From: Microthrixaceae bacterium
Lineage (GTDB): Bacteria; Actinomycetota; Acidimicrobiia; Acidimicrobiales; Microtrichaceae
Assembly (NCBI GenBank): GCA_023957995.1
Contig: JAMLGK010000002.1
Coordinates: 186,001-250,000, forward strand
Direction of reading: 5' to 3'
DNA: 64,000 nucleotides
Shown here: positions 1 through 64,000 of the stretch, piece after piece
How positions within the stretch are numbered: position 1 is the first letter of the stretch
Layout of the letters: the number at the start of each line of letters is the position of its first letter
Program-made: the position numbers and the translations under genes
The notes under the pieces: generated by a model
Told to the model about the DNA's origin: nothing
What the model saw: the letters and a program-made list of their open reading frames with translations, nothing else
Databases searched by the model: none

Positions 1-71
1 GAATCGCGATCATGACCACCTACCATCTCGGACAGGTCGGACTGGTCCTGAGCCTGCTGGGCGCAGCCTGA
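1..71 (+). CDS. C-terminal fragment of an unidentified protein
   Basis: The frame starting at base 3 runs open from the window edge to a TGA at 69-71 and encodes 22 residues ending in a hydrophobic helix with YHLGQVGL. It stops 31 bases before a well-formed ribosome site and start, so it is probably the end of an upstream gene in the same direction. The YH-x-GQ pattern is reminiscent of the last helix of DinB-type proteins, but the fragment is too short to name. Confidence 0.45.
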   Translation, partial: IAIMTTYHLGQVGLVLSLLGAA

Positions 72-102
72 ACGACTCGCCGACGACCGAAGTTGAGGAT
101 CC

Positions 103-1311
103 ATGACGCTGATCGACACCGACTCCATCGATGAAGGGCTCCTGGCGGAACTGGTGGAGCTGCGTCGCAGGATCCACCGCCAGCCCGAACTAGGGCTCGA
201 CCTGCCGTTGACCCAGGAGGCGGTGTGCGCTGCGCTGGAAGGTCTCGGCCTGCAGGTGCGCACCGGTGACGGGCTCTCGTCGGTGGTTGCAGATCTCGAC
301 ACGGGACGTCCGGGGCCCACGATCCTGTTGCGGGGCGACATGGACGCCCTCCCGATGCCCGAGGACACGGGCCTCGAGTTCGCCTCGCAGGTGCCTGGCC
401 GCATGCATGCCTGCGGCCACGACGCCCACACCGCCATGCTCGTCGGGGCGGCGAAGGTACTGACCGCGCAGCGCGACGACCTGGTCGGCCGCGTCCGGTT
501 CATGTTCCAGCCGGGGGAGGAAGGATCCGGCGGAGCCGCAATCATGATCCGCGAGGGCGTGCTCGATGGCGTGGACGCAGCTTTTGCCCTGCACGTGGCT
601 CCGAATCTGCACACCGGGGCCCTGGCTCTGCGGTCCGGTCCGATGCTGGCCGCCACCGATGACTTCGAGATCACGATCACCGGGCGGGGCGGCCATGCAT
701 CGACTCCCCACTGGGCCGCGGATCCCGTGCCGGTGGCCGCTGAGGTGGTCCTCGCTCTGCAGTCGATGATCACGCGCACCGTGGACGCGTTCAACCCGGC
801 GGTCCTCACGGTGGGTCACATCACGGCGGGGACCACCCAGAACGTGATCCCCGAGTCCGCAACCATGGGCGGCACCATCAGGACCGTCGACGAGATGGTT
901 CGCCAGGCTGTGCGCGAGCGCGTCTCCCGGGTCGTGGACGGGGTTGCCTCGGCGCATGGATGCACCGCCTCGATCGACATGGTGCCCGGCTATCCGGTGA
1001 CGCTGAACGACGAGCGGTTCGTCGGGTTCCTCACCGAGGTCGCCAGCGACACGTTGGGTGAACAGCGGGTGTTCGAACTGCCTGCGCCGGTGATGGGAGC
1101 CGAGGACTTCTCCTATGTGCTCCAGCAGGTGCCCGGTGCGATGGCATTCCTCGGGGTCTGTCCTCCCGACGAACCGGACCCGTTCGCGGCTCCGGCCTGC
1201 CATTCCAACCGTATGGTGCTTCACGAGGACGCGATGGCCATCGGGGTGTCGTTGCACGTGGATGTGGCCCGGCGGTTCCTGAACGACCCGCCACCCTCGA
1301 TCGGTGGCTGA
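103..1311 (+). CDS. M20D family amidohydrolase (hippurate hydrolase / N-acyl-amino-acid hydrolase type)
   Basis: A cytoplasmic metal-dependent amidohydrolase that should cleave N-acyl amino acids or related amides. Family metal-site motifs are in order: GDMDALP near residue 77, MHACGHDAHTAM near 102, QPGEEGSGGA near 137, a GRGGHAS dimerisation-domain motif near 197 and the C-terminal MGAEDFSY near 330. At 402 residues it has normal M20D length. The ATG at 103 has a GAGG Shine-Dalgarno at 95-98. The DUF2332 gene follows 39 bases downstream in the same direction and may be cotranscribed. The exact substrate cannot be read from sequence. Confidence 0.9.
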   Translation: MTLIDTDSIDEGLLAELVELRRRIHRQPELGLDLPLTQEAVCAALEGLGLQVRTGDGLSSVVADLDTGRPGPTILLRGDMDALPMPEDTGLEFASQVPGRMHACGHDAHTAMLVGAAKVLTAQRDDLVGRVRFMFQPGEEGSGGAAIMIREGVLDGVDAAFALHVAPNLHTGALALRSGPMLAATDDFEITITGRGGHASTPHWAADPVPVAAEVVLALQSMITRTVDAFNPAVLTVGHITAGTTQNVIPESATMGGTIRTVDEMVRQAVRERVSRVVDGVASAHGCTASIDMVPGYPVTLNDERFVGFLTEVASDTLGEQRVFELPAPVMGAEDFSYVLQQVPGAMAFLGVCPPDEPDPFAAPACHSNRMVLHEDAMAIGVSLHVDVARRFLNDPPPSIGG

Positions 1312-1350
1312 GCCGGTGAGCGGGCCGACCGGACGCTTCGGGCCTGCCTC

Positions 1351-2424
1351 GTGAGTTCGCAGGTGGAGTTGCGAGAGGAATGGGCACTTCGTCTCGCCCA
1401 ACAGGGTGAGGCCTGTGGTGAACTGGGTTCGGATCTGTACCGCAGGCTCCTCGGACTCCTCGCCGAAGAAGTGCGTGTGGGTGCCACCACATGGGACGTG
1501 TTGGCATCAGCGGGGGATCTCCGCTTCGGTCAGGCCGGGCCGCTCCGGCTGCTGGGGGCGGCACATCGGCTCGCTCTGTCGGGGCAGGACCAACAATGGG
1601 CCGCGCTGTTGCCGAGCTGTGGTGGTCGGGTACCTGCCGATGACGGTGTGCTCCTGGTGCAGTGGCGGGCTCTGGTCGAGCGCCGACACGCGGACCTGGT
1701 CGAGGGGATGGGACGCGAGGTGCAGACCAACGAGGTCGGGCGGGCTGCCGGCCTCGCTCTGGCGGCGGCCGAGGCTCGCTTGGGCGAGGCCCGGCTGATC
1801 GAGATCGGCTCCTCGGGCGGGCTCAACCTGCGGCTCGACCGGTTCGAGATCGACCTCGCAGGAGTGGTGCTCGGCCATCCCGAGAGCCCGGTGCACATCA
1901 GACCCGAGATGCGCGCGGAGTTGGGTGGACTACGGCACTCCGGACTGGCTCTGCCGACGGTCACCGGGCGTGTCGGAATCGATCCGTTTCCGGTCGATCC
2001 CTCCTCCGAGGACGGGCGTCTGACGCTCAGGAGCTACCTGTGGCCCGACCAGGTGGAGCGCTTCGAACGCGTATCGGCTGCGATCGAGGTCGCTCGTCAG
2101 GTGCCTGCGGAACTACTCACCACCAGCGAGGATGCCGATACCGCGGAGGTTCTCGAATCGGTGCTCGACCGCGGCGGATCCAGCATCGTGATGCACTCGA
2201 TCGTGTGGCAGTACATACCCACCGAGATGCGTTGGCGGATCACCGAGGCGATGGAGCGTGCGGGTTCCCGGTCGACGACCACGGCCCCGCTGGTGTGGAT
2301 CCGTTACGAACCCGATGAGTGGGACCGGCGGCGCGCAGCGGTCTGGATGCGGCAATGGCCCTACGGCGGCGATCGGCTGGTCGCCCATGTGGACTTCCAC
2401 GGCCGTTGGTTGGAACCTGTCTAG
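1351..2424 (+). CDS. DUF2332 family protein
   Basis: A 357-residue cytoplasmic protein beginning at GTG. It has the layout of actinobacterial DUF2332 proteins: a helical N-terminal half, then the conserved EIGSSGGLNLRLDRF segment around residues 150-165 and a C-terminal half containing HSIVWQY. That Gly-rich segment resembles the SAM-binding loop of methyltransferases, but no activity is established for the family that I can cite. The stop codon shares four bases (CTAG, 2421-2424) with the stop of the convergent pepN gene. Confidence 0.75.
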   Translation: MSSQVELREEWALRLAQQGEACGELGSDLYRRLLGLLAEEVRVGATTWDVLASAGDLRFGQAGPLRLLGAAHRLALSGQDQQWAALLPSCGGRVPADDGVLLVQWRALVERRHADLVEGMGREVQTNEVGRAAGLALAAAEARLGEARLIEIGSSGGLNLRLDRFEIDLAGVVLGHPESPVHIRPEMRAELGGLRHSGLALPTVTGRVGIDPFPVDPSSEDGRLTLRSYLWPDQVERFERVSAAIEVARQVPAELLTTSEDADTAEVLESVLDRGGSSIVMHSIVWQYIPTEMRWRITEAMERAGSRSTTTAPLVWIRYEPDEWDRRRAAVWMRQWPYGGDRLVAHVDFHGRWLEPV

Positions 2425-5084
2425 CGATTCTCTGGCGGGCCATCCTCGGCACCGATCCGTTCGGCCGCTGCCACGGAGGCCCACATGCGCTCCAGGTGCT
2501 GGGACATCGATCTGGCACCGGAGGGCAAGGGATTGGACCTGACGAACGACGCGACGTCTGCTGCCAGGGCCGGATCGGTGAAGCCGCGGATCCCGTCGAA
2601 CATCCGAGGCAGCGCTCCGCTCGGGAAGCGCGTGCGCATCTGCTCGAAGTTCTCCGTGAGGAAGCGCCAGGCGAGCGGTCCCATCTCGGGGTTGGCCAGC
2701 GCTCTGCGCAGGACGTACGGGGCATCCTGGGTGCGCACCTCGGTCAGACACAGGTCCAGGGCACTGCGGAACTGTTCGGGGTCCACCGTGGCCACGAGCG
2801 CTCCGAGATGCCGCTGTTCATCCTGGGGCGTCGAAGCGTTCCTCCAGCGCCGCAGCACCTCGTCGTACTCCTCGGTGGTCGGCGAGTGCGCGACCACCTC
2901 GAGGGCCGCGGCGGTGACGGCGGTGTCCGGTGCCGCGGTGGACCCGACCGGCGAAGCGGAGGAAGCAAACAGCTGTCTCGCCTCTGCTGTGGCCGAAGGT
3001 TCCTCGCCCAGCACCGCCATCACCGACAGCAACGTTGCGGCCACCTCGCCGCGGCGGCCGCGGCTGTCCGCGGTGCTGAAGTCGTCGCGGGGTCCTCGCA
3101 GGGTCGAGCGGATCCAGTCCCGACGGCCGGGGCGCTGCTCGGGTGAGGAGAGTCTGAGCAGTTCCGCCAGGACCGATCCGATCCTGCGCCAGACCGACGG
3201 GTCGGTCTCGCCAGCGTCCACGGCTGCCCGGATGAGCCCGGTCACCTCCCCCGAGTGGAGGTGACCGGCGACCACTCCGAACCAGGTGTCGTCGAGGACC
3301 GAGAAACGCTCGAGCGGAGACTCCACCGCCCCGAAGACCCGTTCTCGCTGTGATCGGGGGAGAAGAACACGGTAGAAGCCGCTCCCGTTCACGTTGGGCC
3401 GAAGGAGTACGTCTTTCGAATCGAGGGGAATCTCGAGGGAGTCCTCGAGCAGGACCCGGTGCAGGGTCTGGTCGGTGGTCGCTGTTGCATCGGTGTCCGC
3501 CCGGCCGATCGACATCGTCATCGGCACCGGCCAGGTCGTGTCGGGGGCCACCCCGATCGTGTCGGTTGGCGCGGCGTCAGCGTCTTGCCGGTCCTGCTGG
3601 TGGTGCTGGACCTCGGAGTGCTGCTCGGCTGAGAGATAGAGCGCCTGCTGCTGGCCCAGCACGAGTGAATCACCGAGGGTCATCTCGACCAGCGGGTGGC
3701 CGCCGGTGAAGATCCAGGACTCGGCGATTCTTCGCACCGGCTCTCCGGTGGCCGCCTCGAGGGCGTCCCAGAGGTCGGTCGTGTCGGTGTTGGCGTGCGC
3801 ATGGAGGCGCAGATAGGAACGGATCCCGTCCCGGAAGGCCTCAGCCCCGAGGTACTGCTCGAACATGCGCAGCACCGAACAGCCCTTCTCGTAGGTCAGG
3901 ATGTCGAACATCGCCTCGGACTCCGATGCGGTCTCGACCTCGAACTCGATCGGACGCGTGCTCCACAGGGCGTCGGTCTCGAACGCAGCTGCGCGGGCCA
4001 GGCCGAACGTGGTCCAGACGTCCCACTCGGGCCTGAACGCATCACTGGCCGACACCTCCATGAACGTCGCGAAGGCCTCGTTGAGCCAGATGCCGTTCCA
4101 CCATTTCATGGTGACCAGGTCTCCGAACCACATGTGGGCCAGCTCATGGTTGATCACGTCGGCGACGCGTTGCAGTTCCATCGGTGTGGCCCCATCGGGG
4201 TCCACCAGCAGCAGTACCTCGCGGAAGGTGATGCAACCCAGGTTCTCCATGGCACCGAAGGCGAAATCCGGTATGGCGACCAGGTCCACCTTGTCGCCCG
4301 GATAGGGCAGGTCGTAGTACTCCTCGAAGAAGCCGAGGGCGTGGGTGGCCACCTCGAGCGCGAACCCACACAGTTCGCGCTTGCCCGGAGGGTGGACCAC
4401 CCGCAGCGCGATGTCACCGTCGCGACCGGGGACCGGATCACCCTCGGTGATCTCCAGTGGACCCACGACGACCGCCAGGAGGTAGCTCGACATCACCATC
4501 GTGGGCGCGAAACGGATCTCGACGCGACCGGCGTGTGCTGGATCGGATGCCGCACGGCGTTCGAGCTCCGCCCCGTTGGACACAGCGACCAGGGCTTCCG
4601 GTACGACGAGGGTGACCGAGAAGGTGGCCTTGAACTCAGGCTCGTCGAAACAGGGCAGGATGCGCCTGGCATGGGTCGACTCGCACTGGGTGACCGCGAT
4701 CCGGCGACGCTCTCCGCCGAGGTCCATCTCAGAGACGTACAGCCCGACGAGGTTCTCGCAGTAGACACCCGAGTACTCGACGAACAACGTCGCCTCGCCG
4801 GCGGGGACCGGCTCGTCGAAACGCAGCTCCACCCATTCCCGCTCGACGTCGGTGGTCAGCTGCGGGGAGCGGGGTGCGGTGGTCCCGTCGAGCTCGAGGT
4901 GGACCGAGTGCCATTCGAGATCGAGGGAGTGCACGTGGAACACCGATGTGGGCTCCGCGACGACGATCCTCAGGGCCACCCTGCCGGCGAAACCGTCGGC
5001 GTCGGGGTCGACCTCCAGGTGCAGGTCGTAGTCGAGCGGCCGGACCGTGCTCGAGAGCCTGTGGGAGCCGTGATCCTGTGCCAT
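2421..5084 (-). CDS. pepN: Aminopeptidase N (M1 family zinc metallopeptidase)
   Basis: Cytoplasmic aminopeptidase that removes N-terminal residues from peptides. The exopeptidase motif GAMEN lies at residues 277-281 and the zinc site HELAH at 313-317 with the third ligand E336 in WLNEAF. A long ERAP1-like helical C-terminal domain completes the usual length of 887 residues. A Gln/His-rich, poorly conserved stretch near residues 475-520 looks like a loop insertion between domains. The start ATG is preceded on its own strand by TACGTT and 8 bases, suggesting a leaderless transcript. It is divergent from the crotonase gene. Confidence 0.95.
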   Translation of the reverse strand: MAQDHGSHRLSSTVRPLDYDLHLEVDPDADGFAGRVALRIVVAEPTSVFHVHSLDLEWHSVHLELDGTTAPRSPQLTTDVEREWVELRFDEPVPAGEATLFVEYSGVYCENLVGLYVSEMDLGGERRRIAVTQCESTHARRILPCFDEPEFKATFSVTLVVPEALVAVSNGAELERRAASDPAHAGRVEIRFAPTMVMSSYLLAVVVGPLEITEGDPVPGRDGDIALRVVHPPGKRELCGFALEVATHALGFFEEYYDLPYPGDKVDLVAIPDFAFGAMENLGCITFREVLLLVDPDGATPMELQRVADVINHELAHMWFGDLVTMKWWNGIWLNEAFATFMEVSASDAFRPEWDVWTTFGLARAAAFETDALWSTRPIEFEVETASESEAMFDILTYEKGCSVLRMFEQYLGAEAFRDGIRSYLRLHAHANTDTTDLWDALEAATGEPVRRIAESWIFTGGHPLVEMTLGDSLVLGQQQALYLSAEQHSEVQHHQQDRQDADAAPTDTIGVAPDTTWPVPMTMSIGRADTDATATTDQTLHRVLLEDSLEIPLDSKDVLLRPNVNGSGFYRVLLPRSQRERVFGAVESPLERFSVLDDTWFGVVAGHLHSGEVTGLIRAAVDAGETDPSVWRRIGSVLAELLRLSSPEQRPGRRDWIRSTLRGPRDDFSTADSRGRRGEVAATLLSVMAVLGEEPSATAEARQLFASSASPVGSTAAPDTAVTAAALEVVAHSPTTEEYDEVLRRWRNASTPQDEQRHLGALVATVDPEQFRSALDLCLTEVRTQDAPYVLRRALANPEMGPLAWRFLTENFEQMRTRFPSGALPRMFDGIRGFTDPALAADVASFVRSNPLPSGARSMSQHLERMWASVAAAERIGAEDGPPENR

Positions 5085-5092
5085 GGGCCGCC

Positions 5093-5098
5093 AACGTA
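5093..5098 (-). promoter_or_regulatory. Putative -10 box of a leaderless pepN transcript
   Basis: TACGTT on the minus strand, followed by eight bases and then the pepN ATG. It fits the TANNNT-N6-8-RTG pattern seen at many starts here. No clear -35 was identified. Confidence 0.45.
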
Positions 5099-5176
5099 GC
5101 CCGGTCCGGTGACGACACCGTGCGCGCAGGGCCGCCGCAACGGAACCGGAGTCGTCAATCCGGGTGCCACAGCGGG

Positions 5177-5182
5177 TACCGT
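5177..5182 (+). promoter_or_regulatory. Putative -10 box deciding the crotonase start
   Basis: TACCGT, then seven bases, then GTG at 5190. The spacing puts the transcription start at or next to the GTG, which supports starting at 5190 and not at the upstream in-frame ATG at 5109. Confidence 0.45.
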
Positions 5183-5189
5183 CGGTGCC

Positions 5190-6032
5190 GTGTACGAATG
5201 CTTCGATGTCTCCATCTCAGACGGTGTCGCCCACGTTCAGCTGAGCCGCCCCGACGAACTCAACACCATGGTTCCGAGCTTCTGGAGCGAACTCCCGGCG
5301 ATCATCTCGGACCTCGACGCGGGGGCCCGGGCGCGCGCAATCGTGTTGTCATCGACGGGCAAGCACTTCTCCGCCGGGATGGACCTGTCGGTCTTCACGG
5401 GCGACAACTCGCTCGCATCGGGTGGCGGTGCCACCGAACAGGGTCGTCGGGCCTCGTTCCTGTGGATGATGGTGCAGCACCTGCAGGACTCATTCACCGC
5501 GCTGGAGCGGGCCCGCATGCCGGTGCTGGCCGCGGTACAGGGTGGTTGCATCGGCGGTGCTGTCGACATGGTGAGCGCAGCGGACATGCGCTACTGCACC
5601 TCCGATGCGTTCTTCTGCATCCAGGAGATCAACATCGGCATGACCGCAGACGTGGGCACCCTGCAGCGGCTGCCCAAGATCATCCCCGAGGGGATTGCAC
5701 GCGAGCTGGCCTACACCGGTGACCGCATGCCTGCCGCCCGCGCCAAGGAGGTCGGGCTGGTCAACGAGGTGTTCGAGGACCACGGGTCGCTCGTCGAGGG
5801 GACCCTCGAGATCGCAGCGCGCATCGCAGCGCATTCCCCGCTGGCGATCTGGGGAACCAAGGAGGCGATCAACTACACGCGTGACCACTCGGTGGCCGAC
5901 TCCCTGCGCCACATCGCCGGTTGGCAGTCCGGCATGTTCGTGGGCGGCGACATGATGGAGGAGTTCGCGGCGAAGGCCGAGGGGCGTTCCGCGTCGTTCG
6001 AGGAGATCCCGTCACGCCCGGAGCACCCCTGA
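5190..6032 (+). CDS. Crotonase-family Delta3,5-Delta2,4-dienoyl-CoA isomerase-like enzyme
   Basis: An enoyl-CoA hydratase/isomerase superfamily protein of 280 residues from the GTG at 5190. The segment GGAVDMVSAADMRYC followed by QEINIGMTADVGTLQRLPK closely matches the dienoyl-CoA isomerase (ECH1) subgroup. The aspartate, glutamate and aspartate that act in that subgroup are all present. It would shift double bonds of unsaturated fatty acyl-CoAs for beta-oxidation in the cytoplasm. An upstream in-frame ATG at 5109 is unlikely because the added residues are not crotonase-like and a TACCGT box sits just before 5190. General enoyl-CoA hydratase activity remains possible. Confidence 0.8.
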   Translation: MYECFDVSISDGVAHVQLSRPDELNTMVPSFWSELPAIISDLDAGARARAIVLSSTGKHFSAGMDLSVFTGDNSLASGGGATEQGRRASFLWMMVQHLQDSFTALERARMPVLAAVQGGCIGGAVDMVSAADMRYCTSDAFFCIQEINIGMTADVGTLQRLPKIIPEGIARELAYTGDRMPAARAKEVGLVNEVFEDHGSLVEGTLEIAARIAAHSPLAIWGTKEAINYTRDHSVADSLRHIAGWQSGMFVGGDMMEEFAAKAEGRSASFEEIPSRPEHP

Positions 6033-6040
6033 GTCGAATC

Positions 6041-7183
6041 GTGGCGTCGAGCTCACGGCGTCGTCGTCGATGGGTCCATGTGCTGCCGTTCGTGGTGCTC
6101 ACGTGTGTGCTCGCGGTGTTGCCCTCTGTGGGAGTCGGAGCCCAGGAACCGTCGCCGGAGCCCACACCCGAGGAGGCCCCGGTGGCCCCTGTGCGCGTGG
6201 CGGTGCGCGAGATCGCCCCGTTCGCCATGGTCGAGGACGGCGACTGGAGCGGATACTCGATCGATGCCTGGGAGGACGTTGCGGCCAAGGGCGACATCGA
6301 CTTCGAGTACGTGGAGGTCGCAACGGTCCAGGAGCAGCTCGACGAGGTCAGTTCGGGTCGGGCCGATGCAGCCCTGGGTGCTGTTTCGGTCACGCGGCAA
6401 CGGGAGCAGGTCCTCGACTTCACACACCCGTTCTACGACTCCGGAATCGGGATCCTCGTCTCGGACCAGGTGAATGAGCGCGGGCTCGGCGACCTTCTGG
6501 GTTCGATCCTGACGAGGGCCCTTCTCTGGCTGTTGGTGGTGTTCATCGTTCTCGTGGTGATCATGGGCCACGTCGTCTGGCTGGTCGAACGCCGGCGCAA
6601 CAGCGATCACTTCCCCCACGACTACGCGCACGGCGTGGTGGAGGGAATGTGGTGGGCCGTGGTCACGATGACCACGGTCGGCTACGGCGACACGGTGGCG
6701 CGTACCCGGGCCGGACGGCTCGTCGCGGTCGTCTGGATGCTGGTGGGTCTGGTGCTGGTGGCCCAGTTCACAGCCGCGGTGACGTCTTCGCTCACCGTGG
6801 AGAAGTTCGACGGCGTGGTGCGCTCGATCGGTGATCTCTACGGCCGCGACGTCGTCACCGTCGCGGGGACCACTTCGCAGGACTACCTCGACACGCTCGA
6901 CCTGCCCGCACTGGCTGTCCCGGACGTCGATGCCGCAGTGCAGGAGCTGTTGGAGGGCAGGGCCGATGCGGTCGTGTTCGACGAGCCGGTGCTGCGCTAC
7001 CAGGCCCGGACAACAGCCAACGGCCAGGCCCACATGGTGCCGAAGACCTACCAACCACAGAGCATCGCAATGGCATGGCGTGATGGGGATCCGCACATCG
7101 AACAGGTCGACCTCGCTCTTCTCGGGATGCGGGAGGAGGGTGTCCTGGAGACACTCGACCAACAGTGGTTCGGCACCGAATGA
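6041..7183 (+). CDS. GluR0-like ligand-gated potassium channel
   Basis: A 380-residue membrane protein. It has an Arg-rich signal sequence (residues 1-35) and lobe 1 of a periplasmic solute-binding domain containing TRQREQVLDFTHPFYDSG. A transmembrane helix follows (about 153-183), then a pore loop with the K+ selectivity filter TVGYGD at 202-207, a second helix (about 217-241), and lobe 2 of the binding domain. This is the layout of the prokaryotic glutamate-receptor channel GluR0. The ligand is likely an amino acid bound outside the membrane. I chose the GTG at 6041, eight bases after the previous stop, because translation there begins directly with the signal peptide. The whole frame is open further upstream. 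Confidence 0.85.
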   Translation: MASSSRRRRRWVHVLPFVVLTCVLAVLPSVGVGAQEPSPEPTPEEAPVAPVRVAVREIAPFAMVEDGDWSGYSIDAWEDVAAKGDIDFEYVEVATVQEQLDEVSSGRADAALGAVSVTRQREQVLDFTHPFYDSGIGILVSDQVNERGLGDLLGSILTRALLWLLVVFIVLVVIMGHVVWLVERRRNSDHFPHDYAHGVVEGMWWAVVTMTTVGYGDTVARTRAGRLVAVVWMLVGLVLVAQFTAAVTSSLTVEKFDGVVRSIGDLYGRDVVTVAGTTSQDYLDTLDLPALAVPDVDAAVQELLEGRADAVVFDEPVLRYQARTTANGQAHMVPKTYQPQSIAMAWRDGDPHIEQVDLALLGMREEGVLETLDQQWFGTE

Positions 7184-7223
7184 GACTCGTCTGCGCCTCG
7201 TCGGAGCGGCCATCTAGCTGAGC

Positions 7224-7236
7224 GGAACAGGGTTCC
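7224..7236. promoter_or_regulatory. Palindrome GGAAC-N3-GTTCC (possible IclR-type operator)
   Basis: GGAACAGGGTTCC is a perfect 5-3-5 inverted repeat ending two bases before the TAGGTT -10 box of the following gene. It has the same half-sites as palindromes at 20927-21002 next to the iclR gene and at 45761-45777. Confidence 0.45.
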
Positions 7237-7238
7237 GG

Positions 7239-7244
7239 TAGGTT
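7239..7244 (+). promoter_or_regulatory. Putative -10 box of a leaderless transcript
   Basis: TAGGTT, six bases, then the GTG at 7251. Confidence 0.45.
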
Positions 7245-7250
7245 CGCCGG

Positions 7251-7913
7251 GTGACCGACGCCCTGCTGATCGCACACATTGCGGTGTTCGGTGCCTGGTT
7301 CGGCACCGACCTGGCGACGTTCTACCTGTCGCGTCAGGTGCTCGACGCCACGGTCGTGGTTCCGACACGTGCACACCTGGCCAAGGTCATGTTGGGGGTG
7401 GAGGTGATCGCCCGCTTGTGCCTGCCGACCACTCTGGTCCTGGGGCTCACCCTGTCGATCGATCTGGGATACGTGAGCTGGCAGCAGTGGTGGATCTTCC
7501 CGATCTGGCTCACCGGGGTGCTCTGGGTGGCGATGGTGTGGGCGATACACCGCGACGGTGGGACCGGAGGCCCCGCGACCAGCCTCACCGGACTGGATCT
7601 GTGGCTCCGCACCCTGGTCTGTCTGGCCGTGCTCGCCGCGGGCGTGGCAACGGTCGTCGCGGACGTGCCGTTCACCGGTGTGTGGTTGGGCGTGAAGCTG
7701 CTCGCATTCGGCACGATCATGGCGATCGGGATCCGCGTCCGGTTCCTGTTGCGCCCCTTCGCTGCTTCGTTCGCCCGTCTGGTCAGCGCAGGGTCTTCAC
7801 CCGAGGCCGAATCGGCGGTTCGCAGAGCGCTGCGGAGGGCCTACCCCTATGTGATCTCGATCTGGGTGATGCTGCTTCTGGCGGTGTCGATGGCGGTCAT
7901 CAAACCGGTGTGA
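7251..7913 (+). CDS. Polytopic membrane protein, DUF2269/CopD-like topology
   Basis: A 220-residue integral membrane protein with about five hydrophobic helices and a conserved N-terminal segment AHIAVFGAWFGTDL. Its first helix resembles that of the 152-residue membrane protein at 46944 (IHILAVAVWFGG), so the two may be distant relatives. The fold resembles DUF2269/CopD-like four-helix membrane proteins, some of which bind haem or copper, but no ligand residues stand out beyond the first-helix histidine. GTG start with a TAGGTT box six bases upstream. Function unknown. Confidence 0.75.
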   Translation: MTDALLIAHIAVFGAWFGTDLATFYLSRQVLDATVVVPTRAHLAKVMLGVEVIARLCLPTTLVLGLTLSIDLGYVSWQQWWIFPIWLTGVLWVAMVWAIHRDGGTGGPATSLTGLDLWLRTLVCLAVLAAGVATVVADVPFTGVWLGVKLLAFGTIMAIGIRVRFLLRPFAASFARLVSAGSSPEAESAVRRALRRAYPYVISIWVMLLLAVSMAVIKPV

Positions 7914-7958
7914 ATCCACCTGCCGCGGTGCTCCCTCGGCGGAACTAGTTTCTGTGCC

Positions 7959-8055
7959 GGAGGTGGACGAGTGCCTGGTGGGCTCCCCGGTCTTCAAAAC
8001 CGTGCGGCATCCGGTGTTCGGGTGCGGGGGGTTCGATTCCCTCCTGCCTCCGCCA
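7959..8055 (+). tRNA. selC: tRNA-Sec (anticodon UCA)
   Basis: A 97-nt selenocysteine tRNA. An 8-bp acceptor stem (GGAGGTGG with CTGCCTCC, two wobble pairs), the loop CTTCAAA with anticodon TCA at 7994-7996, a long variable arm with a 6-bp stem, a T-loop TTCGATT, discriminator G and encoded CCA are all visible. The extended acceptor stem and long variable arm are hallmarks of tRNA-Sec. It decodes UGA when delivered by SelB. It stands about 90 bases upstream of selD and heads the selDAB genes. Confidence 0.97.
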
Positions 8056-8146
8056 CCAGTACCCACCGACATCAGCGCCCACCGCCAGGACCGACCGCCA
8101 GGACCGACCGCGACAGTCTCGGGACCGTTTCGTTCCCCGGAGGACA

Positions 8147-9250
8147 ATGCAGACCGAACCGATGTCCATCGACCAGCCCGGCGCGCCGGACCTGCGTCTC
8201 ACCATGCACGCTCCCGGCGCGGGGTGTGGGTGCAAGCTGTCGGCGTCGGAGCTGCAGCAGCTGCTCGGAGCGGTCAGCGCATCTGTTCCGGCTGACCCCC
8301 GCGTGCTGGTCGGCCCCGAGCTCTCCGACGATGCAGGCGTGTTCGATCTGGGTGACGGCCGGACCCTGGTGCAGTCGGTAGACGTGTTCACCCCCGTGGT
8401 GGACGACGCCTTCGACTGGGGCAGGATCGCGGCGGCCAACGCGCTCAGCGACATCTACGCCATGGGGGCAACACCGGTGACAGCACTGCAGATCCTTTGC
8501 TGGCCGCGGGATCTCGACGCCGGTGTGGCCGCGCGGGTCCTCGACGGGGCAGCGGAGGTGCTGGGCACCGCGTCGTGCTCACTGCTGGGGGGACACTCCA
8601 TAGACGACCCCACGCCGAAGTTCGGGCTCTCCGTCACCGGGCTGGGTCAAGGGCCGGCGCTCACGAATGCAGGGGCGGTTCCGGGCGACGCCCTGGTGCT
8701 CACCAAGGCTCTCGGTACCGGAGTGGTGACAGCCGCCAACGCCGCGCGGGCCGTCGAGGATGAGACCCTTGCCGCTGCGGTCGAGTCGATGGCACGGCTC
8801 AACGCTGATGCAGCGGAGGTCGCCCGAACCCTCGGAGCGCACGCGGTGACCGACGTGACCGGGTTCGGCCTGGTCGGCCACCTCCACGAGATCTGCCGTG
8901 CTTCTGGAGTGTCGGCCGACATCCATGCGGAGCTGCTGCCGGTGCTTCCGGCGGTTCGCTCACTGATCGAACAGGGCCACCTGAGCGGCGGTACCCGACG
9001 GAACCGGGCGGACGCGCTCGCCGGCGGCCTCAGGAGTGCCGATCCCGAGTCGGTGCACACATGGTTGGCCTGCGACGCGCAGACCTCCGGAGGTCTGCTG
9101 GTGGCGCTGGATCCCGTGGCGGCCGTCGCCGCGGTCGACGAGCTGCGCGGCAGGGGACACCCGGCGACGTTGATCGGTGAGCTGAACCGATGTGGTGCCG
9201 ACGGGGCAGTGGTGCGGATCAGGGACGGATCGCAGCGGTACGTTCCGTGA
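8147..9250 (+). CDS. selD: Selenide, water dikinase
   Basis: Makes selenophosphate, the selenium donor for Sec-tRNA synthesis, from selenide and ATP in the cytoplasm. The catalytic N-terminal motif GAGCGCK has cysteines at residues 27 and 29 and Lys30. The position that is Sec in some SelD proteins is cysteine here. The AIR-synthase-type ATP-binding regions (GPELSDDAGVF, GGHSIDDPTPKFG, DVTGFGLVGHL) follow, and 367 residues is near the family length. GGAGG at 8139-8143 is close to the ATG at 8147; the ATG at 8162 is an alternative. The stop overlaps the start of selA. Confidence 0.96.
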   Translation: MQTEPMSIDQPGAPDLRLTMHAPGAGCGCKLSASELQQLLGAVSASVPADPRVLVGPELSDDAGVFDLGDGRTLVQSVDVFTPVVDDAFDWGRIAAANALSDIYAMGATPVTALQILCWPRDLDAGVAARVLDGAAEVLGTASCSLLGGHSIDDPTPKFGLSVTGLGQGPALTNAGAVPGDALVLTKALGTGVVTAANAARAVEDETLAAAVESMARLNADAAEVARTLGAHAVTDVTGFGLVGHLHEICRASGVSADIHAELLPVLPAVRSLIEQGHLSGGTRRNRADALAGGLRSADPESVHTWLACDAQTSGGLLVALDPVAAVAAVDELRGRGHPATLIGELNRCGADGAVVRIRDGSQRYVP

Positions 9251-10698
9251 GACCGCCCAGCGTCGAGCGACTGTCACGACAGGTGGAGGAGGCGCTGGGT
9301 AGCGCCGGGACATCACGATCGGGTCCGCTGGTCCGGGCGGCGGCGAGACGTGTGATCGAGTCGCAGCGTCGGGCCGGGGGCCTGTCCGACACAACTGCGG
9401 AGAGCGCCGCCCTGGAGACCGCTGACCTGGAGACCGCTGACCTGGAGACCGCTGACCTGGTGGCCGCGACCCTGGCCGAGCTCGAGCGCGTCTCTCCGGC
9501 GCGCAGGGTGATCAACGCCACCGGGGTGCTGCTGCACACGAACCTCGGTCGTGCCCCGCTGGCGCTGGAACAACTCTCGGACCCGGGGTCATCCGCGGTC
9601 GGCTACTCGAATCTGGAGTTCGATCTGAACACCGGACGCCGCGGGGCGAGGTCGGTGGGCCTCGAGGCCTCCCTGTGTGCCCTGACCGGTGCGGAGTCGG
9701 CCCTGGTGGTCAACAACAACGCCGCAGCGGTCCTGCTGGCGGTGTCGGGACTGGCCGCCGGTCGCGAGGTGGTGGTGTCCCGCGGCGAGTTGGTGGAGAT
9801 CGGAGGATCGTTCCGGATCCCTGATGTGATCACCCAGGGCGGTGCCCGGCTGGTCGAGGTGGGCACCACCAACCGCACCCATGTGGCCGACTACCGGGGC
9901 GCGTTGGGTGATGACTGCGCTGCGCTGCTGTCGGTCCACCGGTCGAACTTCGAGATCGTGGGCTTCACCTCGGGCGTATCCTGCGGACAACTGGCAGAGG
10001 TGGCGCGCCTCGGCGGCGTCCCCTTGGTGGTCGATCTCGGCGGTGGCCTGCTGGACTCCCGTTGCGGCTGGATCGACCGCAGCCCACCGGCCTGGCTGGC
10101 TGACGAACCGGCGGTGCGTCAGACGCTCGCCGCCGGTGCGGATCTCGTCACCTTCTCCGCCGACAAGCTCCTCGGCGGACCCCAGGGCGGGATCATCCTG
10201 GGCAGCCGACGGTTGGTCGACCGACTTCGGAGGCACCCTCTGGCGCGGGCGCTGCGACTCGACCCGCTGAGAGCCGAGCTGCTCCAGAGGACCGTCGACT
10301 CCTACCTGGGTGGGACTGCGTGCAGCGACATCCCCCTGTGGCGCATGGCAACGATTCCGACCGAAGAACTGGCCGAGCGAGCCGACAGGATCCTCGACCA
10401 GCTCGAGGACGGCGGCGAAGGTGCCCCACACGGCGCGCCGGAGTGCTCGGTGGTGGAGATCGCCGGCACCATCGGTGCCGGCGCAGCTCCCGGATCGGCG
10501 ATCCCCGGGGTCGGGATCCAGCTGGAGACCAATGGGGCCACCTCGGCCGACGGGATCCTGCGCAGGCTCAGGTCCATGAGCTCCCCGGTCGTGGGGGTGG
10601 TGGGGCAGGACTGCGTCAGGCTCCACCTGCGCACGGTCGACCCCGAGGACGATCGCGCCCTGGTCGGTGCCCTGCGCCATGTGACCTCCGGGCAGTGA
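9247..10698 (+). CDS. selA: L-seryl-tRNA(Sec) selenium transferase
   Basis: PLP enzyme that converts seryl-tRNA(Sec) to selenocysteinyl-tRNA(Sec). Recognisable blocks are INATGVLLHTNLGRAPL, NNNAAAVLL and the PLP-lysine motif FSADKLLGGPQGG with K307. From the GTG at 9247 the protein has 483 residues. This GTG overlaps the selD stop as GTGA, which favours it over any upstream start and implies translational coupling. The N-terminal region carries a perfect 15-bp tandem repeat (9412-9456) that adds ETADL units in a segment that is variable between SelA proteins. Confidence 0.96.
   Translation: MRPPSVERLSRQVEEALGSAGTSRSGPLVRAAARRVIESQRRAGGLSDTTAESAALETADLETADLETADLVAATLAELERVSPARRVINATGVLLHTNLGRAPLALEQLSDPGSSAVGYSNLEFDLNTGRRGARSVGLEASLCALTGAESALVVNNNAAAVLLAVSGLAAGREVVVSRGELVEIGGSFRIPDVITQGGARLVEVGTTNRTHVADYRGALGDDCAALLSVHRSNFEIVGFTSGVSCGQLAEVARLGGVPLVVDLGGGLLDSRCGWIDRSPPAWLADEPAVRQTLAAGADLVTFSADKLLGGPQGGIILGSRRLVDRLRRHPLARALRLDPLRAELLQRTVDSYLGGTACSDIPLWRMATIPTEELAERADRILDQLEDGGEGAPHGAPECSVVEIAGTIGAGAAPGSAIPGVGIQLETNGATSADGILRRLRSMSSPVVGVVGQDCVRLHLRTVDPEDDRALVGALRHVTSGQ
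9412..9456 (+). repeat. 15-bp in-frame tandem repeat inside selA
   Basis: Three perfect copies of CTGGAGACCGCTGAC, followed by a partial fourth. Because the unit is 15 bp it keeps the frame and encodes repeated LETAD. Confidence 0.95.
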
Positions 10699-10747
10699 GG
10701 TCGGGCAGCGAGGTGGGACACCTGGGTGGGTCATCGAGAGGGCCTCG

Positions 10748-12709
10748 GTGATCCTCGGCACCGCCGGGCACGTGGACCACGGGAAGTCCACCCTGGTGCG
10801 GCTGCTCAGCGGAACGGACCCCGACCGCTGGGAGGAGGAGCAGCGGCGTGGGCTGACCATCGGTCTGGGGTACGGATTCATCGATCTTCCGGGGGTGGGT
10901 TCCGCGGCGATCGTCGATGTTCCCGGGCACAACAGGTTCCTGCCGGCCATGTTGCAGGGGGCCCACGGCGTCGACATCACCCTCCTGGCGGTGGCAGCGC
11001 ACGAGGGGTGGATGCCCCAGACAGCGGAGCACGTGGCGATCCTCGATGCTCTCGGCACGAGGAGCGGCGTGGTGGTCCTCACGCACGCCGATCGCGTCTC
11101 CGATGCTGATCTGGTGGCGCTCGTGGGTGACCTGCAGGAGAGGCTCGAGGGCACCTTCCTGGCTGCTGCGGTGTCCGACCCGAGCGAGGTGGTGAGGGTG
11201 GACGGGACCAACGGATCGGGGATGGTGGAGCTCCGCCACCGCCTCGGCTGCGTCGCCTCCGAGGTGGCAACGGGTCCCGCCCATGCAGGTTGGATGGTCG
11301 GATCCGGACGACCGAGGCTCTGGGTCGACAGGTCCTTCCTGCTGGGTGGGGTCGGTCGTGTCTGCACCGGCACCCTCACGGGAGGCTCCCTCGCCGTCGG
11401 TGACCGCATCGAGGTGGTTCGCTCCCGCTCACGCGGCGGTCCGTCGACCTCCGCCACCCGGGTGGACTCGATCCAGGTGCACGGGGACGAAGCGGATGTG
11501 GCCCATTCGGGCACGCGCGTCGGACTGCGTCTTGCTTCCTCCCGGATCGTCCCTGAGGTGGGCGATGCGTTGGTGCACCGGTCGCAGTGGGGTGGCGGTC
11601 GTCATCTGCACGCGGCGCTCCGACCATTCCAGCAGGGATCCAGCGGGCCGGTCCGGGAGCTGAACCAGCGACGTGGCTACGACCTGGTGGTAGGCACGGC
11701 TCGCTGGCCCGTGGAGCTGCGACGTTCGCCCAGGGTGCCGGGCCCGCTGGTCGTTGAGGGCTCGGAGGAGCGATGGTCACCGGTGCGCCTGCACAGCGCC
11801 CATGAGATCGGCCCGGTGGCGCCGGGGGACCGTTTCGTGCTCATCGACAGCTCGACCGCCCGAGCGGTCGCCGGCGGGGTCCTGTTGGCGGTGCACGACA
11901 CCGTGGTCCGACTCGGTGCCGACGAGCTCGGAACGCGACTGGGTGCGGTGCTATCGGCAGATACAGCGGCACTGACAGACGCTCTGCTGGCCGAGCGGCG
12001 CGGCACCGCGCCAGAGGCGGTGATCGTGACCGAGGTCGGGTCGATCGCGGATGGCATCCCGACCGACGGACGACATGCATTCCACCCGGAGCTGTTGACC
12101 GATCTGCGTTCTGCGCTGTTGGGCGAGATGGCCGCACCGAACGGGTTCGGGGGGATTCGCGTCGGGACGGATCCGGCACGTCGTCGCGTCGTGGCCGACC
12201 TGGTCGCACAGGGCCGGGTGGTGGTCTCCGACGGCCTCGTCAGAGTGTCGGGAGGCGAGGACCCCAGCGACCGCATCGAGGTTCTCGCCGGTGGTCGACT
12301 GTGGCGTCGGGCGGAGCTCATGGGGGTCCTGCGCCAGGCCGGGCTGCCCGAGGAGACCTTGGCGTCGGCCACCAGGAGCGGGAGCCTGGTCTGTGTGTCG
12401 CGATCGAACACCCGGGGAGGTGCCGGAGACTCGGGTAGGGGGTCGGCGAGACGCCCGGGTGCCACCGAGCGACTCGTCGGTCGGGCGACGATGGATCGTT
12501 TCGCACAGTTGGTGGCCGACCGTCTGGCCGAGTCCGCGGCGACATTGGCGGAGCTACGTGACGCGCTCGGTCTCTCGCGCAGTGATTCGCTGGCGGTGCT
12601 CGAACACCTCGACCGCACCGGTGTCACGTTGCGAAACGGGGAGGTCCGGACAGCGGGTCCGAACGCGCCGAAGCCACGGCCTCGGGCCCGTCGTCCGGGA
12701 ACCGGTTGA
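10748..12709 (+). CDS. selB: Selenocysteine-specific translation elongation factor
   Basis: GTPase that delivers Sec-tRNA to UGA codons bearing a SECIS element. The P-loop GHVDHGKST is at residues 7-15, followed by the RRGLTIGLGY switch segment, DVPGHNRFLPAML, EF-Tu-like beta-barrel domains and a C-terminal winged-helix region that would read the SECIS hairpin. It has 653 residues and a GTG start about 50 bases after selA. Together with selC, selD and selA it completes the bacterial Sec machinery. The C-terminal end is Arg/Pro-rich and stops shortly before a 14-bp tandem repeat. Confidence 0.96.
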   Translation: MILGTAGHVDHGKSTLVRLLSGTDPDRWEEEQRRGLTIGLGYGFIDLPGVGSAAIVDVPGHNRFLPAMLQGAHGVDITLLAVAAHEGWMPQTAEHVAILDALGTRSGVVVLTHADRVSDADLVALVGDLQERLEGTFLAAAVSDPSEVVRVDGTNGSGMVELRHRLGCVASEVATGPAHAGWMVGSGRPRLWVDRSFLLGGVGRVCTGTLTGGSLAVGDRIEVVRSRSRGGPSTSATRVDSIQVHGDEADVAHSGTRVGLRLASSRIVPEVGDALVHRSQWGGGRHLHAALRPFQQGSSGPVRELNQRRGYDLVVGTARWPVELRRSPRVPGPLVVEGSEERWSPVRLHSAHEIGPVAPGDRFVLIDSSTARAVAGGVLLAVHDTVVRLGADELGTRLGAVLSADTAALTDALLAERRGTAPEAVIVTEVGSIADGIPTDGRHAFHPELLTDLRSALLGEMAAPNGFGGIRVGTDPARRRVVADLVAQGRVVVSDGLVRVSGGEDPSDRIEVLAGGRLWRRAELMGVLRQAGLPEETLASATRSGSLVCVSRSNTRGGAGDSGRGSARRPGATERLVGRATMDRFAQLVADRLAESAATLAELRDALGLSRSDSLAVLEHLDRTGVTLRNGEVRTAGPNAPKPRPRARRPGTG

Positions 12710-12724
12710 CGTGCCGGGCTGGCA

Positions 12725-12766
12725 GATCAGTCAGCAGGGATCAGTCAGCAGGGATCAGTCAGCAGG
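12725..12766. repeat. 14-bp tandem repeat at a convergent gene junction
   Basis: Three perfect copies of GATCAGTCAGCAGG between the selB stop and the convergent minus-strand gene. The stop codon of the latter (12755-12757) lies in the third copy. Confidence 0.95.
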
Positions 12767-13234
12767 GTCGATCGCGATGGTGGCCGCCACCATCGCAGCC
12801 GCCCTCGAGAGTCGGTCGCGCCTGCGATGACTTCCGATCGCCACGTAGAGACAGAACGCCCGTCCGCCAACCGAGTAGAACTGCTGGTGGCCGGACTGGC
12901 CCTGGATCGGTCGGTGCATGTTCTCGCGTTCGAACGCTCCACCGTGGATCGTGCGCGGACCGACGTGATCGAACAGTGGGGTGCCCGCCGAGGAACGGTC
13001 GTACTCCACCAGCGCAACGAACACGTCGTCAGGGCCCATGTTCATCAGGAAGTCGCCTCCGAAGTCGCCGCGCACCGCTGGCAGGGCGAAGCTGGCGACG
13101 TGCAGCACCGGGTTGACCGTGCCCCCCGAGTCCTCATCCGCGTCAGCCGAAACAGCGAGGCTGCGCGAGATTGCGCCGTCCCATCCGGTGGGAACGGTCA
13201 CCCGGAGTCCATGTGCACTGAGGGTTCGACTCAT
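12755..13234 (-). CDS. 159-aa protein, last gene of the mau-like operon
   Basis: A soluble protein of 159 residues that I cannot assign to a named family. It begins with LSAHGLRVTVPTGWDG, has a central segment of alternating hydrophobic residues (FVALVEYDRSS) and ends with FCLYVAIGSH and a basic stretch. It looks like a single compact alpha/beta or all-beta domain with no signal peptide or membrane segment. Its ATG overlaps the stop of the membrane-protein gene as ATGA, so it is translationally coupled and belongs to the operon. Its 3' end runs into a 14-bp tandem repeat. Confidence 0.75.
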   Translation of the reverse strand: MSRTLSAHGLRVTVPTGWDGAISRSLAVSADADEDSGGTVNPVLHVASFALPAVRGDFGGDFLMNMGPDDVFVALVEYDRSSAGTPLFDHVGPRTIHGGAFERENMHRPIQGQSGHQQFYSVGGRAFCLYVAIGSHRRRDRLSRAAAMVAATIAIDPAD

Positions 13235-13857
13235 GCGATTCCTTCGGTGATGAGAGCGGCGACAGCCACCAGTCCGAGTGTGGTCAGCAGCCAGGATGTG
13301 AGTCGCGCCGACCGTTGCGCTCCGGTGCCGATCCGGCGGTGCAGCGCTGCGAGCGAGTCGGTGTCGACCGCGCTGCGGGCGACGAGGAGTACGAGGCCCC
13401 GTGCAAGGCCGAAGGTGGCGCCGACGATCACCGATGAGAGAGGCAGGGGCCATGGCGCGGCTGCATCGGCCCCGCCGCTCGAGAGGATGATCGCCGCCAC
13501 GACGGTCCACATGGACCAGGAGGTGATGATCGTGACCAACCCGAATCCCAGTTGGGTGCCGAACCCGAATCCGTAGACCCAGCCCCGATAGGCGGTCAAC
13601 CAGTTCTCGTTGACCTGTCGGGGAATCGACGGCGGAGCCGGCCCCCAGCGGTCGGCCGCGGCGCCGCCGAGCAGGATCAGCGCCAGCACGGCCAGGGACA
13701 CCGTCGGGGTCAGGAGCCCGGCGAGTGCGGTCAACGGGGAGGCCAACAGACCGAGCAGCGCGCCACCGAGCAGCGACCCCACCACGTATGCCGAGGTCGT
13801 CAGGGTCCATGAGTTGCCCTTGGCCCGCTCACCGAGCGGAGTGATGCTGGACAGCAT
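13231..13857 (-). CDS. Polytopic membrane protein of the mau-like operon
   Basis: A 208-residue integral membrane protein with about five to six hydrophobic helices (roughly residues 20-45, 50-70, 95-120, 122-145, 150-168 and 188-206). It has no cysteine pair that would make it a DsbB or MauF-type thiol enzyme, and I do not recognise the family. GAGGTGA upstream of the ATG is supplied by the end of the small ORF at 13867-13947. The downstream gene overlaps by ATGA. Its position next to MauE/MauD-like genes suggests a role in maturation, export or electron transfer of the secreted light-chain-like protein; this is inferred from context only. Confidence 0.75.
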   Translation of the reverse strand: MLSSITPLGERAKGNSWTLTTSAYVVGSLLGGALLGLLASPLTALAGLLTPTVSLAVLALILLGGAAADRWGPAPPSIPRQVNENWLTAYRGWVYGFGFGTQLGFGLVTIITSWSMWTVVAAIILSSGGADAAAPWPLPLSSVIVGATFGLARGLVLLVARSAVDTDSLAALHRRIGTGAQRSARLTSWLLTTLGLVAVAALITEGIA

Positions 13858-13866
13858 CGATTCACC

Positions 13867-13947
13867 TCAAGGCGACCAGCTGGAACGCACCGCACCGATC
13901 ACTGCGGTCGCGATACCCAGGGCCAGGACGGTTTCGGAGGTGTTCAA
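13867..13947 (-). CDS. Small hydrophobic 26-residue ORF
   Basis: A TTG-started ORF of 26 codons whose TTG overlaps the TGA of the MauD-like gene as TTGA and whose end provides the Shine-Dalgarno of the next gene nine bases on. The peptide has one hydrophobic helix (VLALGIATAVIGAV) flanked by short polar ends, so it could be a single-span micro-protein. It fills what would otherwise be an 86-base gap in an operon where every other junction overlaps. It could also be only a coupling device. Confidence 0.45.
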   Translation of the reverse strand: MNTSETVLALGIATAVIGAVRSSWSP

Positions 13948-14834
13948 GGCGAGCCTTCCTCGGCTCGGTCGGTGACGGGCGAAGCGACGCCTGGATCGGA
14001 TGCCTCTTCGGGTCCGGGGGCCAGGCCCACATCAGCGGCGGTGTGGGTGAGACGCGGATCCCCGGGCCGGATGCCCGCGGCCAGCAGGTCAGCGTCGATC
14101 CGGTCGCGGTTGCCGGTCAGCACCGACCGCCGCGAACGCGCCCCGGTCTGCTCGGCGGGGGAGTCGATGGCGTGAAGGGCTGCGTCCTCACGGGCGCGTT
14201 CGAGCAGCGAAGCAACCTGGGACCACTGTGCAGCAGCTCCCTCACCGACCACGCGGCCCCCGACCACCAGGGCGAAGTAGGGGGCCACGGGCACCCCGAA
14301 GTCCTCCCAGGCGTCGGTGGACATGACCACGGGCACCTCGTCGGGCGCCAACTCAGCGATCCTGGCGGGTGACTCCGATTCGACCCCGTGGGTGACCACG
14401 ACCACCCGGGTGCCATCGGCGAGCAGACCCTCGTCGAGTTGTTCTCCCGAGGCGAATGCATCCCAGAAACGGTGGCAGGTGGTGCATCCGCTGGACAGGA
14501 ACGCCACCAGGACATCCCCGGAGTTGGTCCCGATCGTCGTGGCATCGCCCTCGGGCGTGATCCCACTGATGTCGGCCGCTGCGTGCCCGAGAAGGTCCGC
14601 AGGGGCCGGGACCCCCGCAACCGTGCCCGCGTCCGCGACCGGATCACCGCCGGTCATCCGCCGCCGCCCGGCCGGCGCCCGGTCGGTCGGGTCGGTTCCG
14701 TCGGCGTCCGGATCCAGGCTCACGCCGAGTTCCTCGAGCGCCCGCAACACGTCCGCGTGGCTGCGCAGCAGGCTGATCACCAGTGCAGCCAGCAGGCCGA
14801 CGGTGAGGGCGAGCAGCGCCACTACGACTGTCAC
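13944..14834 (-). CDS. MauD-like membrane-anchored thioredoxin-fold protein
   Basis: A 296-residue protein with an N-terminal transmembrane helix (residues about 2-24), a variable linker, and a thioredoxin-like domain with the CxxC motif SSGCTTCHRFW and a cis-Pro region VPVAPYF. The Cys pair faces the outside of the membrane if the N-terminal helix is an anchor. MauD proteins are thiol-disulfide enzymes needed to form the many disulfides of the methylamine dehydrogenase light chain. The direct neighbour upstream is a Cys-rich light-chain-like protein, which fits. The GTG start overlaps its stop as GTGA. The low-complexity C-terminal 80 residues are unusual. Confidence 0.75.
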   Translation of the reverse strand: MTVVVALLALTVGLLAALVISLLRSHADVLRALEELGVSLDPDADGTDPTDRAPAGRRRMTGGDPVADAGTVAGVPAPADLLGHAAADISGITPEGDATTIGTNSGDVLVAFLSSGCTTCHRFWDAFASGEQLDEGLLADGTRVVVVTHGVESESPARIAELAPDEVPVVMSTDAWEDFGVPVAPYFALVVGGRVVGEGAAAQWSQVASLLERAREDAALHAIDSPAEQTGARSRRSVLTGNRDRIDADLLAAGIRPGDPRLTHTAADVGLAPGPEEASDPGVASPVTDRAEEGSP

Positions 14835-16741
14835 TGCACCTCCAGGCGAGCCGATGCCAACAGCACCGGCACCGTGCGAGGGCCGTCCAGGGTGGCCACG
14901 ACATCCACCTCGTGGATGCCCGGCGCCACGGCGAGCACCTCGGTGGTACCGGCCGAACCGGGACGGATCGAGGCCCGGTAGTCGCCATCGACCAGGACCC
15001 GCAGAACTGCATTGGTGTTCCCGTCGACGCGTGTCACCTGTGTGGCGCTGAGCGAGATGCCGCCCGGTACGGTCGAGAGATCGGTGACGGCCCCGAGGGT
15101 GGTCGCTGCCACGGCGGTCTCCATGCAGCCCAATGGTCGGTTGCTGCCACCGCCGATGTTCATGGCGGTGGCGCAGACCTCATGTGTCCCGGGGTCGAGA
15201 TCGGTGAGCGTCACATCGAACCCGTGTCCGTCGTGTCCGTCGCCCCGGGCAGCGTTGGCCGGGTGGGTGCCGGCATCGGTTCCGTCGACGGTGAGCTTCA
15301 CAGTGATGGCTGCGGTCGTATCGGCATCGGAGGCCCAGCCGGTGGCACGAATGGTCCCGGGTCCCGTGGAATTGACCGATTCGAGCGCCCCTGAAGGGTT
15401 GGCCGGTATCACCACGTCACGACATCCCAGGTCGACGTCGGCGCCCGCGTTGATGTTGAGGGCTGTCACGCAGATCCGGTGTCGACCGGGCGCAAGTGCG
15501 ATCTTCTCGTCGAAGCCGTACTTGCCGCCCAGATGGGGATAGGCCTGTTCCACATCGCTGCGGTAGCGGGCCGCGGTGACGGTCCTGACCGTTCTCCCGT
15601 TCACGCTGATCCGTACCCTGGACGATGCGAACGCATCCACGTCAACCGCGAAACCCACCACCCGTGCACTCCCCTTGGATGCATTGAGTGCCGGCGCGGT
15701 CCCGGTGACGCTGTCGAAGTGCCCGAAGGTCTGGCCCGTGACCGTGATCATCTTGTGGCCGATCCAGGTGGAGCCCTGGCCGGAGGTATCGACCGCTGCT
15801 ACCGAGATCAGCTGCTCGCCGGGACAGAGGCGGAGGAACGAGTCGAAGCCGTGGTTCGGGCCCAGTGTCGGGTAGCTCCTCACGAGGTCCGGTCGTGGGA
15901 GGTCGGCCCGCACGATGGTCTTCGGCTGCAGGCACGAGTAGATGACCACGGCTATCGGCGCAGCGGTGGCGGGGTCGACCGCCCATCCGCGCACCCGCAC
16001 GCCTCCGGGTACCACTCCTATGAGGTCGGTCTTGCCCGAGGCGTCCACGGCCAGGCACGGGCGGTGGTGGTAACGGGTCTTGTTGTCGGTGCGGACCGCC
16101 GTGGTGCACGAACCATCGATCATCCAGGGCTGGGTGCAGGTGACCACCCGGCACACGATCGGCCCCACGCAACGAACATGTTGGTTGCACTGGCCGTAGC
16201 GGAACCCGGTGCAGCCGGTCTTGCGGTTGTTGCAGTTGCCGTGCGCACATCCGCACGGGGTACCCGAACAGGATCCGGCACAGATTCCGTTCCCGCCACA
16301 TCCGCAGCCCCCGCAGGCAGCGTTGCAGTCCATGTAGTAGCGCGGACCGCCACCGCAGAAGCTGTGTCCGTCGACCTTCCACCAGCCGGCCAGAAGGGTT
16401 CCAGAGGGGCACCTGTTGGCGCCGTAGATCGCGCAGCAGAACTCGGTGTAGCCGTCGTTGCAGAGAGCGCCTCCGCCGCAGACCGCCGCATAGGCCGACA
16501 TCGGACGCAGCACCCAGTCGGTGGGTGCGACAGCCAGCGCCGTGCCCGCCATCGCCCCCCGACGAAGCAGTCCCCGGCGGTCGACCTTCCGGCGCAGGAA
16601 GCCCCCGATGCGTGCGGCCAGCCGTCCCCTCCGCGCTGTTCCCGCCGGGACTGCTGTGCCCGAGGGAACCGGTGTGCGGTTGGGAGCTGCTGTATCGGCG
16701 GGAACTGCTGTGCCGGCGGGAACTGCTGTGCTCGCGGTCAT
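14831..16741 (-). CDS. Secreted methylamine-dehydrogenase light-chain-like protein with C-terminal repeat domains
   Basis: A 636-residue protein. Residues 1-40 are TAVPAG-type repeats. A twin-arginine signal follows (RR at 55-56, GLLRRGAMAGTALA), as in MADH light chains, then a domain with 22 cysteines (88-209). Here CPSGTLLAGWW and YYMDCNAACGGCGC match the family around the first TTQ tryptophan (W120/W121) and the active-site Asp (D138); W186, six residues before CTTAV, may be the second TTQ tryptophan. Residues 210-636 are about four beta-sandwich repeats with VRGWAVDP and GHFDSV signatures, seen in actinobacterial surface proteins. ATG overlaps the mauE-like stop (ATGA). Whether a TTQ cofactor forms is unproven: no heavy chain or MauG is encoded here. 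Confidence 0.8.
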   Translation of the reverse strand: MTASTAVPAGTAVPADTAAPNRTPVPSGTAVPAGTARRGRLAARIGGFLRRKVDRRGLLRRGAMAGTALAVAPTDWVLRPMSAYAAVCGGGALCNDGYTEFCCAIYGANRCPSGTLLAGWWKVDGHSFCGGGPRYYMDCNAACGGCGCGGNGICAGSCSGTPCGCAHGNCNNRKTGCTGFRYGQCNQHVRCVGPIVCRVVTCTQPWMIDGSCTTAVRTDNKTRYHHRPCLAVDASGKTDLIGVVPGGVRVRGWAVDPATAAPIAVVIYSCLQPKTIVRADLPRPDLVRSYPTLGPNHGFDSFLRLCPGEQLISVAAVDTSGQGSTWIGHKMITVTGQTFGHFDSVTGTAPALNASKGSARVVGFAVDVDAFASSRVRISVNGRTVRTVTAARYRSDVEQAYPHLGGKYGFDEKIALAPGRHRICVTALNINAGADVDLGCRDVVIPANPSGALESVNSTGPGTIRATGWASDADTTAAITVKLTVDGTDAGTHPANAARGDGHDGHGFDVTLTDLDPGTHEVCATAMNIGGGSNRPLGCMETAVAATTLGAVTDLSTVPGGISLSATQVTRVDGNTNAVLRVLVDGDYRASIRPGSAGTTEVLAVAPGIHEVDVVATLDGPRTVPVLLASARLEVQ

Positions 16742-17241
16742 CGTTGCCGCCGAAGGTCGGCCCGGATCGTGCGCAGGTCGGCTCCCGTGCTGAGCAGCTC
16801 TGCCAGCATCACTGCTGCGAGTAGTGCCAGTGCCACCGCGAGGACGCGCTCGTTGGGGTCGGGTCGGAACCAGGTGAGCCCGGACGACGCAGCGGCGGCG
16901 CCCGCAACAGCGCTCGCAGCGAAGGCCACGTTCACGACCAGGTGGGTGATGCCGGGTTTCACGGGTTCCACTCCGAAACATCCACAGTCCGGCTCGCGAC
17001 GGAGGATCGCCACGGACAACGAAGCCGCGAGGAGGCAGTACATCGCCGCCATCGCCACCAGCGCCGCGGTTTCCGGCGCGACCAACACCCAGGCGCCGAC
17101 ACCGATCTCGAGCACACCGAGTGGACGAGCCATCCCGGAGGGGATGAAGGGCACGCTGACCGCACCGGAGGTCTTGGGGATTCCCGCCACCACGAGCAGG
17201 GCAGCGCCGACGGCCGACGCGATCCAGATCACCGAGGTCAT
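16738..17241 (-). CDS. MauE/DoxX-family membrane protein
   Basis: A 167-residue membrane protein with four hydrophobic helices and the MauE signature DCGCFG around residue 85. MauE is a membrane partner of MauD in making the methylamine dehydrogenase light chain stable, probably through disulfide formation. The gene is first of the main operon. Its ATG overlaps the stop of a 10-codon upstream ORF (ATGA) and its stop overlaps the light-chain-like start (ATGA). Related CGCFG proteins also occur outside methylamine metabolism, so the role here is inferred from its neighbours. Confidence 0.85.
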   Translation of the reverse strand: MTSVIWIASAVGAALLVVAGIPKTSGAVSVPFIPSGMARPLGVLEIGVGAWVLVAPETAALVAMAAMYCLLAASLSVAILRREPDCGCFGVEPVKPGITHLVVNVAFAASAVAGAAAASSGLTWFRPDPNERVLAVALALLAAVMLAELLSTGADLRTIRADLRRQR

Positions 17242-17270
17242 CTTGTGGTACCTCTTGCCCCGTCCCCCAT
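17238..17270 (-). CDS. Leaderless 10-codon upstream ORF
   Basis: ATG at 17270 opens MGDGARGTTR followed by TGA, which overlaps the mauE-like ATG as ATGA. A TAGCGT box ends seven bases before this ATG, so the transcript probably starts at or next to it. The arrangement implies leaderless translation of a short peptide coupled to mauE-like translation. Confidence 0.5.
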   Translation of the reverse strand: MGDGARGTTR

Positions 17271-17277
17271 GGGGACG

Positions 17278-17306
17278 ACGCTACACGCGGTGCCTCACCT
17301 GGTCAC
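17278..17306 (-). promoter_or_regulatory. Promoter of the mau-like operon
   Basis: On the minus strand GTGACC (17301-17306), a 17-base spacer and TAGCGT (17278-17283), followed by seven bases and the ATG of the 10-codon ORF. The -35 overlaps the stop codon of the upstream prpD-like gene, so the two operons on the same strand abut. Confidence 0.55.
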
Positions 17307-18742
17307 GGGACGAGGTCCCGCAGCGGATCCATCAACGGAGCGAGGTCGCGGAGCTCTTCCAGCACGGCAACCGTCGAGATCAGCGAGTCGCGGGCCGCTG
17401 GTGCGAGGAGTCCTGCGGTGTTGTCGGAGAACTTCGTGCACAGTTCCTCGGTGGACAGGGGCCGGCGCGCCCCGCCGCGGTTGGCCATCACCGCGGCGCG
17501 GAGTTCCTCACCCGAGGTCGTGGTGACCGTGAGCACGGCTGGGAACTGATGTGGATACACGGCGTCGCAGCTCTCGTCGGGGCCGACGGTGATCCTCGAC
17601 ATCAGCGCCATCAGATCTGGATCATGCACCCGGGCATCGTCGAAGTCCCCGAGGCCGAGCCCGAGGCCGTCGCCGCCGGTCAGGGCCGCTGCCACGGCGA
17701 AGGGTCCGGAGAACTGCGCCTGGTATCCGGTCTCCGGTCGCTGCTTGGCCGCCAGCGGCTCACCGATGGTGCGAACGGTGGCCGAGGCCACTCCGAGGTG
17801 CGCGGACCGGACCTCCGCAGGCACCAGGCCCGCTTCGCGGAGCTGGATGGCCGCGTCGACCGCGGTGTGGGTGTAGTGGTTCGCCGGATACGGCTTGAAG
17901 AAGATGTCGGCGACGCACCACTCGTTGGTGCCGGGGTCGTCGTCGAATCCGGCTAGCACCTCCTGTGGGCGGGCCTGTTCACCCAGGAAGGCCTCGAACA
18001 GACCGAACCTCCCCTCGAACACGGTGGGAGGTCCACTCAATCCCCGAGCGACGAGCTCCGAGGCGGTGATGCCGGCATGCGCGGCCCAGCCACAGTGGAT
18101 CCGCTTGACCGTGCCCCCCGTGCGGTTCGCCTCGATGATTCCCGACGACATCGACGCTGCCACACCCATGGCATCCGCGATTCCGGCCGCGTCGAGTCCC
18201 GCGAGCTTGGCCGCCGCGGCTGCCGAGCCGACAGCGCCGCAGATCGCCGTAGCGTGCTGGCCCCTGTCGAACCACACGTTCTGGCGTCGCTCGCCGTCGT
18301 AGCCGGCCATGCCGATGCGAACCGTGACCTCGAGGCCGACCGCGACCGCCGCGACCAGTTCCGCTCCGCTGCGCCCGTGGGCCTCCGCGGCAGCGAGCGC
18401 CGAGGGAACCACCGACGCGGAGGGGTGCAGGATCGAGGGCAGGTGGGTGTCGTCGTAGTCGAGGCTGTGTGCCAGCGTGCCGTTGAGCAGCGCGGCCGAG
18501 GACGCGGGCAGCCTCACCCCCGCTCCGATGGCGCTCGACTGCGGGCGACCTCCCTGGTCGGTCACGTGATCGCGGACAGCGTGAGAAGTGTCCAGCTCCG
18601 TGGCGCGCACGCAGATCCCGAGCACGTCCAGGATCCGCTCGGGCACCGATGCGCGATGGCGTTCGGGGAGGTTCTCGGCGTCGGTGGCGAAGGCGAGCGA
18701 GGCGAGGTGTTGGGCGATGGTCTGCCCGGCATCCTCGGTCAC
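17303..18742 (-). CDS. MmgE/PrpD family protein (2-methylcitrate-dehydratase-like)
   Basis: A 479-residue cytoplasmic protein of the MmgE/PrpD fold, with conserved SLDYDDTH, a central KRIHCGWAAHAG segment and GYQAQFSGPFAVA. Members dehydrate 2-methylcitrate or cis-aconitate-like acids or act on other hydroxy acids. This one sits with a cyclase and a CoA transferase, not with methylcitrate synthase, so a different catabolic substrate is likely. The GTG at 18742 overlaps the cyclase stop as GTGA, which fixes the start although the frame stays open upstream. Confidence 0.85.
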   Translation of the reverse strand: MTEDAGQTIAQHLASLAFATDAENLPERHRASVPERILDVLGICVRATELDTSHAVRDHVTDQGGRPQSSAIGAGVRLPASSAALLNGTLAHSLDYDDTHLPSILHPSASVVPSALAAAEAHGRSGAELVAAVAVGLEVTVRIGMAGYDGERRQNVWFDRGQHATAICGAVGSAAAAAKLAGLDAAGIADAMGVAASMSSGIIEANRTGGTVKRIHCGWAAHAGITASELVARGLSGPPTVFEGRFGLFEAFLGEQARPQEVLAGFDDDPGTNEWCVADIFFKPYPANHYTHTAVDAAIQLREAGLVPAEVRSAHLGVASATVRTIGEPLAAKQRPETGYQAQFSGPFAVAAALTGGDGLGLGLGDFDDARVHDPDLMALMSRITVGPDESCDAVYPHQFPAVLTVTTTSGEELRAAVMANRGGARRPLSTEELCTKFSDNTAGLLAPAARDSLISTVAVLEELRDLAPLMDPLRDLVP

Positions 18743-19614
18743 TGCGCGGCCACGATTGCGAGTGGTCGTGCCGGTGCGCCGGTGGCGCCCACGATGTTGA
18801 GGTGTGCGAGCACGAACATGAACTCGTGCACCCCGGCCCGTGCCGGGCCCTCGAGGTCGAGTGTCTCGATGATGGGTATTCCGGCCTCGACGAGCAGGAC
18901 ACGATGTGCCGGCAGGGATGCGTGGCCGTTGCCCGGAGCGAGCATCTCGAACGCGATCGTGTCCGCGCCGACCGCGGTCGGCTCCGCGGCGGCGAGCCAC
19001 TCAGCGCCCGCTTCGGAGACCCCCGGTACGCCGGAATCGGCGCCGACGTAGGCCGGGCCCTGATCGAACAGCGACCCCCAACCCGAGCGGATCAGCACGG
19101 TGTCCCCCCGGCGGATCTCGAGCTGCTGGTGTTCCAGGGTGCGCTCGAGGTCCTCCACGGTGATCTCGTAGCCGCCCGGGAGGTGCCCGGTCGCCTCGGT
19201 GGCATCGCCACCGATGGTGGTGGCGACGTCGAGCAGCAGGCCCCGCGACACGATCGGGGGGATCGTGTGCACGCCTGACTCCAGGAACTTGCCTCCGCGC
19301 TGGGAGTCCTCGGCGCTGAGGCCACCGTGGAGCAGTCCGTCCTGGCTCACGTGTGCGAGCGCGTCGATGTGGGTGCCGACGTGGCACCCGAGCGAGATGA
19401 TGTCGGCCGCAGCCGACCCACCACCGTCGCGGACCATGTCCCCGTGACGCCGGTCCAGCGCATGGCGGAAGGCCGGGTGGTTGGGCGACTGGGCCATCCC
19501 GTGCGTGTAGGGCCGACCGAGGTCGAACACCGCGGCACCTGCCGACATGGCGTCGAGGAAGGGGTCGGTGCCGGTGGATGCGTTCATCTGTTTCGGTTCA
19601 GCTGCAGATGCCAC
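18739..19614 (-). CDS. Cyclase family protein (kynurenine-formamidase fold)
   Basis: A 291-residue metal-dependent hydrolase of the cyclase family. The signature CHVGTHIDALAHV near residue 75 supplies the zinc ligands, with a later HEFMF segment. Family members open amides, lactones or cyclic intermediates. It overlaps the CoA-transferase stop by 17 bases and the PrpD-like start by four, so it is the middle gene of a three-gene operon. The substrate is unknown. Confidence 0.85.
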   Translation of the reverse strand: MASAAEPKQMNASTGTDPFLDAMSAGAAVFDLGRPYTHGMAQSPNHPAFRHALDRRHGDMVRDGGGSAAADIISLGCHVGTHIDALAHVSQDGLLHGGLSAEDSQRGGKFLESGVHTIPPIVSRGLLLDVATTIGGDATEATGHLPGGYEITVEDLERTLEHQQLEIRRGDTVLIRSGWGSLFDQGPAYVGADSGVPGVSEAGAEWLAAAEPTAVGADTIAFEMLAPGNGHASLPAHRVLLVEAGIPIIETLDLEGPARAGVHEFMFVLAHLNIVGATGAPARPLAIVAAQ

Positions 19615-20890
19615 GTCTGCGCAACTCCTCGATCTCGTCGTCGGTCATCTGGGCTTCGTTGGAGAGGATCTCGTCGGTGTCAGCTCCCACGGCCGACCGT
19701 CCGGGGTGGTCGATCCCCCCGGGCGTGGCCGACATGCGGAACAGCGGGCCCGGCATCCGCAGTGACCCCAGGTCTTCGTCGGGCACCTCCGGGATCATGT
19801 CGAGCGCCTCCACCTGTGGGTCGGCGAGGAGGTCCTCCGCGGTGTAGACCGGCGCCACCGCGGCATCGGCTTCCTCGAAGGCAGCTATCACCTCGTCCGC
19901 GGTGCGTTGCGCGATCCACTCCGCCACATGGCCGTCGAGCAGGTCAACGTGCTGCGCCCGGCCCCGGGCGGACGGGAACCAGTCGGTGTCGATCACCTCG
20001 GGGTGTCCCACCAGGCGCATCACCCGCTCCGCGATGGGTGTGGCGGAGGTACTGATGGCCAACCAGCGCCCGTCGGCGGTGAGGTAGGTGTTGCGGGGCG
20101 CGTTCGAGGTGCTCCGGTTGCCGTTGCGTTGCTGGAGTTCGCCCGTCTGGTCGAACACCGTCGGACCGGGTCCCACGGCGCACATCATGGGTTCGAGCAG
20201 GGACACGTCTATCTGCTGGCCCTCTCCGCTGCCCCCGGGTCGGTCGCGGTGCCAGAGGGCCATCATCGTCGCGGAGCTGGCCGAGATCCCTGCGATCGAA
20301 TCAGCGAGACCCATGGAGGGGAGCGTCGGTGGTCCGTCGGCCGAGCCGGTGATCGAGGCGAATCCGCTCATGGCCTCCGCGAGGGTGCCGAATCCCGGTC
20401 GGTCGCGGTACGGGCCCGACTGGCCGAACCCGGTCACCCGCACCAGCACCAGCCTGGGATTGATCTCGTGGAGTACCTCCCAACCGACTCCCCAGCGTTC
20501 GAGGGTGCCGGGACGGAAGTTCTCGACCACGACGTCTGCCTCGGCAGCCAGGCGTTTGAACACCTCGGCGCCGTCGGGGTCACCCAGGTACAGCCCGATG
20601 CACCGCTTGTTGCGTGCGACGATCCGCCACCAGAGGCCGTGGCCGTCCTTCTGCGGTCCGTGCGTGCGGAACGAGTCCCCCCGCGAGGGGTGCTCCACCT
20701 TGATCACGTCAGCGCCGTAGTCACCGAGGACCTGGGCGCACAGGGGACCGGCCAGGACGGTCGACAGGTCCAGCACCCTGAGCCCGTTCAGGGGACCCGA
20801 CCCGGAGGTTCGCTCGAGGTCGTCCTCCGGGGTGCTCTGCGGATCTGTGTGGTCTTTCATGTCACCGGTGGGCTTCATCGCACCCTTCAC
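19598..20890 (-). CDS. CaiB/BaiF family CoA transferase
   Basis: A 430-residue family III CoA transferase that would move CoA between organic acids. It begins its fold with LNGLRVLDLSTVLAGPLCAQVLGDYGADVIKVEHP and has the TGFGQSGPYRDRPGFG block and a MGLADSIAG segment near the catalytic region. It is the first gene of the operon with the cyclase and PrpD-like genes, divergent from an IclR regulator. I used the ATG at 20890; ATGs at 20878 and 20860 are also possible because the first 40 residues are outside the conserved fold. Confidence 0.88.
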   Translation of the reverse strand: MKGAMKPTGDMKDHTDPQSTPEDDLERTSGSGPLNGLRVLDLSTVLAGPLCAQVLGDYGADVIKVEHPSRGDSFRTHGPQKDGHGLWWRIVARNKRCIGLYLGDPDGAEVFKRLAAEADVVVENFRPGTLERWGVGWEVLHEINPRLVLVRVTGFGQSGPYRDRPGFGTLAEAMSGFASITGSADGPPTLPSMGLADSIAGISASSATMMALWHRDRPGGSGEGQQIDVSLLEPMMCAVGPGPTVFDQTGELQQRNGNRSTSNAPRNTYLTADGRWLAISTSATPIAERVMRLVGHPEVIDTDWFPSARGRAQHVDLLDGHVAEWIAQRTADEVIAAFEEADAAVAPVYTAEDLLADPQVEALDMIPEVPDEDLGSLRMPGPLFRMSATPGGIDHPGRSAVGADTDEILSNEAQMTDDEIEELRRRGICS

Positions 20891-20914
20891 CGGCCGGTTC
20901 GCCGACAGGTGTCT

Positions 20915-20939
20915 GTTCCGCAGAGCGGAACGCTATTCC
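20915..20939. promoter_or_regulatory. Overlapping palindromes in the CoA transferase-iclR intergenic region
   Basis: GTTCCGC-AGA-GCGGAAC (20915-20931) is a perfect 7-3-7 inverted repeat, and GGAACGCTATTCC (20927-20939) forms a second palindrome sharing its right half. Two dimers of the divergent IclR protein could bind here and control the CoA-transferase operon. Confidence 0.6.
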
Positions 20940-20987
20940 AAGTGTGGCCCGTGGAGCGAGCGGGCGTCAACGCAGCCATCGGTGTCA

Positions 20988-21002
20988 TGGAACGGTGTTC
21001 CA
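20988..21002. promoter_or_regulatory. Palindrome TGGAAC-GGT-GTTCCA upstream of iclR
   Basis: A perfect 6-3-6 inverted repeat 41 bases before the IclR start. It shares GGAAC and GTTCC half-sites with the sites at 20915-20939, 7224-7236 and 45761-45777. Confidence 0.6.
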
Positions 21003-21043
21003 CTACGTTGTGAGCTACGACGGACCAGGGGTAGGCGAACCAC

Positions 21044-21844
21044 ATGCCAACGGAGAACAACAGGACGGGCGAACGCAACGTGGCCGCGATCGAGCGCGCC
21101 GCCGATGTGCTGTTCCTGTTCGCCAACAGTGACAACCAGACCCTGGGTGTGACCGAGATCTCCAGCACACTGGACATCTCCAAGGCGGTGGTGCACCGGA
21201 TCCTCGCCTCACTGCGCGACCGTGGGCTGGTGGCCCTGGACGAGGAATCCAGGCGGTACTCGCTGGGTCCGGCGGTGCTGGTGCTCGCCGATGCCTATCT
21301 GGACGGGATCGACCAGCGATCGATTGCCGCAGCTGCGATGCGGCGGCTGTGCACAGCGACCAACGAGACGGTGACGATGTCGGTTCTGACCGGTGGCCGG
21401 CGGGTGTACGTCGACCAGGTCACCCCACCCATGGAGGTGAAGATGACCGTGCAGGTAGGGGCGTCCTACCCGCTGCACGCCGGCGCCTCCTCGAAGGCCT
21501 TCCTGGCATTCGAATCACCCGAGGTCCGCGACCAGGTGCTGTCCGGCGACCTGCCCGCGGTCACCTCCGAGACGATCACCTCACGCTCCGATCTGGAACG
21601 CGAGCTGGCCGAGGTCCGCACCCGGGGTTGGGCGGTGTCCCTGGGTGAGCGCGAGTCGGGTGCCGGCTCCGTGGCGGCCCCCGTTTTCGACCAGGGAGAC
21701 GTGCCGGTCATGGTGCTGTCGGTCTGCGGGCCGGTCGAACGTTTCCGTGACCGGGTCGAAGAGGTTGCGGGTCTGCTGCTCACCACCACCGAGGAACTGA
21801 GCAGGCAGTTCGGGCACAGGGAACCCTCGCCGGCCGGTCACTGA
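21044..21844 (+). CDS. IclR family transcriptional regulator
   Basis: A 266-residue regulator with an N-terminal winged helix-turn-helix (about residues 12-75, TLGVTEISSTLDISKAVVHR) and a C-terminal ligand-binding domain (SYPLHAGASSKAFLAF). It is divergent from the CoA-transferase operon, the usual arrangement for a local regulator of a catabolic operon. Several GGAAC/GTTCC palindromes lie between the two. The ligand is probably an intermediate of the operon's pathway. Its stop codon falls in the first unit of an 8-bp tandem repeat. Confidence 0.92.
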   Translation: MPTENNRTGERNVAAIERAADVLFLFANSDNQTLGVTEISSTLDISKAVVHRILASLRDRGLVALDEESRRYSLGPAVLVLADAYLDGIDQRSIAAAAMRRLCTATNETVTMSVLTGGRRVYVDQVTPPMEVKMTVQVGASYPLHAGASSKAFLAFESPEVRDQVLSGDLPAVTSETITSRSDLERELAEVRTRGWAVSLGERESGAGSVAAPVFDQGDVPVMVLSVCGPVERFRDRVEEVAGLLLTTTEELSRQFGHREPSPAGH

Positions 21845-21912
21845 CCTGCCGACCTGCCGAGCCGCTGACCCGCTGACCCGCCGACCCGCCGACTTGCCGA
21901 CCTGCCGAACGG
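21841..21912. repeat. Degenerate 8-bp tandem repeat after iclR
   Basis: Nine consecutive 8-bp units of the form YYGASCYG (for example CTGACCTG, CCGACCTG, CTGACCCG). The iclR stop TGA at 21842-21844 is in unit 1. The array fills most of the gap to the convergent small HTH gene. Confidence 0.85.
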
Positions 21913-21919
21913 GGACCGC

Positions 21920-22105
21920 TCAGCGGATACCGCAGGCCCGCCGGTGTTCGGCATAGCGCTCCACCTCGGCGACGTCGAGGCAGAACCTTCCCCGATCCGA
22001 TTCCGCTGGGATCACACCGGCCGACACGAGACGTCGCACCGCGGCCACGGTCAGCCCGAGCCGGTGGGCGGCTTCGAGTTGTGAGCACCGCTGGCGTCCT
22101 CGCAT
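21920..22105 (-). CDS. Small MerR/excisionase-like helix-turn-helix protein
   Basis: A 61-residue protein consisting of one DNA-binding domain: HRLGLTVAAVRRLVSAGVIPAE matches the helix-turn-helix of excisionase/MerR-like HTH proteins, followed by a short wing (GRFCLDVAEVERY). No integrase or other mobile gene is near, so a small regulator is more likely than a phage excisionase. It is divergent from the P-type ATPase gene. Confidence 0.65.
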   Translation of the reverse strand: MRGRQRCSQLEAAHRLGLTVAAVRRLVSAGVIPAESDRGRFCLDVAEVERYAEHRRACGIR

Positions 22106-22253
22106 GTTCTGGGCTTCGGTGTGCCGGTGGCCGGGCTTGTGCTTTATGGGCCATTCGGCCTATTGCGATCCCGCGGTCGGTGGCCACCGGGCGCAACCGC
22201 GGGCGGGCCCCATGACCCGGTGTGGGCCGACCGGGCCGCCGAGTTCCAGCCAC

Positions 22254-22259
22254 TAGCGT
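22254..22259 (+). promoter_or_regulatory. Putative -10 box of a leaderless transcript
   Basis: TAGCGT, seven bases, then the ATG at 22267. This decides the start of the P-type ATPase against the in-frame GTG at 22222. Confidence 0.55.
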
Positions 22260-22266
22260 TGCGCCG

Positions 22267-25077
22267 ATGACCGATACCGGCCCGACAGCACCATCGGCCG
22301 CGATCGGCACTGCGGCGGCAGCCTCCTGCACACCGGCGGAGCTGGCGGACCGGCTCGCCACGAGCATCACCGAGGGCCTCGGCCCCGACGCCGCAGCACG
22401 GCGGTTGGCCGAGGTCGGCCCCAACGAACTGCTCCAGGCTGAGCCGGTGCCGGCCTGGAAGCGCCTGCTCGAACAGTTCCGCAACGTGCTCACCTACGTC
22501 CTACTCGCCGCAGCGGTGGTCTCGGCCGCCGTGGGGGACCTCAAGGACCCGGTCGTCATCCTCGTGGTGCTGCTGGTAAACGGTGTGTTCGGCTTCTTCC
22601 AGGAGAACCGGGCCGACGCCGCCATGGAGGCTCTGGGCGAGATGCTCAGGCTCGTGGTGCGGGTGCGCCGCGATGGAGAGTTGCGCGAGGTTCCCGCGAG
22701 CGACCTGGTTCCCGGAGATCTGGTCGTGCTCGATGCCGGTGACCGTGTCCCCGCCGACGGGAGGTTCGTCGCCACCAACAACCTGGGGGTGGAGGAATCG
22801 CCGCTGACCGGTGAGTCGGTTCCGGTCGACAAGCACACCGCCACGATCGAGCCCGAGGCCGCCGGGTCGATCGGGGATCGCTTCAACTGCGGGTTCATGA
22901 ACACCACCGTCGTGCGTGGTCGTGGTGAGCTCCTGGTCACCGCCACGGGCATGTCCACCGAGGTGGGCCGCCTGGCCGGGATGTTGGCCGCGGCGCCCAA
23001 ACAGCTGACGCCTCTGCAGCGGCAACTCGACGCACTCGGTCGAAGACTGGCAGCGATCGCCGTGGTGGCGGTCCTGGTCGTGTTCGGTCTGGCCCTGTTG
23101 CAGGGGGAGGACTTCAACACCGCGATGTTGGAGTCGGTCGCCCTCGCCGTGGCGGCCATCCCCGAGGGCCTGCCGGCGGTGGTGACCGTGACGCTCGCCA
23201 TCGGCGTGTCGAGGATGGCCGAGCACAACGCCATCGTGAAGCGGTTGGCCTCGGTGGAGACGTTGGGCTCGACGACCGCCATCTGCTCGGACAAGACCGG
23301 CACCCTCACGCTCAATCAGATGACCGCGACCACCGTGGTCACCGGTGCTGGGCGTCACGACGTGAGCGGACTCGGATACGAACGCTCGGGAGCGTTGGAC
23401 CGCTCGCCCGATGCAGAGGACTTCCCCGACGCCGAGGGCGAGTCCACCGCAGGCGGGATCGTGGAGCGCGCCGTTGCGCTGGCAGCTCTGTGCAACGACG
23501 CCGAGGTGCGCTTCGCTGAGCCCGGTTCGGCGCCGGAGATAGTCGGTGACCCGACCGAGGTGGCGCTGGTGGTCCTGGCCGAGAAGGCGGGACTCGACGT
23601 GGCCGGGCTGCGCTCCAGCCGTCCTCGCCGTGCCGAGTTGCCCTTCGATTCCACGACCAAGTTCATGGCGACCCTGCACGACTCTCCCGACGACCCCGGG
23701 CAGTCCGAGCTGGTGGTCAAGGGTGCTCCCGACGTGGTGCTGCAACGCTGCTCCACCGTGGCTCTGGACGGTGCAAGGGTCGATCTCGACGGCGAGGTCG
23801 AGGCGCGGGTGGCGCTCGAGAACGCGGCTCTCGGCGAAGCCGGCCTGCGGGTGTTGGCGGTCGCCAGCCGCGCCCTGCCGGTCAGGGCCGCCGAGTTCGA
23901 AGCCGATCTGGCATCGGAGGTGACCGACCTGGAGCTCGACTGTCTGGTGGGAATCCTCGACCCCGCCCGACCGGAGGCGGTGGCGGCGATCGCACGCTGC
24001 CACGACGCCGGGATCGACGTTCGGATGATCACCGGAGACCACGCCACCACAGCGGGTGCGATCGCAGCGGAGTTGGGGATCGTCGGCGATGTGATCACCG
24101 GCCCCGAGATCGAGGCGATGGACGACCGCCAGCTCGCAGGAGTCATCGAGTCCGTCGGTGTGTGCGCCCGGGTCTCCCCGGAACACAAGGTGAGGGTGGT
24201 CGCGGCGCTGCAGGCCAACGGTGAGGTCGTGGCGATGACGGGCGACGGGGTCAACGATGCGCCGGCGCTGAAGAACGCGGACATCGGTGTCGCCATGGGA
24301 ATCACGGGCACCGAGGTCACCAAGGAGGCCGGCGACATGGTGCTGGCCGATGACAACTTCGCCACCATCGTGTCCGCGGTCCGACGGGGTCGGGCCATCT
24401 ACGACAACATCTTGAACTTCGTGCGGTTCCAGCTGACCACCAACATGGCGGCCATCGGGTCGATCCTTTTCGGCCGGCTCCTCGGACTGCCCACCCCGTT
24501 CACGGCGATCCAGGTGCTGTTCGTCAACATCATCGCCGACGGGCCGCCGGCGGTGAGCCTCGGCATCGACCCACCCAAACCCGGACTGATGGATCGGCCT
24601 CCCCGCGACCCCGGCGCCCCCATACTCAGCGGTCGGCGGTTGGTGCGGATCATGCTCGGTGCCACCGTGATGACCGTCGCCACTCTGCTGGTGCTGGTGT
24701 TGGCGAGGGACGCCTTCGACCAGTCCGTGGCGCTCACCATGGCGTTCACCACGTTCGTGCTGCTGCAGCTGGCCAACGCGCTGGTGGTACGAGTCGATTC
24801 GGGCAGCGTGATCTCGTCCCACAGCCTCACCAACGGATATCTGTGGTTGGCGCTGCTCAGTGTCGCGGGCGTCCAGGTGCTCGTGGTCCAGGCCCCGTTC
24901 GCCCAGGACATCTTCGACACCGTCGGGTTGTCAGCGACGCAATGGGCGATCTGTGTCGCGGTCGCCCTCGGCTACGTCGTCATCGACGAGGTGGCGAGTT
25001 TCGTGCAGCGCCGGCTCGGCGGCCCCGAGACGCCCGCTCCGCTCCGCCGCGCGACGGGCCTCCGAGCCCGGATCTAG
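22267..25077 (+). CDS. Cation-transporting P-type ATPase (P2A/Ca2+-ATPase-like)
   Basis: A 936-residue ATP-driven cation pump. The N-terminal cation-ATPase domain comes first, then an actuator region with TGES (ESPLTGESVPV), PEGLPAVVTVTLAIG in helix M4, and the phosphorylation motif DKTGTLTLNQM with D342. A KGAPDVVLQR nucleotide site, MITGDHATTAGAIA and GDGVNDAPALKNADIGVAMG follow, with C-terminal membrane helices. PEGLP in M4 and the C-terminal cation-ATPase domain point to the Ca2+/Mn2+-type (P2) group and not heavy-metal P1B pumps, and there is no metal-binding CxxC domain. The ion is not determined by sequence alone. Confidence 0.93.
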   Translation: MTDTGPTAPSAAIGTAAAASCTPAELADRLATSITEGLGPDAAARRLAEVGPNELLQAEPVPAWKRLLEQFRNVLTYVLLAAAVVSAAVGDLKDPVVILVVLLVNGVFGFFQENRADAAMEALGEMLRLVVRVRRDGELREVPASDLVPGDLVVLDAGDRVPADGRFVATNNLGVEESPLTGESVPVDKHTATIEPEAAGSIGDRFNCGFMNTTVVRGRGELLVTATGMSTEVGRLAGMLAAAPKQLTPLQRQLDALGRRLAAIAVVAVLVVFGLALLQGEDFNTAMLESVALAVAAIPEGLPAVVTVTLAIGVSRMAEHNAIVKRLASVETLGSTTAICSDKTGTLTLNQMTATTVVTGAGRHDVSGLGYERSGALDRSPDAEDFPDAEGESTAGGIVERAVALAALCNDAEVRFAEPGSAPEIVGDPTEVALVVLAEKAGLDVAGLRSSRPRRAELPFDSTTKFMATLHDSPDDPGQSELVVKGAPDVVLQRCSTVALDGARVDLDGEVEARVALENAALGEAGLRVLAVASRALPVRAAEFEADLASEVTDLELDCLVGILDPARPEAVAAIARCHDAGIDVRMITGDHATTAGAIAAELGIVGDVITGPEIEAMDDRQLAGVIESVGVCARVSPEHKVRVVAALQANGEVVAMTGDGVNDAPALKNADIGVAMGITGTEVTKEAGDMVLADDNFATIVSAVRRGRAIYDNILNFVRFQLTTNMAAIGSILFGRLLGLPTPFTAIQVLFVNIIADGPPAVSLGIDPPKPGLMDRPPRDPGAPILSGRRLVRIMLGATVMTVATLLVLVLARDAFDQSVALTMAFTTFVLLQLANALVVRVDSGSVISSHSLTNGYLWLALLSVAGVQVLVVQAPFAQDIFDTVGLSATQWAICVAVALGYVVIDEVASFVQRRLGGPETPAPLRRATGLRARI

Positions 25078-25080
25078 GGT
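25075..25080 (+). promoter_or_regulatory. Putative -10 box overlapping the ATPase stop codon
   Basis: TAGGGT, whose first three bases are the TAG stop of the P-type ATPase. The next start is about 28 bases on, so transcription of the alcohol dehydrogenase gene could begin here with a short leader. Confidence 0.35.
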
Positions 25081-25108
25081 CGTTGGCCGACCAGTTGACG
25101 GAGTGATG

Positions 25109-26203
25109 ATGCGTGCAGCAGTTCTGATCGAGCCGAACAGACCCCTCGAGGTGCTGGAGGTGGACCTGGAGGCACCGGATCCCGATCAGGTGAGGGTGGC
25201 GGTTGCTGCTTGTGGGGTCTGCCACTCGGATGTGTCGTTGGTCAACGGGACGTTCCCGATCATGGGACCCACCGTTCCCGGTCACGAGGCCGCGGGTGTG
25301 GTCACCGAGGTGGGTTCGGGCGTGACCCACCTGTCGGTGGGCGACCACGTGGTGCTGAGCCCCAACCCTGCTTGTGGACACTGCCGGTCATGTCGGCGCG
25401 GACGCCCCGGTGCCTGCGCCGAGACCGCAGCGCTCATGACCTCTACCTTCCCCGACGGCTCCACGAAGCTCTCGCGCGGTGGCGAGGTGCTCTACCGCGG
25501 GTTGGGCCTGGCGGGTTGGGCAACCGAGGTCGTCGTGTCGGGCAATGGAGCTGTCGCAATAGCCGACGATGTGCCGCTGGATGTCGCGTGTGTGATCGGT
25601 TGCGCGGTGCAGACGGGTGTGGGAGCGGCGCTCAACACCGCGTCGATCGAACCCGGAGATTCAGTGCTGGTAGTCGGTGCCGGAGGTATCGGGGTGTCGA
25701 TCGCTGCAGGGGCGGCGATAGCAGGGGCCACCCGCGTGATCGTGTCCGATCCCTCCGAGGCCAGGCGTGAACAGGCGATGCAGTTCGGAGCCACAGATGT
25801 GATCGACCCGACGCGGACCGATGTCGTGGCCGAGGTGAGCTCGCTCGTGCCCGGTGGTGTCGACACCGCCTTCGATGCGGTCGGTTCCGCTGCACTCATC
25901 GACACCTGTCTGGCAGCTACCTGCAACGGGGGAGAGACCGTGTTGGTGGGTGCGGCGCCCATGACCGACTCGGTGTCGGTCAATCCGGTGACGATGATGT
26001 TCGCGGAGAAGGGCATCAAGGGATCGTTGCTCGGGTCATCGCTCGCCCCGCGGGACATCCCCCGACTGGTGGAACTGTGGCGCGCGGGTCGGCTCCCGCT
26101 CGATCAGATGGTCACGGCCCGGCTTCCCCTGGCCGAGGTGAATGACGCGGTGCGCGACGCCGAAGCCGGAAAGGGCCTGCGGACCGTTCTGATGATGGAC
26201 TGA
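25109..26203 (+). CDS. Zinc-dependent alcohol dehydrogenase (MDR superfamily)
   Basis: A 364-residue NAD(P)-dependent alcohol/aldehyde oxidoreductase. The catalytic zinc site is CGVCHSD with GHEAAGVV, and the structural zinc lobe CGHCRSCRRGRPGAC supplies four cysteines. The Rossmann motif VVGAGGIGVSIAAG follows. The presence of the structural zinc and a class III-like loop suggests a longer-chain or thiol-adduct alcohol substrate. Consecutive ATGs at 25106 and 25109 follow GGAG at 25100-25103; I used the second, which gives better spacing. Confidence 0.92.
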   Translation: MRAAVLIEPNRPLEVLEVDLEAPDPDQVRVAVAACGVCHSDVSLVNGTFPIMGPTVPGHEAAGVVTEVGSGVTHLSVGDHVVLSPNPACGHCRSCRRGRPGACAETAALMTSTFPDGSTKLSRGGEVLYRGLGLAGWATEVVVSGNGAVAIADDVPLDVACVIGCAVQTGVGAALNTASIEPGDSVLVVGAGGIGVSIAAGAAIAGATRVIVSDPSEARREQAMQFGATDVIDPTRTDVVAEVSSLVPGGVDTAFDAVGSAALIDTCLAATCNGGETVLVGAAPMTDSVSVNPVTMMFAEKGIKGSLLGSSLAPRDIPRLVELWRAGRLPLDQMVTARLPLAEVNDAVRDAEAGKGLRTVLMMD

Positions 26204-26219
26204 CCTCGACGCTTCACCG

Positions 26220-26251
26220 CCGACCCGGACCCGGGGCCCACCCGCGGTCGG
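26220..26251. terminator. Possible bidirectional terminator hairpin
   Basis: CCGACC (26220-26225) can pair with GGTCGG (26246-26251) around a very GC-rich loop, between the convergent alcohol dehydrogenase and glutathione peroxidase genes. There is no T-run, so support is weak. Confidence 0.3.
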
Positions 26252-26267
26252 GTCTACCGCGACTCGA

Positions 26268-26756
26268 TCACGCCTCGAGAGCTGCCTCGATGGCAGCGAT
26301 GACCGCGGCGTCGTCCGGAGAGGTCATGGGGTCGAACCTGGCGAGGATCGACCCGTCGCGGCCCAGGAGGAACTTCTCGAAGTTCCAGCGGATGTCGCCG
26401 GAGTGGCCCTCGGCGTCCTCGGTCTCCACCAGTTGGCTGTAGAGGGGATGGCGCCCCTCTCCGTTCACGTCGACCTTCTCGCTCAGGGGAAACGAGACGC
26501 CGTAGGTGGTCGAGCAGAAGGTCGCTATCTCGTCGGGGCTTCCGGGCTCCTGCTCGCCGAACTGGTTGCAGGGCACCCCGAGCACGGTGAAGCCGCGACC
26601 GGAGTAGCGCTCCTGTAGTTCCTCGAGCTGGGTGTACTGCGGGGTGAGCCCGCACTTGGATGCGACGTTGACCACGAGGGTCACCTTGTCGCGAGCCGCC
26701 GCCATCACGTCGGGAGAACCATCGAGGGTGGACAGGGTGACGTCGGTGGTGTTCAT
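26268..26756 (-). CDS. Glutathione-peroxidase family thiol peroxidase
   Basis: A 162-residue GPx-fold peroxidase that reduces hydroperoxides, in bacteria usually with thioredoxin or, in actinobacteria, possibly mycoredoxin. The peroxidatic residue is cysteine (C35 in NVASKCGLTPQY), not selenocysteine. The FPLSEKVDVNG and RWNFEKFL blocks are present, giving the Gln/Trp/Asn partners. The start is the ATG at 26756; upstream in-frame sequence on this strand is open but is not GPx-like. Confidence 0.93.
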   Translation of the reverse strand: MNTTDVTLSTLDGSPDVMAAARDKVTLVVNVASKCGLTPQYTQLEELQERYSGRGFTVLGVPCNQFGEQEPGSPDEIATFCSTTYGVSFPLSEKVDVNGEGRHPLYSQLVETEDAEGHSGDIRWNFEKFLLGRDGSILARFDPMTSPDDAAVIAAIEAALEA

Positions 26757-26858
26757 GGTCGACAACCTACCGTCGCGGCAGAGCGTCACGCTCCGCGGCC
26801 ATGCGAGTGCCGGGGCCGCTTCCCGATGGAGGTGACCCGTAACTCCGCTGCTCGCCGG

Positions 26859-26864
26859 TAGAGT
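26859..26864 (+). promoter_or_regulatory. Putative -10 box of a leaderless transcript
   Basis: TAGAGT, seven bases, then the GTG at 26872. Confidence 0.5.
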
Positions 26865-26871
26865 CTGCGCC

Positions 26872-27492
26872 GTGATCGACACGAAGATGATCACCTTCCT
26901 CTCGCTGCTCGCACTGTTGTGCCTGGTGTTCCTCGTAGCGGTGCTGGTGATGTCCCTCTGGCGGCTGGTGGCAGGACGGCTGCCCGGGCAGGTCCAGCTC
27001 CTCCGGGACGGCATTGGCCAGGCGGGCCTCTGGATGGCCTTCGCGGTGGCTGCAACCACCACCTTCGGAAGCCTCTGGCTGTCGGAGATCGAGAACCTGC
27101 CGCCATGCCATCTCTGCTGGCTGCAGCGCTACTTCATGTATCCCCAGGTGCTGCTCCTGGGGGCGGCGGCCATCGGTCGCTGGTTCTGGATCCGCTGGAT
27201 CTCGATCCCGATGGTCCTGGTGGGTGCAGGCATCTCGACCTACCACTACGTGCTCGAGCGGTTCCCCGACGACATCTCGTCGTCGTGTTCCACCGATGTG
27301 CCATGCACGACGGTGTGGATCTGGAAGTACCACTTCCTGTCGATTCCGGGCATGGCCTGGATCGCTTTCGTGACGATCGCGGTGCTGCTGCTGCTCGCCC
27401 GCCGCCCGGAACCCCGGCGATCGGGCGACATCGGGTCTGCAGGCGTGGAAGGTAACCTCGGCGGGCCGACCGAAGCGGAGTTGACCCAATGA
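26872..27492 (+). CDS. DsbB/BdbC-like disulfide-bond-forming membrane protein
   Basis: A 206-residue membrane protein with about five helices. Two cysteine pairs fit the DsbB mechanism: CHLC at residues 79-82 in LPPCHLCWLQRY, and C139/C145 in the second extracellular loop. It would pass electrons from an extracytoplasmic thiol oxidase to quinone. One extra N-terminal helix (residues 7-29) precedes the usual four-helix core. The stop overlaps the start of the thioredoxin-fold gene as ATGA, so the pair is coupled and probably forms one redox system. Confidence 0.88.
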   Translation: MIDTKMITFLSLLALLCLVFLVAVLVMSLWRLVAGRLPGQVQLLRDGIGQAGLWMAFAVAATTTFGSLWLSEIENLPPCHLCWLQRYFMYPQVLLLGAAAIGRWFWIRWISIPMVLVGAGISTYHYVLERFPDDISSSCSTDVPCTTVWIWKYHFLSIPGMAWIAFVTIAVLLLLARRPEPRRSGDIGSAGVEGNLGGPTEAELTQ

Positions 27493-28304
27493 CAGAACCC
27501 AAACGGGGCGCCAACCCCTACGAAGACATCTCCAAGCGCACCACCGACCACCACCCGAAGCTCGGGTTGATGATCGGTGGGGCCGTTGCGGCGGTCGTGG
27601 CGATCATCGCTGCGGTCGTCATCTTCTGGCCCTCGGGCGACGACCCGGCCGACGCAGCGTCGGGAACGGGTGCCGAAGCCGCGAGCAACGCCACCCAGCA
27701 GAACGCAACCGTCACGATCTCGGGTGAGGACCTCCCGCCGATGCCCGACTCGGGTGGGCTCCTGGCCGACCCGGCGGAGGATCCGGCCAACGGGCTGGTG
27801 GTGCCGACACTCACGGGGGAGAGCTTCGACGAGTCCGAGGTGGTCATAGGCGCCGCTGACGGCGAACCCAAGATGGTGGTGTTCCTCGCGCACTGGTGCC
27901 CCCACTGCCAGGCCGAGGTTCCAGCCATCCAGCAGTGGATCGACTCCGGTGGTCTTCCCGAGGGTCTCGAGGTGTACTCGGTGGCAACCGGGCAGGACGC
28001 CTCACAACCCAACTACCCACCATCGAACTGGCTCGCATCCGAGGGCTGGTCACCCAAGGTCCTCCTGGATGACGAGGCGCAGAGCGCAGCCGCCTCCTGG
28101 GGGCTCACGGGCTATCCGTATTTCGTCATGGTCGATGCCGATGGCAAGGTCTGGCAGCGCGGTTCGGGTGAGATCCCCATCGAGGAGATCGACCGGCTGG
28201 CCCAGGAGCTGGTGGCCGGCGAGGCCCCCACGGCTGATGACTCGAGCAACGACGGCCTGCAGACCCCGGTGGACCTGGAGTCCGGCGACAGCGGCTCGAA
28301 CTAG
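27489..28304 (+). CDS. Membrane-anchored thioredoxin-fold protein (DsbA/TlpA-like partner)
   Basis: A 271-residue protein with a short cytoplasmic N-terminus, an anchor helix at about 24-47, an acidic linker and an extracytoplasmic thioredoxin domain with active site WCPHC (C137/C140) and cis-Pro segment GYPYF. CPHC is the motif of oxidising DsbA enzymes, and the gene is coupled to a DsbB-like gene, so an oxidase role is likely. The domain layout without the DsbA helical insertion is closer to TlpA. An acidic low-complexity tail follows. Confidence 0.82.
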   Translation: MTEPKRGANPYEDISKRTTDHHPKLGLMIGGAVAAVVAIIAAVVIFWPSGDDPADAASGTGAEAASNATQQNATVTISGEDLPPMPDSGGLLADPAEDPANGLVVPTLTGESFDESEVVIGAADGEPKMVVFLAHWCPHCQAEVPAIQQWIDSGGLPEGLEVYSVATGQDASQPNYPPSNWLASEGWSPKVLLDDEAQSAAASWGLTGYPYFVMVDADGKVWQRGSGEIPIEEIDRLAQELVAGEAPTADDSSNDGLQTPVDLESGDSGSN

Positions 28305-28367
28305 TCCTTCGACCGTTCGGCTCCCTCGAGGCGCCTGTCGTATCCAGCTGGGAATCGCACGGAGTGC

Positions 28368-29339
28368 CTAGCTGATCAGTGCGAGCTTTCCCACGACCCG
28401 GTGCTCGAGGAGGTCCCGCATGGCGCTTCCTGCTTGCTCGAGCGGTCGGGTCTCGGGCTCCACGGGCGTGATCTGGCCCGCGGAGATCGCCGCCACCAAC
28501 TCGGCCATGAGTTCTCCGTTGAGAGTGGGATTGGTGAGCGCCCAGATTCCCCAGTCGACACCCAGCACCGAGCGGTTGCGCAGCAGCACCTGATTGGTCG
28601 GGATCCGGGGGATCTCTCCGGATGCGAAGCCGATCACCAGCAGTCGCCCGAAGTCGCCGAGCGAGCGGAGTGCCTGCTCGGTGCGCTCACCGCCAACCGG
28701 GTCGATTGCGAGGTCGGCGCCACCGTCGGTGATCTCGCGCACCCTCGTCTTGAGGTCCTCGCCCGAGTAGTCCACCACCTCGTGGGCGCCACGGCGGATG
28801 CACAGTTCGAGCCGTTCCTGTGAGGAGGCAGCAGCGATGGTGTTGAGACCCAGGGCCCGTGCCACGTCGAGCACCGCCAGTCCGACCCCACCAGAGGCGC
28901 CGAGCACCACGATCCACTCGCCGCTCTGCACCGTTGTCCGACGGGTCAGGCTGAACCATGCCGTGGCGTAGGACTGTCCGAGCGTGGCTGCCTGGGTATC
29001 GCTGATCGTGTCGGGTGTGGCCAGGAGTTGTGCCGGACTCAGGTCGACCTCGGAAGCAAAGGCACCGAGCCCGACCGAGGCCATCACGCGGTCGCCGACC
29101 TCCCAGCCGGTGACCGAGGAACCCACCTCGGAAACCGTCCCCGCCAGCTCTGACCCGGGAACGAAGGGCAACTCGGGACGGATCTGGTACTCGCCGGCGA
29201 CGAAGAGGCCATCGACGAAGTTGACGCCGGCCGCGTGGACGCGCACGCGCACCCGGTCAGCGGACAGGTCACCCAGCTCCCGTTCGGAGAGCTCGACGCT
29301 GTCGGGCCCCCCGAGTTCCTTGCACACAACAGCACGCAT
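28368..29339 (-). CDS. NADPH:quinone oxidoreductase-like zinc-less MDR protein
   Basis: A 323-residue MDR-family reductase. It lacks the zinc cysteines of alcohol dehydrogenases and has the quinone oxidoreductase features [28 protein letters not shown] and the nucleotide motif [16 protein letters not shown]. It probably reduces quinones or enoyl compounds with NADPH. The ATG at 29339 gives the normal length; the same frame remains open far upstream, but those residues are not part of the family. It is divergent from the malyl-CoA lyase gene. Confidence 0.88.
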
Positions 29340-29471
29340 GCGGTGACCATAGACCGAGCGGTGTCGCAGGGGGACACGTCCGGGAGTTGTGGTGAACCCG
29401 ACGTCCTGCGTACCTTCGCGAGCGTCGCTGCGCGTCCAGTCGCGGTGAACACACCCCCTGCAGGAGGCAAC

Positions 29472-30533
29472 GTGCGCAGTCCCAAGGATTTCTTCGCCCC
29501 GCTGGCCGTCGGTGCACCCGATCCGCTCCGTGAGATCCCGACCCGGCCGAGCCGCATGATCCACTTCTTCCCGCCACACCTCGACAAGGTGACGGCCAAG
29601 TTGCCTGCGATCGCGGCGAAGACCGACGTGCTGCTGGGCAACCTCGAGGACGCCATCCCCATGGACGCCAAGGAGGCGGCGCGTGCGGGCATGGTCAAGG
29701 TGGGCCGGGAGATGGATCTGGGTGACACCCAGCTCTGGACGCGTGTCAACAGCCTCGATTCCCCCTGGGTGCTCGACGACCTCACAACACTGGTGACCGA
29801 GATAGGCGACCGTCTGGACGTCATCATGATCCCCAAGGTGGAGGGCCCAGAGGACATCCACTACGTGGATCGGCTTCTGGCCCAACTCGAGGCCCGAGCG
29901 GGGCTCGAGCGCCCGCTGATGGTCCACGCGATCCTCGAGACCGCACGTGGTGTGGCCAACATCGAGGAGATATGCCTGGCCTCTCCGCGGATGCAGGGCC
30001 TCAGCCTGGGCCCGGCCGACCTGGCAGCGAACCGTCGGATGAAGACCACGCGGGTGGGCGGTGGGCACCCCGGATACCTGGTCCGCGAGGATCCACCGGC
30101 GGGCGAGGACGGGCCGGCCTACGACGCCCCGCGCACCGTGTTCCAGCAGGACCTCTGGCACTACACGATCTCCCGCATGGTCGATGCGTGCGCGATGGCA
30201 GGGATCCTCCCGTTCTACGGACCCTTCGGCGACATCAAGGACACGGTCGCCTGCGAGGACCAGTTCCGCAACGCCTACCTGCTGGGTTGTGTGGGTGCGT
30301 GGTCGCTGCATCCGGTCCAGATCGACATCGCCAAGAAGGTGTTCTCGCCCGAGCCCTCCGAGGTGGCGCACGCCCTCGAGGTGATCGAGGCCATGGGTGA
30401 CGGAACCGGAGCGGTCATGTTGAACGGCAAGATGGAGGACGACGCCTCGGTCAAGCAGTGCAAGGTCGTGGTGGAACTCGCCCGCGAACTGGCCGTCCGC
30501 GACCCGGAACTGGCCGAGCTGTACAACTTCTGA
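29472..30533 (+). CDS. mcl1: L-malyl-CoA / beta-methylmalyl-CoA lyase
   Basis: A 353-residue HpcH/HpaI-aldolase-superfamily lyase that splits beta-methylmalyl-CoA to glyoxylate and propionyl-CoA and interconverts malyl-CoA with acetyl-CoA plus glyoxylate. It follows the Chloroflexus/Rhodobacter Mcl pattern closely: [68 protein letters not shown] and [16 protein letters not shown] at 29462-29467 fixes the GTG at 29472. A second CoA-ester lyase follows in the same direction, and methylsuccinyl-CoA dehydrogenase lies nearby. Confidence 0.88.
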
Positions 30534-30535
30534 CA

Positions 30536-30586
30536 CGTTCTGTGTTGCGTGGCCAGCTCACAGAGCGATTCTCGCTACACAGAACG
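30536..30586. promoter_or_regulatory. Inverted repeat between mcl1 and the second lyase gene
   Basis: CGTTCTGTGT (30536-30545) and ACACAGAACG (30577-30586) are perfect 10-bp arms 31 bases apart, and the interval contains a further CACAGAG element. It could be an operator with looped half-sites or a weak terminator/attenuator hairpin. Confidence 0.5.
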
Positions 30587-30609
30587 GGACATCGAGAGGC
30601 GATTTTGAT

Positions 30610-31485
30610 ATGAGCGACATCTACCGACCACGACGCAGCGTCCTGTACATGCCGGGCGCGAACGACAAGGCGCTCGAGAAGGCCAAGGGCCTGGCCTGCG
30701 ACGCGATCATCTTCGACACCGAGGATTCGGTGGCACCCGACATGAAGATCGCTGCCCGCGAGAAGGTGGCTGCGGCAGTGGGGTCGGGCGAGTACGGCCA
30801 TCGCGAGCTCACCATCCGGGTCAACAGCGCGGACACCGAGTGGCATGCCGACGACCTGCGTTCCGCCGCGCAGGCGGGCCCTGCGGGCATCGTCGTACCG
30901 AAGGTGAACTCGGCCGCGGACGTTGCGGCGGTCGAGCGGATCATCGAGTCCGCCGGAGTCCCCGACCACACGCGTCTGTGGGCCATGCTCGAGACTCCCG
31001 CCGCGATCGAGAACGCGGTCGAGGTGGCATCGGCGTCCGAGCGGCTGGCGGTGCTGGTGATGGGTACCAACGATCTGGCCAAGGAGCTGCGGGCCGCCCT
31101 GGTGCCCGGAAGGGCGCCTCTCGGGTGGGGCCTGGCACGGTGTGTGAACGCAGCCCGATTCGCCGGGAAGGCGATCCTCGACGGCGTCTACAACGACGTG
31201 CGCAACCCTGACGGTTTCGAGACCGAGTGTGTTCAGGGAGCCGAGATGGGCTTCGACGGCAAGACGATCATCCATCCGTCCCAGGTGGAGCCGGCCAACG
31301 TGGCGTTCTCTCCCTCCGAGGAGGAGATCGAGTACTCACGCCGGGTCATCGAGGCCTGGGACGAGGGCGTGGCCGAGGGCCTGGGTGTGATCACCGTCGA
31401 CGGCAAGATGGTGGAGAACCTGCACGTCGACAACGCTCGTCGCGCACTGGCTTTCGCCGACGCCGTCGCCGCACTCTCGGACTGA
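30610..31485 (+). CDS. mcl2: CitE-like CoA-ester lyase / malyl-CoA thioesterase (Mcl2-like)
   Basis: A 291-residue protein of the CitE/HpcH superfamily. Motifs are RRSVLYMPGANDKALEKA, IIFDTEDSVAP, IVVPKVNS, MLETPAAIENA and GFDGKTIIHPSQVEPAN. In organisms with the ethylmalonyl-CoA pathway such a short lyase-like protein next to Mcl1 acts as (3S)-malyl-CoA thioesterase, giving free malate. A lyase role on a related CoA ester is the alternative. The 76-base gap after mcl1 contains a 10-bp inverted repeat, so expression may be partly independent. Confidence 0.75.
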   Translation: MSDIYRPRRSVLYMPGANDKALEKAKGLACDAIIFDTEDSVAPDMKIAAREKVAAAVGSGEYGHRELTIRVNSADTEWHADDLRSAAQAGPAGIVVPKVNSAADVAAVERIIESAGVPDHTRLWAMLETPAAIENAVEVASASERLAVLVMGTNDLAKELRAALVPGRAPLGWGLARCVNAARFAGKAILDGVYNDVRNPDGFETECVQGAEMGFDGKTIIHPSQVEPANVAFSPSEEEIEYSRRVIEAWDEGVAEGLGVITVDGKMVENLHVDNARRALAFADAVAALSD

Positions 31486-31514
31486 GCATCGATACCGCTC
31501 GGGCCGAGGGCCGG

Positions 31515-31520
31515 TAGCGT
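31515..31520 (+). promoter_or_regulatory. Putative -10 box of a leaderless transcript
   Basis: TAGCGT, seven bases, then the ATG at 31528, the same box and spacing as at 22254. Confidence 0.55.
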
Positions 31521-31527
31521 CGTTTCG

Positions 31528-31983
31528 ATGAACAGCACGCAGCCCCCCGGTTGGTATCCGGACTCGAACGGCAACACGAGTTACTGGGACGGTACGCAGT
31601 GGACCGGACAGAGCCAGCCGTCCCAGGTGCCGGTCCCGGTGAGTGCTTCAGGCGGATCCGACGAGAAGACCCTCGCCATGCTGGCCCAGCTGTTGGGCAT
31701 CTTCACCGGGTTCCTGGGACCGCTGGTGATGTATCTCATCGCCAAGGACGACCAACCGTTCCTCAAACACCACGCCGCCGAGTCACTCAACTTCCAACTC
31801 ACGCTGCTGATCGGCTACGTGGTCTCGTTCGTGTTGATGATCGTGCTGATCGGATTCCTCACCTGGTTCCTGATCTGGATCGCAGGCCTGGTGCTGGGGA
31901 TCATGGCCACGATCGCAGCGAACCGTGGTGAGTGGTACCGCTATCCGGTCAACATCCGCATGGTCTCCGGCGCCCGGGGCTGA
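31528..31983 (+). CDS. DUF2510-DUF4870 membrane protein
   Basis: A 151-residue protein. The N-terminal 30 residues carry the DUF2510 motif PPGWYPDSNGNTSYWDGTQW, a short domain typical of actinobacterial membrane proteins. The rest is a DUF4870 (Tic20-like) module with KDDQPFLKHHAAESLNFQ and three to four helices. The function is unknown. It lies between the two lyase genes and the convergent methylsuccinyl-CoA dehydrogenase with its own promoter-like box, so it need not share their role. Confidence 0.85.
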   Translation: MNSTQPPGWYPDSNGNTSYWDGTQWTGQSQPSQVPVPVSASGGSDEKTLAMLAQLLGIFTGFLGPLVMYLIAKDDQPFLKHHAAESLNFQLTLLIGYVVSFVLMIVLIGFLTWFLIWIAGLVLGIMATIAANRGEWYRYPVNIRMVSGARG

Positions 31984-31997
31984 ACTCCGGGGGCCGA

Positions 31998-33605
31998 TCA
32001 GGCCTTCGCTGCGGCCGCCACCAACTGTCGGGCGATCACCTTCAGGCAGAGGGTCTCGTCGGCGCCCTCGAAGATCGACAACACCCTGGCATCGACGAAC
32101 AGCCGGCTGACCGTGTACTCCTCGGCGTAACCCATGCCACCGTGGATCTGCATGGCCTCGCGGGTCACCCACTCGGCTGCCTTGCAGACGTAGGCCTTGA
32201 TCATCGAGGCCTCGAGCGTGCCCTCACCTGCGGCCATCATGCGGGCGACCTGGTAGGAGAACTGGCGAGCTCCCTGGATGGTGACCGCCATCCGGGCGAG
32301 CTTGGCCTGGGTCAGCTGGTACTCCGCGATGGGCTGGCCGAACACCGACCGGTCAGCCGCGTACTCGCGGGCGGTCTCGAGCGCTGCCTGCATGACCCCG
32401 ACGGCCCGCGCAGCGGTCTGCAGGCGGCCGTTCTCGAATCCGGCCATCTGGTAGTAGAAGCCGCGGCCCTTGCCGTCCTCGCCTCCGATGAGGTTCTCCG
32501 CGGGCACGAACCAGTTGTCGAATGCGAGCTCGTAGGAGTGCATGCCCCGGTAGCCGATCGTGTCGATCGGCCGGCCCTCCATCTTGCCGCCGCCGTGGGA
32601 GTTCTCCTGGCCGAGCTCGAAGCCGTGACCGTCGCCGCGCTCCTTGGGGACGATGAACATCGACAGTCCTCGGTGGCCGGCGTCGCGGTCGGGATCGGTG
32701 CGGGCGAGAAGCATCAACACATCCGCGCGGGCTCCGAAGGTGCACCAGGTCTTGACACCGTTGATGAGGTAGCCGCCGTCGCACTCGGTCGCCGTCACCT
32801 TCACGCCCGCTACGTCCGAGCCGTAGTCGGGCTCGGTGACCGCTACCGCGTTCATCACCTCGGCGGTGGCGAGCTTCGGGAGCCACTCCTGCTTCTGCTC
32901 CTCGGTGCCGCCGGCCTCCAGTGCACGGGCCAGGATCTCGGGGCGCGTGATGAGTGATCCACCTGCTCCGAGGCTCCCGCGGCTCAGTTCCTCGGTGGCC
33001 ACGACCATCGCTATGTAGTCGGACTCGCCTCCCGAGGCGAAGCCCCCGTAGTCCTCGCCGATCGAGAGTCCGAATGCCCCCATCTCGGCGAGACCCGAGA
33101 TGATCTCCTCGGGGATGTCTGCGTTCTCGCGGTGGATGTGCTCCGCGATCGGCATCAGCTTCTCCTCCGCGAAGCGGCGGAAGGTGTCCTGGACCATCTC
33201 GAAGTCGTCGTCGAGACCCCGGGTTCCGTCGTGTTGGGCGAGCGAGGCCAGGAACGACGGATCCCTGTAGGCAGTGGTGAATCCGCGTGCGCCGTCGAGT
33301 GCATCCGCGGCGACCCCCCACTCGTCCTCGCGTCCGTAGAGCTTGCTGGCCAGGTCCGCGATCACGTCGGCAGCGAATGCACACGTCACGCGCGCTTCGA
33401 TCTCGCCGGTCGATCCGTACTCCAGCAGTCCGTTCGCGGCCATGACCGCTGCCGCTGCATGGGCGGTGTCGTAGGCGAGGACCTGGTTGTCGTCGATGCC
33501 GCTGTCCGCGAGGCGTGCCACGGCGGAGTCGACGACGCTCTGGGCGTCCGCTATCGCCGACGCTGCAGCGTCGAGGTCACCTGGGATTCCGAGGGGGGAA
33601 CTCAT
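31998..33605 (-). CDS. mcd: Methylsuccinyl-CoA dehydrogenase-type acyl-CoA dehydrogenase
   Basis: A 535-residue FAD acyl-CoA dehydrogenase. The C-terminal 390 residues have the normal fold (VTEPDYGSDVAGVKVTA, RSVFGQPIAEYQLTQAKLA, QIHGGMGYAEEY, FEGADETLCL). A helical N-terminal extension of about 145 residues is characteristic of (2S)-methylsuccinyl-CoA dehydrogenase of the ethylmalonyl-CoA pathway, which forms mesaconyl-C1-CoA. The nearby mcl1/mcl2 genes catalyse the last steps of the same pathway, which strengthens the call. The ATG is preceded by TAGCGT and eight bases containing GGAGG. Another long acyl-CoA dehydrogenase cannot be excluded. Confidence 0.78.
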   Translation of the reverse strand: MSSPLGIPGDLDAAASAIADAQSVVDSAVARLADSGIDDNQVLAYDTAHAAAAVMAANGLLEYGSTGEIEARVTCAFAADVIADLASKLYGREDEWGVAADALDGARGFTTAYRDPSFLASLAQHDGTRGLDDDFEMVQDTFRRFAEEKLMPIAEHIHRENADIPEEIISGLAEMGAFGLSIGEDYGGFASGGESDYIAMVVATEELSRGSLGAGGSLITRPEILARALEAGGTEEQKQEWLPKLATAEVMNAVAVTEPDYGSDVAGVKVTATECDGGYLINGVKTWCTFGARADVLMLLARTDPDRDAGHRGLSMFIVPKERGDGHGFELGQENSHGGGKMEGRPIDTIGYRGMHSYELAFDNWFVPAENLIGGEDGKGRGFYYQMAGFENGRLQTAARAVGVMQAALETAREYAADRSVFGQPIAEYQLTQAKLARMAVTIQGARQFSYQVARMMAAGEGTLEASMIKAYVCKAAEWVTREAMQIHGGMGYAEEYTVSRLFVDARVLSIFEGADETLCLKVIARQLVAAAAKA

Positions 33606-33613
33606 GGTCCTCC

Positions 33614-33619
33614 ACGCTA
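33614..33619 (-). promoter_or_regulatory. Putative -10 box of mcd
   Basis: TAGCGT on the minus strand, eight bases (including GGAGG), then the mcd ATG. It overlaps the final codons of the upstream GGDEF-EAL gene. Confidence 0.45.
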
Positions 33620-36238
33620 GCTAGGAGATACCCCACTCTCCGAAGCGGAGGCCGTGATCGAACCCTCTCCCATGATGCGGGGATCGGGTGTCTCCAGCCG
33701 CGCCCGCAGTTCCTCCATGGGGACCGCCCGCGCCCAGAAGAACCCCTGGGCGCTGTCGCAGTGGAGGGTGCGCAGCAGCTGGGCCGTCTGTTCGTCCTCG
33801 ACCCCCTCCGCCACGACGTGCAGTCCGAGGTTGTGTCCGAGGTCGACCACGGCCCGCACGATCGTGTTGTCGATGGCCAGGTCCGCGACGAAGCTCCGGT
33901 CGATCTTCACCTCGTCGATCGGCAACTCCCTGAGGTACGACAACGAGGAGTAGCCCGTGCCGAAGTCATCGACACTGAAGCGCACCCCGAGCTCGCGCAT
34001 GGCCGAGAGCGCCGACATCGACCGAGTCGGGTCCTCCATCAGATCGGGCTCCCTGATCTCGAAGCAGAGCGACCCGTCCGGAATGCGCTGGTCCTCGACC
34101 AGTTCCGACACCCAGGTCAACAGGCGCGGGTCATAGAGGGTCCGCGTGGACAGGTTGAGGCTCAGCCTCAACGGAGTGTTCCGCAGCAGGTCACCGAGTT
34201 CGGCGACCGCCACCGATCCCACGCACTCGGTGAGTTCCCTGATGCACCCGGACACCTCGGCGAGTTCGATGAACTCCTCGGGTGCCAGGAGGCCGTAGCG
34301 GGGATGGGACCAGCGCACGAGTGCCTCGACGCCCACGATCCGGCCGCTCCGAAGGTCGATCCGGGGTTGGTAGTGGACCACGAACTGGTCGTCGGTGAGC
34401 GCATCGCGCAGGTCGGCCATGAGCTCCAGCCGACGGATGTTGTTGTCGTCGTGGTTCTCCGAGAACACGGCCCAACCTCCGCCCTGGGCCTTGGCCCGGT
34501 ACATGGCCGTATCGGCGAGTCGCATCAGCCCGTCGGCATCCTGGGCGTGTTCGGGAGCGAGGGCGACACCCACCGAGGCACCCACCTGGAAGCGGAAGTC
34601 GCCGATCTCGAAGCGCGAGTCGCACAACTGCAGCAGACGCTCGGCTATCTCGATGGCCGCGGTCTCTCCCGGGTCGTCGGTGATCAGCACCGCGAACTCG
34701 TCGCCGCCCAACCTGGCGATGAGGTCACAGCCCCTCAGGTTGCTCGCCAGGCGTTGGGAGAACTCCCGCAGCACGCTGTCGCCGTACTCGTGGCCCAGGG
34801 CATCGTTGATCTCCTTGAACTGGTCGAGGTCGACGATCAACAGCGCCGCGGCGGCGTGATCGGCGCTGCTCATCACGGTGGCGAGTCTGCGCTGGAACTG
34901 CGCCCGGTTCGGCAGGCCGGTCAGCTCGTCGTGCATGGCCTGGTGGCGGAACGACTCTGCGACCCGTGCGCGTTTGGTGATGTCTTCGAGGGTGACTCCC
35001 ACGTGCCGTTCGGGGAGTGGCACCGCGCGCAGGGTGTATACGGCGTCGATGCCCGGCAGGTTGACGAACGGGCGCTCCAACGGGGTGGATCCGAGTGCCA
35101 CGTTCGCCAGTTCCCGCAGGAATCGTTGTTCGACCTCGAGGACGTCGAGGAGGCGGGCACCCTCGGCAGGTCCCTCGACCAGCTTCTCAGCGGCTGGGTT
35201 GAGCGAGGAGATCTCGATCGATTCCGGATCCTCCGGATCGACCAGCCGGAGCACGACGAGCGCCACGGGAATGCCGTGGATGAAGTCCATGTGTCTACGG
35301 AGCCCCGACTCGGCCTCCCAGCGGTCCGACTCGTCCACGACGAGTCCACGCCTGAGGCGAACGGTTCCGTCGGGGTTGTGCACGACCTTGAGGCGCTCCT
35401 GGATGCGTCGGTAGCGACCGCTGTCGTCGCGCACCCGGATGTGGGTCTCGGTGTCGTGTCCCTCCGCCTGGGCGGCCCGGCTGCGTTCGAGCTCACCGAT
35501 GTCGTCGGGGTGGATGCGCGAGTAGTAGAAGCCGGGCCGCTGGAACTCCGTGTTGGCGCAGCCGACGACCTCGGCCACGTTTCCCGACGCGAACTCGATC
35601 TGCCCGTCGGGGCCGCTCTCCCATACGACGGCATCCAGGCCGTTCACCAGTTCCAGGTGACGTTCCTCCACCTGTTTGGTGGCCATGATCAGTCGATGCA
35701 GCCCCGTGGTGGTGCCGGCGGCACTGACGGCGAAGGCGATCATCGTCGGCAGCCACAGGGCGGGTGCATGGATGTAGGCGATCACGCCCAGGCCGACCTC
35801 GAACGAGGCTGCTGCCAGGGCGGCCACGCGGGGACCGAACCAGAGCATGAACAGCGTCACCCCACCCGCGGTGACGATGGCGGCAACCGCCATCACGTCG
35901 GGGACGATCGCCACGAGCGCGAGCGCGAGCAGGATGTCGGACACACACACCAGCGGTGACGGCCGCGCGGTGCGTCGCACGTGCTCGATGCCGTGGACGT
36001 TGGCGATCGTCGTCAGGACCAGCAGCACGACCCCTATGGCCACCCGTCGGTCGCCGAACATCGGCAGCAGTGCAACAGCGGTTGCGATGACCACACCGAA
36101 GCCGATCCTCATCCACAGGACCTGTTCGGAGGCGAACGGGTCACGCGCACTGCCGGAGTTCAGCGGTCTGCGGGTTGTCGGCGTGACCTCGCCCATGGCG
36201 GCCTCTTCGTCGTGTCGTGGAAACGGCGGCGCGGTCAC
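33617..36238 (-). CDS. Membrane sensor with PAS, GGDEF and EAL domains
   Basis: An 873-residue cyclic-di-GMP enzyme. The N-terminus has about six membrane helices (residues 40-190). A PAS sensor region follows (about 205-320) with a second PAS-like segment, then a diguanylate cyclase domain with intact GGDEF at 511-515 and a phosphodiesterase domain with intact EAL at 638-640 and later DDFGTGYSSL. It could both make and degrade c-di-GMP. I used the GTG at 36238; the ATG at 36196 is an alternative start. A pair of GATAGTGA direct repeats lies just upstream. Confidence 0.9.
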   Translation of the reverse strand: MTAPPFPRHDEEAAMGEVTPTTRRPLNSGSARDPFASEQVLWMRIGFGVVIATAVALLPMFGDRRVAIGVVLLVLTTIANVHGIEHVRRTARPSPLVCVSDILLALALVAIVPDVMAVAAIVTAGGVTLFMLWFGPRVAALAAASFEVGLGVIAYIHAPALWLPTMIAFAVSAAGTTTGLHRLIMATKQVEERHLELVNGLDAVVWESGPDGQIEFASGNVAEVVGCANTEFQRPGFYYSRIHPDDIGELERSRAAQAEGHDTETHIRVRDDSGRYRRIQERLKVVHNPDGTVRLRRGLVVDESDRWEAESGLRRHMDFIHGIPVALVVLRLVDPEDPESIEISSLNPAAEKLVEGPAEGARLLDVLEVEQRFLRELANVALGSTPLERPFVNLPGIDAVYTLRAVPLPERHVGVTLEDITKRARVAESFRHQAMHDELTGLPNRAQFQRRLATVMSSADHAAAALLIVDLDQFKEINDALGHEYGDSVLREFSQRLASNLRGCDLIARLGGDEFAVLITDDPGETAAIEIAERLLQLCDSRFEIGDFRFQVGASVGVALAPEHAQDADGLMRLADTAMYRAKAQGGGWAVFSENHDDNNIRRLELMADLRDALTDDQFVVHYQPRIDLRSGRIVGVEALVRWSHPRYGLLAPEEFIELAEVSGCIRELTECVGSVAVAELGDLLRNTPLRLSLNLSTRTLYDPRLLTWVSELVEDQRIPDGSLCFEIREPDLMEDPTRSMSALSAMRELGVRFSVDDFGTGYSSLSYLRELPIDEVKIDRSFVADLAIDNTIVRAVVDLGHNLGLHVVAEGVEDEQTAQLLRTLHCDSAQGFFWARAVPMEELRARLETPDPRIMGEGSITASASESGVSPS

Positions 36239-36247
36239 CTAACCACA

Positions 36248-36276
36248 GATAGTGAATCGTACAGCACTGATAGTGA
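36248..36276. promoter_or_regulatory. Direct repeats GATAGTGA spaced 21 bp, upstream of the GGDEF-EAL gene
   Basis: GATAGTGA at 36248-36255 and 36269-36276, exactly two helical turns apart, in a locally AT-richer stretch. On the minus strand TACGAT lies between them and could be a -10 box. A regulator dimer could bind one face of the helix here. Confidence 0.4.
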
Positions 36277-36469
36277 TATCACTCCCGGGTCGGGTGCGCT
36301 GACAAAGGGCCGAACATCCTGAGACCCGGGCCAGCGAACCCCCAGATCCGCGTCGGTGACCACCGGCCTGTGAGACTGGATCCGTGCAAGGAACCGAACA
36401 CGACGGGTTCCACACCGTCGAGAGCGGCCCCGGAGACCTGCCGCCGGGCCGAGAGGGGTCGAGGTGAAC

Positions 36470-37267
36470 ATGAGTCCCGTTGCCGCCGGTGGGTTCTCGA
36501 GCGCAGCCGGGAACTACGCCCGGGTGCGGCCGACCTATGCCCGGCAGGCCATCGGCGCCATGGCCGAGGCGATTCCGGTCGGTCCGGTCCTCGACGTCGG
36601 AGCCGGAACCGGGATCCTCACCGGACAGCTCCGGCGGGCCGGTCTCGAGATGCACGCGTGTGAGCCGCTACCCGAGATGCTGGCCCACCTCAGGCGAGCG
36701 CTTCCCGAAGTGCCCTCGATGTCTGCGGTTGCGGAGTCACTTCCCGTGCGCACGGGCACCTATGGAGGCGTGACGATCGCACAGGCGTTCCACTGGATGG
36801 ATCACCGGGTGACCCTGGGCGAGGTCTCGCGCGTGCTGATCGACGATGGGGTTCTGGCTCTCGTGTGGAACGTGCGCGACGAGAGCGTCGGATGGGTCGG
36901 TGACCTCACCGACCTCATCGAGCGGCGCAGTGGGGGCAGGCCCTATGCGGACGAGCGGGAGCTCGACTGGTCGGAGGTCGTGGAGGGGTCCGGAGGGTTC
37001 GCCCACCTTCTCACCCAGCGCTGGGCGAACCCGGTGTCCGCGTCGGTGGAGCGGATCGTGCAACGGGTGCGCTCGACCTCGTTCGTCGCCATGATGGACA
37101 ACCGGTCCCGGGCATCTCTCGAGGCGGAGGTCCGCGAGCTGCTGGCGGCCGATCCGGAGGTCGCCGGACGGGCCGCGTTCGACTACCCGCACACGACCGT
37201 GCTCCACATGTGGCGCTGCTCCCGTCCCGCGAGACATCGGTCACAGGGCCGGACCGCAGCTACCTGA
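36470..37267 (+). CDS. Class I SAM-dependent methyltransferase
   Basis: A 265-residue Rossmann-fold methyltransferase with SAM motif LDVGAGTGILTGQL near residue 40, the acidic CEPLPEML and the post-motif IAQAFHWMDH that is common in UbiE/methyltransferase-11 proteins acting on small molecules. Substrate not evident. GAGGTGA at 36461-36467 is well spaced for the ATG at 36470; the GTG at 36464 is a less likely start. Confidence 0.85.
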   Translation: MSPVAAGGFSSAAGNYARVRPTYARQAIGAMAEAIPVGPVLDVGAGTGILTGQLRRAGLEMHACEPLPEMLAHLRRALPEVPSMSAVAESLPVRTGTYGGVTIAQAFHWMDHRVTLGEVSRVLIDDGVLALVWNVRDESVGWVGDLTDLIERRSGGRPYADERELDWSEVVEGSGGFAHLLTQRWANPVSASVERIVQRVRSTSFVAMMDNRSRASLEAEVRELLAADPEVAGRAAFDYPHTTVLHMWRCSRPARHRSQGRTAAT

Positions 37268-37350
37268 CTTCGCCTAGTGTTCATCTCGTTCGCTGCAGGG
37301 ACTAGGGGGTTCCGGCGGCGCTCCAGAAGGGGATCGGGGGCAACAGGGGA

Positions 37351-38385
37351 ATGTCTACGAAGGTGACTTTCTTCGGCGTGAGGGGGTCCACGCCGTGCTC
37401 GTGCGATTCATCACGTCGCTATGGGGGCAACACCTCCTGTGTCGTGGTCGACAACGATGGCTACCCGCCGATCGTGCTGGACCTCGGAACCGGTCTGAGG
37501 TTCTTCGGGCTGGAGGGAAACCACCCACACCCGTTCAACGCCACTGCCCTTGTGAGCCACCTGCACTGGGACCACGTTCAGGGCATCCCGTTCTTCGGTC
37601 CGCTGCTCACCGATGAGTCCTCGCTGGACCTCTACGGGCCGGTGCAGGAATCCGGCTCGCTCGAGGCGACCGTGCGTGGCTTCCTCTCGCCGCCCTACTT
37701 CCCGGTGGGGATCGACGACCTTCCGGGCCAGCTGAACTTCCACGAGGTCACCCCCGGATCCTTCGAGGTGCCCGGCGCCACCGTCCGCGCCAGCTGGGTA
37801 CCCCACGTAGGTCCCACACTGGGTTACCGGATCGACTGCGCGGATGCCTCGATCGCGTATGTCAGCGACCACCAGCAGCCCGGCACCGGATCACGCAAGG
37901 TGGATCCGGCGGTCCTCGAGCTGTGTGAGGGCGTGGACCTGTTGATCCACGACGCCCAGTACGACGAGTTCGAGTTCTCGATGCGTTCGGACTGGGGCCA
38001 CTGCACGGTCGCCTACGCGGTCGAGGTGGCGGCGCGTTGTGGTGCCGGGACGCTCGCCCTGTTCCACCACGATCCCTCCCACTCCGACACCAGGATCGAC
38101 GAGTTGGTCGGAGATGCCACCCGGATCGGCGAGCGGCTCGGGGTGCACGACGTGGTGGGGGCATCCGAAGGGCTCACGATCTGCTTCGACGCCGCAGATG
38201 GGACCGCAGTCGCGGGATCCCCGGCCGCAACCGGGGCGGCGGATCTGAACGGTGCGGCCCACACCGCCCCGGAGCTGCAGGGCAGTGATGCGGCGACGGC
38301 AAGCAACGGCAACGGTGTTGTTCGGTCAACCAACGGCAGCCCGGTATCCTCGCCGGTTCAAACCCACCTCGCGCACCGGAGATGA
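37351..38385 (+). CDS. Metallo-beta-lactamase-fold hydrolase
   Basis: A 344-residue MBL-fold protein beginning FFGVRGSTPCS with the metal motif HLHWDHVQG near residue 71, a later YVSDHQQ and FHHDPSHSD supplying further ligands. The start resembles the phosphodiesterase/RNase Z-like branch that hydrolyses phosphoesters or cyclic nucleotides. The last 70 residues are a low-complexity tail rich in Ala, Asn and Ser. The stop overlaps the flavin reductase start as ATGA. Confidence 0.82.
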   Translation: MSTKVTFFGVRGSTPCSCDSSRRYGGNTSCVVVDNDGYPPIVLDLGTGLRFFGLEGNHPHPFNATALVSHLHWDHVQGIPFFGPLLTDESSLDLYGPVQESGSLEATVRGFLSPPYFPVGIDDLPGQLNFHEVTPGSFEVPGATVRASWVPHVGPTLGYRIDCADASIAYVSDHQQPGTGSRKVDPAVLELCEGVDLLIHDAQYDEFEFSMRSDWGHCTVAYAVEVAARCGAGTLALFHHDPSHSDTRIDELVGDATRIGERLGVHDVVGASEGLTICFDAADGTAVAGSPAATGAADLNGAAHTAPELQGSDAATASNGNGVVRSTNGSPVSSPVQTHLAHRR

Positions 38386-38900
38386 CGATGACCGACGACA
38401 CCGAGCACATGGACCTCGAGATCGACCCGAAGGACTTCCGCAGCGTTCTCGGCCACTTCCCGACCGGGGTCACGGTCGTGGCCGGGGTGGACGACGACGG
38501 GGCTCACGGGCTCGCGATCGGTTCCTTCTTCTCGGTGAGCCTCCATCCTCCGCTCGTGGGTTTCTGCGTCGGTACGTCATCGAAGTCCTGGGCGAAGATC
38601 TCGGGCAACGGTCGTTTCTCGGTCAATGTGCTCTCGGAGCACCAGGCTGAAATCTCCAACACCTTCGCGGGGAGCACCGAGGACAAGTTCGCGGAGATCG
38701 ACTGGACGCCCTCTCCCTCGACCGGATCGCCGTGGATCGACGGCGCGGTGGCGCACATGGACTGCGACCTGGAGGACACCTTCCCGGGCGGCGACCACTC
38801 GATCGTCGTCGGGCGCGTGCGCGCACTGCAGGTCCACCGGGCCGACCACGGTCCGCTGATCTTCTTCAAGGGTGGGTACGGGCGCCACGTGGGGATCTGA
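38382..38900 (+). CDS. Flavin reductase-like FMN-binding protein
   Basis: A 172-residue split-barrel flavoprotein of the flavin reductase family, with HFPTGVTVVAG, GLAIGSFFSVSLHPPLVGFC and FSVNVLSEHQ typical of the reductase component of two-component monooxygenases (NADH:FMN/FAD reductase). No monooxygenase component is adjacent, so its partner is elsewhere or it acts alone. ATGA overlap with the upstream gene; an alternative ATG is at 38388. Confidence 0.88.
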   Translation: MTMTDDTEHMDLEIDPKDFRSVLGHFPTGVTVVAGVDDDGAHGLAIGSFFSVSLHPPLVGFCVGTSSKSWAKISGNGRFSVNVLSEHQAEISNTFAGSTEDKFAEIDWTPSPSTGSPWIDGAVAHMDCDLEDTFPGGDHSIVVGRVRALQVHRADHGPLIFFKGGYGRHVGI

Positions 38901-38904
38901 CGCA

Positions 38905-39423
38905 GTGGCCATCTACGCGTTGGGGGACCAGGTTCCCGAGATCCATCCGGATGCCTACGTGCATCCTGATGCGGTGGTGATCGGTTCGGTCCGTATCGGC
39001 GCCCGGTCCTCGATCTGGCCGACCGCTGTCCTGCGGGGAGATGACGGCGAGATCATCGTGGGGGAGGAGACCTCGATCCAGGACGGTTCGATCCTGCACA
39101 CCACACCCGTGTGGGCGACCCGCCTGGGCAACAGGGTGACCGTCGGACACAACGCACACCTCGAGGCCTGCACCATCGAGGATCGTGCGCTGGTGGGATC
39201 GGGATCCATCGTGCTGCACAACGCCGTGGTGGGTGCCGAGGCGATCGTGGGCGCGGGTGCGTTCGTGGGCAACAACAAGGTCGTGCCACCCCTGGCGCTG
39301 GCGGTCGGGATCCCGGCCACGATCAAGGCTGATGCCGTGACGCCCGGTCACTTCGACTACGGGGTCGACTCCTACGTGCAGCGCGCGGAGCGGTTCCGGG
39401 CGGAGCTGCGCCGGATCGACTGA
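38905..39423 (+). CDS. Gamma-class carbonic anhydrase-like protein
   Basis: A 172-residue left-handed beta-helix protein of the gamma carbonic anhydrase family. Hexapeptide repeats run through residues 15-135, with metal-binding histidines in ILHTTPVW and VGHNAHLEAC. It may hydrate CO2, though many family members have no shown activity. The GTG at 38905, four bases after the flavin reductase stop, is the natural start because the conserved hexapeptide region begins soon after it. Confidence 0.88.
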   Translation: MAIYALGDQVPEIHPDAYVHPDAVVIGSVRIGARSSIWPTAVLRGDDGEIIVGEETSIQDGSILHTTPVWATRLGNRVTVGHNAHLEACTIEDRALVGSGSIVLHNAVVGAEAIVGAGAFVGNNKVVPPLALAVGIPATIKADAVTPGHFDYGVDSYVQRAERFRAELRRID

Positions 39424-39490
39424 GCACCAACAGATCCGATCCCGATCGTTCGGGCGGAGTTCGGCGATGGCCTCGGCCGGCCGCTACTTC

Positions 39491-39552
39491 GAGGTCAGCC
39501 GGTGTGGAGGTCAGCCGGTGTACCGGTGTAGCGGTCAGCCGGTGTAGAGGTC
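39491..39552. repeat. 16-bp tandem repeat at the DUF2752 gene 3' end
   Basis: Unit GAGGTCAGCCGGTGTR at 39491-39506, 39507-39522 and 39531-39546, with an 8-bp half unit between the second and third and a partial unit after. The DUF2752 stop codon (39535-39537) is inside one unit. Confidence 0.88.
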
Positions 39553-40047
39553 GGAGTACATCCAGCGGATCCACGCGGGTCCGCCGAAGTTGCGCAACAC
39601 GCCGAACGCGACCAGCAGGACCGCAGCGGTGACCCAGATCCACGAGGGCAGGGTGCGGGTGCGTTCCACGCCCCGCCAGCGCTGCACCAGGATCCATACC
39701 CAGAAGATCGCGGCCAACGGGAGCCCGATGGCAAGTACGAAGTTGTGGTCGAGTGCGGCGGCGGGGTCGATGCGCAGGAGCGAGTTGGTGGCCCGGAGGC
39801 CGCCGCAGAACGGGCAGTCCACTCCGAAGACCGAGCGGGACCAGCAGAGCGGTACTCCGGTGTCTCCCGGGTTGGCGGCAGCCACCGCTGCACAACCGGC
39901 GATGGCCGCGGCCCCGACCACCAGGGGTGCCGCGATCCTCGAGCGTCGCGACGGATCATTGGCCGAGTGGGTGAGGATCTGCTCCGCCGGGTAGCTGGCC
40001 CCTTGCGCCTCGTGCGCTGGGTTCGGGGTGGTTGTGTCCAGGGCCAC
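39535..40047 (-). CDS. DUF2752 membrane protein
   Basis: A 170-residue membrane protein with three hydrophobic segments and the family motif CPFCGGLRATNSLL, in which the cysteines and Gly-rich turn lie between helices one and two. The function of DUF2752 is not established. The GTG at 40047 is favoured over the GTG at 40053 because TAGCCT ends six bases before it. The last codons and stop lie in a 16-bp tandem repeat, so the C-terminus may vary between strains. Confidence 0.82.
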   Translation of the reverse strand: MALDTTTPNPAHEAQGASYPAEQILTHSANDPSRRSRIAAPLVVGAAAIAGCAAVAAANPGDTGVPLCWSRSVFGVDCPFCGGLRATNSLLRIDPAAALDHNFVLAIGLPLAAIFWVWILVQRWRGVERTRTLPSWIWVTAAVLLVAFGVLRNFGGPAWIRWMYSDLYTG

Positions 40048-40053
40048 AGGCAC

Positions 40054-40059
40054 AGGCTA
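40054..40059 (-). promoter_or_regulatory. Putative -10 box of a leaderless transcript
   Basis: TAGCCT on the minus strand, six bases, then the GTG at 40047. Confidence 0.45.
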
Positions 40060-40097
40060 ACGCCCGCCGGGCGCCGTGCGAGGTTGCGTCCGCAGCG

Positions 40098-41072
40098 TCA
40101 TGCGGTGGGGCGGCGCAGGTCGGTGAGGTGGAAGCCGCCGGTGTCCGCGGCCCGGGTGGCCGCTTCGGTGGAGGTCGCCAGCATCTTGTGCACCGGTGTG
40201 GACCCATCAGCGACCGCGATCCCGGCCACCATCGACAGCGCCACGGGCCCGTGGGAACTGGGAACCGGCTCGACCACGGTGGAGAGGATCCGGTACGTGA
40301 CCCCTGCGGCATCCTGCTCATCGCCGAGGTCCTCGGCGACCACCACGAGTGAATCGGCGATCCGGGCGACCGTGTCCGACGGTCGGAGTCGCTGTCGCAC
40401 CCTGTCCACGCAGGCCATCACGGCCTCCTCGCGGGTTGCGGGATCCGATGTCGTGCCGACGACGGTCTCACCGGAGCCGGCGCTGTCGTCAGCGATCTCA
40501 CAACGGATGAGTGCAAAGACCGACTCGTTGCGCATGGCCCGGCGGGCTGCGGACTCCAGTGTCATGTCGAGTCCACGCTGGTTGAGCAGCCCGGTGGAGG
40601 GGTCGGTGGTCTCGCCGGTGCGTTCGAGGACGCGCGCCTTGCGGTCGGCTCGTTCGCGGCGCCTCTCGGAGCCGCGGTCCGATGCCACGCACATCAGCAC
40701 CCCGTCGACGCCGGATTCCGCAGCGAGGCTCCCCGACAGCGGAGCGACGTTGAGACGCACCGGGCGGACCCGACCGTCAGCACCCACGAACCGTGCCTCA
40801 CAGGCGGCGTCTGCACCCCTGAGCTGTTCCGATACGACCGCCGCGAGCAGATCGCGGTAGGACTGGCGATCATCGGCGAGGATCGAGTCGGCCAACACGC
40901 CGTTGGCGAGTTCCCCGCTCGGCCGACCGCACACACGAGCGAACGAATCGTTGGTGGTGCGCACCAGCCCGTCGGGGCCGATCAGTGCCACGGCGATGCC
41001 AGCGGTGTCGAGCAGTTCGATGACCGCGCTCAGGTCTCCGTCGGACGGGGGCGTGGTCGCCATGGGTGCCAT
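40098..41072 (-). CDS. PAS protein with a degenerate GGDEF-like domain
   Basis: A 324-residue cytoplasmic protein. The N-terminal half is a PAS domain (VIELLDTAGIAVALIGPDGLVRTTNDSFARVCGR). A short helical linker leads to a GGDEF-fold domain that starts DPSTGLLNQRGLD, as such domains do, but where the active-site turn should be it reads VARIADSLVVVAED, so the GGDEF motif is lost. It is unlikely to make c-di-GMP and may sense or bind nucleotides instead. I used the ATG at 41072; the ATG at 41063 is equally possible. Confidence 0.75.
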   Translation of the reverse strand: MAPMATTPPSDGDLSAVIELLDTAGIAVALIGPDGLVRTTNDSFARVCGRPSGELANGVLADSILADDRQSYRDLLAAVVSEQLRGADAACEARFVGADGRVRPVRLNVAPLSGSLAAESGVDGVLMCVASDRGSERRRERADRKARVLERTGETTDPSTGLLNQRGLDMTLESAARRAMRNESVFALIRCEIADDSAGSGETVVGTTSDPATREEAVMACVDRVRQRLRPSDTVARIADSLVVVAEDLGDEQDAAGVTYRILSTVVEPVPSSHGPVALSMVAGIAVADGSTPVHKMLATSTEAATRAADTGGFHLTDLRRPTA

Positions 41073-41105
41073 CCTGCCACCCCCGCCATTGGGCATGATG
41101 GATGG

Positions 41106-41465
41106 ATGCCGATGCGCCAGGACTGCAAGTTTTTCGAATCCCGCACCTATCCGAACGGTGAGACCGTGCGGAAGTGCGACCTCGACCTGGCCCCGGAGGC
41201 GCCGTGGCGCTGCCCCTCGGATTGCCGTTCCTTCCAACGGCGGATGGCTGACGTCAACTGGTCACACGGAACCCTCGTGACGCCGCCGACCCCAGCCGAA
41301 CCAGCCGGACTGGGGGAGGACAGCTCGATAGCCGAGTTGCTCGATGCTGCCGAGGACATCGTCAACGAGGCGGCTCCCTCGGTGATGGCCGACCTCGATG
41401 CCCAGCAGCGAAACCGTCGTTCCGGCTGGCGACGCTTCATACCGTTCGGACGACGCGGGACCTGA
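41106..41465 (+). CDS. Small four-cysteine protein of unknown function
   Basis: A 119-residue protein. The first 45 residues hold four cysteines (DCKFF, KCDLD, RCPSDCRSF), spaced so that they could bind zinc or an iron-sulfur cluster. The remainder is a helical acidic segment and a basic tail ending GWRRFIPFGRR. I recognise no named family. It starts 33 bases from the divergent PAS protein gene, and sufU lies convergent downstream. Confidence 0.7.
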   Translation: MPMRQDCKFFESRTYPNGETVRKCDLDLAPEAPWRCPSDCRSFQRRMADVNWSHGTLVTPPTPAEPAGLGEDSSIAELLDAAEDIVNEAAPSVMADLDAQQRNRRSGWRRFIPFGRRGT

Positions 41466-41494
41466 GTTCCCCGGCGCGACCGTCGGAGGTTGAT

Positions 41495-41995
41495 CTACTC
41501 CGAGGTAGCGACGCCTGCCTGGGCGAGGACCTCGGCCAGGGTGTTCCAGGCCAGCGTGGCGCACTTGATGCGAACCGGGAACTGAACCACACCGCGCAGA
41601 GCGGCCAGGTCACCCAGCGCTGACAGGTCGGCATCCTCTGGCGCGCCGGCGACCGTTCCGCCGAGCTCGTCCTCGTGGACCGACATCATCGACTTGAACG
41701 CGCTCGAGAGCTCCCGGACCTCGGCCACGGTGTGTCCCTTGGCAGCTGCCGACATCATCGAAGCGGACGACTGGCTGATCGAGCAGCCCTGTCCTCCGAT
41801 GGCGATGTCCTGCACCACGGCTTCGTCTCCCTTGGCCGGGTCGTCGAGTTGCAGGTACACGACGATCTCGTCCCCGCAGAGCGGATTGAAGCCCTCGGCC
41901 CGCGAAGCGGGAGGCACCGCGAGCTCCCCTCGATTCCGAGGGCTGCGGTAGTGGTCGAGGATGATCTCTCGGTAGAGATCTTCGAGGTCCGACAT
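41495..41995 (-). CDS. sufU: Iron-sulfur cluster assembly protein SufU
   Basis: A 166-residue NifU-like zinc protein that accepts sulfur from SufS in actinobacteria and Firmicutes. The three zinc-binding cysteines are visible: NPLCGDEIVV, GQGCSISQSSASMM and IKCATLAWNTL. The gene follows sufS by 35 bases on the same strand, so the pair forms an operon. The rest of the suf cluster is not in this window. Confidence 0.93.
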   Translation of the reverse strand: MSDLEDLYREIILDHYRSPRNRGELAVPPASRAEGFNPLCGDEIVVYLQLDDPAKGDEAVVQDIAIGGQGCSISQSSASMMSAAAKGHTVAEVRELSSAFKSMMSVHEDELGGTVAGAPEDADLSALGDLAALRGVVQFPVRIKCATLAWNTLAEVLAQAGVATSE

Positions 41996-42030
41996 TGGGG
42001 GTCTCCGTTGCTGGGGTGGGCCGGTGGGTC

Positions 42031-43326
42031 TCAGGGGCTGAAGAAGTCGCCCGACGCCTCGATGGCGGCGGCGAGTGCATCGATGTCGTCGGTGTCGTTG
42101 TAGATGTACCACGAAGCGCGTGCTGTCGCACCAACCCCCAGGCACCGCATGAGCGGCTTCGCGCAGTGGTGACCGGGACGAACACAGACACCGTAGGAGT
42201 TGAGCACCTGGGACAGGTCATGGGGGTGTATGTCGCGGTAGGCGAAGCTGAGCACTCCGCCCCGCAGGTCGGGCTCCGCCGGTCCGTGGATCGTGAGGTC
42301 GTCGCCGAGGCGTTCGGTCAGCGACCGCATGGCATATGCGGTCAGGCGGATCTCGTGCTCACGAACGACCTCCATGCCGATGGCCTCGAGGTAGTCCACC
42401 GCGGCTCCGAGGCCCACCGCCTCGGCGATGGGCGGGGTCCCGGCTTCGAACTTGGCCGGCAGGTCTGCCGGCACGAAGCCATCGAGGCGGACGTCGAGGA
42501 TCATCCCCCCGCCACCCAGGAAGGGAGGCATGTCCTCGAGGAGGTGCCTCCGACCCCAGAGAACCCCGATGCCCGTCGGTCCACACATCTTGTGACCGGA
42601 GAACACCATGAAGTCGACGTCGAGCTCCGAGACGTCGGTAGGGGTGTGGGGCACCGATTGGCAGGCGTCCAGGCAAACGACCGCGCCCGCGGTGTGCGCC
42701 GCCTCGGTGATGTGGCGCACCGGGGTCAAGGTGCCCACGACGTTCGACATCGCAGTGAGTCCGACGAGCTTCACGCCGTCGAGCATGCGGTCCAGGTCGG
42801 ACAGGTCGAGCTGGGCGTCGGCGGTGAGTGGGATCCACCGGATCTCGAAGCCCTTCTCGGCCGCCAGCTGCTGCCACGGGACGATGTCGGCATGGTGTTC
42901 GAGCTGGGTCAGCAGTACTGCATCGCCCTCGCCGAGGTTGGCGGCCCCCCAACTGCGGGCCACCAGGTTGATCGACTCGGTGGCGTTCTTGGTGAAGATG
43001 ATCTCGGCCGGATCGGTTGCGCCTATGAACCCGGCGACCTTGGCCCGCGCCGACTCGAGCGCGTTGGTGGCCGCCTCCGCCAGGTCGTAGGCGGCGCGGT
43101 GCACGTTGGCGTGGTCGTACTCGTAGTAGTGCCGCATCGCATCGAGCACCGCGGTTGGCTTCTGTGATGAGGCAGCGGAGTCGAGGAACACCAGCGGCGG
43201 GTCGATCCGGTTGGACAGGATCGGGAAGTCGGCCTTGATCGAGGGCACGTCCAGCGCGCTCCCGTTGTCGGGGCGGGTCGGCGCGGAAGCGTTCGGATCG
43301 GGTGTGCCCATGGTGTCGATTGTCAT
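42031..43326 (-). CDS. sufS: Cysteine desulfurase SufS
   Basis: A 431-residue group II cysteine desulfurase that removes sulfur from cysteine for Fe-S cluster assembly. The PLP lysine is in FSGHKMCGPTG, the substrate-binding region includes LDSAASSQKP, and the catalytic cysteine is in RPGHHCAKPLM. The 25-residue N-terminal extension is low complexity. GGGAGG precedes the ATG. It is upstream of and cotranscribed with sufU. An inverted repeat lies in the intergenic region with the divergent TauE/SafE gene. Confidence 0.94.
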   Translation of the reverse strand: MTIDTMGTPDPNASAPTRPDNGSALDVPSIKADFPILSNRIDPPLVFLDSAASSQKPTAVLDAMRHYYEYDHANVHRAAYDLAEAATNALESARAKVAGFIGATDPAEIIFTKNATESINLVARSWGAANLGEGDAVLLTQLEHHADIVPWQQLAAEKGFEIRWIPLTADAQLDLSDLDRMLDGVKLVGLTAMSNVVGTLTPVRHITEAAHTAGAVVCLDACQSVPHTPTDVSELDVDFMVFSGHKMCGPTGIGVLWGRRHLLEDMPPFLGGGGMILDVRLDGFVPADLPAKFEAGTPPIAEAVGLGAAVDYLEAIGMEVVREHEIRLTAYAMRSLTERLGDDLTIHGPAEPDLRGGVLSFAYRDIHPHDLSQVLNSYGVCVRPGHHCAKPLMRCLGVGATARASWYIYNDTDDIDALAAAIEASGDFFSP

Positions 43327-43381
43327 ACCCGTGTCCTCCCGGAGTCGAATCCCGATGCGGTTCGGGCCCCGATTCTATTTG

Positions 43382-43397
43382 CACTATCGCTGTAGTG
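43382..43397. promoter_or_regulatory. Inverted repeat upstream of sufS
   Basis: CACTA-TCGCTG-TAGTG, a perfect 5-6-5 inverted repeat 56 bases upstream of sufS, in a locally AT-rich divergent promoter region. A TTGACA occurs at 43434-43439 facing the TauE/SafE gene. The repeat could be an operator, for example for an Fe-S responsive regulator. Confidence 0.35.
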
Positions 43398-43506
43398 GAA
43401 ATACCCCCTCCGCCGTCCGCAGCAGGATTCGGACTTGACACCTGACTATTCCTACCGACTTACTAGGAAAGATGATCGGGCGACGGGGTTCGGGGGAGTG
43501 GGACTG

Positions 43507-44523
43507 ATGGAGAGCCTCCTGGTGTTTCTGTTCACCGGCTTCGCGGCACAGCTCATCAACGGTTCGCTCGGCATGGGATTCGGGGTGGTCGGCTCGACGG
43601 TCCTCATCGCGGGAGGCGCTTCGGTGGCGTCGGCCTCCACCGCGGTGCACGTCGCCAAGCTCGGCGCGTCGGTGGTGTCCACGGGAGCCCACTGGAGGTT
43701 CGGCAACGTCAACTGGCGCACCGTCTGGCTGATGGGCATTCCCGGAATGCTCGGCGGCTTCGTGGGCGCCTCGGTGCTGTCGAGGGTCGACGGCGAGTCG
43801 ATGGTGCCGGTCGCTTCGGTGATCCTGCTGGTCCTGGGTCTGGTGATGCTCTCGAGATTCGCTTTCGGGGCGACTCCGACCCGGGCGGCCCCCGGTTCGA
43901 TTCCGCGCACCCTGTTGGTCCCCGTGGGTCTCCTGGGCGGTGTGATCGACTCGATCGGAGGTGGTGGCTGGGGCCCGGTGGCCACTCCCACGCTGATGGG
44001 GGTGGGCCGGATGGATCCGCGGTTGACCATCGGGTCCGTTTCGGCGGCGGAGTTCTTCGTGGCCCTCGGAGCCACGCTCGGATTCGTCCTCAACGCTCCG
44101 TCGCTGGGGATCGGTTGGACACGACTGGCAGCGCTGGTGCTGGGTGCCGCGCTCGCCGCCCCGGTGGCGGCATGGGCGGTGAAGGTGCTGCCCCTGAGGG
44201 TGCTCGGGACGCTGGTGGGGGCTCTGATCGTGCTGCTGAACCTGAACCGGGTGCTGGCTGCTCTGGGAGCACCGAGCTCGCTCACCACGGCTGTGACCCT
44301 TGCGGGCCTTGCTGCTGCGGTGCTGCTCGTGACCCGTACCTGGTCCCTCGAGCGTTCGGGGACCAGGCTGCTCCGCAGTGCCGCTCTGCCCCGCGGCGAC
44401 GGCCAGGGTCGCGGCAGTCAGGGCCGGGAGTACACCTCGATGGTGTCGCGTTCATATGACGAGAACACGAGCTCGTTGGCTCCGTCCCCGTCGAGGTCGA
44501 CCACCAGCGCGCCGCCCGCCTGA
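43507..44523 (+). CDS. TauE/SafE (TSUP) family permease
   Basis: A 338-residue membrane protein with about eight helices and the duplicated TSUP signatures GSLGMGFGVVGSTVL and GSIGGGGWGPVATPTLMG. The family exports sulfite, sulfonates or related anions; divergence from sufS/sufU makes a sulfur compound plausible. The helices end near residue 285. The last 50 residues are low complexity and are read across the 3' end of the convergent lipoprotein gene (106-base overlap), so they probably do not matter for function. Confidence 0.85.
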   Translation: MESLLVFLFTGFAAQLINGSLGMGFGVVGSTVLIAGGASVASASTAVHVAKLGASVVSTGAHWRFGNVNWRTVWLMGIPGMLGGFVGASVLSRVDGESMVPVASVILLVLGLVMLSRFAFGATPTRAAPGSIPRTLLVPVGLLGGVIDSIGGGGWGPVATPTLMGVGRMDPRLTIGSVSAAEFFVALGATLGFVLNAPSLGIGWTRLAALVLGAALAAPVAAWAVKVLPLRVLGTLVGALIVLLNLNRVLAALGAPSSLTTAVTLAGLAAAVLLVTRTWSLERSGTRLLRSAALPRGDGQGRGSQGREYTSMVSRSYDENTSSLAPSPSRSTTSAPPA

Positions 44524-45695
44524 CCCATGTCCTGATCCACCACGAAGGTGCTGAAGGTGTCGTCGTCCTCCTGTCGCAACCAGAAGATGCGCGGGTCACC
44601 ATCACCGGACACCGCAACGTCGATGTCGCCGTCGCCGTCGATGTCGCCATGGCCGATCACGCCGGGAGCTGCCGAGCCGGGCTCGGGGGTCTCGATCCGG
44701 ATGCCCTGGGAGATCCGGCTGGGCGTCCACTGCCCGGTCGGGTCGGTCGGCTGGTCGAGTATGAACACACCCGCAGAATCGTCCCCGGTGTGATTGCTGG
44801 CGATCCAGCGATCGACTCCATCACCGAGCAGGTCGGCGACCGGCTCCACGGCGAAGCCCGCAGCGGTGGCGGTCGTGATCACATGGGTTTCCCAGATGCC
44901 GGCCGGGGCTCCGGGCGACGGATCTGCGGTTCGTTCGAACCAGACGAACCCGGTTCCCCCGAAGAACTGCGGTGACACGATGTCGTCATCGCCGTCGCCG
45001 TCGACGTCGTGGACGACCGGGAGGCTGCCGCCTCCGTTGCCGATGACCTGTGGTGTGGATTCGAACCGCTCGGCGCCGGAGGTGCCCCGGTACCACTCGA
45101 CCCGTGCCGAGGACGAGGTCTCCGACACGGTGACGATGTCGGTGATCGTGTCGCCATCCATGTCGGCGAGGCGGGCGGCGTGGAAGAACCGCGCGTTGCC
45201 GTCGGCCACGACCTGGTGGCGGATCCACTCCCCGCCATCCTGTTCGAACCACTGCAGCGACCCGCAGGGGGAGAAGGTGAACTCGCAGAGGAAGAAGCCC
45301 CCGGGAACGATCACGTCCGCATCGCCGTCGGCATCGAGGTCGGCGACGGTCGGGTCATTGGGGAAGCGGATGTTCTCCGCAGCTCCGGCGATCTCGGTGG
45401 TGCTCCAGTCGTCGAGGTCGGAGCCCCGCGTGTGGAGGGTGACCAGACCGGGTCCGGCCAGCCCTCCGCCGAAGCTGGATGCGACCAGTTCGGGTGCCGG
45501 ATCGCCGGTCACCTGCGCTGCCACGACGAACGCCGCGCCCGCGAGGTCGGCCTCGACGGTGTGGCCCACGAACTCGATCGGCGAGGGTGGGACCTCCGGA
45601 AGGGGTGGGACGCACGCCACGAGCCCGAGAGTTGCGAGTCCGAGTGCAGCGGCCCCGGTTGCCCTGGCGAGAGACTTGCGCGGGTTTCGTGTCAC
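44418..45695 (-). CDS. FG-GAP/VCBS repeat lipoprotein
   Basis: A 425-residue exported lipoprotein. The signal peptide ends with lipobox LVAC (cysteine at 28). The body contains at least five FG-GAP/VCBS-type repeats, each with a calcium-binding loop of the form DxDGDGDxD (for example ADLDADGDADVIVPGG, HDVDGDGDDDIVSP, GDIDGDGDIDVAVSG), which predicts an extracellular beta-propeller. GTG start. Function is likely binding or adhesion at the cell surface. Its 3' end overlaps the convergent permease gene. Confidence 0.85.
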   Translation of the reverse strand: MTRNPRKSLARATGAAALGLATLGLVACVPPLPEVPPSPIEFVGHTVEADLAGAAFVVAAQVTGDPAPELVASSFGGGLAGPGLVTLHTRGSDLDDWSTTEIAGAAENIRFPNDPTVADLDADGDADVIVPGGFFLCEFTFSPCGSLQWFEQDGGEWIRHQVVADGNARFFHAARLADMDGDTITDIVTVSETSSSARVEWYRGTSGAERFESTPQVIGNGGGSLPVVHDVDGDGDDDIVSPQFFGGTGFVWFERTADPSPGAPAGIWETHVITTATAAGFAVEPVADLLGDGVDRWIASNHTGDDSAGVFILDQPTDPTGQWTPSRISQGIRIETPEPGSAAPGVIGHGDIDGDGDIDVAVSGDGDPRIFWLRQEDDDTFSTFVVDQDMGQAGGALVVDLDGDGANELVFSSYERDTIEVYSRP

Positions 45696-45760
45696 TTCGA
45701 TGATCCCCCTGGTAGGTGAGCGGCCGACCGTAGCAGAGGTCGGTCGGCCTGATCCGATAG

Positions 45761-45777
45761 GCGGAACGCTGTTCCGC
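45761..45777. promoter_or_regulatory. Perfect palindrome GCGGAAC-GCT-GTTCCGC (possible IclR-type operator)
   Basis: A 7-3-7 inverted repeat directly upstream of TATTGT (45781-45786), a candidate -10 box for the lipoprotein gene. The core GGAACGCTGTTCC differs by one base from the site at 20989-21001 next to iclR. Confidence 0.55.
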
Positions 45778-45821
45778 TGCTATTGTCCGCTCTCACGAGT
45801 TTTCACAACTGGGGGCAGTCG

Positions 45822-46934
45822 ATGAATCAAGTTGGAACACGGACCGGATTGGCGACGGTGGTTGCGGCCCTGGCGTTGGTGGCGATGGCCTGCGCAGGTG
45901 CACCGCCGGCCACACCCGGCCAGCGCGACGGAGTCGGCACGCGGGAGCTCGAGGTGGCCCTGAGCGGCGCCGCCTCCTACGGCAACCAGGGCGCCATCGA
46001 CTCCGGCGGACTCGAGATCACCTACGACAACGCCAGTGGTGTGACCTCGCTCGAGGGGTCGGTCACGATTCCCGGAGTCTCCGGCGGTGAGGCACGGGTG
46101 ACGTTCGATCTCGACGAGGCGCTCGGCACCTACAGCGGTCCGGTCCGCGTCCAGGACCCGGGTGCGGGGGTCGACACCACCGTCGAGCACTTCGCCACAT
46201 CCCTGGCCTTCGATGCCGACGGTGATGCCTCGGGCAGTGCCGAATCGGGCGGAGTCCGGCTCACCTGGTCCGTCGAGACCATCGATGCAACCGGGCTCGA
46301 GCCCGCCCTCGATGAGCTGCACGACGAGGAGGACACCTTCTGTGTGGATGCCCAGAGGAGTCTCGCCGGTGTGGACGAGGCAGACCTGCCCGACGGCGCG
46401 ATCGCCAACACCGTGCACAAATCGCGAGCGGCTTTCGGATCCTCCAAGGCATCGCTGAGCCCGTTGGCGGTCCAGACCTGGTCCGACACCGCCCAGGTCG
46501 ACAGCGCTGCAGGCAACAACCTGGCGATCAGCCATCGGATCAGCTGCAAGACCCGGGCCGCTGACCACCTCGCCACCACCGGCGTGCCGGTCGGAGCGTC
46601 CCAGCAGTGTTCGGTGCTCACCCAACGGTCGATCGAGCTCGCCCGCTCCCGCATGAGCGCCCAGGAGCTCGCCGACTACGACGCCTCCGGCCGCCAGGTC
46701 GTGCTGGTGGGCGACCGCATGGCCGGCACCGGCAGCGAATACCTGACCCCGTTCAACGACGAGCGGATCGTGGGCGACACCCTCGAGGTGCAGGCCGGTT
46801 CGCTTCGAACCGACTGGGAGGATCCCGCGTACGTGCTGTTCCCCGACACGATCCGTGGGGTTCACTACTGCACGGTCTGGTCGCCGGCGTGGGCCTACTG
46901 GTGGATGACCGAAGGTGCTTTCCAGCCGGTCTAG
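45822..46934 (+). CDS. Exported lipoprotein of unknown family
   Basis: A 370-residue protein with a signal peptide and lipobox (LVAMAC, cysteine near residue 25). The N-terminal third reads as a beta-rich domain with repeated Gly/Asp patterns; the C-terminal half is mixed alpha/beta and ends with YCTVWSPAWAYWWM. I do not recognise a family. The ATG at 45822 is preceded by GGGGGCAG; an upstream in-frame ATG at 45783 would destroy the signal peptide. A 7-3-7 palindrome and TATTGT lie upstream. Confidence 0.75.
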   Translation: MNQVGTRTGLATVVAALALVAMACAGAPPATPGQRDGVGTRELEVALSGAASYGNQGAIDSGGLEITYDNASGVTSLEGSVTIPGVSGGEARVTFDLDEALGTYSGPVRVQDPGAGVDTTVEHFATSLAFDADGDASGSAESGGVRLTWSVETIDATGLEPALDELHDEEDTFCVDAQRSLAGVDEADLPDGAIANTVHKSRAAFGSSKASLSPLAVQTWSDTAQVDSAAGNNLAISHRISCKTRAADHLATTGVPVGASQQCSVLTQRSIELARSRMSAQELADYDASGRQVVLVGDRMAGTGSEYLTPFNDERIVGDTLEVQAGSLRTDWEDPAYVLFPDTIRGVHYCTVWSPAWAYWWMTEGAFQPV

Positions 46935-46937
46935 GGT
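46932..46937 (+). promoter_or_regulatory. Putative -10 box overlapping the lipoprotein stop codon
   Basis: TAGGGT, whose TAG is the stop of the upstream gene, then six bases, then the ATG at 46944. Confidence 0.5.
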
Positions 46938-46943
46938 CGGGCC

Positions 46944-47402
46944 ATGAGCGACACTCTTCTGGTCATCCACATCCTGGCGGTAGCCGTCTGGTTCGGCGGG
47001 ATTCTCGCACTCTCCTTCGCTGCGTCGACGCTCCAGGGTGCTGACGCAGCGGCACGGCGGTGGTTCGCCGACGCACAGCTGGCGGTCGGCCGCATCGTGT
47101 TCAGCGCCGCGGGGATCCTGACCCTGATCACCGGGATCTGGTTGGTGATCGACTCCGAGGCCGGCATCAGCATGGGCTCCACCTTCGTGAGCATCGGCTT
47201 CGCGGTGGTCATCATCGGAACCGCCCTCGGAATAGCGGTCTACGCGCCGGCCTGCAAGCAGATGATCGCCGCAGTCGATGCGGGCGACGCCGCAGCGGAG
47301 GGCGCCGCATCCAGGAAGCTCATGACCACCAACGCCGTCAACGCGATCCTGCTGCTCATTGCGGTGGTCTCGATGGTGGGTAGGTGGGGCATCAAGTTCT
47401 GA
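46944..47402 (+). CDS. Four-helix membrane protein, DUF2269-like
   Basis: A 152-residue membrane protein with four helices (about 5-25, 45-70, 75-97, 128-148) and a first-helix segment VIHILAVAVWFGG. This resembles DUF2269/CopD-like proteins and the N-terminus of the membrane protein at 7251. The first-helix histidine is conserved in such haem- or copper-binding helices, but a ligand is not proven. It follows the lipoprotein gene by nine bases and can be read with it or from its own TAGGGT box. Confidence 0.75.
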   Translation: MSDTLLVIHILAVAVWFGGILALSFAASTLQGADAAARRWFADAQLAVGRIVFSAAGILTLITGIWLVIDSEAGISMGSTFVSIGFAVVIIGTALGIAVYAPACKQMIAAVDAGDAAAEGAASRKLMTTNAVNAILLLIAVVSMVGRWGIKF

Positions 47403-47425
47403 TCAGCACCGCCCGCTCGCCAGCC

Positions 47426-48046
47426 TCACCAACCCCTGTCTATCCACTCCTGCAGGTGCGGTGACTCGGAACCGATCGTGGTGTCGTCGCCGTGGCCGGG
47501 CAGCACGAGGGTGTCCGCTCCCAGCGGGGCGAAGAGGCGGTCCTCGATCGAGGTGATGATCGTGTCGAAGTCGCTGTGGTCGAACGAGGTGTTGCCGGGG
47601 CCGCCGGGGAACAGCGTGTCGCCACTGAACAGGATCGGTTTGCCCTCGAGGCGGAAACAGATCGACCCGGGTGTGTGGCCGGGAGTCTTGATCGTTCGCA
47701 GTCGCAGGTCTCCGACCTCGATCACGGTGTCGTGCTCGAGGAGCTCGTCGTAGCTGTCGAGCATGGCGGCGTCCTCGCTCGTGACCCCCACCGAGTACCC
47801 GGCGTTGCGCATCGCCGGTATCGCCTGGATGTGGTCCCAGTGGCCGTGGGTCTCGAGCACCTTGCGCACGCCGAGCCCGGAGGCCAGTTCCAGTAGCAGG
47901 TCGTGTTCGTTGGCTGCATCGATGAGTACCGCGTCGCCGGTGTGGCGGCAGCGCAACACGAACACGTTGTTGTCGAAGTCGCCAACGACGACCTTGTGGA
48001 TCTCGAAATCGGTGTCGCTGAGGTGGAGTGTGTCGCCCGATGCCAT
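47426..48046 (-). CDS. Glyoxalase II-like metallo-beta-lactamase-fold hydrolase
   Basis: A 206-residue MBL-fold hydrolase with the full set of metal motifs: THGHWDH near residue 79, TPGHTPGS, FSGDTLF and LPGHGDDT. The size and motifs are those of short bacterial glyoxalase II-like thioesterases, which hydrolyse thiol adducts; in a mycothiol-using organism the thiol need not be glutathione. The ATG at 48046 starts the conserved fold; upstream in-frame codons are not conserved-looking. Confidence 0.87.
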   Translation of the reverse strand: MASGDTLHLSDTDFEIHKVVVGDFDNNVFVLRCRHTGDAVLIDAANEHDLLLELASGLGVRKVLETHGHWDHIQAIPAMRNAGYSVGVTSEDAAMLDSYDELLEHDTVIEVGDLRLRTIKTPGHTPGSICFRLEGKPILFSGDTLFPGGPGNTSFDHSDFDTIITSIEDRLFAPLGADTLVLPGHGDDTTIGSESPHLQEWIDRGW

Positions 48047-48085
48047 CGGCCGATTCTGCCAGACCCCACCGTCCACCGGTCGGCG

Positions 48086-48511
48086 TCAGGTCTCGGGGTC
48101 CCCGGGTACCTTGCCGGGTACGTCGAAACCGAGTGACACCGCCACCGGTATCTGTGCCGGATCGAAGGTCGCGAACGTCAACGGTCGCGGGAGGCGGTCC
48201 GCAGCGGCGAGGTGCAGTGCGTCAACGGTGCGCAACGGCTGCGTGCGGCCGAGTTCGGCGGCCCGCTCCAGGCACATGGTGTCCAGCGGAACGACATGGA
48301 TGCGTTCCCAGTCGTCACGAATCGCCCGGCGCAGTTCATCCAGCCGGTTCGGGTCGTCCCCCAGGCGCTCGACGAGCATGAGGGCCTCGGAGAGCGCGAG
48401 CGCACTGGCGCACCAGTCCGGGTCCGAAGCCATCGCTGCGAGCACCTCGGTCCGGGCTGGTCCATCGAGGTATCGCGCCAGCAGCGCGGTGGTGTCGAGG
48501 GCGAGGGTCAT
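48086..48511 (-). CDS. PIN-domain ribonuclease toxin (VapC-like)
   Basis: A 141-residue PIN-domain protein with the four acidic active-site residues visible: D6 (LALDTTALL), E42 (ALSEALM), D97 (TVDALHLAAA) and D117 (ATFDPAQ). Such proteins cut RNA, often tRNA or rRNA, when freed from their antitoxin. The ATG overlaps the antitoxin stop as ATGA, the standard arrangement of vapBC modules. Confidence 0.88.
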   Translation of the reverse strand: MTLALDTTALLARYLDGPARTEVLAAMASDPDWCASALALSEALMLVERLGDDPNRLDELRRAIRDDWERIHVVPLDTMCLERAAELGRTQPLRTVDALHLAAADRLPRPLTFATFDPAQIPVAVSLGFDVPGKVPGDPET

Positions 48512-48786
48512 CGCCCACGGACCTCTCGCAGGAGCTGGTCGATGCGGGTGCCGGCCCACATCGGCATCACGAACTCGGGCTCCGGTCGATCGGCACGGCG
48601 GGCGGGGGTCAGCAGTCCACGGGCGGCGAGATCCGCGAGCTGCGGTTGGCCGTCGACGGGTTCGACGGGTCCGAGTTGTGCCACCGGCTGCCCATCGATG
48701 GTCACGACCACGCGCTGGCCAGCACCGGCGCGTCGGGTCGCGGAGGCGAGACCGGCCCGTAGCTCCCGGATTCCGATCGTCTCCAT
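48508..48786 (-). CDS. Phd/YefM-like antitoxin of the VapBC-type module
   Basis: A 92-residue protein starting METIGIRELRAGLASATRRA, the pattern of Phd/YefM-type DNA-binding antitoxin domains, followed by VVVTIDGQPVAQLGP and a C-terminal region (residues 55-92) likely to wrap the toxin. It should neutralise the downstream PIN toxin and repress its own promoter through the palindrome 41 bases upstream. Confidence 0.85.
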   Translation of the reverse strand: METIGIRELRAGLASATRRAGAGQRVVVTIDGQPVAQLGPVEPVDGQPQLADLAARGLLTPARRADRPEPEFVMPMWAGTRIDQLLREVRGR

Positions 48787-48826
48787 CGCACAGCTCCAGA
48801 ACAGGTGTCGAACACGTCGCGCAGAA

Positions 48827-48844
48827 GTGTACACATGTGTACAC
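48827..48844. promoter_or_regulatory. Perfect 18-bp palindrome upstream of the antitoxin gene
   Basis: GTGTACACATGTGTACAC, a fully symmetrical site composed of two TGTACA cores. It is the likely autoregulatory operator of the toxin-antitoxin pair. Confidence 0.7.
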
Positions 48845-48951
48845 CAAGTGCTGTGCGCGAGCTGTCCGAACCTGCTGGAATACCGCACTGCTGAACAGCT
48901 CTGCTGGAACGACAGCCATGACTCCACCACCGACACCCCGAGGGGACCGAG

Positions 48952-50067
48952 ATGAACTTCGCCTTCAGTGAAGAACAAGAGGAACTGCGCAAGGTCGTAC
49001 GCGACTTCCTGGACAACAAGTCCGACGAGGCGACCGTGCGCGAACTGATGGACACCACCGAGGGTTACGACCCTGCGGTGTGGACCCAGATGGGTGAGCA
49101 GATGGGTCTCCAGGGGCTCGTCATCCCGGAGGAGTACGGCGGCTCGGGCTACAGCTTCGTGGAGCTCATCGTGGTGCTCGAGGAGATGGGTCGACGCCTT
49201 CTCTGCGCTCCCTACTTCTCGACCGTCGTGCTGGCCGGCCAGACCCTGTTGCACAGTGGCGACGAGGATGCGAAGAAGGCCCACCTTCCGGGCATCGCGT
49301 CGGGCGAGACGATCGCCACGGTTGCCTACACCGAACCGAACGGCCGCTGGGACGAGTCGGCTGTGACCATGGAGGCCACCGCTGATGGGTCGTCCTACAA
49401 GCTCAACGGCGAGAAGCTCTACGTCCTCGACGGCCACACCGCCGATCTGATCATCACCGCCGCACGTACCTCGGCTGGGGTCAGCCTGTTCGCGGTGGCA
49501 GGTGATGCCGACGGGCTCACCCGGACCGCCCTCTCCACGATGGATCAGACCCGCAAGCAGGCTCGCCTCGAGTACTCCGACGTCAGCGGCACTCTCATCG
49601 GCACCGACGGTGGTGGCTGGGACGTGCTGTCGATGGTGCTCGATCTCGCAGCCGTCGCACTCGCCGCCGAACAGGTGGGTGGGGGTCAGGAAGTGCTCGA
49701 GTCCGCGGTGCAGTACGCCAAGGATCGGGTGCAGTTCGGCCGGCCCATCGGCTCCTTCCAGGCGATCAAGCACAAGTGCGCCGACATGTTGCTGGAGGTG
49801 GAGTCAGCCAAGTCCGCCGCCTATTACGCGGGCTGGTGCGCCGCAGAGCTCAACGACGAGCTCCCCTCGGTGGCGAGCCTGGCCAAGGCCTACTGCTCGG
49901 AGGCCTACTTCCACGCCGCGGCCGAGAACATCCAGATCCACGGCGGAATCGGGTTCACCTGGGAGCATCCGGCGCATCTCTACTTCAAGCGTGCCAAGAG
50001 CTCCGAGCTCCTCTTCGGCGACCCGACCTACCACCGCGAACTGCTCGCCCAGCGGATCGGAATCTAG
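48952..50067 (+). CDS. Acyl-CoA dehydrogenase
   Basis: A 371-residue FAD acyl-CoA dehydrogenase with FSEEQEELRKVVRDFL, VIPEEYGGSGYSFVELIVVLEEMGR, RVQFGRPIGSFQAIKHK and ENIQIHGGIGFTWEHPAHLYFKRAK. The short form with this C-terminus is typical of actinobacterial FadE proteins, some of which work as heteromers in sterol side-chain degradation. No partner subunit is adjacent. A GAGGGG Shine-Dalgarno precedes the ATG. Confidence 0.9.
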   Translation: MNFAFSEEQEELRKVVRDFLDNKSDEATVRELMDTTEGYDPAVWTQMGEQMGLQGLVIPEEYGGSGYSFVELIVVLEEMGRRLLCAPYFSTVVLAGQTLLHSGDEDAKKAHLPGIASGETIATVAYTEPNGRWDESAVTMEATADGSSYKLNGEKLYVLDGHTADLIITAARTSAGVSLFAVAGDADGLTRTALSTMDQTRKQARLEYSDVSGTLIGTDGGGWDVLSMVLDLAAVALAAEQVGGGQEVLESAVQYAKDRVQFGRPIGSFQAIKHKCADMLLEVESAKSAAYYAGWCAAELNDELPSVASLAKAYCSEAYFHAAAENIQIHGGIGFTWEHPAHLYFKRAKSSELLFGDPTYHRELLAQRIGI

Positions 50068-50161
50068 GGTCCCGCCCGTCGGGGGTCGGATCGGCGGTCG
50101 GGCTCCCAGCTCCGACTGCTCCGACCCGGCTCCCAACCAGGGTGAACCCGAGCGGGCGCAA

Positions 50162-50167
50162 TAGGGT
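50162..50167 (+). promoter_or_regulatory. Putative -10 box of a leaderless transcript
   Basis: TAGGGT, eight bases, then the ATG at 50176. Confidence 0.42.
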
Positions 50168-50175
50168 CTCTCGCG

Positions 50176-50676
50176 ATGTGGATCTGGGTCGTGCTGTTGG
50201 CTTTGGGGACCTTCGTCATCGCCGCGGCCTCGATCGGTTCGGTCACGGGGACGTTGGCGACCAGACCCCGGCGTTCGGTCTATGACCTCGCCGAGGCCAC
50301 CCATTTCGTGGCCGACCGACTGCCGGAGGAGATGACAGCCCGTCTCTCCTACGACGATGTGGAATCGGTGCTCGGAGCGCACTGCGACTTCCTGGCTGAC
50401 CAGGGTCTGGCCTCGAGCGCCACGGCGGACACCGTCCGCGATGACCTGGTCGTGGTCGCGGACGAGGAGGTCATCGGTTGGATCCTCGGCCGGCTGGGAG
50501 ATACCGGCACCGATCTGGCCGACGAGGACGTCGTGGAAGTGCTCGAGGTGGAACAGGACTACTACCGGGCGATCGGCATGTTCGGTCCGAGGGTCGACCC
50601 CGACAGCGGCGACCCCGACAGCAGCGACCCCGACAGCGGTGATCCCGACAGCGGTGATCCCGTAGCCCGGAGCTGA
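50176..50676 (+). CDS. Single-span membrane protein with DPDSG repeats
   Basis: A 166-residue protein of unknown family. An N-terminal helix (residues 2-25) is followed by an acidic helical domain (SVYDLAEATHFVADRLPEEM, VVADEEVIGWILGRLGDTG) and a tail of four DPDSG-type pentapeptides encoded by a 15-bp tandem repeat. The topology suggests a membrane-anchored cytoplasmic domain. The Asp-rich repeats could be a flexible linker; repeat number may vary between strains. Confidence 0.7.
   Translation: MWIWVVLLALGTFVIAAASIGSVTGTLATRPRRSVYDLAEATHFVADRLPEEMTARLSYDDVESVLGAHCDFLADQGLASSATADTVRDDLVVVADEEVIGWILGRLGDTGTDLADEDVVEVLEVEQDYYRAIGMFGPRVDPDSGDPDSSDPDSGDPDSGDPVARS
50596..50655 (+). repeat. 15-bp in-frame tandem repeat
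   Basis: Four copies of GACCCCGACAGCGGC with few substitutions, encoding DPDSG units at the C-terminus of the 166-residue protein. Confidence 0.92.
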
Positions 50677-50774
50677 ACTCGCCGGACAGGGCTGGTTCCC
50701 GCGGCGCGTGACAGCAGTGGGGCGACACCGCTCTAGAGTGGAAATCCCGAGAACCGAGCGACAACAGGAGCGAG

Positions 50775-50990
50775 ATGGACCGGCCCGGCAAGTTCGAGAA
50801 CAACCGCTTCATCGGCGACAAGCGCAGCCAGGTGGTCTACGACATCGATGAGCTGGGTGAGCCCCACGAGCATCTGGTTCACGAGCTCATGGAGGCCGAG
50901 ACCTTCCTCTGCTTCGGTCCCGACACGCTGGCCGAGGCCCGGAACCGGGGCTACAAACTCTTCGCCCCGCAGCGCTCCAACGCGCTCTGA
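50775..50990 (+). CDS. 71-residue protein of unknown function
   Basis: A small soluble protein starting MDRPGKFENNRFIGDKRSQ, with an acidic helix (EPHEHLVHELMEAETFLCF) and a C-terminal GYKLFAPQRS. The composition is that of a folded protein and not a random frame. It has a good ribosome site (AGGAGCG before the ATG) and a TAGAGT at 50734-50739 upstream. No family recognised. It lies before the alpha/beta-hydrolase-fold gene, 49 bases away. Confidence 0.65.
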   Translation: MDRPGKFENNRFIGDKRSQVVYDIDELGEPHEHLVHELMEAETFLCFGPDTLAEARNRGYKLFAPQRSNAL

Positions 50991-51039
50991 CGAGGACGAC
51001 CCGTTGGGAGGGGAGCGCTCCGCCGGGTCGTCACCCGTG

Positions 51040-51861
51040 ATGGACTACGCGTTCGAATCGGGCGACCTCGTGCTCAGCGGTCATCTCGCCGAACCCGGAC
51101 TCCACAGCGCCAATCCGCCCGGTCTGGTGCTCTGCCACGGGTTCCCCACCCGGGGCCGGGAGTCGGCCCAGTCGGGGATCTCGTTCCCCGAGCTGGCCAA
51201 CCGGATCGCCGGCGAGCTCGGCTGGCTCGTGCTCACCATGAACTTCCGGGGTTGTGGCAAGGCAGAGGGCCAGTTCTCCCTGCAGGGCTGGCTCGACGAC
51301 GTGGCCGCGGCCGTCGCACACGTCGACGAACTGGGTGCGGCGGGAGTCTGGCTGGCCGGCTACGGAACCGGCGGTTCGTTGGCGGTGGTCGAAGGAGCGC
51401 GCAACCCGGTGGTGCGCGGGGTGGCGGCCATGGCCACACCCTCGGACTTCGACGACTGGGCAAAGCACCCGCGCAGGCTGCTGCTGCACGCCCGCCAGGT
51501 GCAGGTCATCAAGGATCCGGACTTCCCGTCGAACTTCGACCAGTGGGCGGCGCAACTGCGGTCGGTCCGTCCTCTCGTCGCTGCCGCCGAGTTGGCTCCG
51601 CGCCCGCTGCTGGTGATGCACGGAGACCGGGATGACCTGACCCCGCTCGACAACAGCCTGGCGATCGCGGAGTCGCACGGCAATGCCGAACTCCGTGTGC
51701 TCAGCGGGGCAGGCCACGAGCTCCGCCACGACCCGAGAGCGGTGGCGATGTTCATGGGCTGGCTCCGTCGTCAGCGCATCGCATCGGAGACCGTCACCGC
51801 TGACGAGCTGGCCGGCGACGGGTCACCGGACACCGACCAGGACGACGCAGCGGAGACGTAG
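51040..51861 (+). CDS. Alpha/beta-hydrolase-fold protein lacking the nucleophile serine
   Basis: A 273-residue alpha/beta-hydrolase-fold protein of the dienelactone-hydrolase/acyl-peptidase type, with LVLCHGFPTRG, MNFRGCGKAEG, MHGDRDDLTP (Asp) and GAGHELRHD (His). The nucleophile elbow reads AGYGTGGS: glycine 109 stands where the Gly-x-Ser-x-Gly serine should be. A serine occurs four residues later, after the elbow. It may be a non-catalytic or binding member, or use a different residue. The last 25 residues are an acidic tail. A GTG at 51037 is an alternative start. Confidence 0.8.
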   Translation: MDYAFESGDLVLSGHLAEPGLHSANPPGLVLCHGFPTRGRESAQSGISFPELANRIAGELGWLVLTMNFRGCGKAEGQFSLQGWLDDVAAAVAHVDELGAAGVWLAGYGTGGSLAVVEGARNPVVRGVAAMATPSDFDDWAKHPRRLLLHARQVQVIKDPDFPSNFDQWAAQLRSVRPLVAAAELAPRPLLVMHGDRDDLTPLDNSLAIAESHGNAELRVLSGAGHELRHDPRAVAMFMGWLRRQRIASETVTADELAGDGSPDTDQDDAAET

Positions 51862-51878
51862 CCGGAGGTGGGCGGCAC

Positions 51879-51884
51879 TACGAT
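51879..51884 (+). promoter_or_regulatory. Putative -10 box of a leaderless transcript
   Basis: TACGAT, six bases, then the GTG at 51891. Confidence 0.5.
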
Positions 51885-51890
51885 CGTGTC

Positions 51891-52475
51891 GTGACAGGCG
51901 TACCGATACCGATCACCGGCGACGAGGATGCCGACAGGTTCCTGGGCGAGAATCCCCTGGCGCTGCTGCTGGGGATGTTGCTCGATCAGCAGGTTCCGAT
52001 GGAGTGGGCCTTCCGCGGCCCCTCCACCCTTGCGGAGCGACTGGGCGGGCTCGATGCAGCGTCGATCGCGGCCATGGACTGCGAGGAGTTCGTCTCGGTC
52101 TGTGCAGAGAAGCCTGCAATCCACCGGTTCCCGGCATCCATGGGGCGTCGGATCCACCAGCTCTGCGAGATGCTCGTGGAGGACTACGACGGCGATGCAG
52201 CAGCGGTTTGGACCGGCGCCGCGAACGCCGAGGACCTCCGCGAGCGCCTTCGGGCGCTGCCCGGATACGGCGAGGAGAAGACCAAGATCTTCATCGCCAT
52301 TCTCGCCAAGCGGTTCGATGTGGCCCTGGAGGGCTGGCAGGAAGTGGCCGCTCCGTTCTCCGATGCCGAGCCGCGGTCGGTCGCCGACGTGGATTCACCC
52401 GAGTCGCTCTCGCGGGTCCGCGACTGGAAGAAGATGATGAAGGCCGCCAAGAAGGCGAAGTCGGATCCGGTGTAG
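51891..52475 (+). CDS. HhH-GPD family base-excision-repair-like protein
   Basis: A 194-residue protein of the HhH-GPD superfamily of DNA glycosylases. The N-terminal GENPLALLLGMLLDQQVPMEWAF and the helix-hairpin-helix LPGYGEEKTKIFIAIL (near residue 125) match the short actinobacterial HhH-GPD group. It lacks the four-cysteine Fe-S cluster of Nth/MutY. A glycosylase role is likely; the damaged base recognised is unknown. The C-terminal end is Lys-rich. Confidence 0.85.
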   Translation: MTGVPIPITGDEDADRFLGENPLALLLGMLLDQQVPMEWAFRGPSTLAERLGGLDAASIAAMDCEEFVSVCAEKPAIHRFPASMGRRIHQLCEMLVEDYDGDAAAVWTGAANAEDLRERLRALPGYGEEKTKIFIAILAKRFDVALEGWQEVAAPFSDAEPRSVADVDSPESLSRVRDWKKMMKAAKKAKSDPV

Positions 52476-52496
52476 TCGGCGCGCCGCCCGTGCGCT

Positions 52497-52502
52497 TAGC
52501 CT
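52497..52502 (+). promoter_or_regulatory. Putative -10 box of a leaderless transcript
   Basis: TAGCCT, six bases, then the GTG at 52509. Confidence 0.48.
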
Positions 52503-52508
52503 CAGCCC

Positions 52509-53486
52509 GTGCCGAACCTTTCCGTTGCCCCTGTGACGCCGCCTGATTCCCAGCGCAGACGGCCCTTCAGGTTCAGCGTTCAGGCCTCGCATCTGGAGGC
52601 CCCCGAGCAGTTGCGTCCGCTGGCGCGCAAGGCGGAGGACATCGGGGTCTCGGTACTGACCGTGGCCGACCACATCGACGACCAGCTGTCGCCGATAGCG
52701 GCGCTGATGGCTGCCGCCGACGCGACCACGACCCTGCGGGTCGGCTCCCTGGTGTTCTCGAACGACTACCGGCATCCGGTCCTTCTGGCCAAGGAAGCGG
52801 CAACGATCGACCGCCTCAGCGGCGGTCGGCTCGAGTTCGGTCTGGGCGCGGGGTGGATGCTCGACGACTACCGGGGAGCCGGGATGACGCTCGACCGGCC
52901 GTCGGTCCGTATCGAACGCATGGAGGAATCCCTCGGGGTCATCAGGCGGCTCTGGTCCGGCGAGGCCGTCACGCACCACGGTCTCAACTACGACATCGAC
53001 GACCTCGCCCTGACTCCCACCCCGTCCCAGAGGCCTGCTCCTCCGGTGTGGGTCGGCGGTGGTGGTCGCAAGGTGCTCGAGGTGGCGGCGCGCTGCGCGG
53101 ACGTGGTCCACCTGAACCCGTCGCTGACCGCTGGGGTCATCGATCACAGGGCCGGTCCCACCGCGACCGCCGAGGCCACGGACCGCAAGCTGGGATGGAT
53201 CCTCGATGCCGCGCCCGATCGGTTCGCCTCCCTGGAGATCGGGGTTCGTATCCACCTCGCCCTCGTGACCGACGATCGCGACGAGCTCTACGAAGCGCTG
53301 GCGGGTGGGTTCGGCCTCTCAGCGGATGAGGCCAAGGGATCCCCACATGCGCTCTGTGGAACGGTGGAGCAGATCGCAGACGACATCGTGGAGCGCCGGG
53401 AACGGTTCGGCATCTCCAACATCGGCCTCTCTGCGTCGTCGATGGACGACCTGAGACCCGTGATCGAGCGGCTCGCCGGTAGCTGA
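52509..53486 (+). CDS. LLM-class F420-dependent oxidoreductase
   Basis: A 325-residue luciferase-like TIM-barrel oxidoreductase. FRFSVQASHLEAPEQLRPLARKAED, FSNDYRHPVLLAKEAATIDRLSGGRLEFGLGAGW and PPVWVGGGGRKVLEVAA are typical of the actinobacterial F420-dependent group, in which a cis-peptide region and the GAGW turn contact F420. The substrate is unknown. The first 20 residues are a variable extension. Confidence 0.88.
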   Translation: MPNLSVAPVTPPDSQRRRPFRFSVQASHLEAPEQLRPLARKAEDIGVSVLTVADHIDDQLSPIAALMAAADATTTLRVGSLVFSNDYRHPVLLAKEAATIDRLSGGRLEFGLGAGWMLDDYRGAGMTLDRPSVRIERMEESLGVIRRLWSGEAVTHHGLNYDIDDLALTPTPSQRPAPPVWVGGGGRKVLEVAARCADVVHLNPSLTAGVIDHRAGPTATAEATDRKLGWILDAAPDRFASLEIGVRIHLALVTDDRDELYEALAGGFGLSADEAKGSPHALCGTVEQIADDIVERRERFGISNIGLSASSMDDLRPVIERLAGS

Positions 53487-53682
53487 CCGGCGACCGGATC
53501 GTGCGCGGTGGCCGCCGCGGTCCCTCGACGGTGGTCCTGTGGACCCATCCTGGTGAGTCACCCGACCTGTTGTTCTAAACATCGCTGCGGGCTGCACCGA
53601 AGCCATCTGGGTACAACCGCGGCGCGTCGGTCACCTCCGACGTTGCCGGGGCCACCAGCTACGCACCAGCCGGAGACAACTT

Positions 53683-53931
53683 GTGAACAAGTGTCCGCAC
53701 TGCCAGTTCCTGGTGCGCGAGGACACGCGCACCTGCGAGGTCTGCCACAAGCCGTTCGCCCGCGAAGCAGCGGTCCCCGGGTTCGCGGCGGGTCAGGGTA
53801 GGGGCGACGACGCACTCGCAGCCCGGGTGGGTCCCGGCGAGGCCGGGTTCCCGGTGTCCGTGATCTGGCTCTTCATCGTCGGCATGCTGCTGGCCGCTGC
53901 GGTCGCGTTCAGTTCCTCACACTGGTTCTAG
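53683..53931 (+). CDS. Zinc-ribbon protein with a C-terminal membrane helix
   Basis: An 82-residue protein: an N-terminal zinc ribbon with two CxxC pairs (NKCPHCQF and TCEVCHKPF), a 25-residue linker and a C-terminal transmembrane helix (about 58-78, VSVIWLFIVGMLLAAAVAF). It is a tail-anchored small protein of unknown role. GGAGA precedes the GTG start. The 196 bases between it and the LLM gene hold no gene that I can support; they include the small palindrome GGTGAGTCACC. Confidence 0.75.
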   Translation: MNKCPHCQFLVREDTRTCEVCHKPFAREAAVPGFAAGQGRGDDALAARVGPGEAGFPVSVIWLFIVGMLLAAAVAFSSSHWF

Positions 53932-53952
53932 GTCCCGACCCTGAACCTCCCG

Positions 53953-53966
53953 GGCCCTGTCGGGCC
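53953..53966. terminator. Possible terminator hairpin between convergent genes
   Basis: GGCCC-TGTC-GGGCC is a perfect 5-bp stem with 4-base loop in the 49-base gap between the zinc-ribbon gene and aceE. No T-run follows. Confidence 0.38.
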
Positions 53967-53980
53967 AGCGGGACGGGCGC

Positions 53981-56719
53981 CTAGTTCGAGGTCCAGCTGG
54001 AAGGCGCCTCGGGGTCGAGCCCGTAGCGTTGGATGGCATCCTCGGTGGTGGCGTTGTCGATCAGCCCGGACTGCGCCATCGAATGGAGCACGGCCACGAC
54101 CACATGAGGGGCGTCGGTCTCGAAGAACCGCCGCAGGGCTTCGCGGGTGTCGGAGCGGCCGAAGCCGTCCGTTCCCAGTGAGGTGAAGCTTCGTCCATCG
54201 GGGATCCAGCGCTGCACCTGGTCGGGCACGGCCCGCATGAAATCGGTGACGGCAACCACCGGACCGTTGCTGTCGGCGAGGATCTCGCTGACCCTGGGGC
54301 GGCGTGGTGCATCGAGAGGGTGCAGGCGGTTCCAGCGCTCCACCTCGAGGGCCTCCATGCGGAGCCGCTGGAACGATGTGGCGGACCACAGCGAGACGCG
54401 GATCCCGTAGTGCTCTGCGAGGATGTCGCGAGCCTCGACCGCGGCTGACCATGCGGTACCCGAGAACAGCAGCGTCGCTTCCGGTCCGGACCCCTCCGGG
54501 GCCTGCTGCCAGCAGTAGAGGCCATCGATCACACCTGCCTCGAGCGACCCGCTCCCACCGTCGTCGGGCATCGGTGGCATGGGGTAGTTCTCGTTGTAGA
54601 TCGTCAGGTAGTAGAAGACGTCCTCGCCCGCAGTGCCGTCCCCCGGGTACATGCGGGCCAGGCCGTCGCGCACGATGAGGGCCATCTCGAAAGCGAACGC
54701 GGGGTCGTAGCTGCGGCAGACGGGAACCGCGGAGGCGAGCAGTTGGCTCTGGCCGTCCTGGTGTTGGAGGCCCTCGCCCATCAGCGTCGTGCGGCCGGCC
54801 GTGGCACCCATGAGGAAGCCACGGGCCCGGGCATCGGCCGCGGCCCAGATCAGGTCACCCACACGCTGGAATCCGAACATCGAGTAGAAGGTGAAGAACG
54901 GCACCATCGGAACCCCGCGGTGGGCATGCGAGGTGGCAGCTGCGGTCCACGAGGCGAGACCGCCGGCTTCGGTGATGCCCTCCTCGAGGATCTGGCCGTC
55001 GGAGGACTCCTTGTAGCTGAGCAGCAGCTCGTGGTCGACGGGCTCGTACAGCTGGCCCTGGGAGGCATAGATGCCGAGCTCGCGGAACAGGGCGTCCATG
55101 CCGAAGGTACGGGCCTCGTCGGGGATGATCGGCACTATGCGTGCTCCGATGGCGTCATCACGGCAGAGGTTGCGCAGCAGCCTGGTGAACGCGGTCGTGG
55201 TGCTCGCCGCCTGGTTCCCCGATCCGCCGAGGAGTTCGTCGAAGGCGTCCGGGGCCGGCGGGGCGATGGGCCGCCGTGTCGGCACCCCCCGCTTGGGCAG
55301 CGGTCCGTCGAGTGCGCGGCGCCGTTCCAACAGGTAGCGGGTCTCGGGTGAGTCGGGACCCGGTCGCACGAAGGGCGGCCAGCCATCGGCCAGGTCCTCG
55401 TCGGGGATCACATCGCCGAGCCTGAGCCGGTCGCGCAACCCGACCAGCTGCTCGCTGGTCATCTTCTTGATCTGGTGGGTGGAGTTCCTGCCCTCCACAC
55501 CCTCACCGAGGGTCCAGCCCTTGACCGTCTGGGCGAGGATCACCGTCGGCACTCCCTCGGTCTCCACCGCAGCGCGGTAGGAGGCGTAGATCTTGCGGTA
55601 GTCGTGCCCGCCGCGGGGCAACTTGGTGAGGTCCTCGTCACTGAGGTGTTCGACCATCGCCCGGAGCCGGGGATCCGGACCGAAGAAGTTCTCCCTGATG
55701 TAGTTGCCGTCCTCGATGGCGTAGCGCTGGAACTCTCCGTCAACGGTGGTGTTCATCTGGTTGAGCAGCACGCTGTCGGTGTCGCGCTGCAGCAACTCGT
55801 CCCAGCGGCCGCCCCAGATCACCTTGATCACGTTCCAGCCGGCACCGCGGAAGATGGCCTCCAACTCCTGGATGATCTTGCCGTTGCCGCGCACCGGGCC
55901 GTCCAGGCGTTGCAGGTTGCAGTTGATGACCCAGGTGAGGTTGTCGAGGTGCTCGCGCGCCGCCAGTGAGATCGATCCGAGCGTCTCGGGTTCGTCGCAC
56001 TCCCCGTCGCCCACGAAGCACCACACCCGCGACCCTGCAGCGTCATCGATCCGTCGGTGCTCGAGGTACTTGTTGAAGCGAGCCTGGTAGATCGACAGGA
56101 TCGGTCCGAGTCCCATCGATACCGTCGGGTACTCCCAGAAGTCCGGCATCAGTCGGGGGTGTGGATACGACGACAGGCCGCGGCCGGTGCTGGCGGGTGT
56201 GTCGATCTCGCGGCGGAACCGGTCGAGGTCGGCCTCGTCCAGGCGGTGTTCGAGGTAGGCGCGGGCATAGATGCCCGGCGAGGCATGTCCCTGGATGTAG
56301 ACGTGGTCCCCGGGTCCGGCGTCCTTGCCGCGGAAGAAGTGGTTGAAACCCACCTCGTAGAGCGCGGCGGACGAGGCGAACGTGGAGAGGTGGCCCCCGA
56401 TGCCCTCCGCGGTCTTGTTGGCGCGGACCACCTGTGCCGCAGCGTTCCAGCGGATGTAGCGACGGATCCGGCGTTCTAGATCCTCGTCGCCGGGGAACCA
56501 GGGCTCGTTCTCGGGCGGGATGGTGTTCACATACGGCGTCGAGATGCTGGCGGGGGTACCGACCGCGAGTCGGCGCGCTCTCTCGGTGAGACGTGCCATC
56601 AGGTACTGGGCCCGGGAGCGACCGCGCTGGTCGACCACCGCCTCGAGGGAGTCGAGCCACTCTTCGGTCTCGACCGGGTCGATGTCGGGGAGTTGATGTG
56701 CGAAACCGTCGATGATCAT
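53981..56719 (-). CDS. aceE: Pyruvate dehydrogenase E1 component (homodimeric)
   Basis: A 912-residue thiamine-diphosphate enzyme that decarboxylates pyruvate and acetylates the E2 lipoyl domain. It is the homodimeric AceE form usual in actinobacteria and proteobacteria. The ThDP motif begins GDGECDEPETLGSI and ends with NLQRLDGPVRGNGKIIQELE; GHASPGIYARAYLEHRL, EGITEAGGLASWTAAATSHA and ATSFQRLRMEALEVERWN are also present. The E2 and E3 genes are not in the window. AGGACG precedes the ATG. The last residues (SSWTSN) end normally. Confidence 0.96.
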   Translation of the reverse strand: MIIDGFAHQLPDIDPVETEEWLDSLEAVVDQRGRSRAQYLMARLTERARRLAVGTPASISTPYVNTIPPENEPWFPGDEDLERRIRRYIRWNAAAQVVRANKTAEGIGGHLSTFASSAALYEVGFNHFFRGKDAGPGDHVYIQGHASPGIYARAYLEHRLDEADLDRFRREIDTPASTGRGLSSYPHPRLMPDFWEYPTVSMGLGPILSIYQARFNKYLEHRRIDDAAGSRVWCFVGDGECDEPETLGSISLAAREHLDNLTWVINCNLQRLDGPVRGNGKIIQELEAIFRGAGWNVIKVIWGGRWDELLQRDTDSVLLNQMNTTVDGEFQRYAIEDGNYIRENFFGPDPRLRAMVEHLSDEDLTKLPRGGHDYRKIYASYRAAVETEGVPTVILAQTVKGWTLGEGVEGRNSTHQIKKMTSEQLVGLRDRLRLGDVIPDEDLADGWPPFVRPGPDSPETRYLLERRRALDGPLPKRGVPTRRPIAPPAPDAFDELLGGSGNQAASTTTAFTRLLRNLCRDDAIGARIVPIIPDEARTFGMDALFRELGIYASQGQLYEPVDHELLLSYKESSDGQILEEGITEAGGLASWTAAATSHAHRGVPMVPFFTFYSMFGFQRVGDLIWAAADARARGFLMGATAGRTTLMGEGLQHQDGQSQLLASAVPVCRSYDPAFAFEMALIVRDGLARMYPGDGTAGEDVFYYLTIYNENYPMPPMPDDGGSGSLEAGVIDGLYCWQQAPEGSGPEATLLFSGTAWSAAVEARDILAEHYGIRVSLWSATSFQRLRMEALEVERWNRLHPLDAPRRPRVSEILADSNGPVVAVTDFMRAVPDQVQRWIPDGRSFTSLGTDGFGRSDTREALRRFFETDAPHVVVAVLHSMAQSGLIDNATTEDAIQRYGLDPEAPSSWTSN

Positions 56720-56803
56720 GTGCGTCCTGCCCGGAATGTGGATCTAGTTTGCGACAATGGTTCGTACCCCCACTCTTCCACTCACGAGCACCGGTGTGTG
56801 CCC

Positions 56804-57934
56804 ATGAGGACCGTCTACACCGACGGTGCATGCAGCGGGAACCCGGGGCCCGGCGGCTGGGCCTGGGTGGAGGTCGACGGGGCCTGGAGAACCGGGTTCG
56901 AGGCCGACAGCACCAACCAGCGAATGGAGGTGGCCGCGGTGATCTCCGCGGTCGAGACCTTCGACGGTCCGTTGCGGATCTTCTCGGATTCGACCTACGT
57001 CGTGAACTGCTGGAAGGACCGCTGGTGGGCCGGCTGGTTGAAGCGTGGATGGAAGAACTCACAGCGCAAGCCGGTGGCCAACCGAGACCTCTGGGAGCGG
57101 TTGGTGCCGCACTTCAGGGATCGGACCGACCTCGAACTCGTCTGGGTCAAGGGTCACTCCGGTGACCGCTGGAACGACATCGCCGACCGTCTTGCCGTAG
57201 CAGCGGTCCAGAACCGCCGGGGCTCCTCTGGCTCGGGTCCGCCAACCGAGGATGACCTGGGAGACCCCGACCTGACCACCGCGGGTGCTGCCCGCGCCGC
57301 GAAGACCCGAACCAAGGGGTCCGACGGGCCCACCCCTGCTACCGATTCCGATACCGATACCGATACCGATACCGATACCGGACCCGCCCCAGGACCCGGA
57401 GCCGGTGGGCGTTCTGCGATCGCACGAGGACGTGACGGTCGTGTGCCGGAGGGGTTCCTGGTGGCGGTCACGGGAGTGGGCTCCGGCGCGAACGACTCAG
57501 CGGGTGTCGAGGGACGACTCGACGAGCTGACCCGGGTGCTCGGCGCCTGGGCGGAACTCCACCGGGATGCGCTGATCCTCACGGGGCTGCGCGGTGGCGC
57601 CGAGTCCCTCGCTGCTTCGGCGGCAACGGCGGCCCAGGTGCCCTATGTGGTGGTGCTGCCGTATCCGGATCCGACGGTGGCCTGGCCGAGAGCGGAACGC
57701 GAGCGGTTCGAGAGCCAGTGCCGGGATGCGGCATCGGTGGTGACCCTCGAGAGATCCAGACCAGGAGATGCCGACGGCCGTCTGAAGGCGCTGGCGCGTA
57801 GGGATGGCTGGCTGCGCTCCGCTGCCGACATGGCGGTGCTGTTGGCGGACCGGAGCGATCCCGAGGCCGAGTCGGGTATCCACCAGTGGACACGGGCCTT
57901 CGGTGACGACCTCTGGTTGGTGGAGCTTCCGTGA
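56804..57934 (+). CDS. rnhA: RNase HI fused to a SLOG/YpsA-like domain
   Basis: A 376-residue fusion. Residues 1-140 are a complete RNase HI with catalytic D7 (YTDGACSGNPGPGGWAW), E42, D62 and H118/D128, which removes RNA from RNA-DNA hybrids. Residues about 140-215 are a linker ending in a run of Asp-Thr dipeptides encoded by a 6-bp repeat. Residues about 215-376 (VAVTGVGSG, LTGLRGGAESLAAS, VVVLPYPDPTVAWPRAERERFESQ, ARRDGWLRSAADMAVLLADR) match the SLOG superfamily near YpsA/DUF1273, nucleotide- or ligand-binding Rossmann-like domains. The partner function is unknown. The ATG at 56804 begins the RNase H fold. Confidence 0.85.
   Translation: MRTVYTDGACSGNPGPGGWAWVEVDGAWRTGFEADSTNQRMEVAAVISAVETFDGPLRIFSDSTYVVNCWKDRWWAGWLKRGWKNSQRKPVANRDLWERLVPHFRDRTDLELVWVKGHSGDRWNDIADRLAVAAVQNRRGSSGSGPPTEDDLGDPDLTTAGAARAAKTRTKGSDGPTPATDSDTDTDTDTDTGPAPGPGAGGRSAIARGRDGRVPEGFLVAVTGVGSGANDSAGVEGRLDELTRVLGAWAELHRDALILTGLRGGAESLAASAATAAQVPYVVVLPYPDPTVAWPRAERERFESQCRDAASVVTLERSRPGDADGRLKALARRDGWLRSAADMAVLLADRSDPEAESGIHQWTRAFGDDLWLVELP
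57342..57377 (+). repeat. 6-bp tandem repeat in the rnhA linker
   Basis: One CCGATT followed by five perfect CCGATA units (57342-57377). The unit keeps the frame and encodes alternating Asp and Thr; copy number can change without disrupting the protein. Confidence 0.95.
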
Positions 57935-59787
57935 TGCGTGTCGGTGTCGACAGCGGCGGGACCTTCACCGACGTGGTCACCGAATCCGGGGCGATCACCA
58001 AGGTGCCATCGACCCCCGCCGATCCCGGCGCAGCCGTGCGGTCCGGGTCAGCGATGGCCGTCGGGTCCGCGACGGTGCCCGATCTTCTCGCCCACGGCAC
58101 GACCGTTGCCACCAACGCGCTCCTCGAGGGCCGGCTGGGGCGGGTGTGCCTGTACTGCACCGAGGGCTTCACCGACGTGGTGGAGATAGGCCGCCAGGAT
58201 CGCCCGTCGCTCTACGACCCGTGGTCGCGCCGCCCGGAGCCGCTGGTGGCCCGTTCCATGCGCTTGGGTGTGCTCGAACGGGTGGGAGCCGACGGTTCGG
58301 TGCTGAGGGCGGTGGACACCTCGACCCTGGCCGATCCTCCGGAGGGAGCTGACTCGGTGGCGGTTTGCACCCTGCACGCCGACCTCGAAGCCTCGAACGA
58401 GTCGGCGATCGCCGAGGAGCTGCGCCGGCGGGGCTGGGACGTGACCGCATCGCACGAGGTCTCGCCGGAGTTCCGCGAGTACGAGCGGACGGTGACCACG
58501 GTGCTCAATGCCGCTCTGAGGCCCGTGGTCAGCAGCTACCTGAGGGCACTGGAGCCGCTTGCATCCGAGGTGCTCGTCATGACCTCGGCCGGATCGTTGG
58601 TCGGGACAGACCGTGCGGCCGAGCTGCCCGCGGGGTTGTTGTTGTCGGGCCCTGCCGCCGGAGCCCGCGCTGCGGCACAGGTGGCGGCGGCGTGCGGGTT
58701 CGAAGCAGCACTCGGCTTCGACATGGGTGGGACGAGCACCGACGTCTGCCTGGTGATCGACGGTGCGCCTGCGATGGCGCAACAGCAGGCGGTGGCCGGC
58801 TACCCGGTCCGGCTTCCGTCGCTCGACGTTCACACCGTCGGCGCCGGTGGCGGGAGCATCGCCAGGTTGGACGCCGGGGGTGCCCTCGTGGTCGGACCCG
58901 AATCGGCCGGCGCGGTGCCGGGCCCGGCCTGCTACGGACTCGGCGGGCTGGCGCCGACGGTCACCGATGCCAACGTGCTCTGCGGCCGGATCCCCGCCGA
59001 TGCCGTGTTCAGCGGACTCGGTTCTCTCGACCTCGAGGCCGCGGAACGCGCCATGTCATCAGCAGGCGTCACCCCCGAGGGTGTGATCGCGGTGGTGAAC
59101 GCCACGATGGTCCAGGCGCTGCGGAGGGTTTCGGTGCAGCGGGGGATCGATCCCTCGGACCTGGCGCTCGTGGCATTCGGCGGTGCAGGTCCCCTGCACG
59201 CCTGCGCGCTGGCCGAGGAGCTGGGGGCCGCCGCGGTCGTGGTGCCCGCCATGGCCGGGGTGCTGAGCGCAGCCGGTCTACTGAGCAGCCCCCGGGGGGT
59301 TGAGCTCGTGCGCAGTTGGCCCGACCCCCTCGAACACGGCGGCCTGCAGGAGGCCTTCGCAGGGCTCCGCTCGCATGCGGCGGAGGCCCTCGGTGTGTCG
59401 GAGCCGACCTCTGGACCCTCGGGGGTCGCCGACGGAGCCGACATCGAGTTCCAACAGTTCCTTGATTGCCGCTATTCGGGGCAGAGCCATGATCTGCGGA
59501 CCGAATCGGTCGCCGCCTTCCACGATGACCACGAACGAACCAACGGCTACGCCCGCCGGGGTGATCCCGTCGAGGTCACCGCGGTGCGCCTCCAGGCGAG
59601 GCTCGCGGCTCCCACCACGATGCAGGAGCTGTGCGCAGAATCGCAAGGGGCATGGGGCCAGGGCGTGCTCGAGGGACCGGCGGTGGTCTCGCGTGACGAC
59701 TGCACCGTGTGGGTGCCAGCGGGTTGGTCTGGATCCGAGGGTGCGCTCGGCGCGTTGGTGCTGCGCCGCACGGGTGGAACCTCGTGA
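57934..59787 (+). CDS. hyuA: Hydantoinase A / 5-oxoprolinase-type ATPase subunit
   Basis: A 617-residue hydantoinase/oxoprolinase subunit A. The N-terminus VGVDSGGTFTDVV is the ATP-binding motif of the actin-like fold; HGTTVATNALLEG, GFDMGGTSTDVCLV and HTVGAGGGSIARLD are also present. With subunit B it opens cyclic imides, hydantoins or 5-oxoproline using ATP. The start overlaps the rnhA stop (GTGATG at 57931-57936), so GTG at 57931 is also possible. It is about 60 residues shorter than many HyuA proteins because of a short C-terminal domain. Confidence 0.9.
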   Translation: MRVGVDSGGTFTDVVTESGAITKVPSTPADPGAAVRSGSAMAVGSATVPDLLAHGTTVATNALLEGRLGRVCLYCTEGFTDVVEIGRQDRPSLYDPWSRRPEPLVARSMRLGVLERVGADGSVLRAVDTSTLADPPEGADSVAVCTLHADLEASNESAIAEELRRRGWDVTASHEVSPEFREYERTVTTVLNAALRPVVSSYLRALEPLASEVLVMTSAGSLVGTDRAAELPAGLLLSGPAAGARAAAQVAAACGFEAALGFDMGGTSTDVCLVIDGAPAMAQQQAVAGYPVRLPSLDVHTVGAGGGSIARLDAGGALVVGPESAGAVPGPACYGLGGLAPTVTDANVLCGRIPADAVFSGLGSLDLEAAERAMSSAGVTPEGVIAVVNATMVQALRRVSVQRGIDPSDLALVAFGGAGPLHACALAEELGAAAVVVPAMAGVLSAAGLLSSPRGVELVRSWPDPLEHGGLQEAFAGLRSHAAEALGVSEPTSGPSGVADGADIEFQQFLDCRYSGQSHDLRTESVAAFHDDHERTNGYARRGDPVEVTAVRLQARLAAPTTMQELCAESQGAWGQGVLEGPAVVSRDDCTVWVPAGWSGSEGALGALVLRRTGGTS

Positions 59788-61412
59788 GCGCGCATCGCGC
59801 GGGCATGGAGTTGGGAGCGGCCGGTCTCCAGGTGCTCATCGCCCGGCTCGCGGGGGTAGCCGAGGAGATGGGCGAGGTGCTGCAGCGCTCCGCGTTCAGT
59901 CCCAACATCAAGGAGCGGGCGGACTGCTCGGCCGCGGTGTTCGATCCGCAGGGCCAACTGCTCGCACAGGCAGAACACATTCCTGTCCACCTGGGTTCCA
60001 TGCCGGCCTCTGTCGAAGCGGTGATCACTGCCCTGGGTGACTCGATGGAACCCGGTGACCAGGCTGTGGTGAACGATCCGTTCGCAGGTGGCACGCACCT
60101 CAACGACATCACGATCGTCGCACCCTGTTTCGTCGATGGAGACCTGGTGGGTTGGGTGGCCAACCGCGCACACCATGCCGATGTCGGTGGCACCTCACCC
60201 GGGTCGATTCCTGCCGATGCCACCGAGATCTTCCAGGAGGGCCTCCGGTTGCCCCCGGTGCTGCTGAGCGATGGGGTGAAGGACATCGTGCTGGCGAACT
60301 CGCGCACGCCGCTCGAGCGTTCCGGAGACCTCGCCGCTCAGGTCGGAGCGAACGTGCGCGGGGTCTCCCGGCTCGCAGAACTCGCAGGTGAACCCTTCGG
60401 TGCGGTGCTCGAGCACGGCCGTCGGAGCTGTGAGGCCCTGCTGGGGGCTCTTCCCGGTGGCGAATGGTCCGCCCGCGATGTGGTCGACTCCACCGGACCC
60501 CGCGGCGAACAGCAGAGGCCGGCTTCGATCGTGGTGGCGGTGCGGGTGGATTCGGACCCGGTCGACGGTGCTCCGAGGATCACGTTCGACTTCACCGGCA
60601 CCGATCCCCAGCGCCCGGGAAACACCAATGCGCCTCTGGCGGTAACGGTCTCGGCGGTGACCTTCGCCCTCAAGTGCGCCCTGGCCCCCGACCTGCCCTC
60701 CAACCAGGGCGCGATGGGGCCGGTTCACGTGGTGGCTCCGGTGGGAACGGTCGTGAACGCACAGGCGCCCACCGCGGTGGGCGCCGGCAACGTCGAGGTC
60801 AGCCAGCGGATAGCCGACGTGTGTCTCCGTGCACTGGGCGAGATGGTTCCGGACCGCGTCGGCGGGGCCGGTCAGGGAACGATGAACAACGTGCTCATCG
60901 GAAGCCGTTCCGGGCATCTGGCGGACGCTCGTTCGGAGAACAGCTGGGTCTACTACGAGACGATCGGGGGTGGACAGGGGGGCTGGCCGCCGCGGCCGGG
61001 TGGCAGCACTCCGGAACCCGGCGCCGGCATGTCGGGCGTGCACACCGGGATGACCAACACCAGGAACACCCCGATCGAGGCCCTGGAGCGGGAGTTCCCG
61101 ATGCGAGTGCTGCGGTACCGACTGCGGAGGGGGAGCGGCGGTGCGGGAGCGGCCCCCGGCGGGGAGGGGATCGAGCGGGATCTCCAGGTGCTCGCGGACG
61201 TGACCGTTTCGCTCATCACCGAGCGTCGGGTGAGCCACCCGTGGGGTCTGGCCGGCGGCGAGTCGGGCGCGGTCGGGGAGAACTGGCTCCTCCCTGGCGG
61301 TGACGAGAGCCGGGCCGAGCGTCTGCCCGACAAGTGCACGATCCAGCTGGATGCCGGCGACGTCCTGCGGATGCTGACGCCGGGCGGCGGTGGCTGGGGA
61401 GTGCCGGCCTGA
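59784..61412 (+). CDS. hyuB: Hydantoinase B / 5-oxoprolinase-type subunit
   Basis: A 542-residue hydantoinase B subunit: RSAFSPNIKERADCSAAVFDPQGQLLAQAEHIPVHLGSMP, DQAVVNDPFAGGTHLNDIT, HHADVGGTSPGS and a C-terminal ERRVSHPWGLAGGESGA are family blocks. The GTG at 59784 overlaps the hyuA stop as GTGA, which shows coupling and fixes the start although the frame is open upstream. Substrate undetermined (hydantoins, oxoprolines or N-methyl variants). Confidence 0.92.
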   Translation: MSAHRAGMELGAAGLQVLIARLAGVAEEMGEVLQRSAFSPNIKERADCSAAVFDPQGQLLAQAEHIPVHLGSMPASVEAVITALGDSMEPGDQAVVNDPFAGGTHLNDITIVAPCFVDGDLVGWVANRAHHADVGGTSPGSIPADATEIFQEGLRLPPVLLSDGVKDIVLANSRTPLERSGDLAAQVGANVRGVSRLAELAGEPFGAVLEHGRRSCEALLGALPGGEWSARDVVDSTGPRGEQQRPASIVVAVRVDSDPVDGAPRITFDFTGTDPQRPGNTNAPLAVTVSAVTFALKCALAPDLPSNQGAMGPVHVVAPVGTVVNAQAPTAVGAGNVEVSQRIADVCLRALGEMVPDRVGGAGQGTMNNVLIGSRSGHLADARSENSWVYYETIGGGQGGWPPRPGGSTPEPGAGMSGVHTGMTNTRNTPIEALEREFPMRVLRYRLRRGSGGAGAAPGGEGIERDLQVLADVTVSLITERRVSHPWGLAGGESGAVGENWLLPGGDESRAERLPDKCTIQLDAGDVLRMLTPGGGGWGVPA

Positions 61413-61521
61413 CCGTAGCGATCGGCTGTATCCGTATGCCTTTGGTTGGTCGGGCTCTGGGGGTGCCGGGGGTATGTATCGACGCTGTTCGTGGCATGGC
61501 TCATTGACTTTGACCGAACAA

Positions 61522-61540
61522 TGTTTGAAGATATCAAACA
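61522..61540. promoter_or_regulatory. Inverted repeat (TetR operator candidate) abutting the tetR start
   Basis: TGTTTGA-AGATA-TCAAACA, a perfect 7-5-7 inverted repeat ending one base before the ATG at 61541, in an AT-rich pocket. TTGACC at 61510-61515 and TATCAA at 61532-61537 could form a promoter overlapped by it, so binding would block transcription of tetR and the following gene. Confidence 0.6.
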
Positions 61541-62158
61541 ATGATCGACATGGCCGAACAACGTTCGTTGGCAGATCGTCGCAGCGACGCCACCCGGGAG
61601 GGGATCGTCGAGGCGGCCTGGCGACTGAGTCGACAGGAGGGCCTGACGGGGTGGTCGTTGCGGCGTCTGGCTGACGAAGTAGGTCTCGCTGCCCCGAGCT
61701 TGTACGCATATTTCGATTCCAAGCACGCCATCTACGACGTGATGTTCCGCCAGGGATACGAACAACTCGATGACATCGCTTCTCGATGGGGCCCTGCTCC
61801 GGGGGAACCACATCGACGTGCGTTCAAGGTGGCGGCCGCCGGATTCATGGAGTTCTGCACCAGCGATCCCACCCGATACCAGCTCATGTTCCAACGCGTG
61901 ATACCCGAGTTCGTACCGAGCGCTGACGCCTATTCGGCATCAGTGGCGAACTACGAACGGTTCCGTGCTCTGCTCGGTGAGCTCGGCGTCACCGACGACC
62001 GAGAACTCGATCTGTGGACCGCGATCAGCACGGGTCTCACCGATCAGCAGATCAGCAACGACCCGGGAGGACAGCGGTGGTTCCGGCTTCTGGACCGCGC
62101 TGTCGACATCTTTTGTGACCACGTGGGAATTCCACCCGAACCCGAAGGACAGCGATGA
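61541..62158 (+). CDS. TetR family transcriptional regulator
   Basis: A 205-residue regulator with N-terminal helix-turn-helix (REGIVEAAWRLSRQEGLTGWSLRRLADEVGLAAPSLYAYF, about residues 20-62) and a C-terminal helical ligand domain of the WHG-like type (AAGFMEFCTSDPTRYQLMF). It is cotranscribed with the MDMPI-type gene (ATGA overlap) and has a palindrome at its promoter, so autorepression is likely. ATG 61550 is an alternative start that would leave the operator fully outside the gene. Confidence 0.9.
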   Translation: MIDMAEQRSLADRRSDATREGIVEAAWRLSRQEGLTGWSLRRLADEVGLAAPSLYAYFDSKHAIYDVMFRQGYEQLDDIASRWGPAPGEPHRRAFKVAAAGFMEFCTSDPTRYQLMFQRVIPEFVPSADAYSASVANYERFRALLGELGVTDDRELDLWTAISTGLTDQQISNDPGGQRWFRLLDRAVDIFCDHVGIPPEPEGQR

Positions 62159-62934
62159 GCACGACGACTGACAAGACGATCGACCTGCGAACTGTCGAAC
62201 CGATCGACCTGCGAACTGGCACCGAGCTGGGACGGACTGAGTACCAGAGGTTCGTCGAGGCACTGCGTGGTCTTGATGACGCCGGATGGAGTAGTCCCAC
62301 CGACTGCACCGAGTGGACGGTGCGTGATCTCGCGGGCCACGTGGGAGCCATGATGTGGTCGGTCTCGAAGGTCCGCCGGTTCGCCCGCGAGCAGATGCAG
62401 AGCGCTCGACGCGCCAAGGCCGAAGGACTCGACGACCCGACGGACGCCATGACGGCTATCCAGGTAGAGCGGTTCGCGGGACGCACCGAATCAGAGCTAG
62501 TCGACACAATGAACGAGCTGATCGAACCCGCGATCGCCGGACGGCTCCGGATTCCCGGATCGGTCGCCCGAAGTGTGCGGTTCGCCGTTCCCGTCGGAGG
62601 GGAACCCGAAAGGTGGAGCCTGGCCTACCTCTACGGAACCATCCTCACCCGAGACACCTGGCTGCACCGGGTCGCTGATCTGGCGCGAGCTGTCGATGAT
62701 CGCCCGGAGATCGATGCCGACCACGACGGTCGCATCGTGGCCGACGCCGCCGCCGAGTGGGCGCGTCGTCACGGCAAGCCGGTTGAACTGACCCTCTCAG
62801 GTTCCGCCGGTGGTCGCTTTCGACAGGGGAGCGGCGGACCATCGATCGAGTTGGACGCGATCGAGTTCTGCCGAATGACCTCAGGCCGTTCGGAGCCGAC
62901 TCATCTACTTCTCGGGACCGCCGTTGCCTGGTGA
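62155..62934 (+). CDS. Maleylpyruvate isomerase (MDMPI)-family DinB-like protein
   Basis: A 259-residue protein with the mycothiol-dependent MDMPI N-terminal (DinB-like four-helix) domain: CTEWTVRDLAGHVGAMMW provides the first metal-binding histidine and the segment TRDTWLHRVADL a second. The C-terminal part resembles the small SCP2-like domain of these proteins. It may be a mycothiol S-transferase. An 18-bp repeat (CGATCGACCTGCGAACTG) near the 5' end duplicates IDLRT. Coupled to tetR by ATGA. Confidence 0.82.
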   Translation: MSTTTDKTIDLRTVEPIDLRTGTELGRTEYQRFVEALRGLDDAGWSSPTDCTEWTVRDLAGHVGAMMWSVSKVRRFAREQMQSARRAKAEGLDDPTDAMTAIQVERFAGRTESELVDTMNELIEPAIAGRLRIPGSVARSVRFAVPVGGEPERWSLAYLYGTILTRDTWLHRVADLARAVDDRPEIDADHDGRIVADAAAEWARRHGKPVELTLSGSAGGRFRQGSGGPSIELDAIEFCRMTSGRSEPTHLLLGTAVAW

Positions 62935-62955
62935 GCCACCCCGCTGAACCGACAG

Positions 62956-63660
62956 TCAGGACGGCGGGAACGGGGTGGTGACCAGCAGGACCACCGACCA
63001 GATCAGCATCACCGATGCCACGCCGATCAATCCGTAGCGGGCCGACCTCACGCGGAAGTGACCGCTGATGCCGACGAGGAACAACACCGTGGCGAGGAAG
63101 ACCGCCGTTCGGACATAGTCATCCGCAGTGCGTCCCGCGGTCGATCCCTCCGCGTACAGGTCGTCGGCCGACTGGTCGAGTTCCACGGCCAGATCGTTCG
63201 CGGGCTGTTCGTAGTCATCCATGTAGGTGGGCCCTGCAGGTGCGTCCGGATTGACGAAGGGGTCGGTCTCCATCCAGGCCTCGAACGCCGGTGCCAGCTG
63301 CGCGCTGAAGCGCTTCTCGGCGATCTCGGTTCCCTCCTCGTTGCCGTCGAGGTAGGCGGTGAACCAGGCGTTGAACGCGGTGGCGTCGAAGTTCCGGGCT
63401 TCGGCTGCCTCCATGTATGCCCGGTTCGCTTCGGTGCGGGCGGTGTTCGCCCGGGCCAGCGTGAGTGACTCCTCGGTGCTCCATTTCGCCGAGGCGAATC
63501 CCGAGTAGGCAGCGAGGATCGCGACGACAGCCAGCATCAGCGCCTCGACGATGGTTATCCGCCGGTCGGCGGGCGACTGGACGTCGTGCGACGCAGCGTG
63601 CTGGTGGTGCTCGGCGATCTCCTTGCTCACCTCTGCCGGGGAGAGTCCTGCTTCACCCAT
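62956..63660 (-). CDS. Membrane protein of unknown function
   Basis: A 234-residue protein with a short His-rich cytoplasmic N-terminus (EHHQHAASHD), a first helix (about 38-56), an extracellular helical domain of about 115 residues with many Ala and Glu, and two C-terminal helices (about 186-230). Topology resembles DUF4337-type proteins, but I would not assign it firmly. It faces the MDMPI gene convergently and is followed upstream by a VOC protein on the same strand. Confidence 0.7.
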   Translation of the reverse strand: MGEAGLSPAEVSKEIAEHHQHAASHDVQSPADRRITIVEALMLAVVAILAAYSGFASAKWSTEESLTLARANTARTEANRAYMEAAEARNFDATAFNAWFTAYLDGNEEGTEIAEKRFSAQLAPAFEAWMETDPFVNPDAPAGPTYMDDYEQPANDLAVELDQSADDLYAEGSTAGRTADDYVRTAVFLATVLFLVGISGHFRVRSARYGLIGVASVMLIWSVVLLVTTPFPPS

Positions 63661-63783
63661 GGTCTCCGCTGCTCCCGGTGTGCCTGATCGCGAACGGGTC
63701 GGCGGCGCCCTCGCGGTCCCGTGAGGATATCGGACCCCGCTGCAATCGCCGAGGACCGGGACCGGCCTCGGGGCGGGAACGTT

Positions 63784-64000
63784 TCACTCGGCAGTGTCGT
63801 CGTACTCCATGGCGAGAGCGGGGTTGCCCCCGGGATCCTCGAAGGCGATGAGGTGTCCCACCTTCGAGATGGTGAACCGCTCCATGAGGATCCGACCCCC
63901 GGCTTCGATGATCCGCGAGCGTGCGGCCTCGACGTCGTCCACGCCGAAGGTGCATTCGAACCCACGGGTGGGTTGGTCGTCGAGGAGCTGCCTGCGTTGC
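63784..64000 (-). CDS. VOC (glyoxalase/bleomycin-resistance) family protein, partial
   Basis: Open from the window edge to a TGA at 63784-63786, 71 residues. The C-terminal half of a VOC domain is clear: FGVDDVEAARSRIIEAGGRI, then IAFEDPGGNPALAMEYDD, where the aspartate/glutamate and ALAMEY strand supply the metal-site pattern of the family. The N-terminus and start lie outside the window. Confidence 0.8.
   Translation of the reverse strand, partial: QRRQLLDDQPTRGFECTFGVDDVEAARSRIIEAGGRILMERFTISKVGHLIAFEDPGGNPALAMEYDDTAE

Follow-up and report, generated by a model that had tools for sequence, protein, structure and literature searches.

A predicted selenocysteine-containing MauF is encoded with MauE, MauD and a cysteine-rich Tat-leader protein in a conserved actinobacterial operon

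Results

The stretch of DNA analysed here (hereafter the window) comprises 64,000 nt from a Microthrixaceae bacterium (GCA_023957995.1, JAMLGK010000002.1; assembly 96.8% complete). An operon occupies positions 12755–17241 of its minus strand, with genes mostly coupled through 4-base overlaps. Read 5' to 3', these encode a 167-aa MauE-family membrane protein carrying a DCGCFG motif (16738–17241), a 636-aa Tat-exported Cys-rich protein referred to here as LC (14831–16741), a MauD-like, membrane-anchored thioredoxin-fold protein with a CxxC motif at residues 117–120 (13944–14834), a 238-aa membrane protein read through an in-frame TGA from a TTG start (13231–13947) and a 159-aa protein (12755–13234). 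The first-pass annotation of this DNA had listed six minus-strand ORFs, mostly overlapping by four bases, and our ORF coordinates agree with it. However, two of the six, a 26-codon ORF (13867–13947) and a polytopic membrane protein (13231–13857, internal ATG at 13857), are not separate genes but the 5' and 3' pieces of a single frame, which a TGA (13867–13869) splits. Convergent with the operon lies a complete selenocysteine (Sec) cluster (7961–12709, plus strand), consisting of selC, the tRNA-Sec gene (7961–8051; ARAGORN, Rfam RF01852), selD, selenophosphate synthetase (8147–9250; TIGR00476, E 1e-106), selA, selenocysteine synthase (9190–10698; TIGR00474, E 7e-135), and selB, the selenocysteine elongation factor (10748–12709; Pfam SelB-wing_3, and TIGR00475 at E 1.6e-59, under the model cutoff).

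The MauE-like and MauD-like identities proposed earlier were borne out. The former protein matched Pfam MauE (PF07291) above cutoff (E 6.8e-10) and has a CxC motif, and the MauE family profile matched Paracoccus MauE (E 3.5e-11). Likewise, the MauD family profile matched Paracoccus MauD (E 1e-10) with the CxxC conserved, whereas a single-sequence comparison with the NCBIfam MauD model gave a match under its cutoff. The 159-aa protein has no Pfam match and carries the conserved motifs HG...LPxGW and RAFCLYV. Its structure model was of low confidence (48.6) and the top structural match, PsbP-like, was not significant (E 0.08); the protein is perhaps PsbP/Mog1-like.

Genes for MauE, LC, MauD, a MauF-like protein and the 159-aa protein co-occurred in ~40 loci from several actinobacterial classes, and this joint recurrence argues against a chance assembly. 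LC was present in 43/148 genomes of the order sample and 30/396 of the phylum sample. Wherever the flank was sufficient, MauE, MauD and the 159-aa gene stood beside LC, as did MauF in most loci; gene order within the operon differed between loci, and no further conserved neighbour was common to them. The tie between LC and the 159-aa protein was strict, the latter occurring in 42/43 LC genomes and 0/105 LC-negative genomes of the order sample (Fisher, P = 3e-36), and in the sole exception LC was truncated by a contig end. These two proteins define two new families. The position of the sel genes beside the operon was not kept in relatives, in which tRNA-Sec lay far off or on other contigs. A viral contig scan and a plasmid tblastn search with LC as query were both empty.

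Judged by profile comparison, the interrupted membrane protein is a MauF homologue. A profile built solely from the actinobacterial copies matched Paracoccus MauF (E 9.4e-19) and the homologue in Thermomicrobium roseum (E 6.3e-15), and the family combines this homology with a WSP-C/U-G motif. At nearly every locus, the interval between MauD and the membrane ORF held a 21–29-codon ORF ending R-S-x-W-S-P followed by a stop, and the membrane ORF resumed in frame exactly 9 nt after that stop. Paracoccus MauF is a single uninterrupted chain at this position (STWSP-C-GYS), with its Cys aligned to the TGA of the window gene (WSP-U-GES, residue 27). The interrupting stop was always TGA (29 at first count, 34 with divergent copies), and the G at +1 and S at +3 after it were invariant in 33/33 sequences. 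Four homologues had TGC or TGT in its place. Seven LC genomes at first seemed to lack MauF, a reading dismissed once a whole-genome search located a Cys-MauF elsewhere in each, outside the operon. In total, Cys forms (TGC/TGT) were found in Paracoccus MauF and 10 LC genomes. Besides the residue at the TGA, 22/30 TGA-containing copies offer no Cys.

The TGA of MauF is predicted, with high confidence, to encode Sec (Sec-MauF). The all-TGA pattern was discarded as stand-alone evidence: 93% of the stops of these genes are TGA, and 30/30 would arise by chance with a probability of 0.11. The prediction rests instead on the frame conserved on both sides of the TGA, the Cys homologues, a SECIS-like hairpin (below), the Sec machinery in the window and the co-occurrence of tRNA-Sec (called from a best hit of at least 56 bits, the next, non-Sec hits reaching 53 bits at most), which was present in 29/29 LC genomes with TGA-MauF versus 0/10 with Cys-MauF (Fisher, P = 1.6e-9). 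Among LC-negative genomes of the order, occurrence of tRNA-Sec was mixed (17/28). Both states were found within single families, the window genome having Sec and a member of its own family Cys, with the same split in a second family. The Cys-MauFs formed a single clade (support 97/95) from hosts in seven families, so the ten Cys genomes do not represent independent mutations. Hosts of this clade lacked tRNA-Sec, and most of its members were encoded outside the LC operon; it looks as if loss of Sec had been accompanied by replacement with a Cys-type mauF gene.

A hairpin resembling a bacterial SECIS (bSECIS) element follows the UGA (UCCGCUC-GGU-GAGCGGG, 13824–13840, minus strand). Published bSECIS criteria call for a G in the first two loop bases, a loop 16–37 nt after the UGA and a minimum free energy of -7.5 or lower (PMC13188914), and the window hairpin satisfies them (-9.2 kcal/mol, apical loop 33 nt past the UGA). 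Such hairpins occurred in 29/34 TGA genes, 0/11 Cys genes and 16/200 control stretches after ordinary stops. In two further loci (L040 and L049) the stem was preserved via paired changes (CCGUUC/GAACGG), yet its stability fell short of the energy cutoff. Shuffled versions of the 54-nt region of the window folded with energies no higher than that of the real sequence (z -0.67). A second conserved hairpin (GAUGCU-GUCC-AGCAUC, 13843–13858) lies between the UGA and the SECIS-like one.

The first-pass description of LC as a twin-arginine secreted, 22-Cys protein was confirmed in both its Tat leader and its 22-Cys N-terminal domain, which Ig-like repeats follow. The twin-arginine motif was invariant (26/26). 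The conserved Cys-rich domain spans residues 84–230 (16052–16492, minus strand); across 52 sequences it shows at least 12 near-invariant Cys and the invariant residues G119-W120-W121, R134-Y135, D138, F180-R181-Y182-G183 and R198. Residue numbers given previously for W120, W121 and D138 are correct, whereas "W186" is actually W206. Tails after the domain varied among relatives (SLH, LGFP, DUF4214, Ig-like or FG-GAP-like repeats); those of the window LC gave a weak Big_7 match, and four proteins had no tail. These wall-type and repeat tails point to a cell-surface protein with the Cys-rich domain as the constant part and the tails as interchangeable ones. Selenocysteine in LC itself was also considered. 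TGAs in four copies were rejected as the natural ends of standalone proteins. In L083/L104 (genome G457), TGA takes the place of the leading Cys in the FCC motif (F-TGA-C) a few bases short of where the contig ends, which may reflect Sec, a pseudogene or an assembly error and was not accepted as Sec.

The earlier proposal of a secreted redox operon with mau maturation genes and without a heavy chain agrees with our searches. Neither the heavy chain of methylamine dehydrogenase (MADH; mauB, PF06433) nor mauG (PF03150) was found in the genome, Paracoccus positive controls being detected for both, and mauG was likewise not found in 13/14 related genomes. The accompanying idea, that the MADH light-chain fold is reused in LC, drew weak support. 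The two are alike at the motif level (CPPGT..WW and D138 versus W57 and D76 of the light chain, whose TTQ tryptophans are W57 and W108), but the Cys-rich domain had no significant sequence match in PF02975, NCBIfam or PDB, and hhalign of the mature domain against the light chain gave a probability of 10.8%. The score of this mature-domain comparison was beaten by 1/300 column shuffles. Including the Tat leaders raised the probability to 95.8%, a value that is mostly leader-derived and to which generic Tat likeness may contribute; the leader-inclusive score exceeded all 200 versions with a shuffled mature part, the closest reaching 60.0 versus 60.1. A structure model of the domain, built from two sequences, had a pLDDT of 34. 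With no profile match above the Pfam cutoff, LC was not accepted as a PF02975 member, and these comparisons make it plausible, and weakly suggest, that its Cys-rich domain descends from a MADH light chain. The claim that the TTQ tryptophans are retained was not supported: the LC column of the hhalign alignment has no Trp at the W108 position, W206 is missing in 5/52 sequences, and the adjacent W120/W121 pair is the only invariant one. This, together with the failure to find mauG, led us to reject TTQ as the best reading of LC.

Related loci were seen beyond the LC genomes. Three LC-negative genomes (G025, G014 and G004) encode MauE, MauD and Sec-MauF (WSPUGLS) next to another kind of Tat Cys-rich protein, a candidate second client family with the motif VCGQSGxSPxCxTYDC...ICDCC. 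The trio may thus have more than one client. In G018 and G016, divergent MauF-like frames contain a TGA, in frame and close to where MauF has its own (APUITN and SVUSVN, respectively), with further unrelated Tat Cys-rich proteins nearby; these frames are possible, more distant Sec-MauFs. On a T. roseum plasmid (L028, 49–9349), several PF02975 light-chain proteins alternate with propeller-like proteins, and the locus also encodes MauD, a fusion of a propeller with MauE, and a MauF whose frame is broken by TGA (WSP-U-GYS). The TGA is present in this MauF, but a hairpin meeting the bSECIS model is absent.

Discussion

The functions of MauF, MauE and MauD are known mainly from methylamine dehydrogenase. 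In methylamine metabolism, MauE and MauD are described as required, and MauE has been linked to the disulfides of the light chain (PMC7794033, citing van der Palen 1997). Because of this mau parallel, we propose that MauD, MauE and Sec-MauF act on the disulfides of LC. With the conserved gene set, MauE/MauD/MauF homology, TGA/Cys exchange, hairpin and tRNA-Sec co-occurrence all read from sequence, the explanation we consider probable overall is an export-coupled disulfide-maturation line, including Sec-MauF, for one dedicated client. That this client is LC we infer from operon linkage and the mau parallel, and maturation of LC is quite likely the role of Sec-MauF.

In the proposed scheme, Tat would translocate LC with its 22 Cys, after which its disulfides would be oxidised or shuffled by MauD through the CxxC of its membrane-anchored thioredoxin fold. 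MauE (CxC) and MauF would relay redox equivalents, either inside the membrane or from one side of it to the other, in a direction that the scheme presumes. The SelA/B/C/D machinery and the in-frame SECIS hairpin would insert Sec at the UGA, and this Sec would be the sole conserved redox residue of MauF. Most Sec-MauFs have no other Cys, so that reaction of the selenol with a partner thiol is likely, probably by forming a selenenylsulfide bond between MauF and either MauD or MauE. Mature LC would then be held at its presumed cell-surface location through its exchangeable wall-binding or repeat tails.

The strongest rival, to which we give slightly less than an even chance, accepts Sec-MauF and makes LC a structural, adhesive or S-layer-like protein that is rich in disulfides and has no redox role, for which the Mau proteins act only as a foldase. 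The SLH, LGFP, Ig-like, FG-GAP-like and DUF4214 tails fit this reading, as do the near-invariant Cys (at least 12) and the LC-negative genomes that pair MauE, MauD and Sec-MauF with other Tat Cys-rich proteins; however, the invariant non-Cys residues (WW, RY, D138, FRYG and R198) look functional, and tail-free, standalone LC versions exist. Improbable, in our view, is a broader reading in which the trio forms a general Se-dependent assembly line for disulfides or cofactors of several unrelated Tat-exported surface proteins, the MADH light chain being one client, and in which W120/W121-D138 of LC also form a novel redox site, derived from Trp or modified in some other way. Less credible again is LC as a TTQ enzyme that needs no heavy chain and acts as a quinoprotein amine dehydrogenase in its own right. 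Its likeness to the W57/D76 motif, the mature-domain score beaten by just one shuffle in 300, the similarly long Tat leaders and the presence of MauD, MauE and MauF are countered by the missing Trp at the W108 position, the loss of W206 in some relatives, the absence of Pfam and PDB sequence matches and the failure to find mauG or a heavy chain. Finally, a genuine stop, with a microprotein of 26 aa cooperating with a MauF fragment of 208 aa made separately, is very hard to credit even though each piece has an open frame and a plausible start, given that the G-x-S codons between TGA and ATG are conserved and match the one-chain Cys-MauF, that tRNA-Sec tracks the TGA versus Cys state perfectly and that, of these two gene types, only TGA genes have SECIS-like hairpins.

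Compared with known systems, the disulfide-maturation line proposed here most resembles the mau cluster of Paracoccus denitrificans (mauF-B-E-D-A-C-J-G), in which MauF, MauE and MauD homologues also adjoin a Tat-leader, disulfide-rich secreted protein. Unlike that cluster, the operon lacks mauB, mauC and mauG, its client gives no detectable PF02975 match and has wall-type tails, its MauF is predicted to contain Sec rather than Cys, and there is an extra 159-aa gene. The T. roseum locus shares MauE, MauD and a TGA-interrupted MauF with Cys-rich Tat-type proteins, but there these are true PF02975 members adjoining propeller-like proteins. In Streptomyces, clusters with mauE/mauD beside Cys-rich precursors have been assigned a proposed role in RiPP modification (PMC7794033), and there, too, MauE/MauD have been enlisted for Cys-rich products unrelated to methylamine metabolism. 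The Streptomyces candidates, in contrast, have small precursors instead of large surface proteins, and no MauF selenoprotein is reported for them (PMC7794033). Known prokaryotic selenoproteins, such as the rhodanese/DsbD fusion-like TsoB and the UGC TlpA family, likewise have Sec in place of a redox Cys, a SECIS after the UGA and thiol-disulfide themes (PMC13188914). The 119 prokaryotic selenoprotein families/subfamilies of that 2026 catalogue include no MauF-type membrane protein bearing a WSPU motif (PMC13188914). NCBIfam has no model for Sec-MauF, and no report of it was found in the literature outside subscription journals. Gene callers break Sec-MauF into two genes at the UGA.

Exchange of Sec and Cys classically marks a residue with a catalytic redox role. 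The active residue of MauF is hereby pinned to the WSP-Cys, which is exchanged for predicted Sec exactly when the genome is able to make Sec, and its chemistry becomes directly testable. The bacterial selenoproteome apparently gains a membrane-protein family, and the MauE/MauD/MauF trio appears to work without methylamine dehydrogenase, widespread in Actinomycetota.

Follow-up and report, generated by a model that had tools for sequence, protein, structure and literature searches.

The mauE-like operon in the stretch of DNA analysed here (64,000 nt from a Microthrixaceae bacterium; hereafter the window) is headed by a predicted leaderless promoter that is kept across Acidimicrobiia, whereas the ten-codon mini-ORF that separates this promoter from mauE is found in one genome only. 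The reading that we favour, with a probability of about 0.6, is that the conserved leaderless promoter now stands 29 nt from mauE and that the ATG-opened mini-ORF is passively coupled to the gene.

The head of the mauE-like operon

Read base by base on the minus strand, the region runs from TAGCGT (17283-17278), a predicted TANNNT-type -10 box, through seven bases to an ATG at 17270; this ATG opens the frame MGDGARGTTR, which ends in TGA (17240-17238). The stop overlaps the mauE ATG (17241-17239) in the tetranucleotide ATGA (17241-17238), and the whole arrangement is exactly as the first-pass annotation had described it. The mini-ORF (17238-17270, minus strand) is predicted to be leaderless, with transcription starting at or next to 17270. 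Downstream genes are similarly packed. The MauE-like membrane protein (167 aa; 16738-17241, minus), the start of which is supported by the N-terminal length of orthologues, matches PF07291 (E 6.8e-10; 39.8 bits against a cut-off of 27); its TGA overlaps, again as ATGA, the ATG of a gene for a Cys-rich "MauA-like" protein (636 aa; 14831-16741, minus), which in turn shares a GTGA with the gene for a 296-aa protein (13944-14834, minus), possibly thioredoxin-like on a sub-threshold match.

The likeness to the mau operon of methylamine utilisation is partial: MauE is present, but the Cys-rich protein has no Pfam match to the MauA light chain (PF02975), indeed no sequence match anywhere in Pfam, NCBIfam or the PDB, and no MauB heavy chain was found among the eight proteins scanned. 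A separate search with PF02975 matched 0 of 99 genomes and is uninformative, because its positive controls were silent as well. In a seven-sequence alignment of the Cys-rich core, 22 Cys and three Trp residues (W35, W36 and W121 of the core) are invariant; by eye, the protein has a Tat-like N-terminus, and it is conserved together with MauE across Acidimicrobiia. The family is possibly a MauA-like or TTQ-like one that has escaped recognition. Elsewhere in the window lies a tRNA-Sec (7959-8051, plus), close to a gene (10748-12709, plus) that resembles SelB; the two would belong to a selenocysteine machinery.

Two further elements around the box were considered and set aside. GTGACC (17306-17301, minus) does lie 17 bases upstream of TAGCGT, as first reported, but it is probably no promoter element: the string holds the TGA stop (17305-17303) of a co-directional MmgE/PrpD-family gene (17303-18742, minus), a fact that had been overlooked, and mauE promoters of relatives show no -35 signal that would bear out its earlier reading as a "-35". 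Matches of at least four of six bases to TTGACA at a spacing of 15-19 nt were counted in 6 of the 51 mauE promoters examined, and shuffled sequences predict 4.7 (the 51 sites include one locus beyond the 50 counted below, as the position limit of the second set of relatives was not applied). The inverted repeat CGTCCCC-ATG-GGGGACG (17261-17277, minus), centred on the mini-ORF ATG, was rejected as a terminator of the MmgE operon because such repeats are not unusual in this genome, falling after stops in 9 of 204 cases and inside genes in 11 of 204; no terminator-like site was found at 17200-17310.

A predicted leaderless promoter kept among relatives

How much weight can a hexamer and seven bases bear? 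Genes were called with a home-made codon-usage script, so their starts are approximate, in two samples: the window together with 180 kb of its contig (204 called genes) and 364 kb of the genome (298 called genes). In the first sample, TANNNT stands 6, 7 or 8 nt before the called start in 18, 10 and 8 of the 204 genes, respectively, but any other distance in the 0-29 nt range is seen in only 0-3 genes, and control motifs produce no spacing peak. In the second, 60 of 84 TANNNT-N6-8-RTG sites coincide with called gene starts, as against 11 of 277 for ATNNNT and 6 of 162 for TTNNNA. Leaderless-looking genes thus make up about a fifth of those called (60/298), and this genome appears to use leaderless starts heavily, a share that start-codon annotation should take into account. 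Since the geometry is specific for gene starts, the mini-ORF ATG, with its seven-base distance from TAGCGT, makes a strong candidate start for transcription and translation alike.

The Cys-rich protein, detected in 30 genomes out of 99 related ones (the window's own included), provided the way to comparable loci; a contig search of related genomes with MauE as the query retrieved no relative, and direct DNA comparison of the locus gave only short matches among relatives. A first set took 30 of 31 related places, one weak place (G087) being left out, and contained 27 loci with a recognisable MauE and three without. A second set of 50 loci, mostly from Acidimicrobiia MAGs, came down to 38 after removal of 12 duplicates, 33 with MauE and five without; several of the 33 are near-duplicates of one another and hence not independent. 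The MauE profile used to place the starts combined the window's sequence with those of 17 relatives (18 in all), nearly all with starts that had been chosen with the -10 box in view; as a guard against circularity, 12 codons on either side were searched and all 64 spaced motifs were handled alike.

TANNNT was found 6-10 nt before an in-frame mauE start in 19 of 27 relatives of the first set and 31 of 33 of the second, 50 of 60 together. At the same place, ATNNNT occurs in 3 of 27 and 3 of 33, TTNNNA in 2 of 27 and 8 of 33, and the best of the 63 other motifs in 12 of 27 and 14 of 33. Ten relatives have no box; in six of these, the mauE start codon is joined to the stop codon of a long frame that precedes it. 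mauE looks ancestrally leaderless, and the proposal that the transcript starts at the mini-ORF ATG draws support both from this similar box ahead of mauE in relatives and from the diagnostic value of the -10 geometry within the genome.

The mini-ORF itself fares differently. A lack of conservation in close relatives had been named beforehand as grounds for refuting it, and, as far as the relatives reached allow, that lack is what was observed: none of the 27 loci of the first set and none of the 33 of the second (0/60) has an out-of-frame leaderless mini-ORF. Among these relatives, the closest one with the locus is only 83% identical in the neighbouring gene, and for mauE itself identity does not exceed 38%. 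The Cys-rich gene is absent from both other same-genus genomes searched, one of them only 55% complete.

How mauE may be translated

If the promoter is that of a leaderless gene, where does mauE begin? Aligned orthologues start at the residue that matches ATG 17241, not 17270; the mini-ORF ATG is out of the mauE frame, and upstream of 17241 that frame holds no start codon as far back as the TAG of TAGCGT. The conserved promoter is therefore trailed in this genome by 29 extra nucleotides, which open with ATG and separate the mauE start codon from the predicted transcription start. In the model that we propose, a TANNNT promoter belonging to the operon of mauE and the Cys-rich gene itself lies in the 61-nt gap that follows the MmgE/PrpD gene. 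To judge from the -10 spacing, transcription in most relatives would begin at the start codon of mauE and give a leaderless mauE mRNA; here, the transcript would open instead with a ten-codon frame that closes at ATGA. 70S ribosomes would load on the 5' AUG, read the ten codons and, after terminating at the TGA, start again on the mauE ATG that overlaps it, while 30S subunits may also load via GAGGT, an SD-like motif inside the mini-ORF (17254-17250, minus; 8 nt before the mauE ATG) that had escaped the first-pass annotation, as a second route. Coupled re-initiation, one of its predictions, is plausible given the ATGA overlap and the SD-like motif, yet the coupling may be due to chance, since this genome shows no enrichment of such mini-ORFs behind its -10 boxes: in the 364 kb, an RTGA-coupled mini-ORF lies behind 3 of 84 sites led by TANNNT, compared with 4 of 277 led by ATNNNT and 7 of 162 led by TTNNNA.

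This lack of enrichment also favours a simpler account, in which the promoter is real and the mini-ORF inert: the ~29 nt would be an ordinary leader, mauE would be translated via GAGGT, and the 5' ATG and the ATGA would be coincidental. The mini-ORF/ATGA half of the arrangement is indeed unremarkable, four-base overlaps being common here: among 204 called starts, A is the next base in 81, and 18 are preceded by an ATG-opened mini-ORF (3-30 codons) that closes in the start overlap. GAGGT is well spaced from the mauE ATG, whereas five-base SD matches precede none of 36 leaderless-type genes. The same matches, however, stand before only 25 of the 168 remaining called starts, and 7.8% of 3000 randomly chosen RTGs have one too; GAGGT thus lends weak support to SD entry at mauE; SD use in this genome as a whole looks weak. 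An inert 5' AUG would, moreover, be unusual if the rule reported for M. smegmatis applies: for leaderless initiation, an RTG at the transcription start is described there as both necessary and sufficient (PMC4633059). We consider it rather unlikely that the mini-ORF plays no part in translation.

Could the leader instead be a damaged N-terminus? mauE would then have been, or would still be, leaderless from 17270, with an in-frame ten-residue extension, and a one-base change in the leader, or a sequencing error, would have split the two. The leader contains G5 and G4 runs, its reading in the mauE frame is basic (RGKRYHK) and might be acceptable ahead of a membrane helix, and an event of this kind seems to have happened at 56757, where relatives have an in-frame RNase H N-terminus and the window is one base short (see below). 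Against such an origin at mauE, ATG 17241 sits at the orthologous start, and the 50 leaderless-type mauE orthologues begin within 9 nt of the expected position, none with a ten-residue extension. Because no relative's mauE carries an extension, an insertion between the promoter and the mauE start is likelier than a frameshift, which we regard as improbable; the outcome is the same.

The remaining alternatives have little to recommend them. A regulatory leader peptide, attenuating or stalling, would fit the position and coupling of the mini-ORF, which resemble those of leaderless regulatory small ORFs of mycobacteria, and in a 50-nt fold GAGGU can pair with the ACCUC of mauE codons 2-3. This pairing is gone from the 70- and 100-nt folds that begin at 17270, folding is no better than that of shuffled sequences (z from +1.07 to -1.17), MGDGARGTTR has neither a single-codon run nor a Cys run, and none of the 60 relatives has the mini-ORF; regulation by the mini-ORF has no support, and the translational control of the operon suggested in the first-pass annotation is very improbable. 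Just as poorly placed is transcription of mauE solely by read-through from the MmgE/PrpD operon, which the shared strand, the 61-nt gap and the 4-nt overlaps at nearby junctions would allow: besides the -10 box ahead of mauE in most relatives, several of them have a divergent called gene on the upstream side of mauE, and no MmgE homologue was found in the flanks examined of 68 related loci, so the mauE operon needs a promoter of its own. Some transcription from the MmgE gene may read through into mauE as well.

The preferred reading, passive coupling behind a conserved promoter, casts the mini-ORF most likely as a lineage-specific element that permits the passage of ribosomes rather than as a sensor; it is probably a working accident, not a dedicated switch.

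Coupled leaderless mini-ORFs, predicted here and described elsewhere

The arrangement predicted at mauE has a published counterpart. A "coupled" class of leaderless small ORFs is described for mycobacteria and reported as overrepresented in M. tuberculosis (Shell et al., 2015; PMC4633059): an RTG at the transcription start opens an unannotated ORF, the TGA of which overlaps the next start as RTGA, and conservation of the peptide sequence is not required. The mauE mini-ORF, the ten codons of which fall inside the 5-50 codon range of this class, would be a predicted instance of it rather than a new kind of element. It differs from the mycobacterial cases in that it is only predicted and resides in a member of the Acidimicrobiia, in that such ORFs are not overrepresented in the 364 kb sampled, and in that linkage and peptide are both unconserved in the relatives reached.

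Other systems share some of these features. E. coli 5'-uAUG mRNAs (Beck et al., 2016; PMC4965119) similarly join a 5'-terminal AUG to an SD-led gene and offer two modes of ribosome entry; they are defined there without an ATGA overlap and are backed by reporters and toeprints, whereas the mauE case is argued from sequence. Heavy use of leaderless starts, in TA-led genes, has been published for Actinobacteria (Zheng et al., 2011, PMC3160421; Cortes et al., 2013, PMC3898074), but at this locus the -10 box precedes a mini-ORF and not the gene. The Cys-codon attenuators of mycobacteria (Canestrari et al., 2020, as summarised in PMC9031893) are likewise short leaderless ORFs at the head of an operon; unlike them, the mauE mini-ORF has no run of Cys or other codons and no conservation.

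The window contains a second leaderless ATGA-coupled mini-ORF, MVRTPTLPLTSTGVCP (56757-56807, plus), before an RNase H gene (56804-57934, plus; PF00075). Comparison drew on 30 of 40 listed places, one of which proved to be the window's own, leaving 29 loci of relatives: in 16 of them the RNase H frame has a TANNNT-led start, and in none does a mini-ORF precede the gene. Two relatives, G017 and the same-genus G002, have a similar N-terminal stretch in the RNase H frame at -48 and -45; in the window this stretch lies at -47, one base short relative to G017. Judged by these alignments, the 56757 mini-ORF is the frameshifted N-terminus of a putatively leaderless RNase H, or the product of a sequencing error in a C run.

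Beyond the window, contig 12 carries a third TANNNT-led, RTGA-coupled ORF (283063-283170; 35 codons), in repetitive-looking DNA before a gene for a 330-aa protein. The same contig holds an apparently leaderless 48-codon ORF behind TAGGAT-N6-ATG at 129276 (plus), ending in ...SIDGMCGVY, which resembles a mycofactocin precursor (MftA).

Might coupled leaderless mini-ORFs be a general by-product of leaderless genes, in which a 5' indel leaves a start codon behind at the point where transcription begins and an RTGA restart rescues the gene? We regard this generalisation as possible but doubtful. If it were true, the window would show two cases, mauE with its 29-nt spacing and RNase H with its one-base frameshift, and the mycobacterial "coupled" class would consist in part of rescued indels rather than evolved regulators. 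The mauE case suggests a simple route by which leaderless small ORFs may originate, and the contrast between a promoter kept among relatives and a mini-ORF seen in a single genome argues against calling every leaderless small ORF a regulator.
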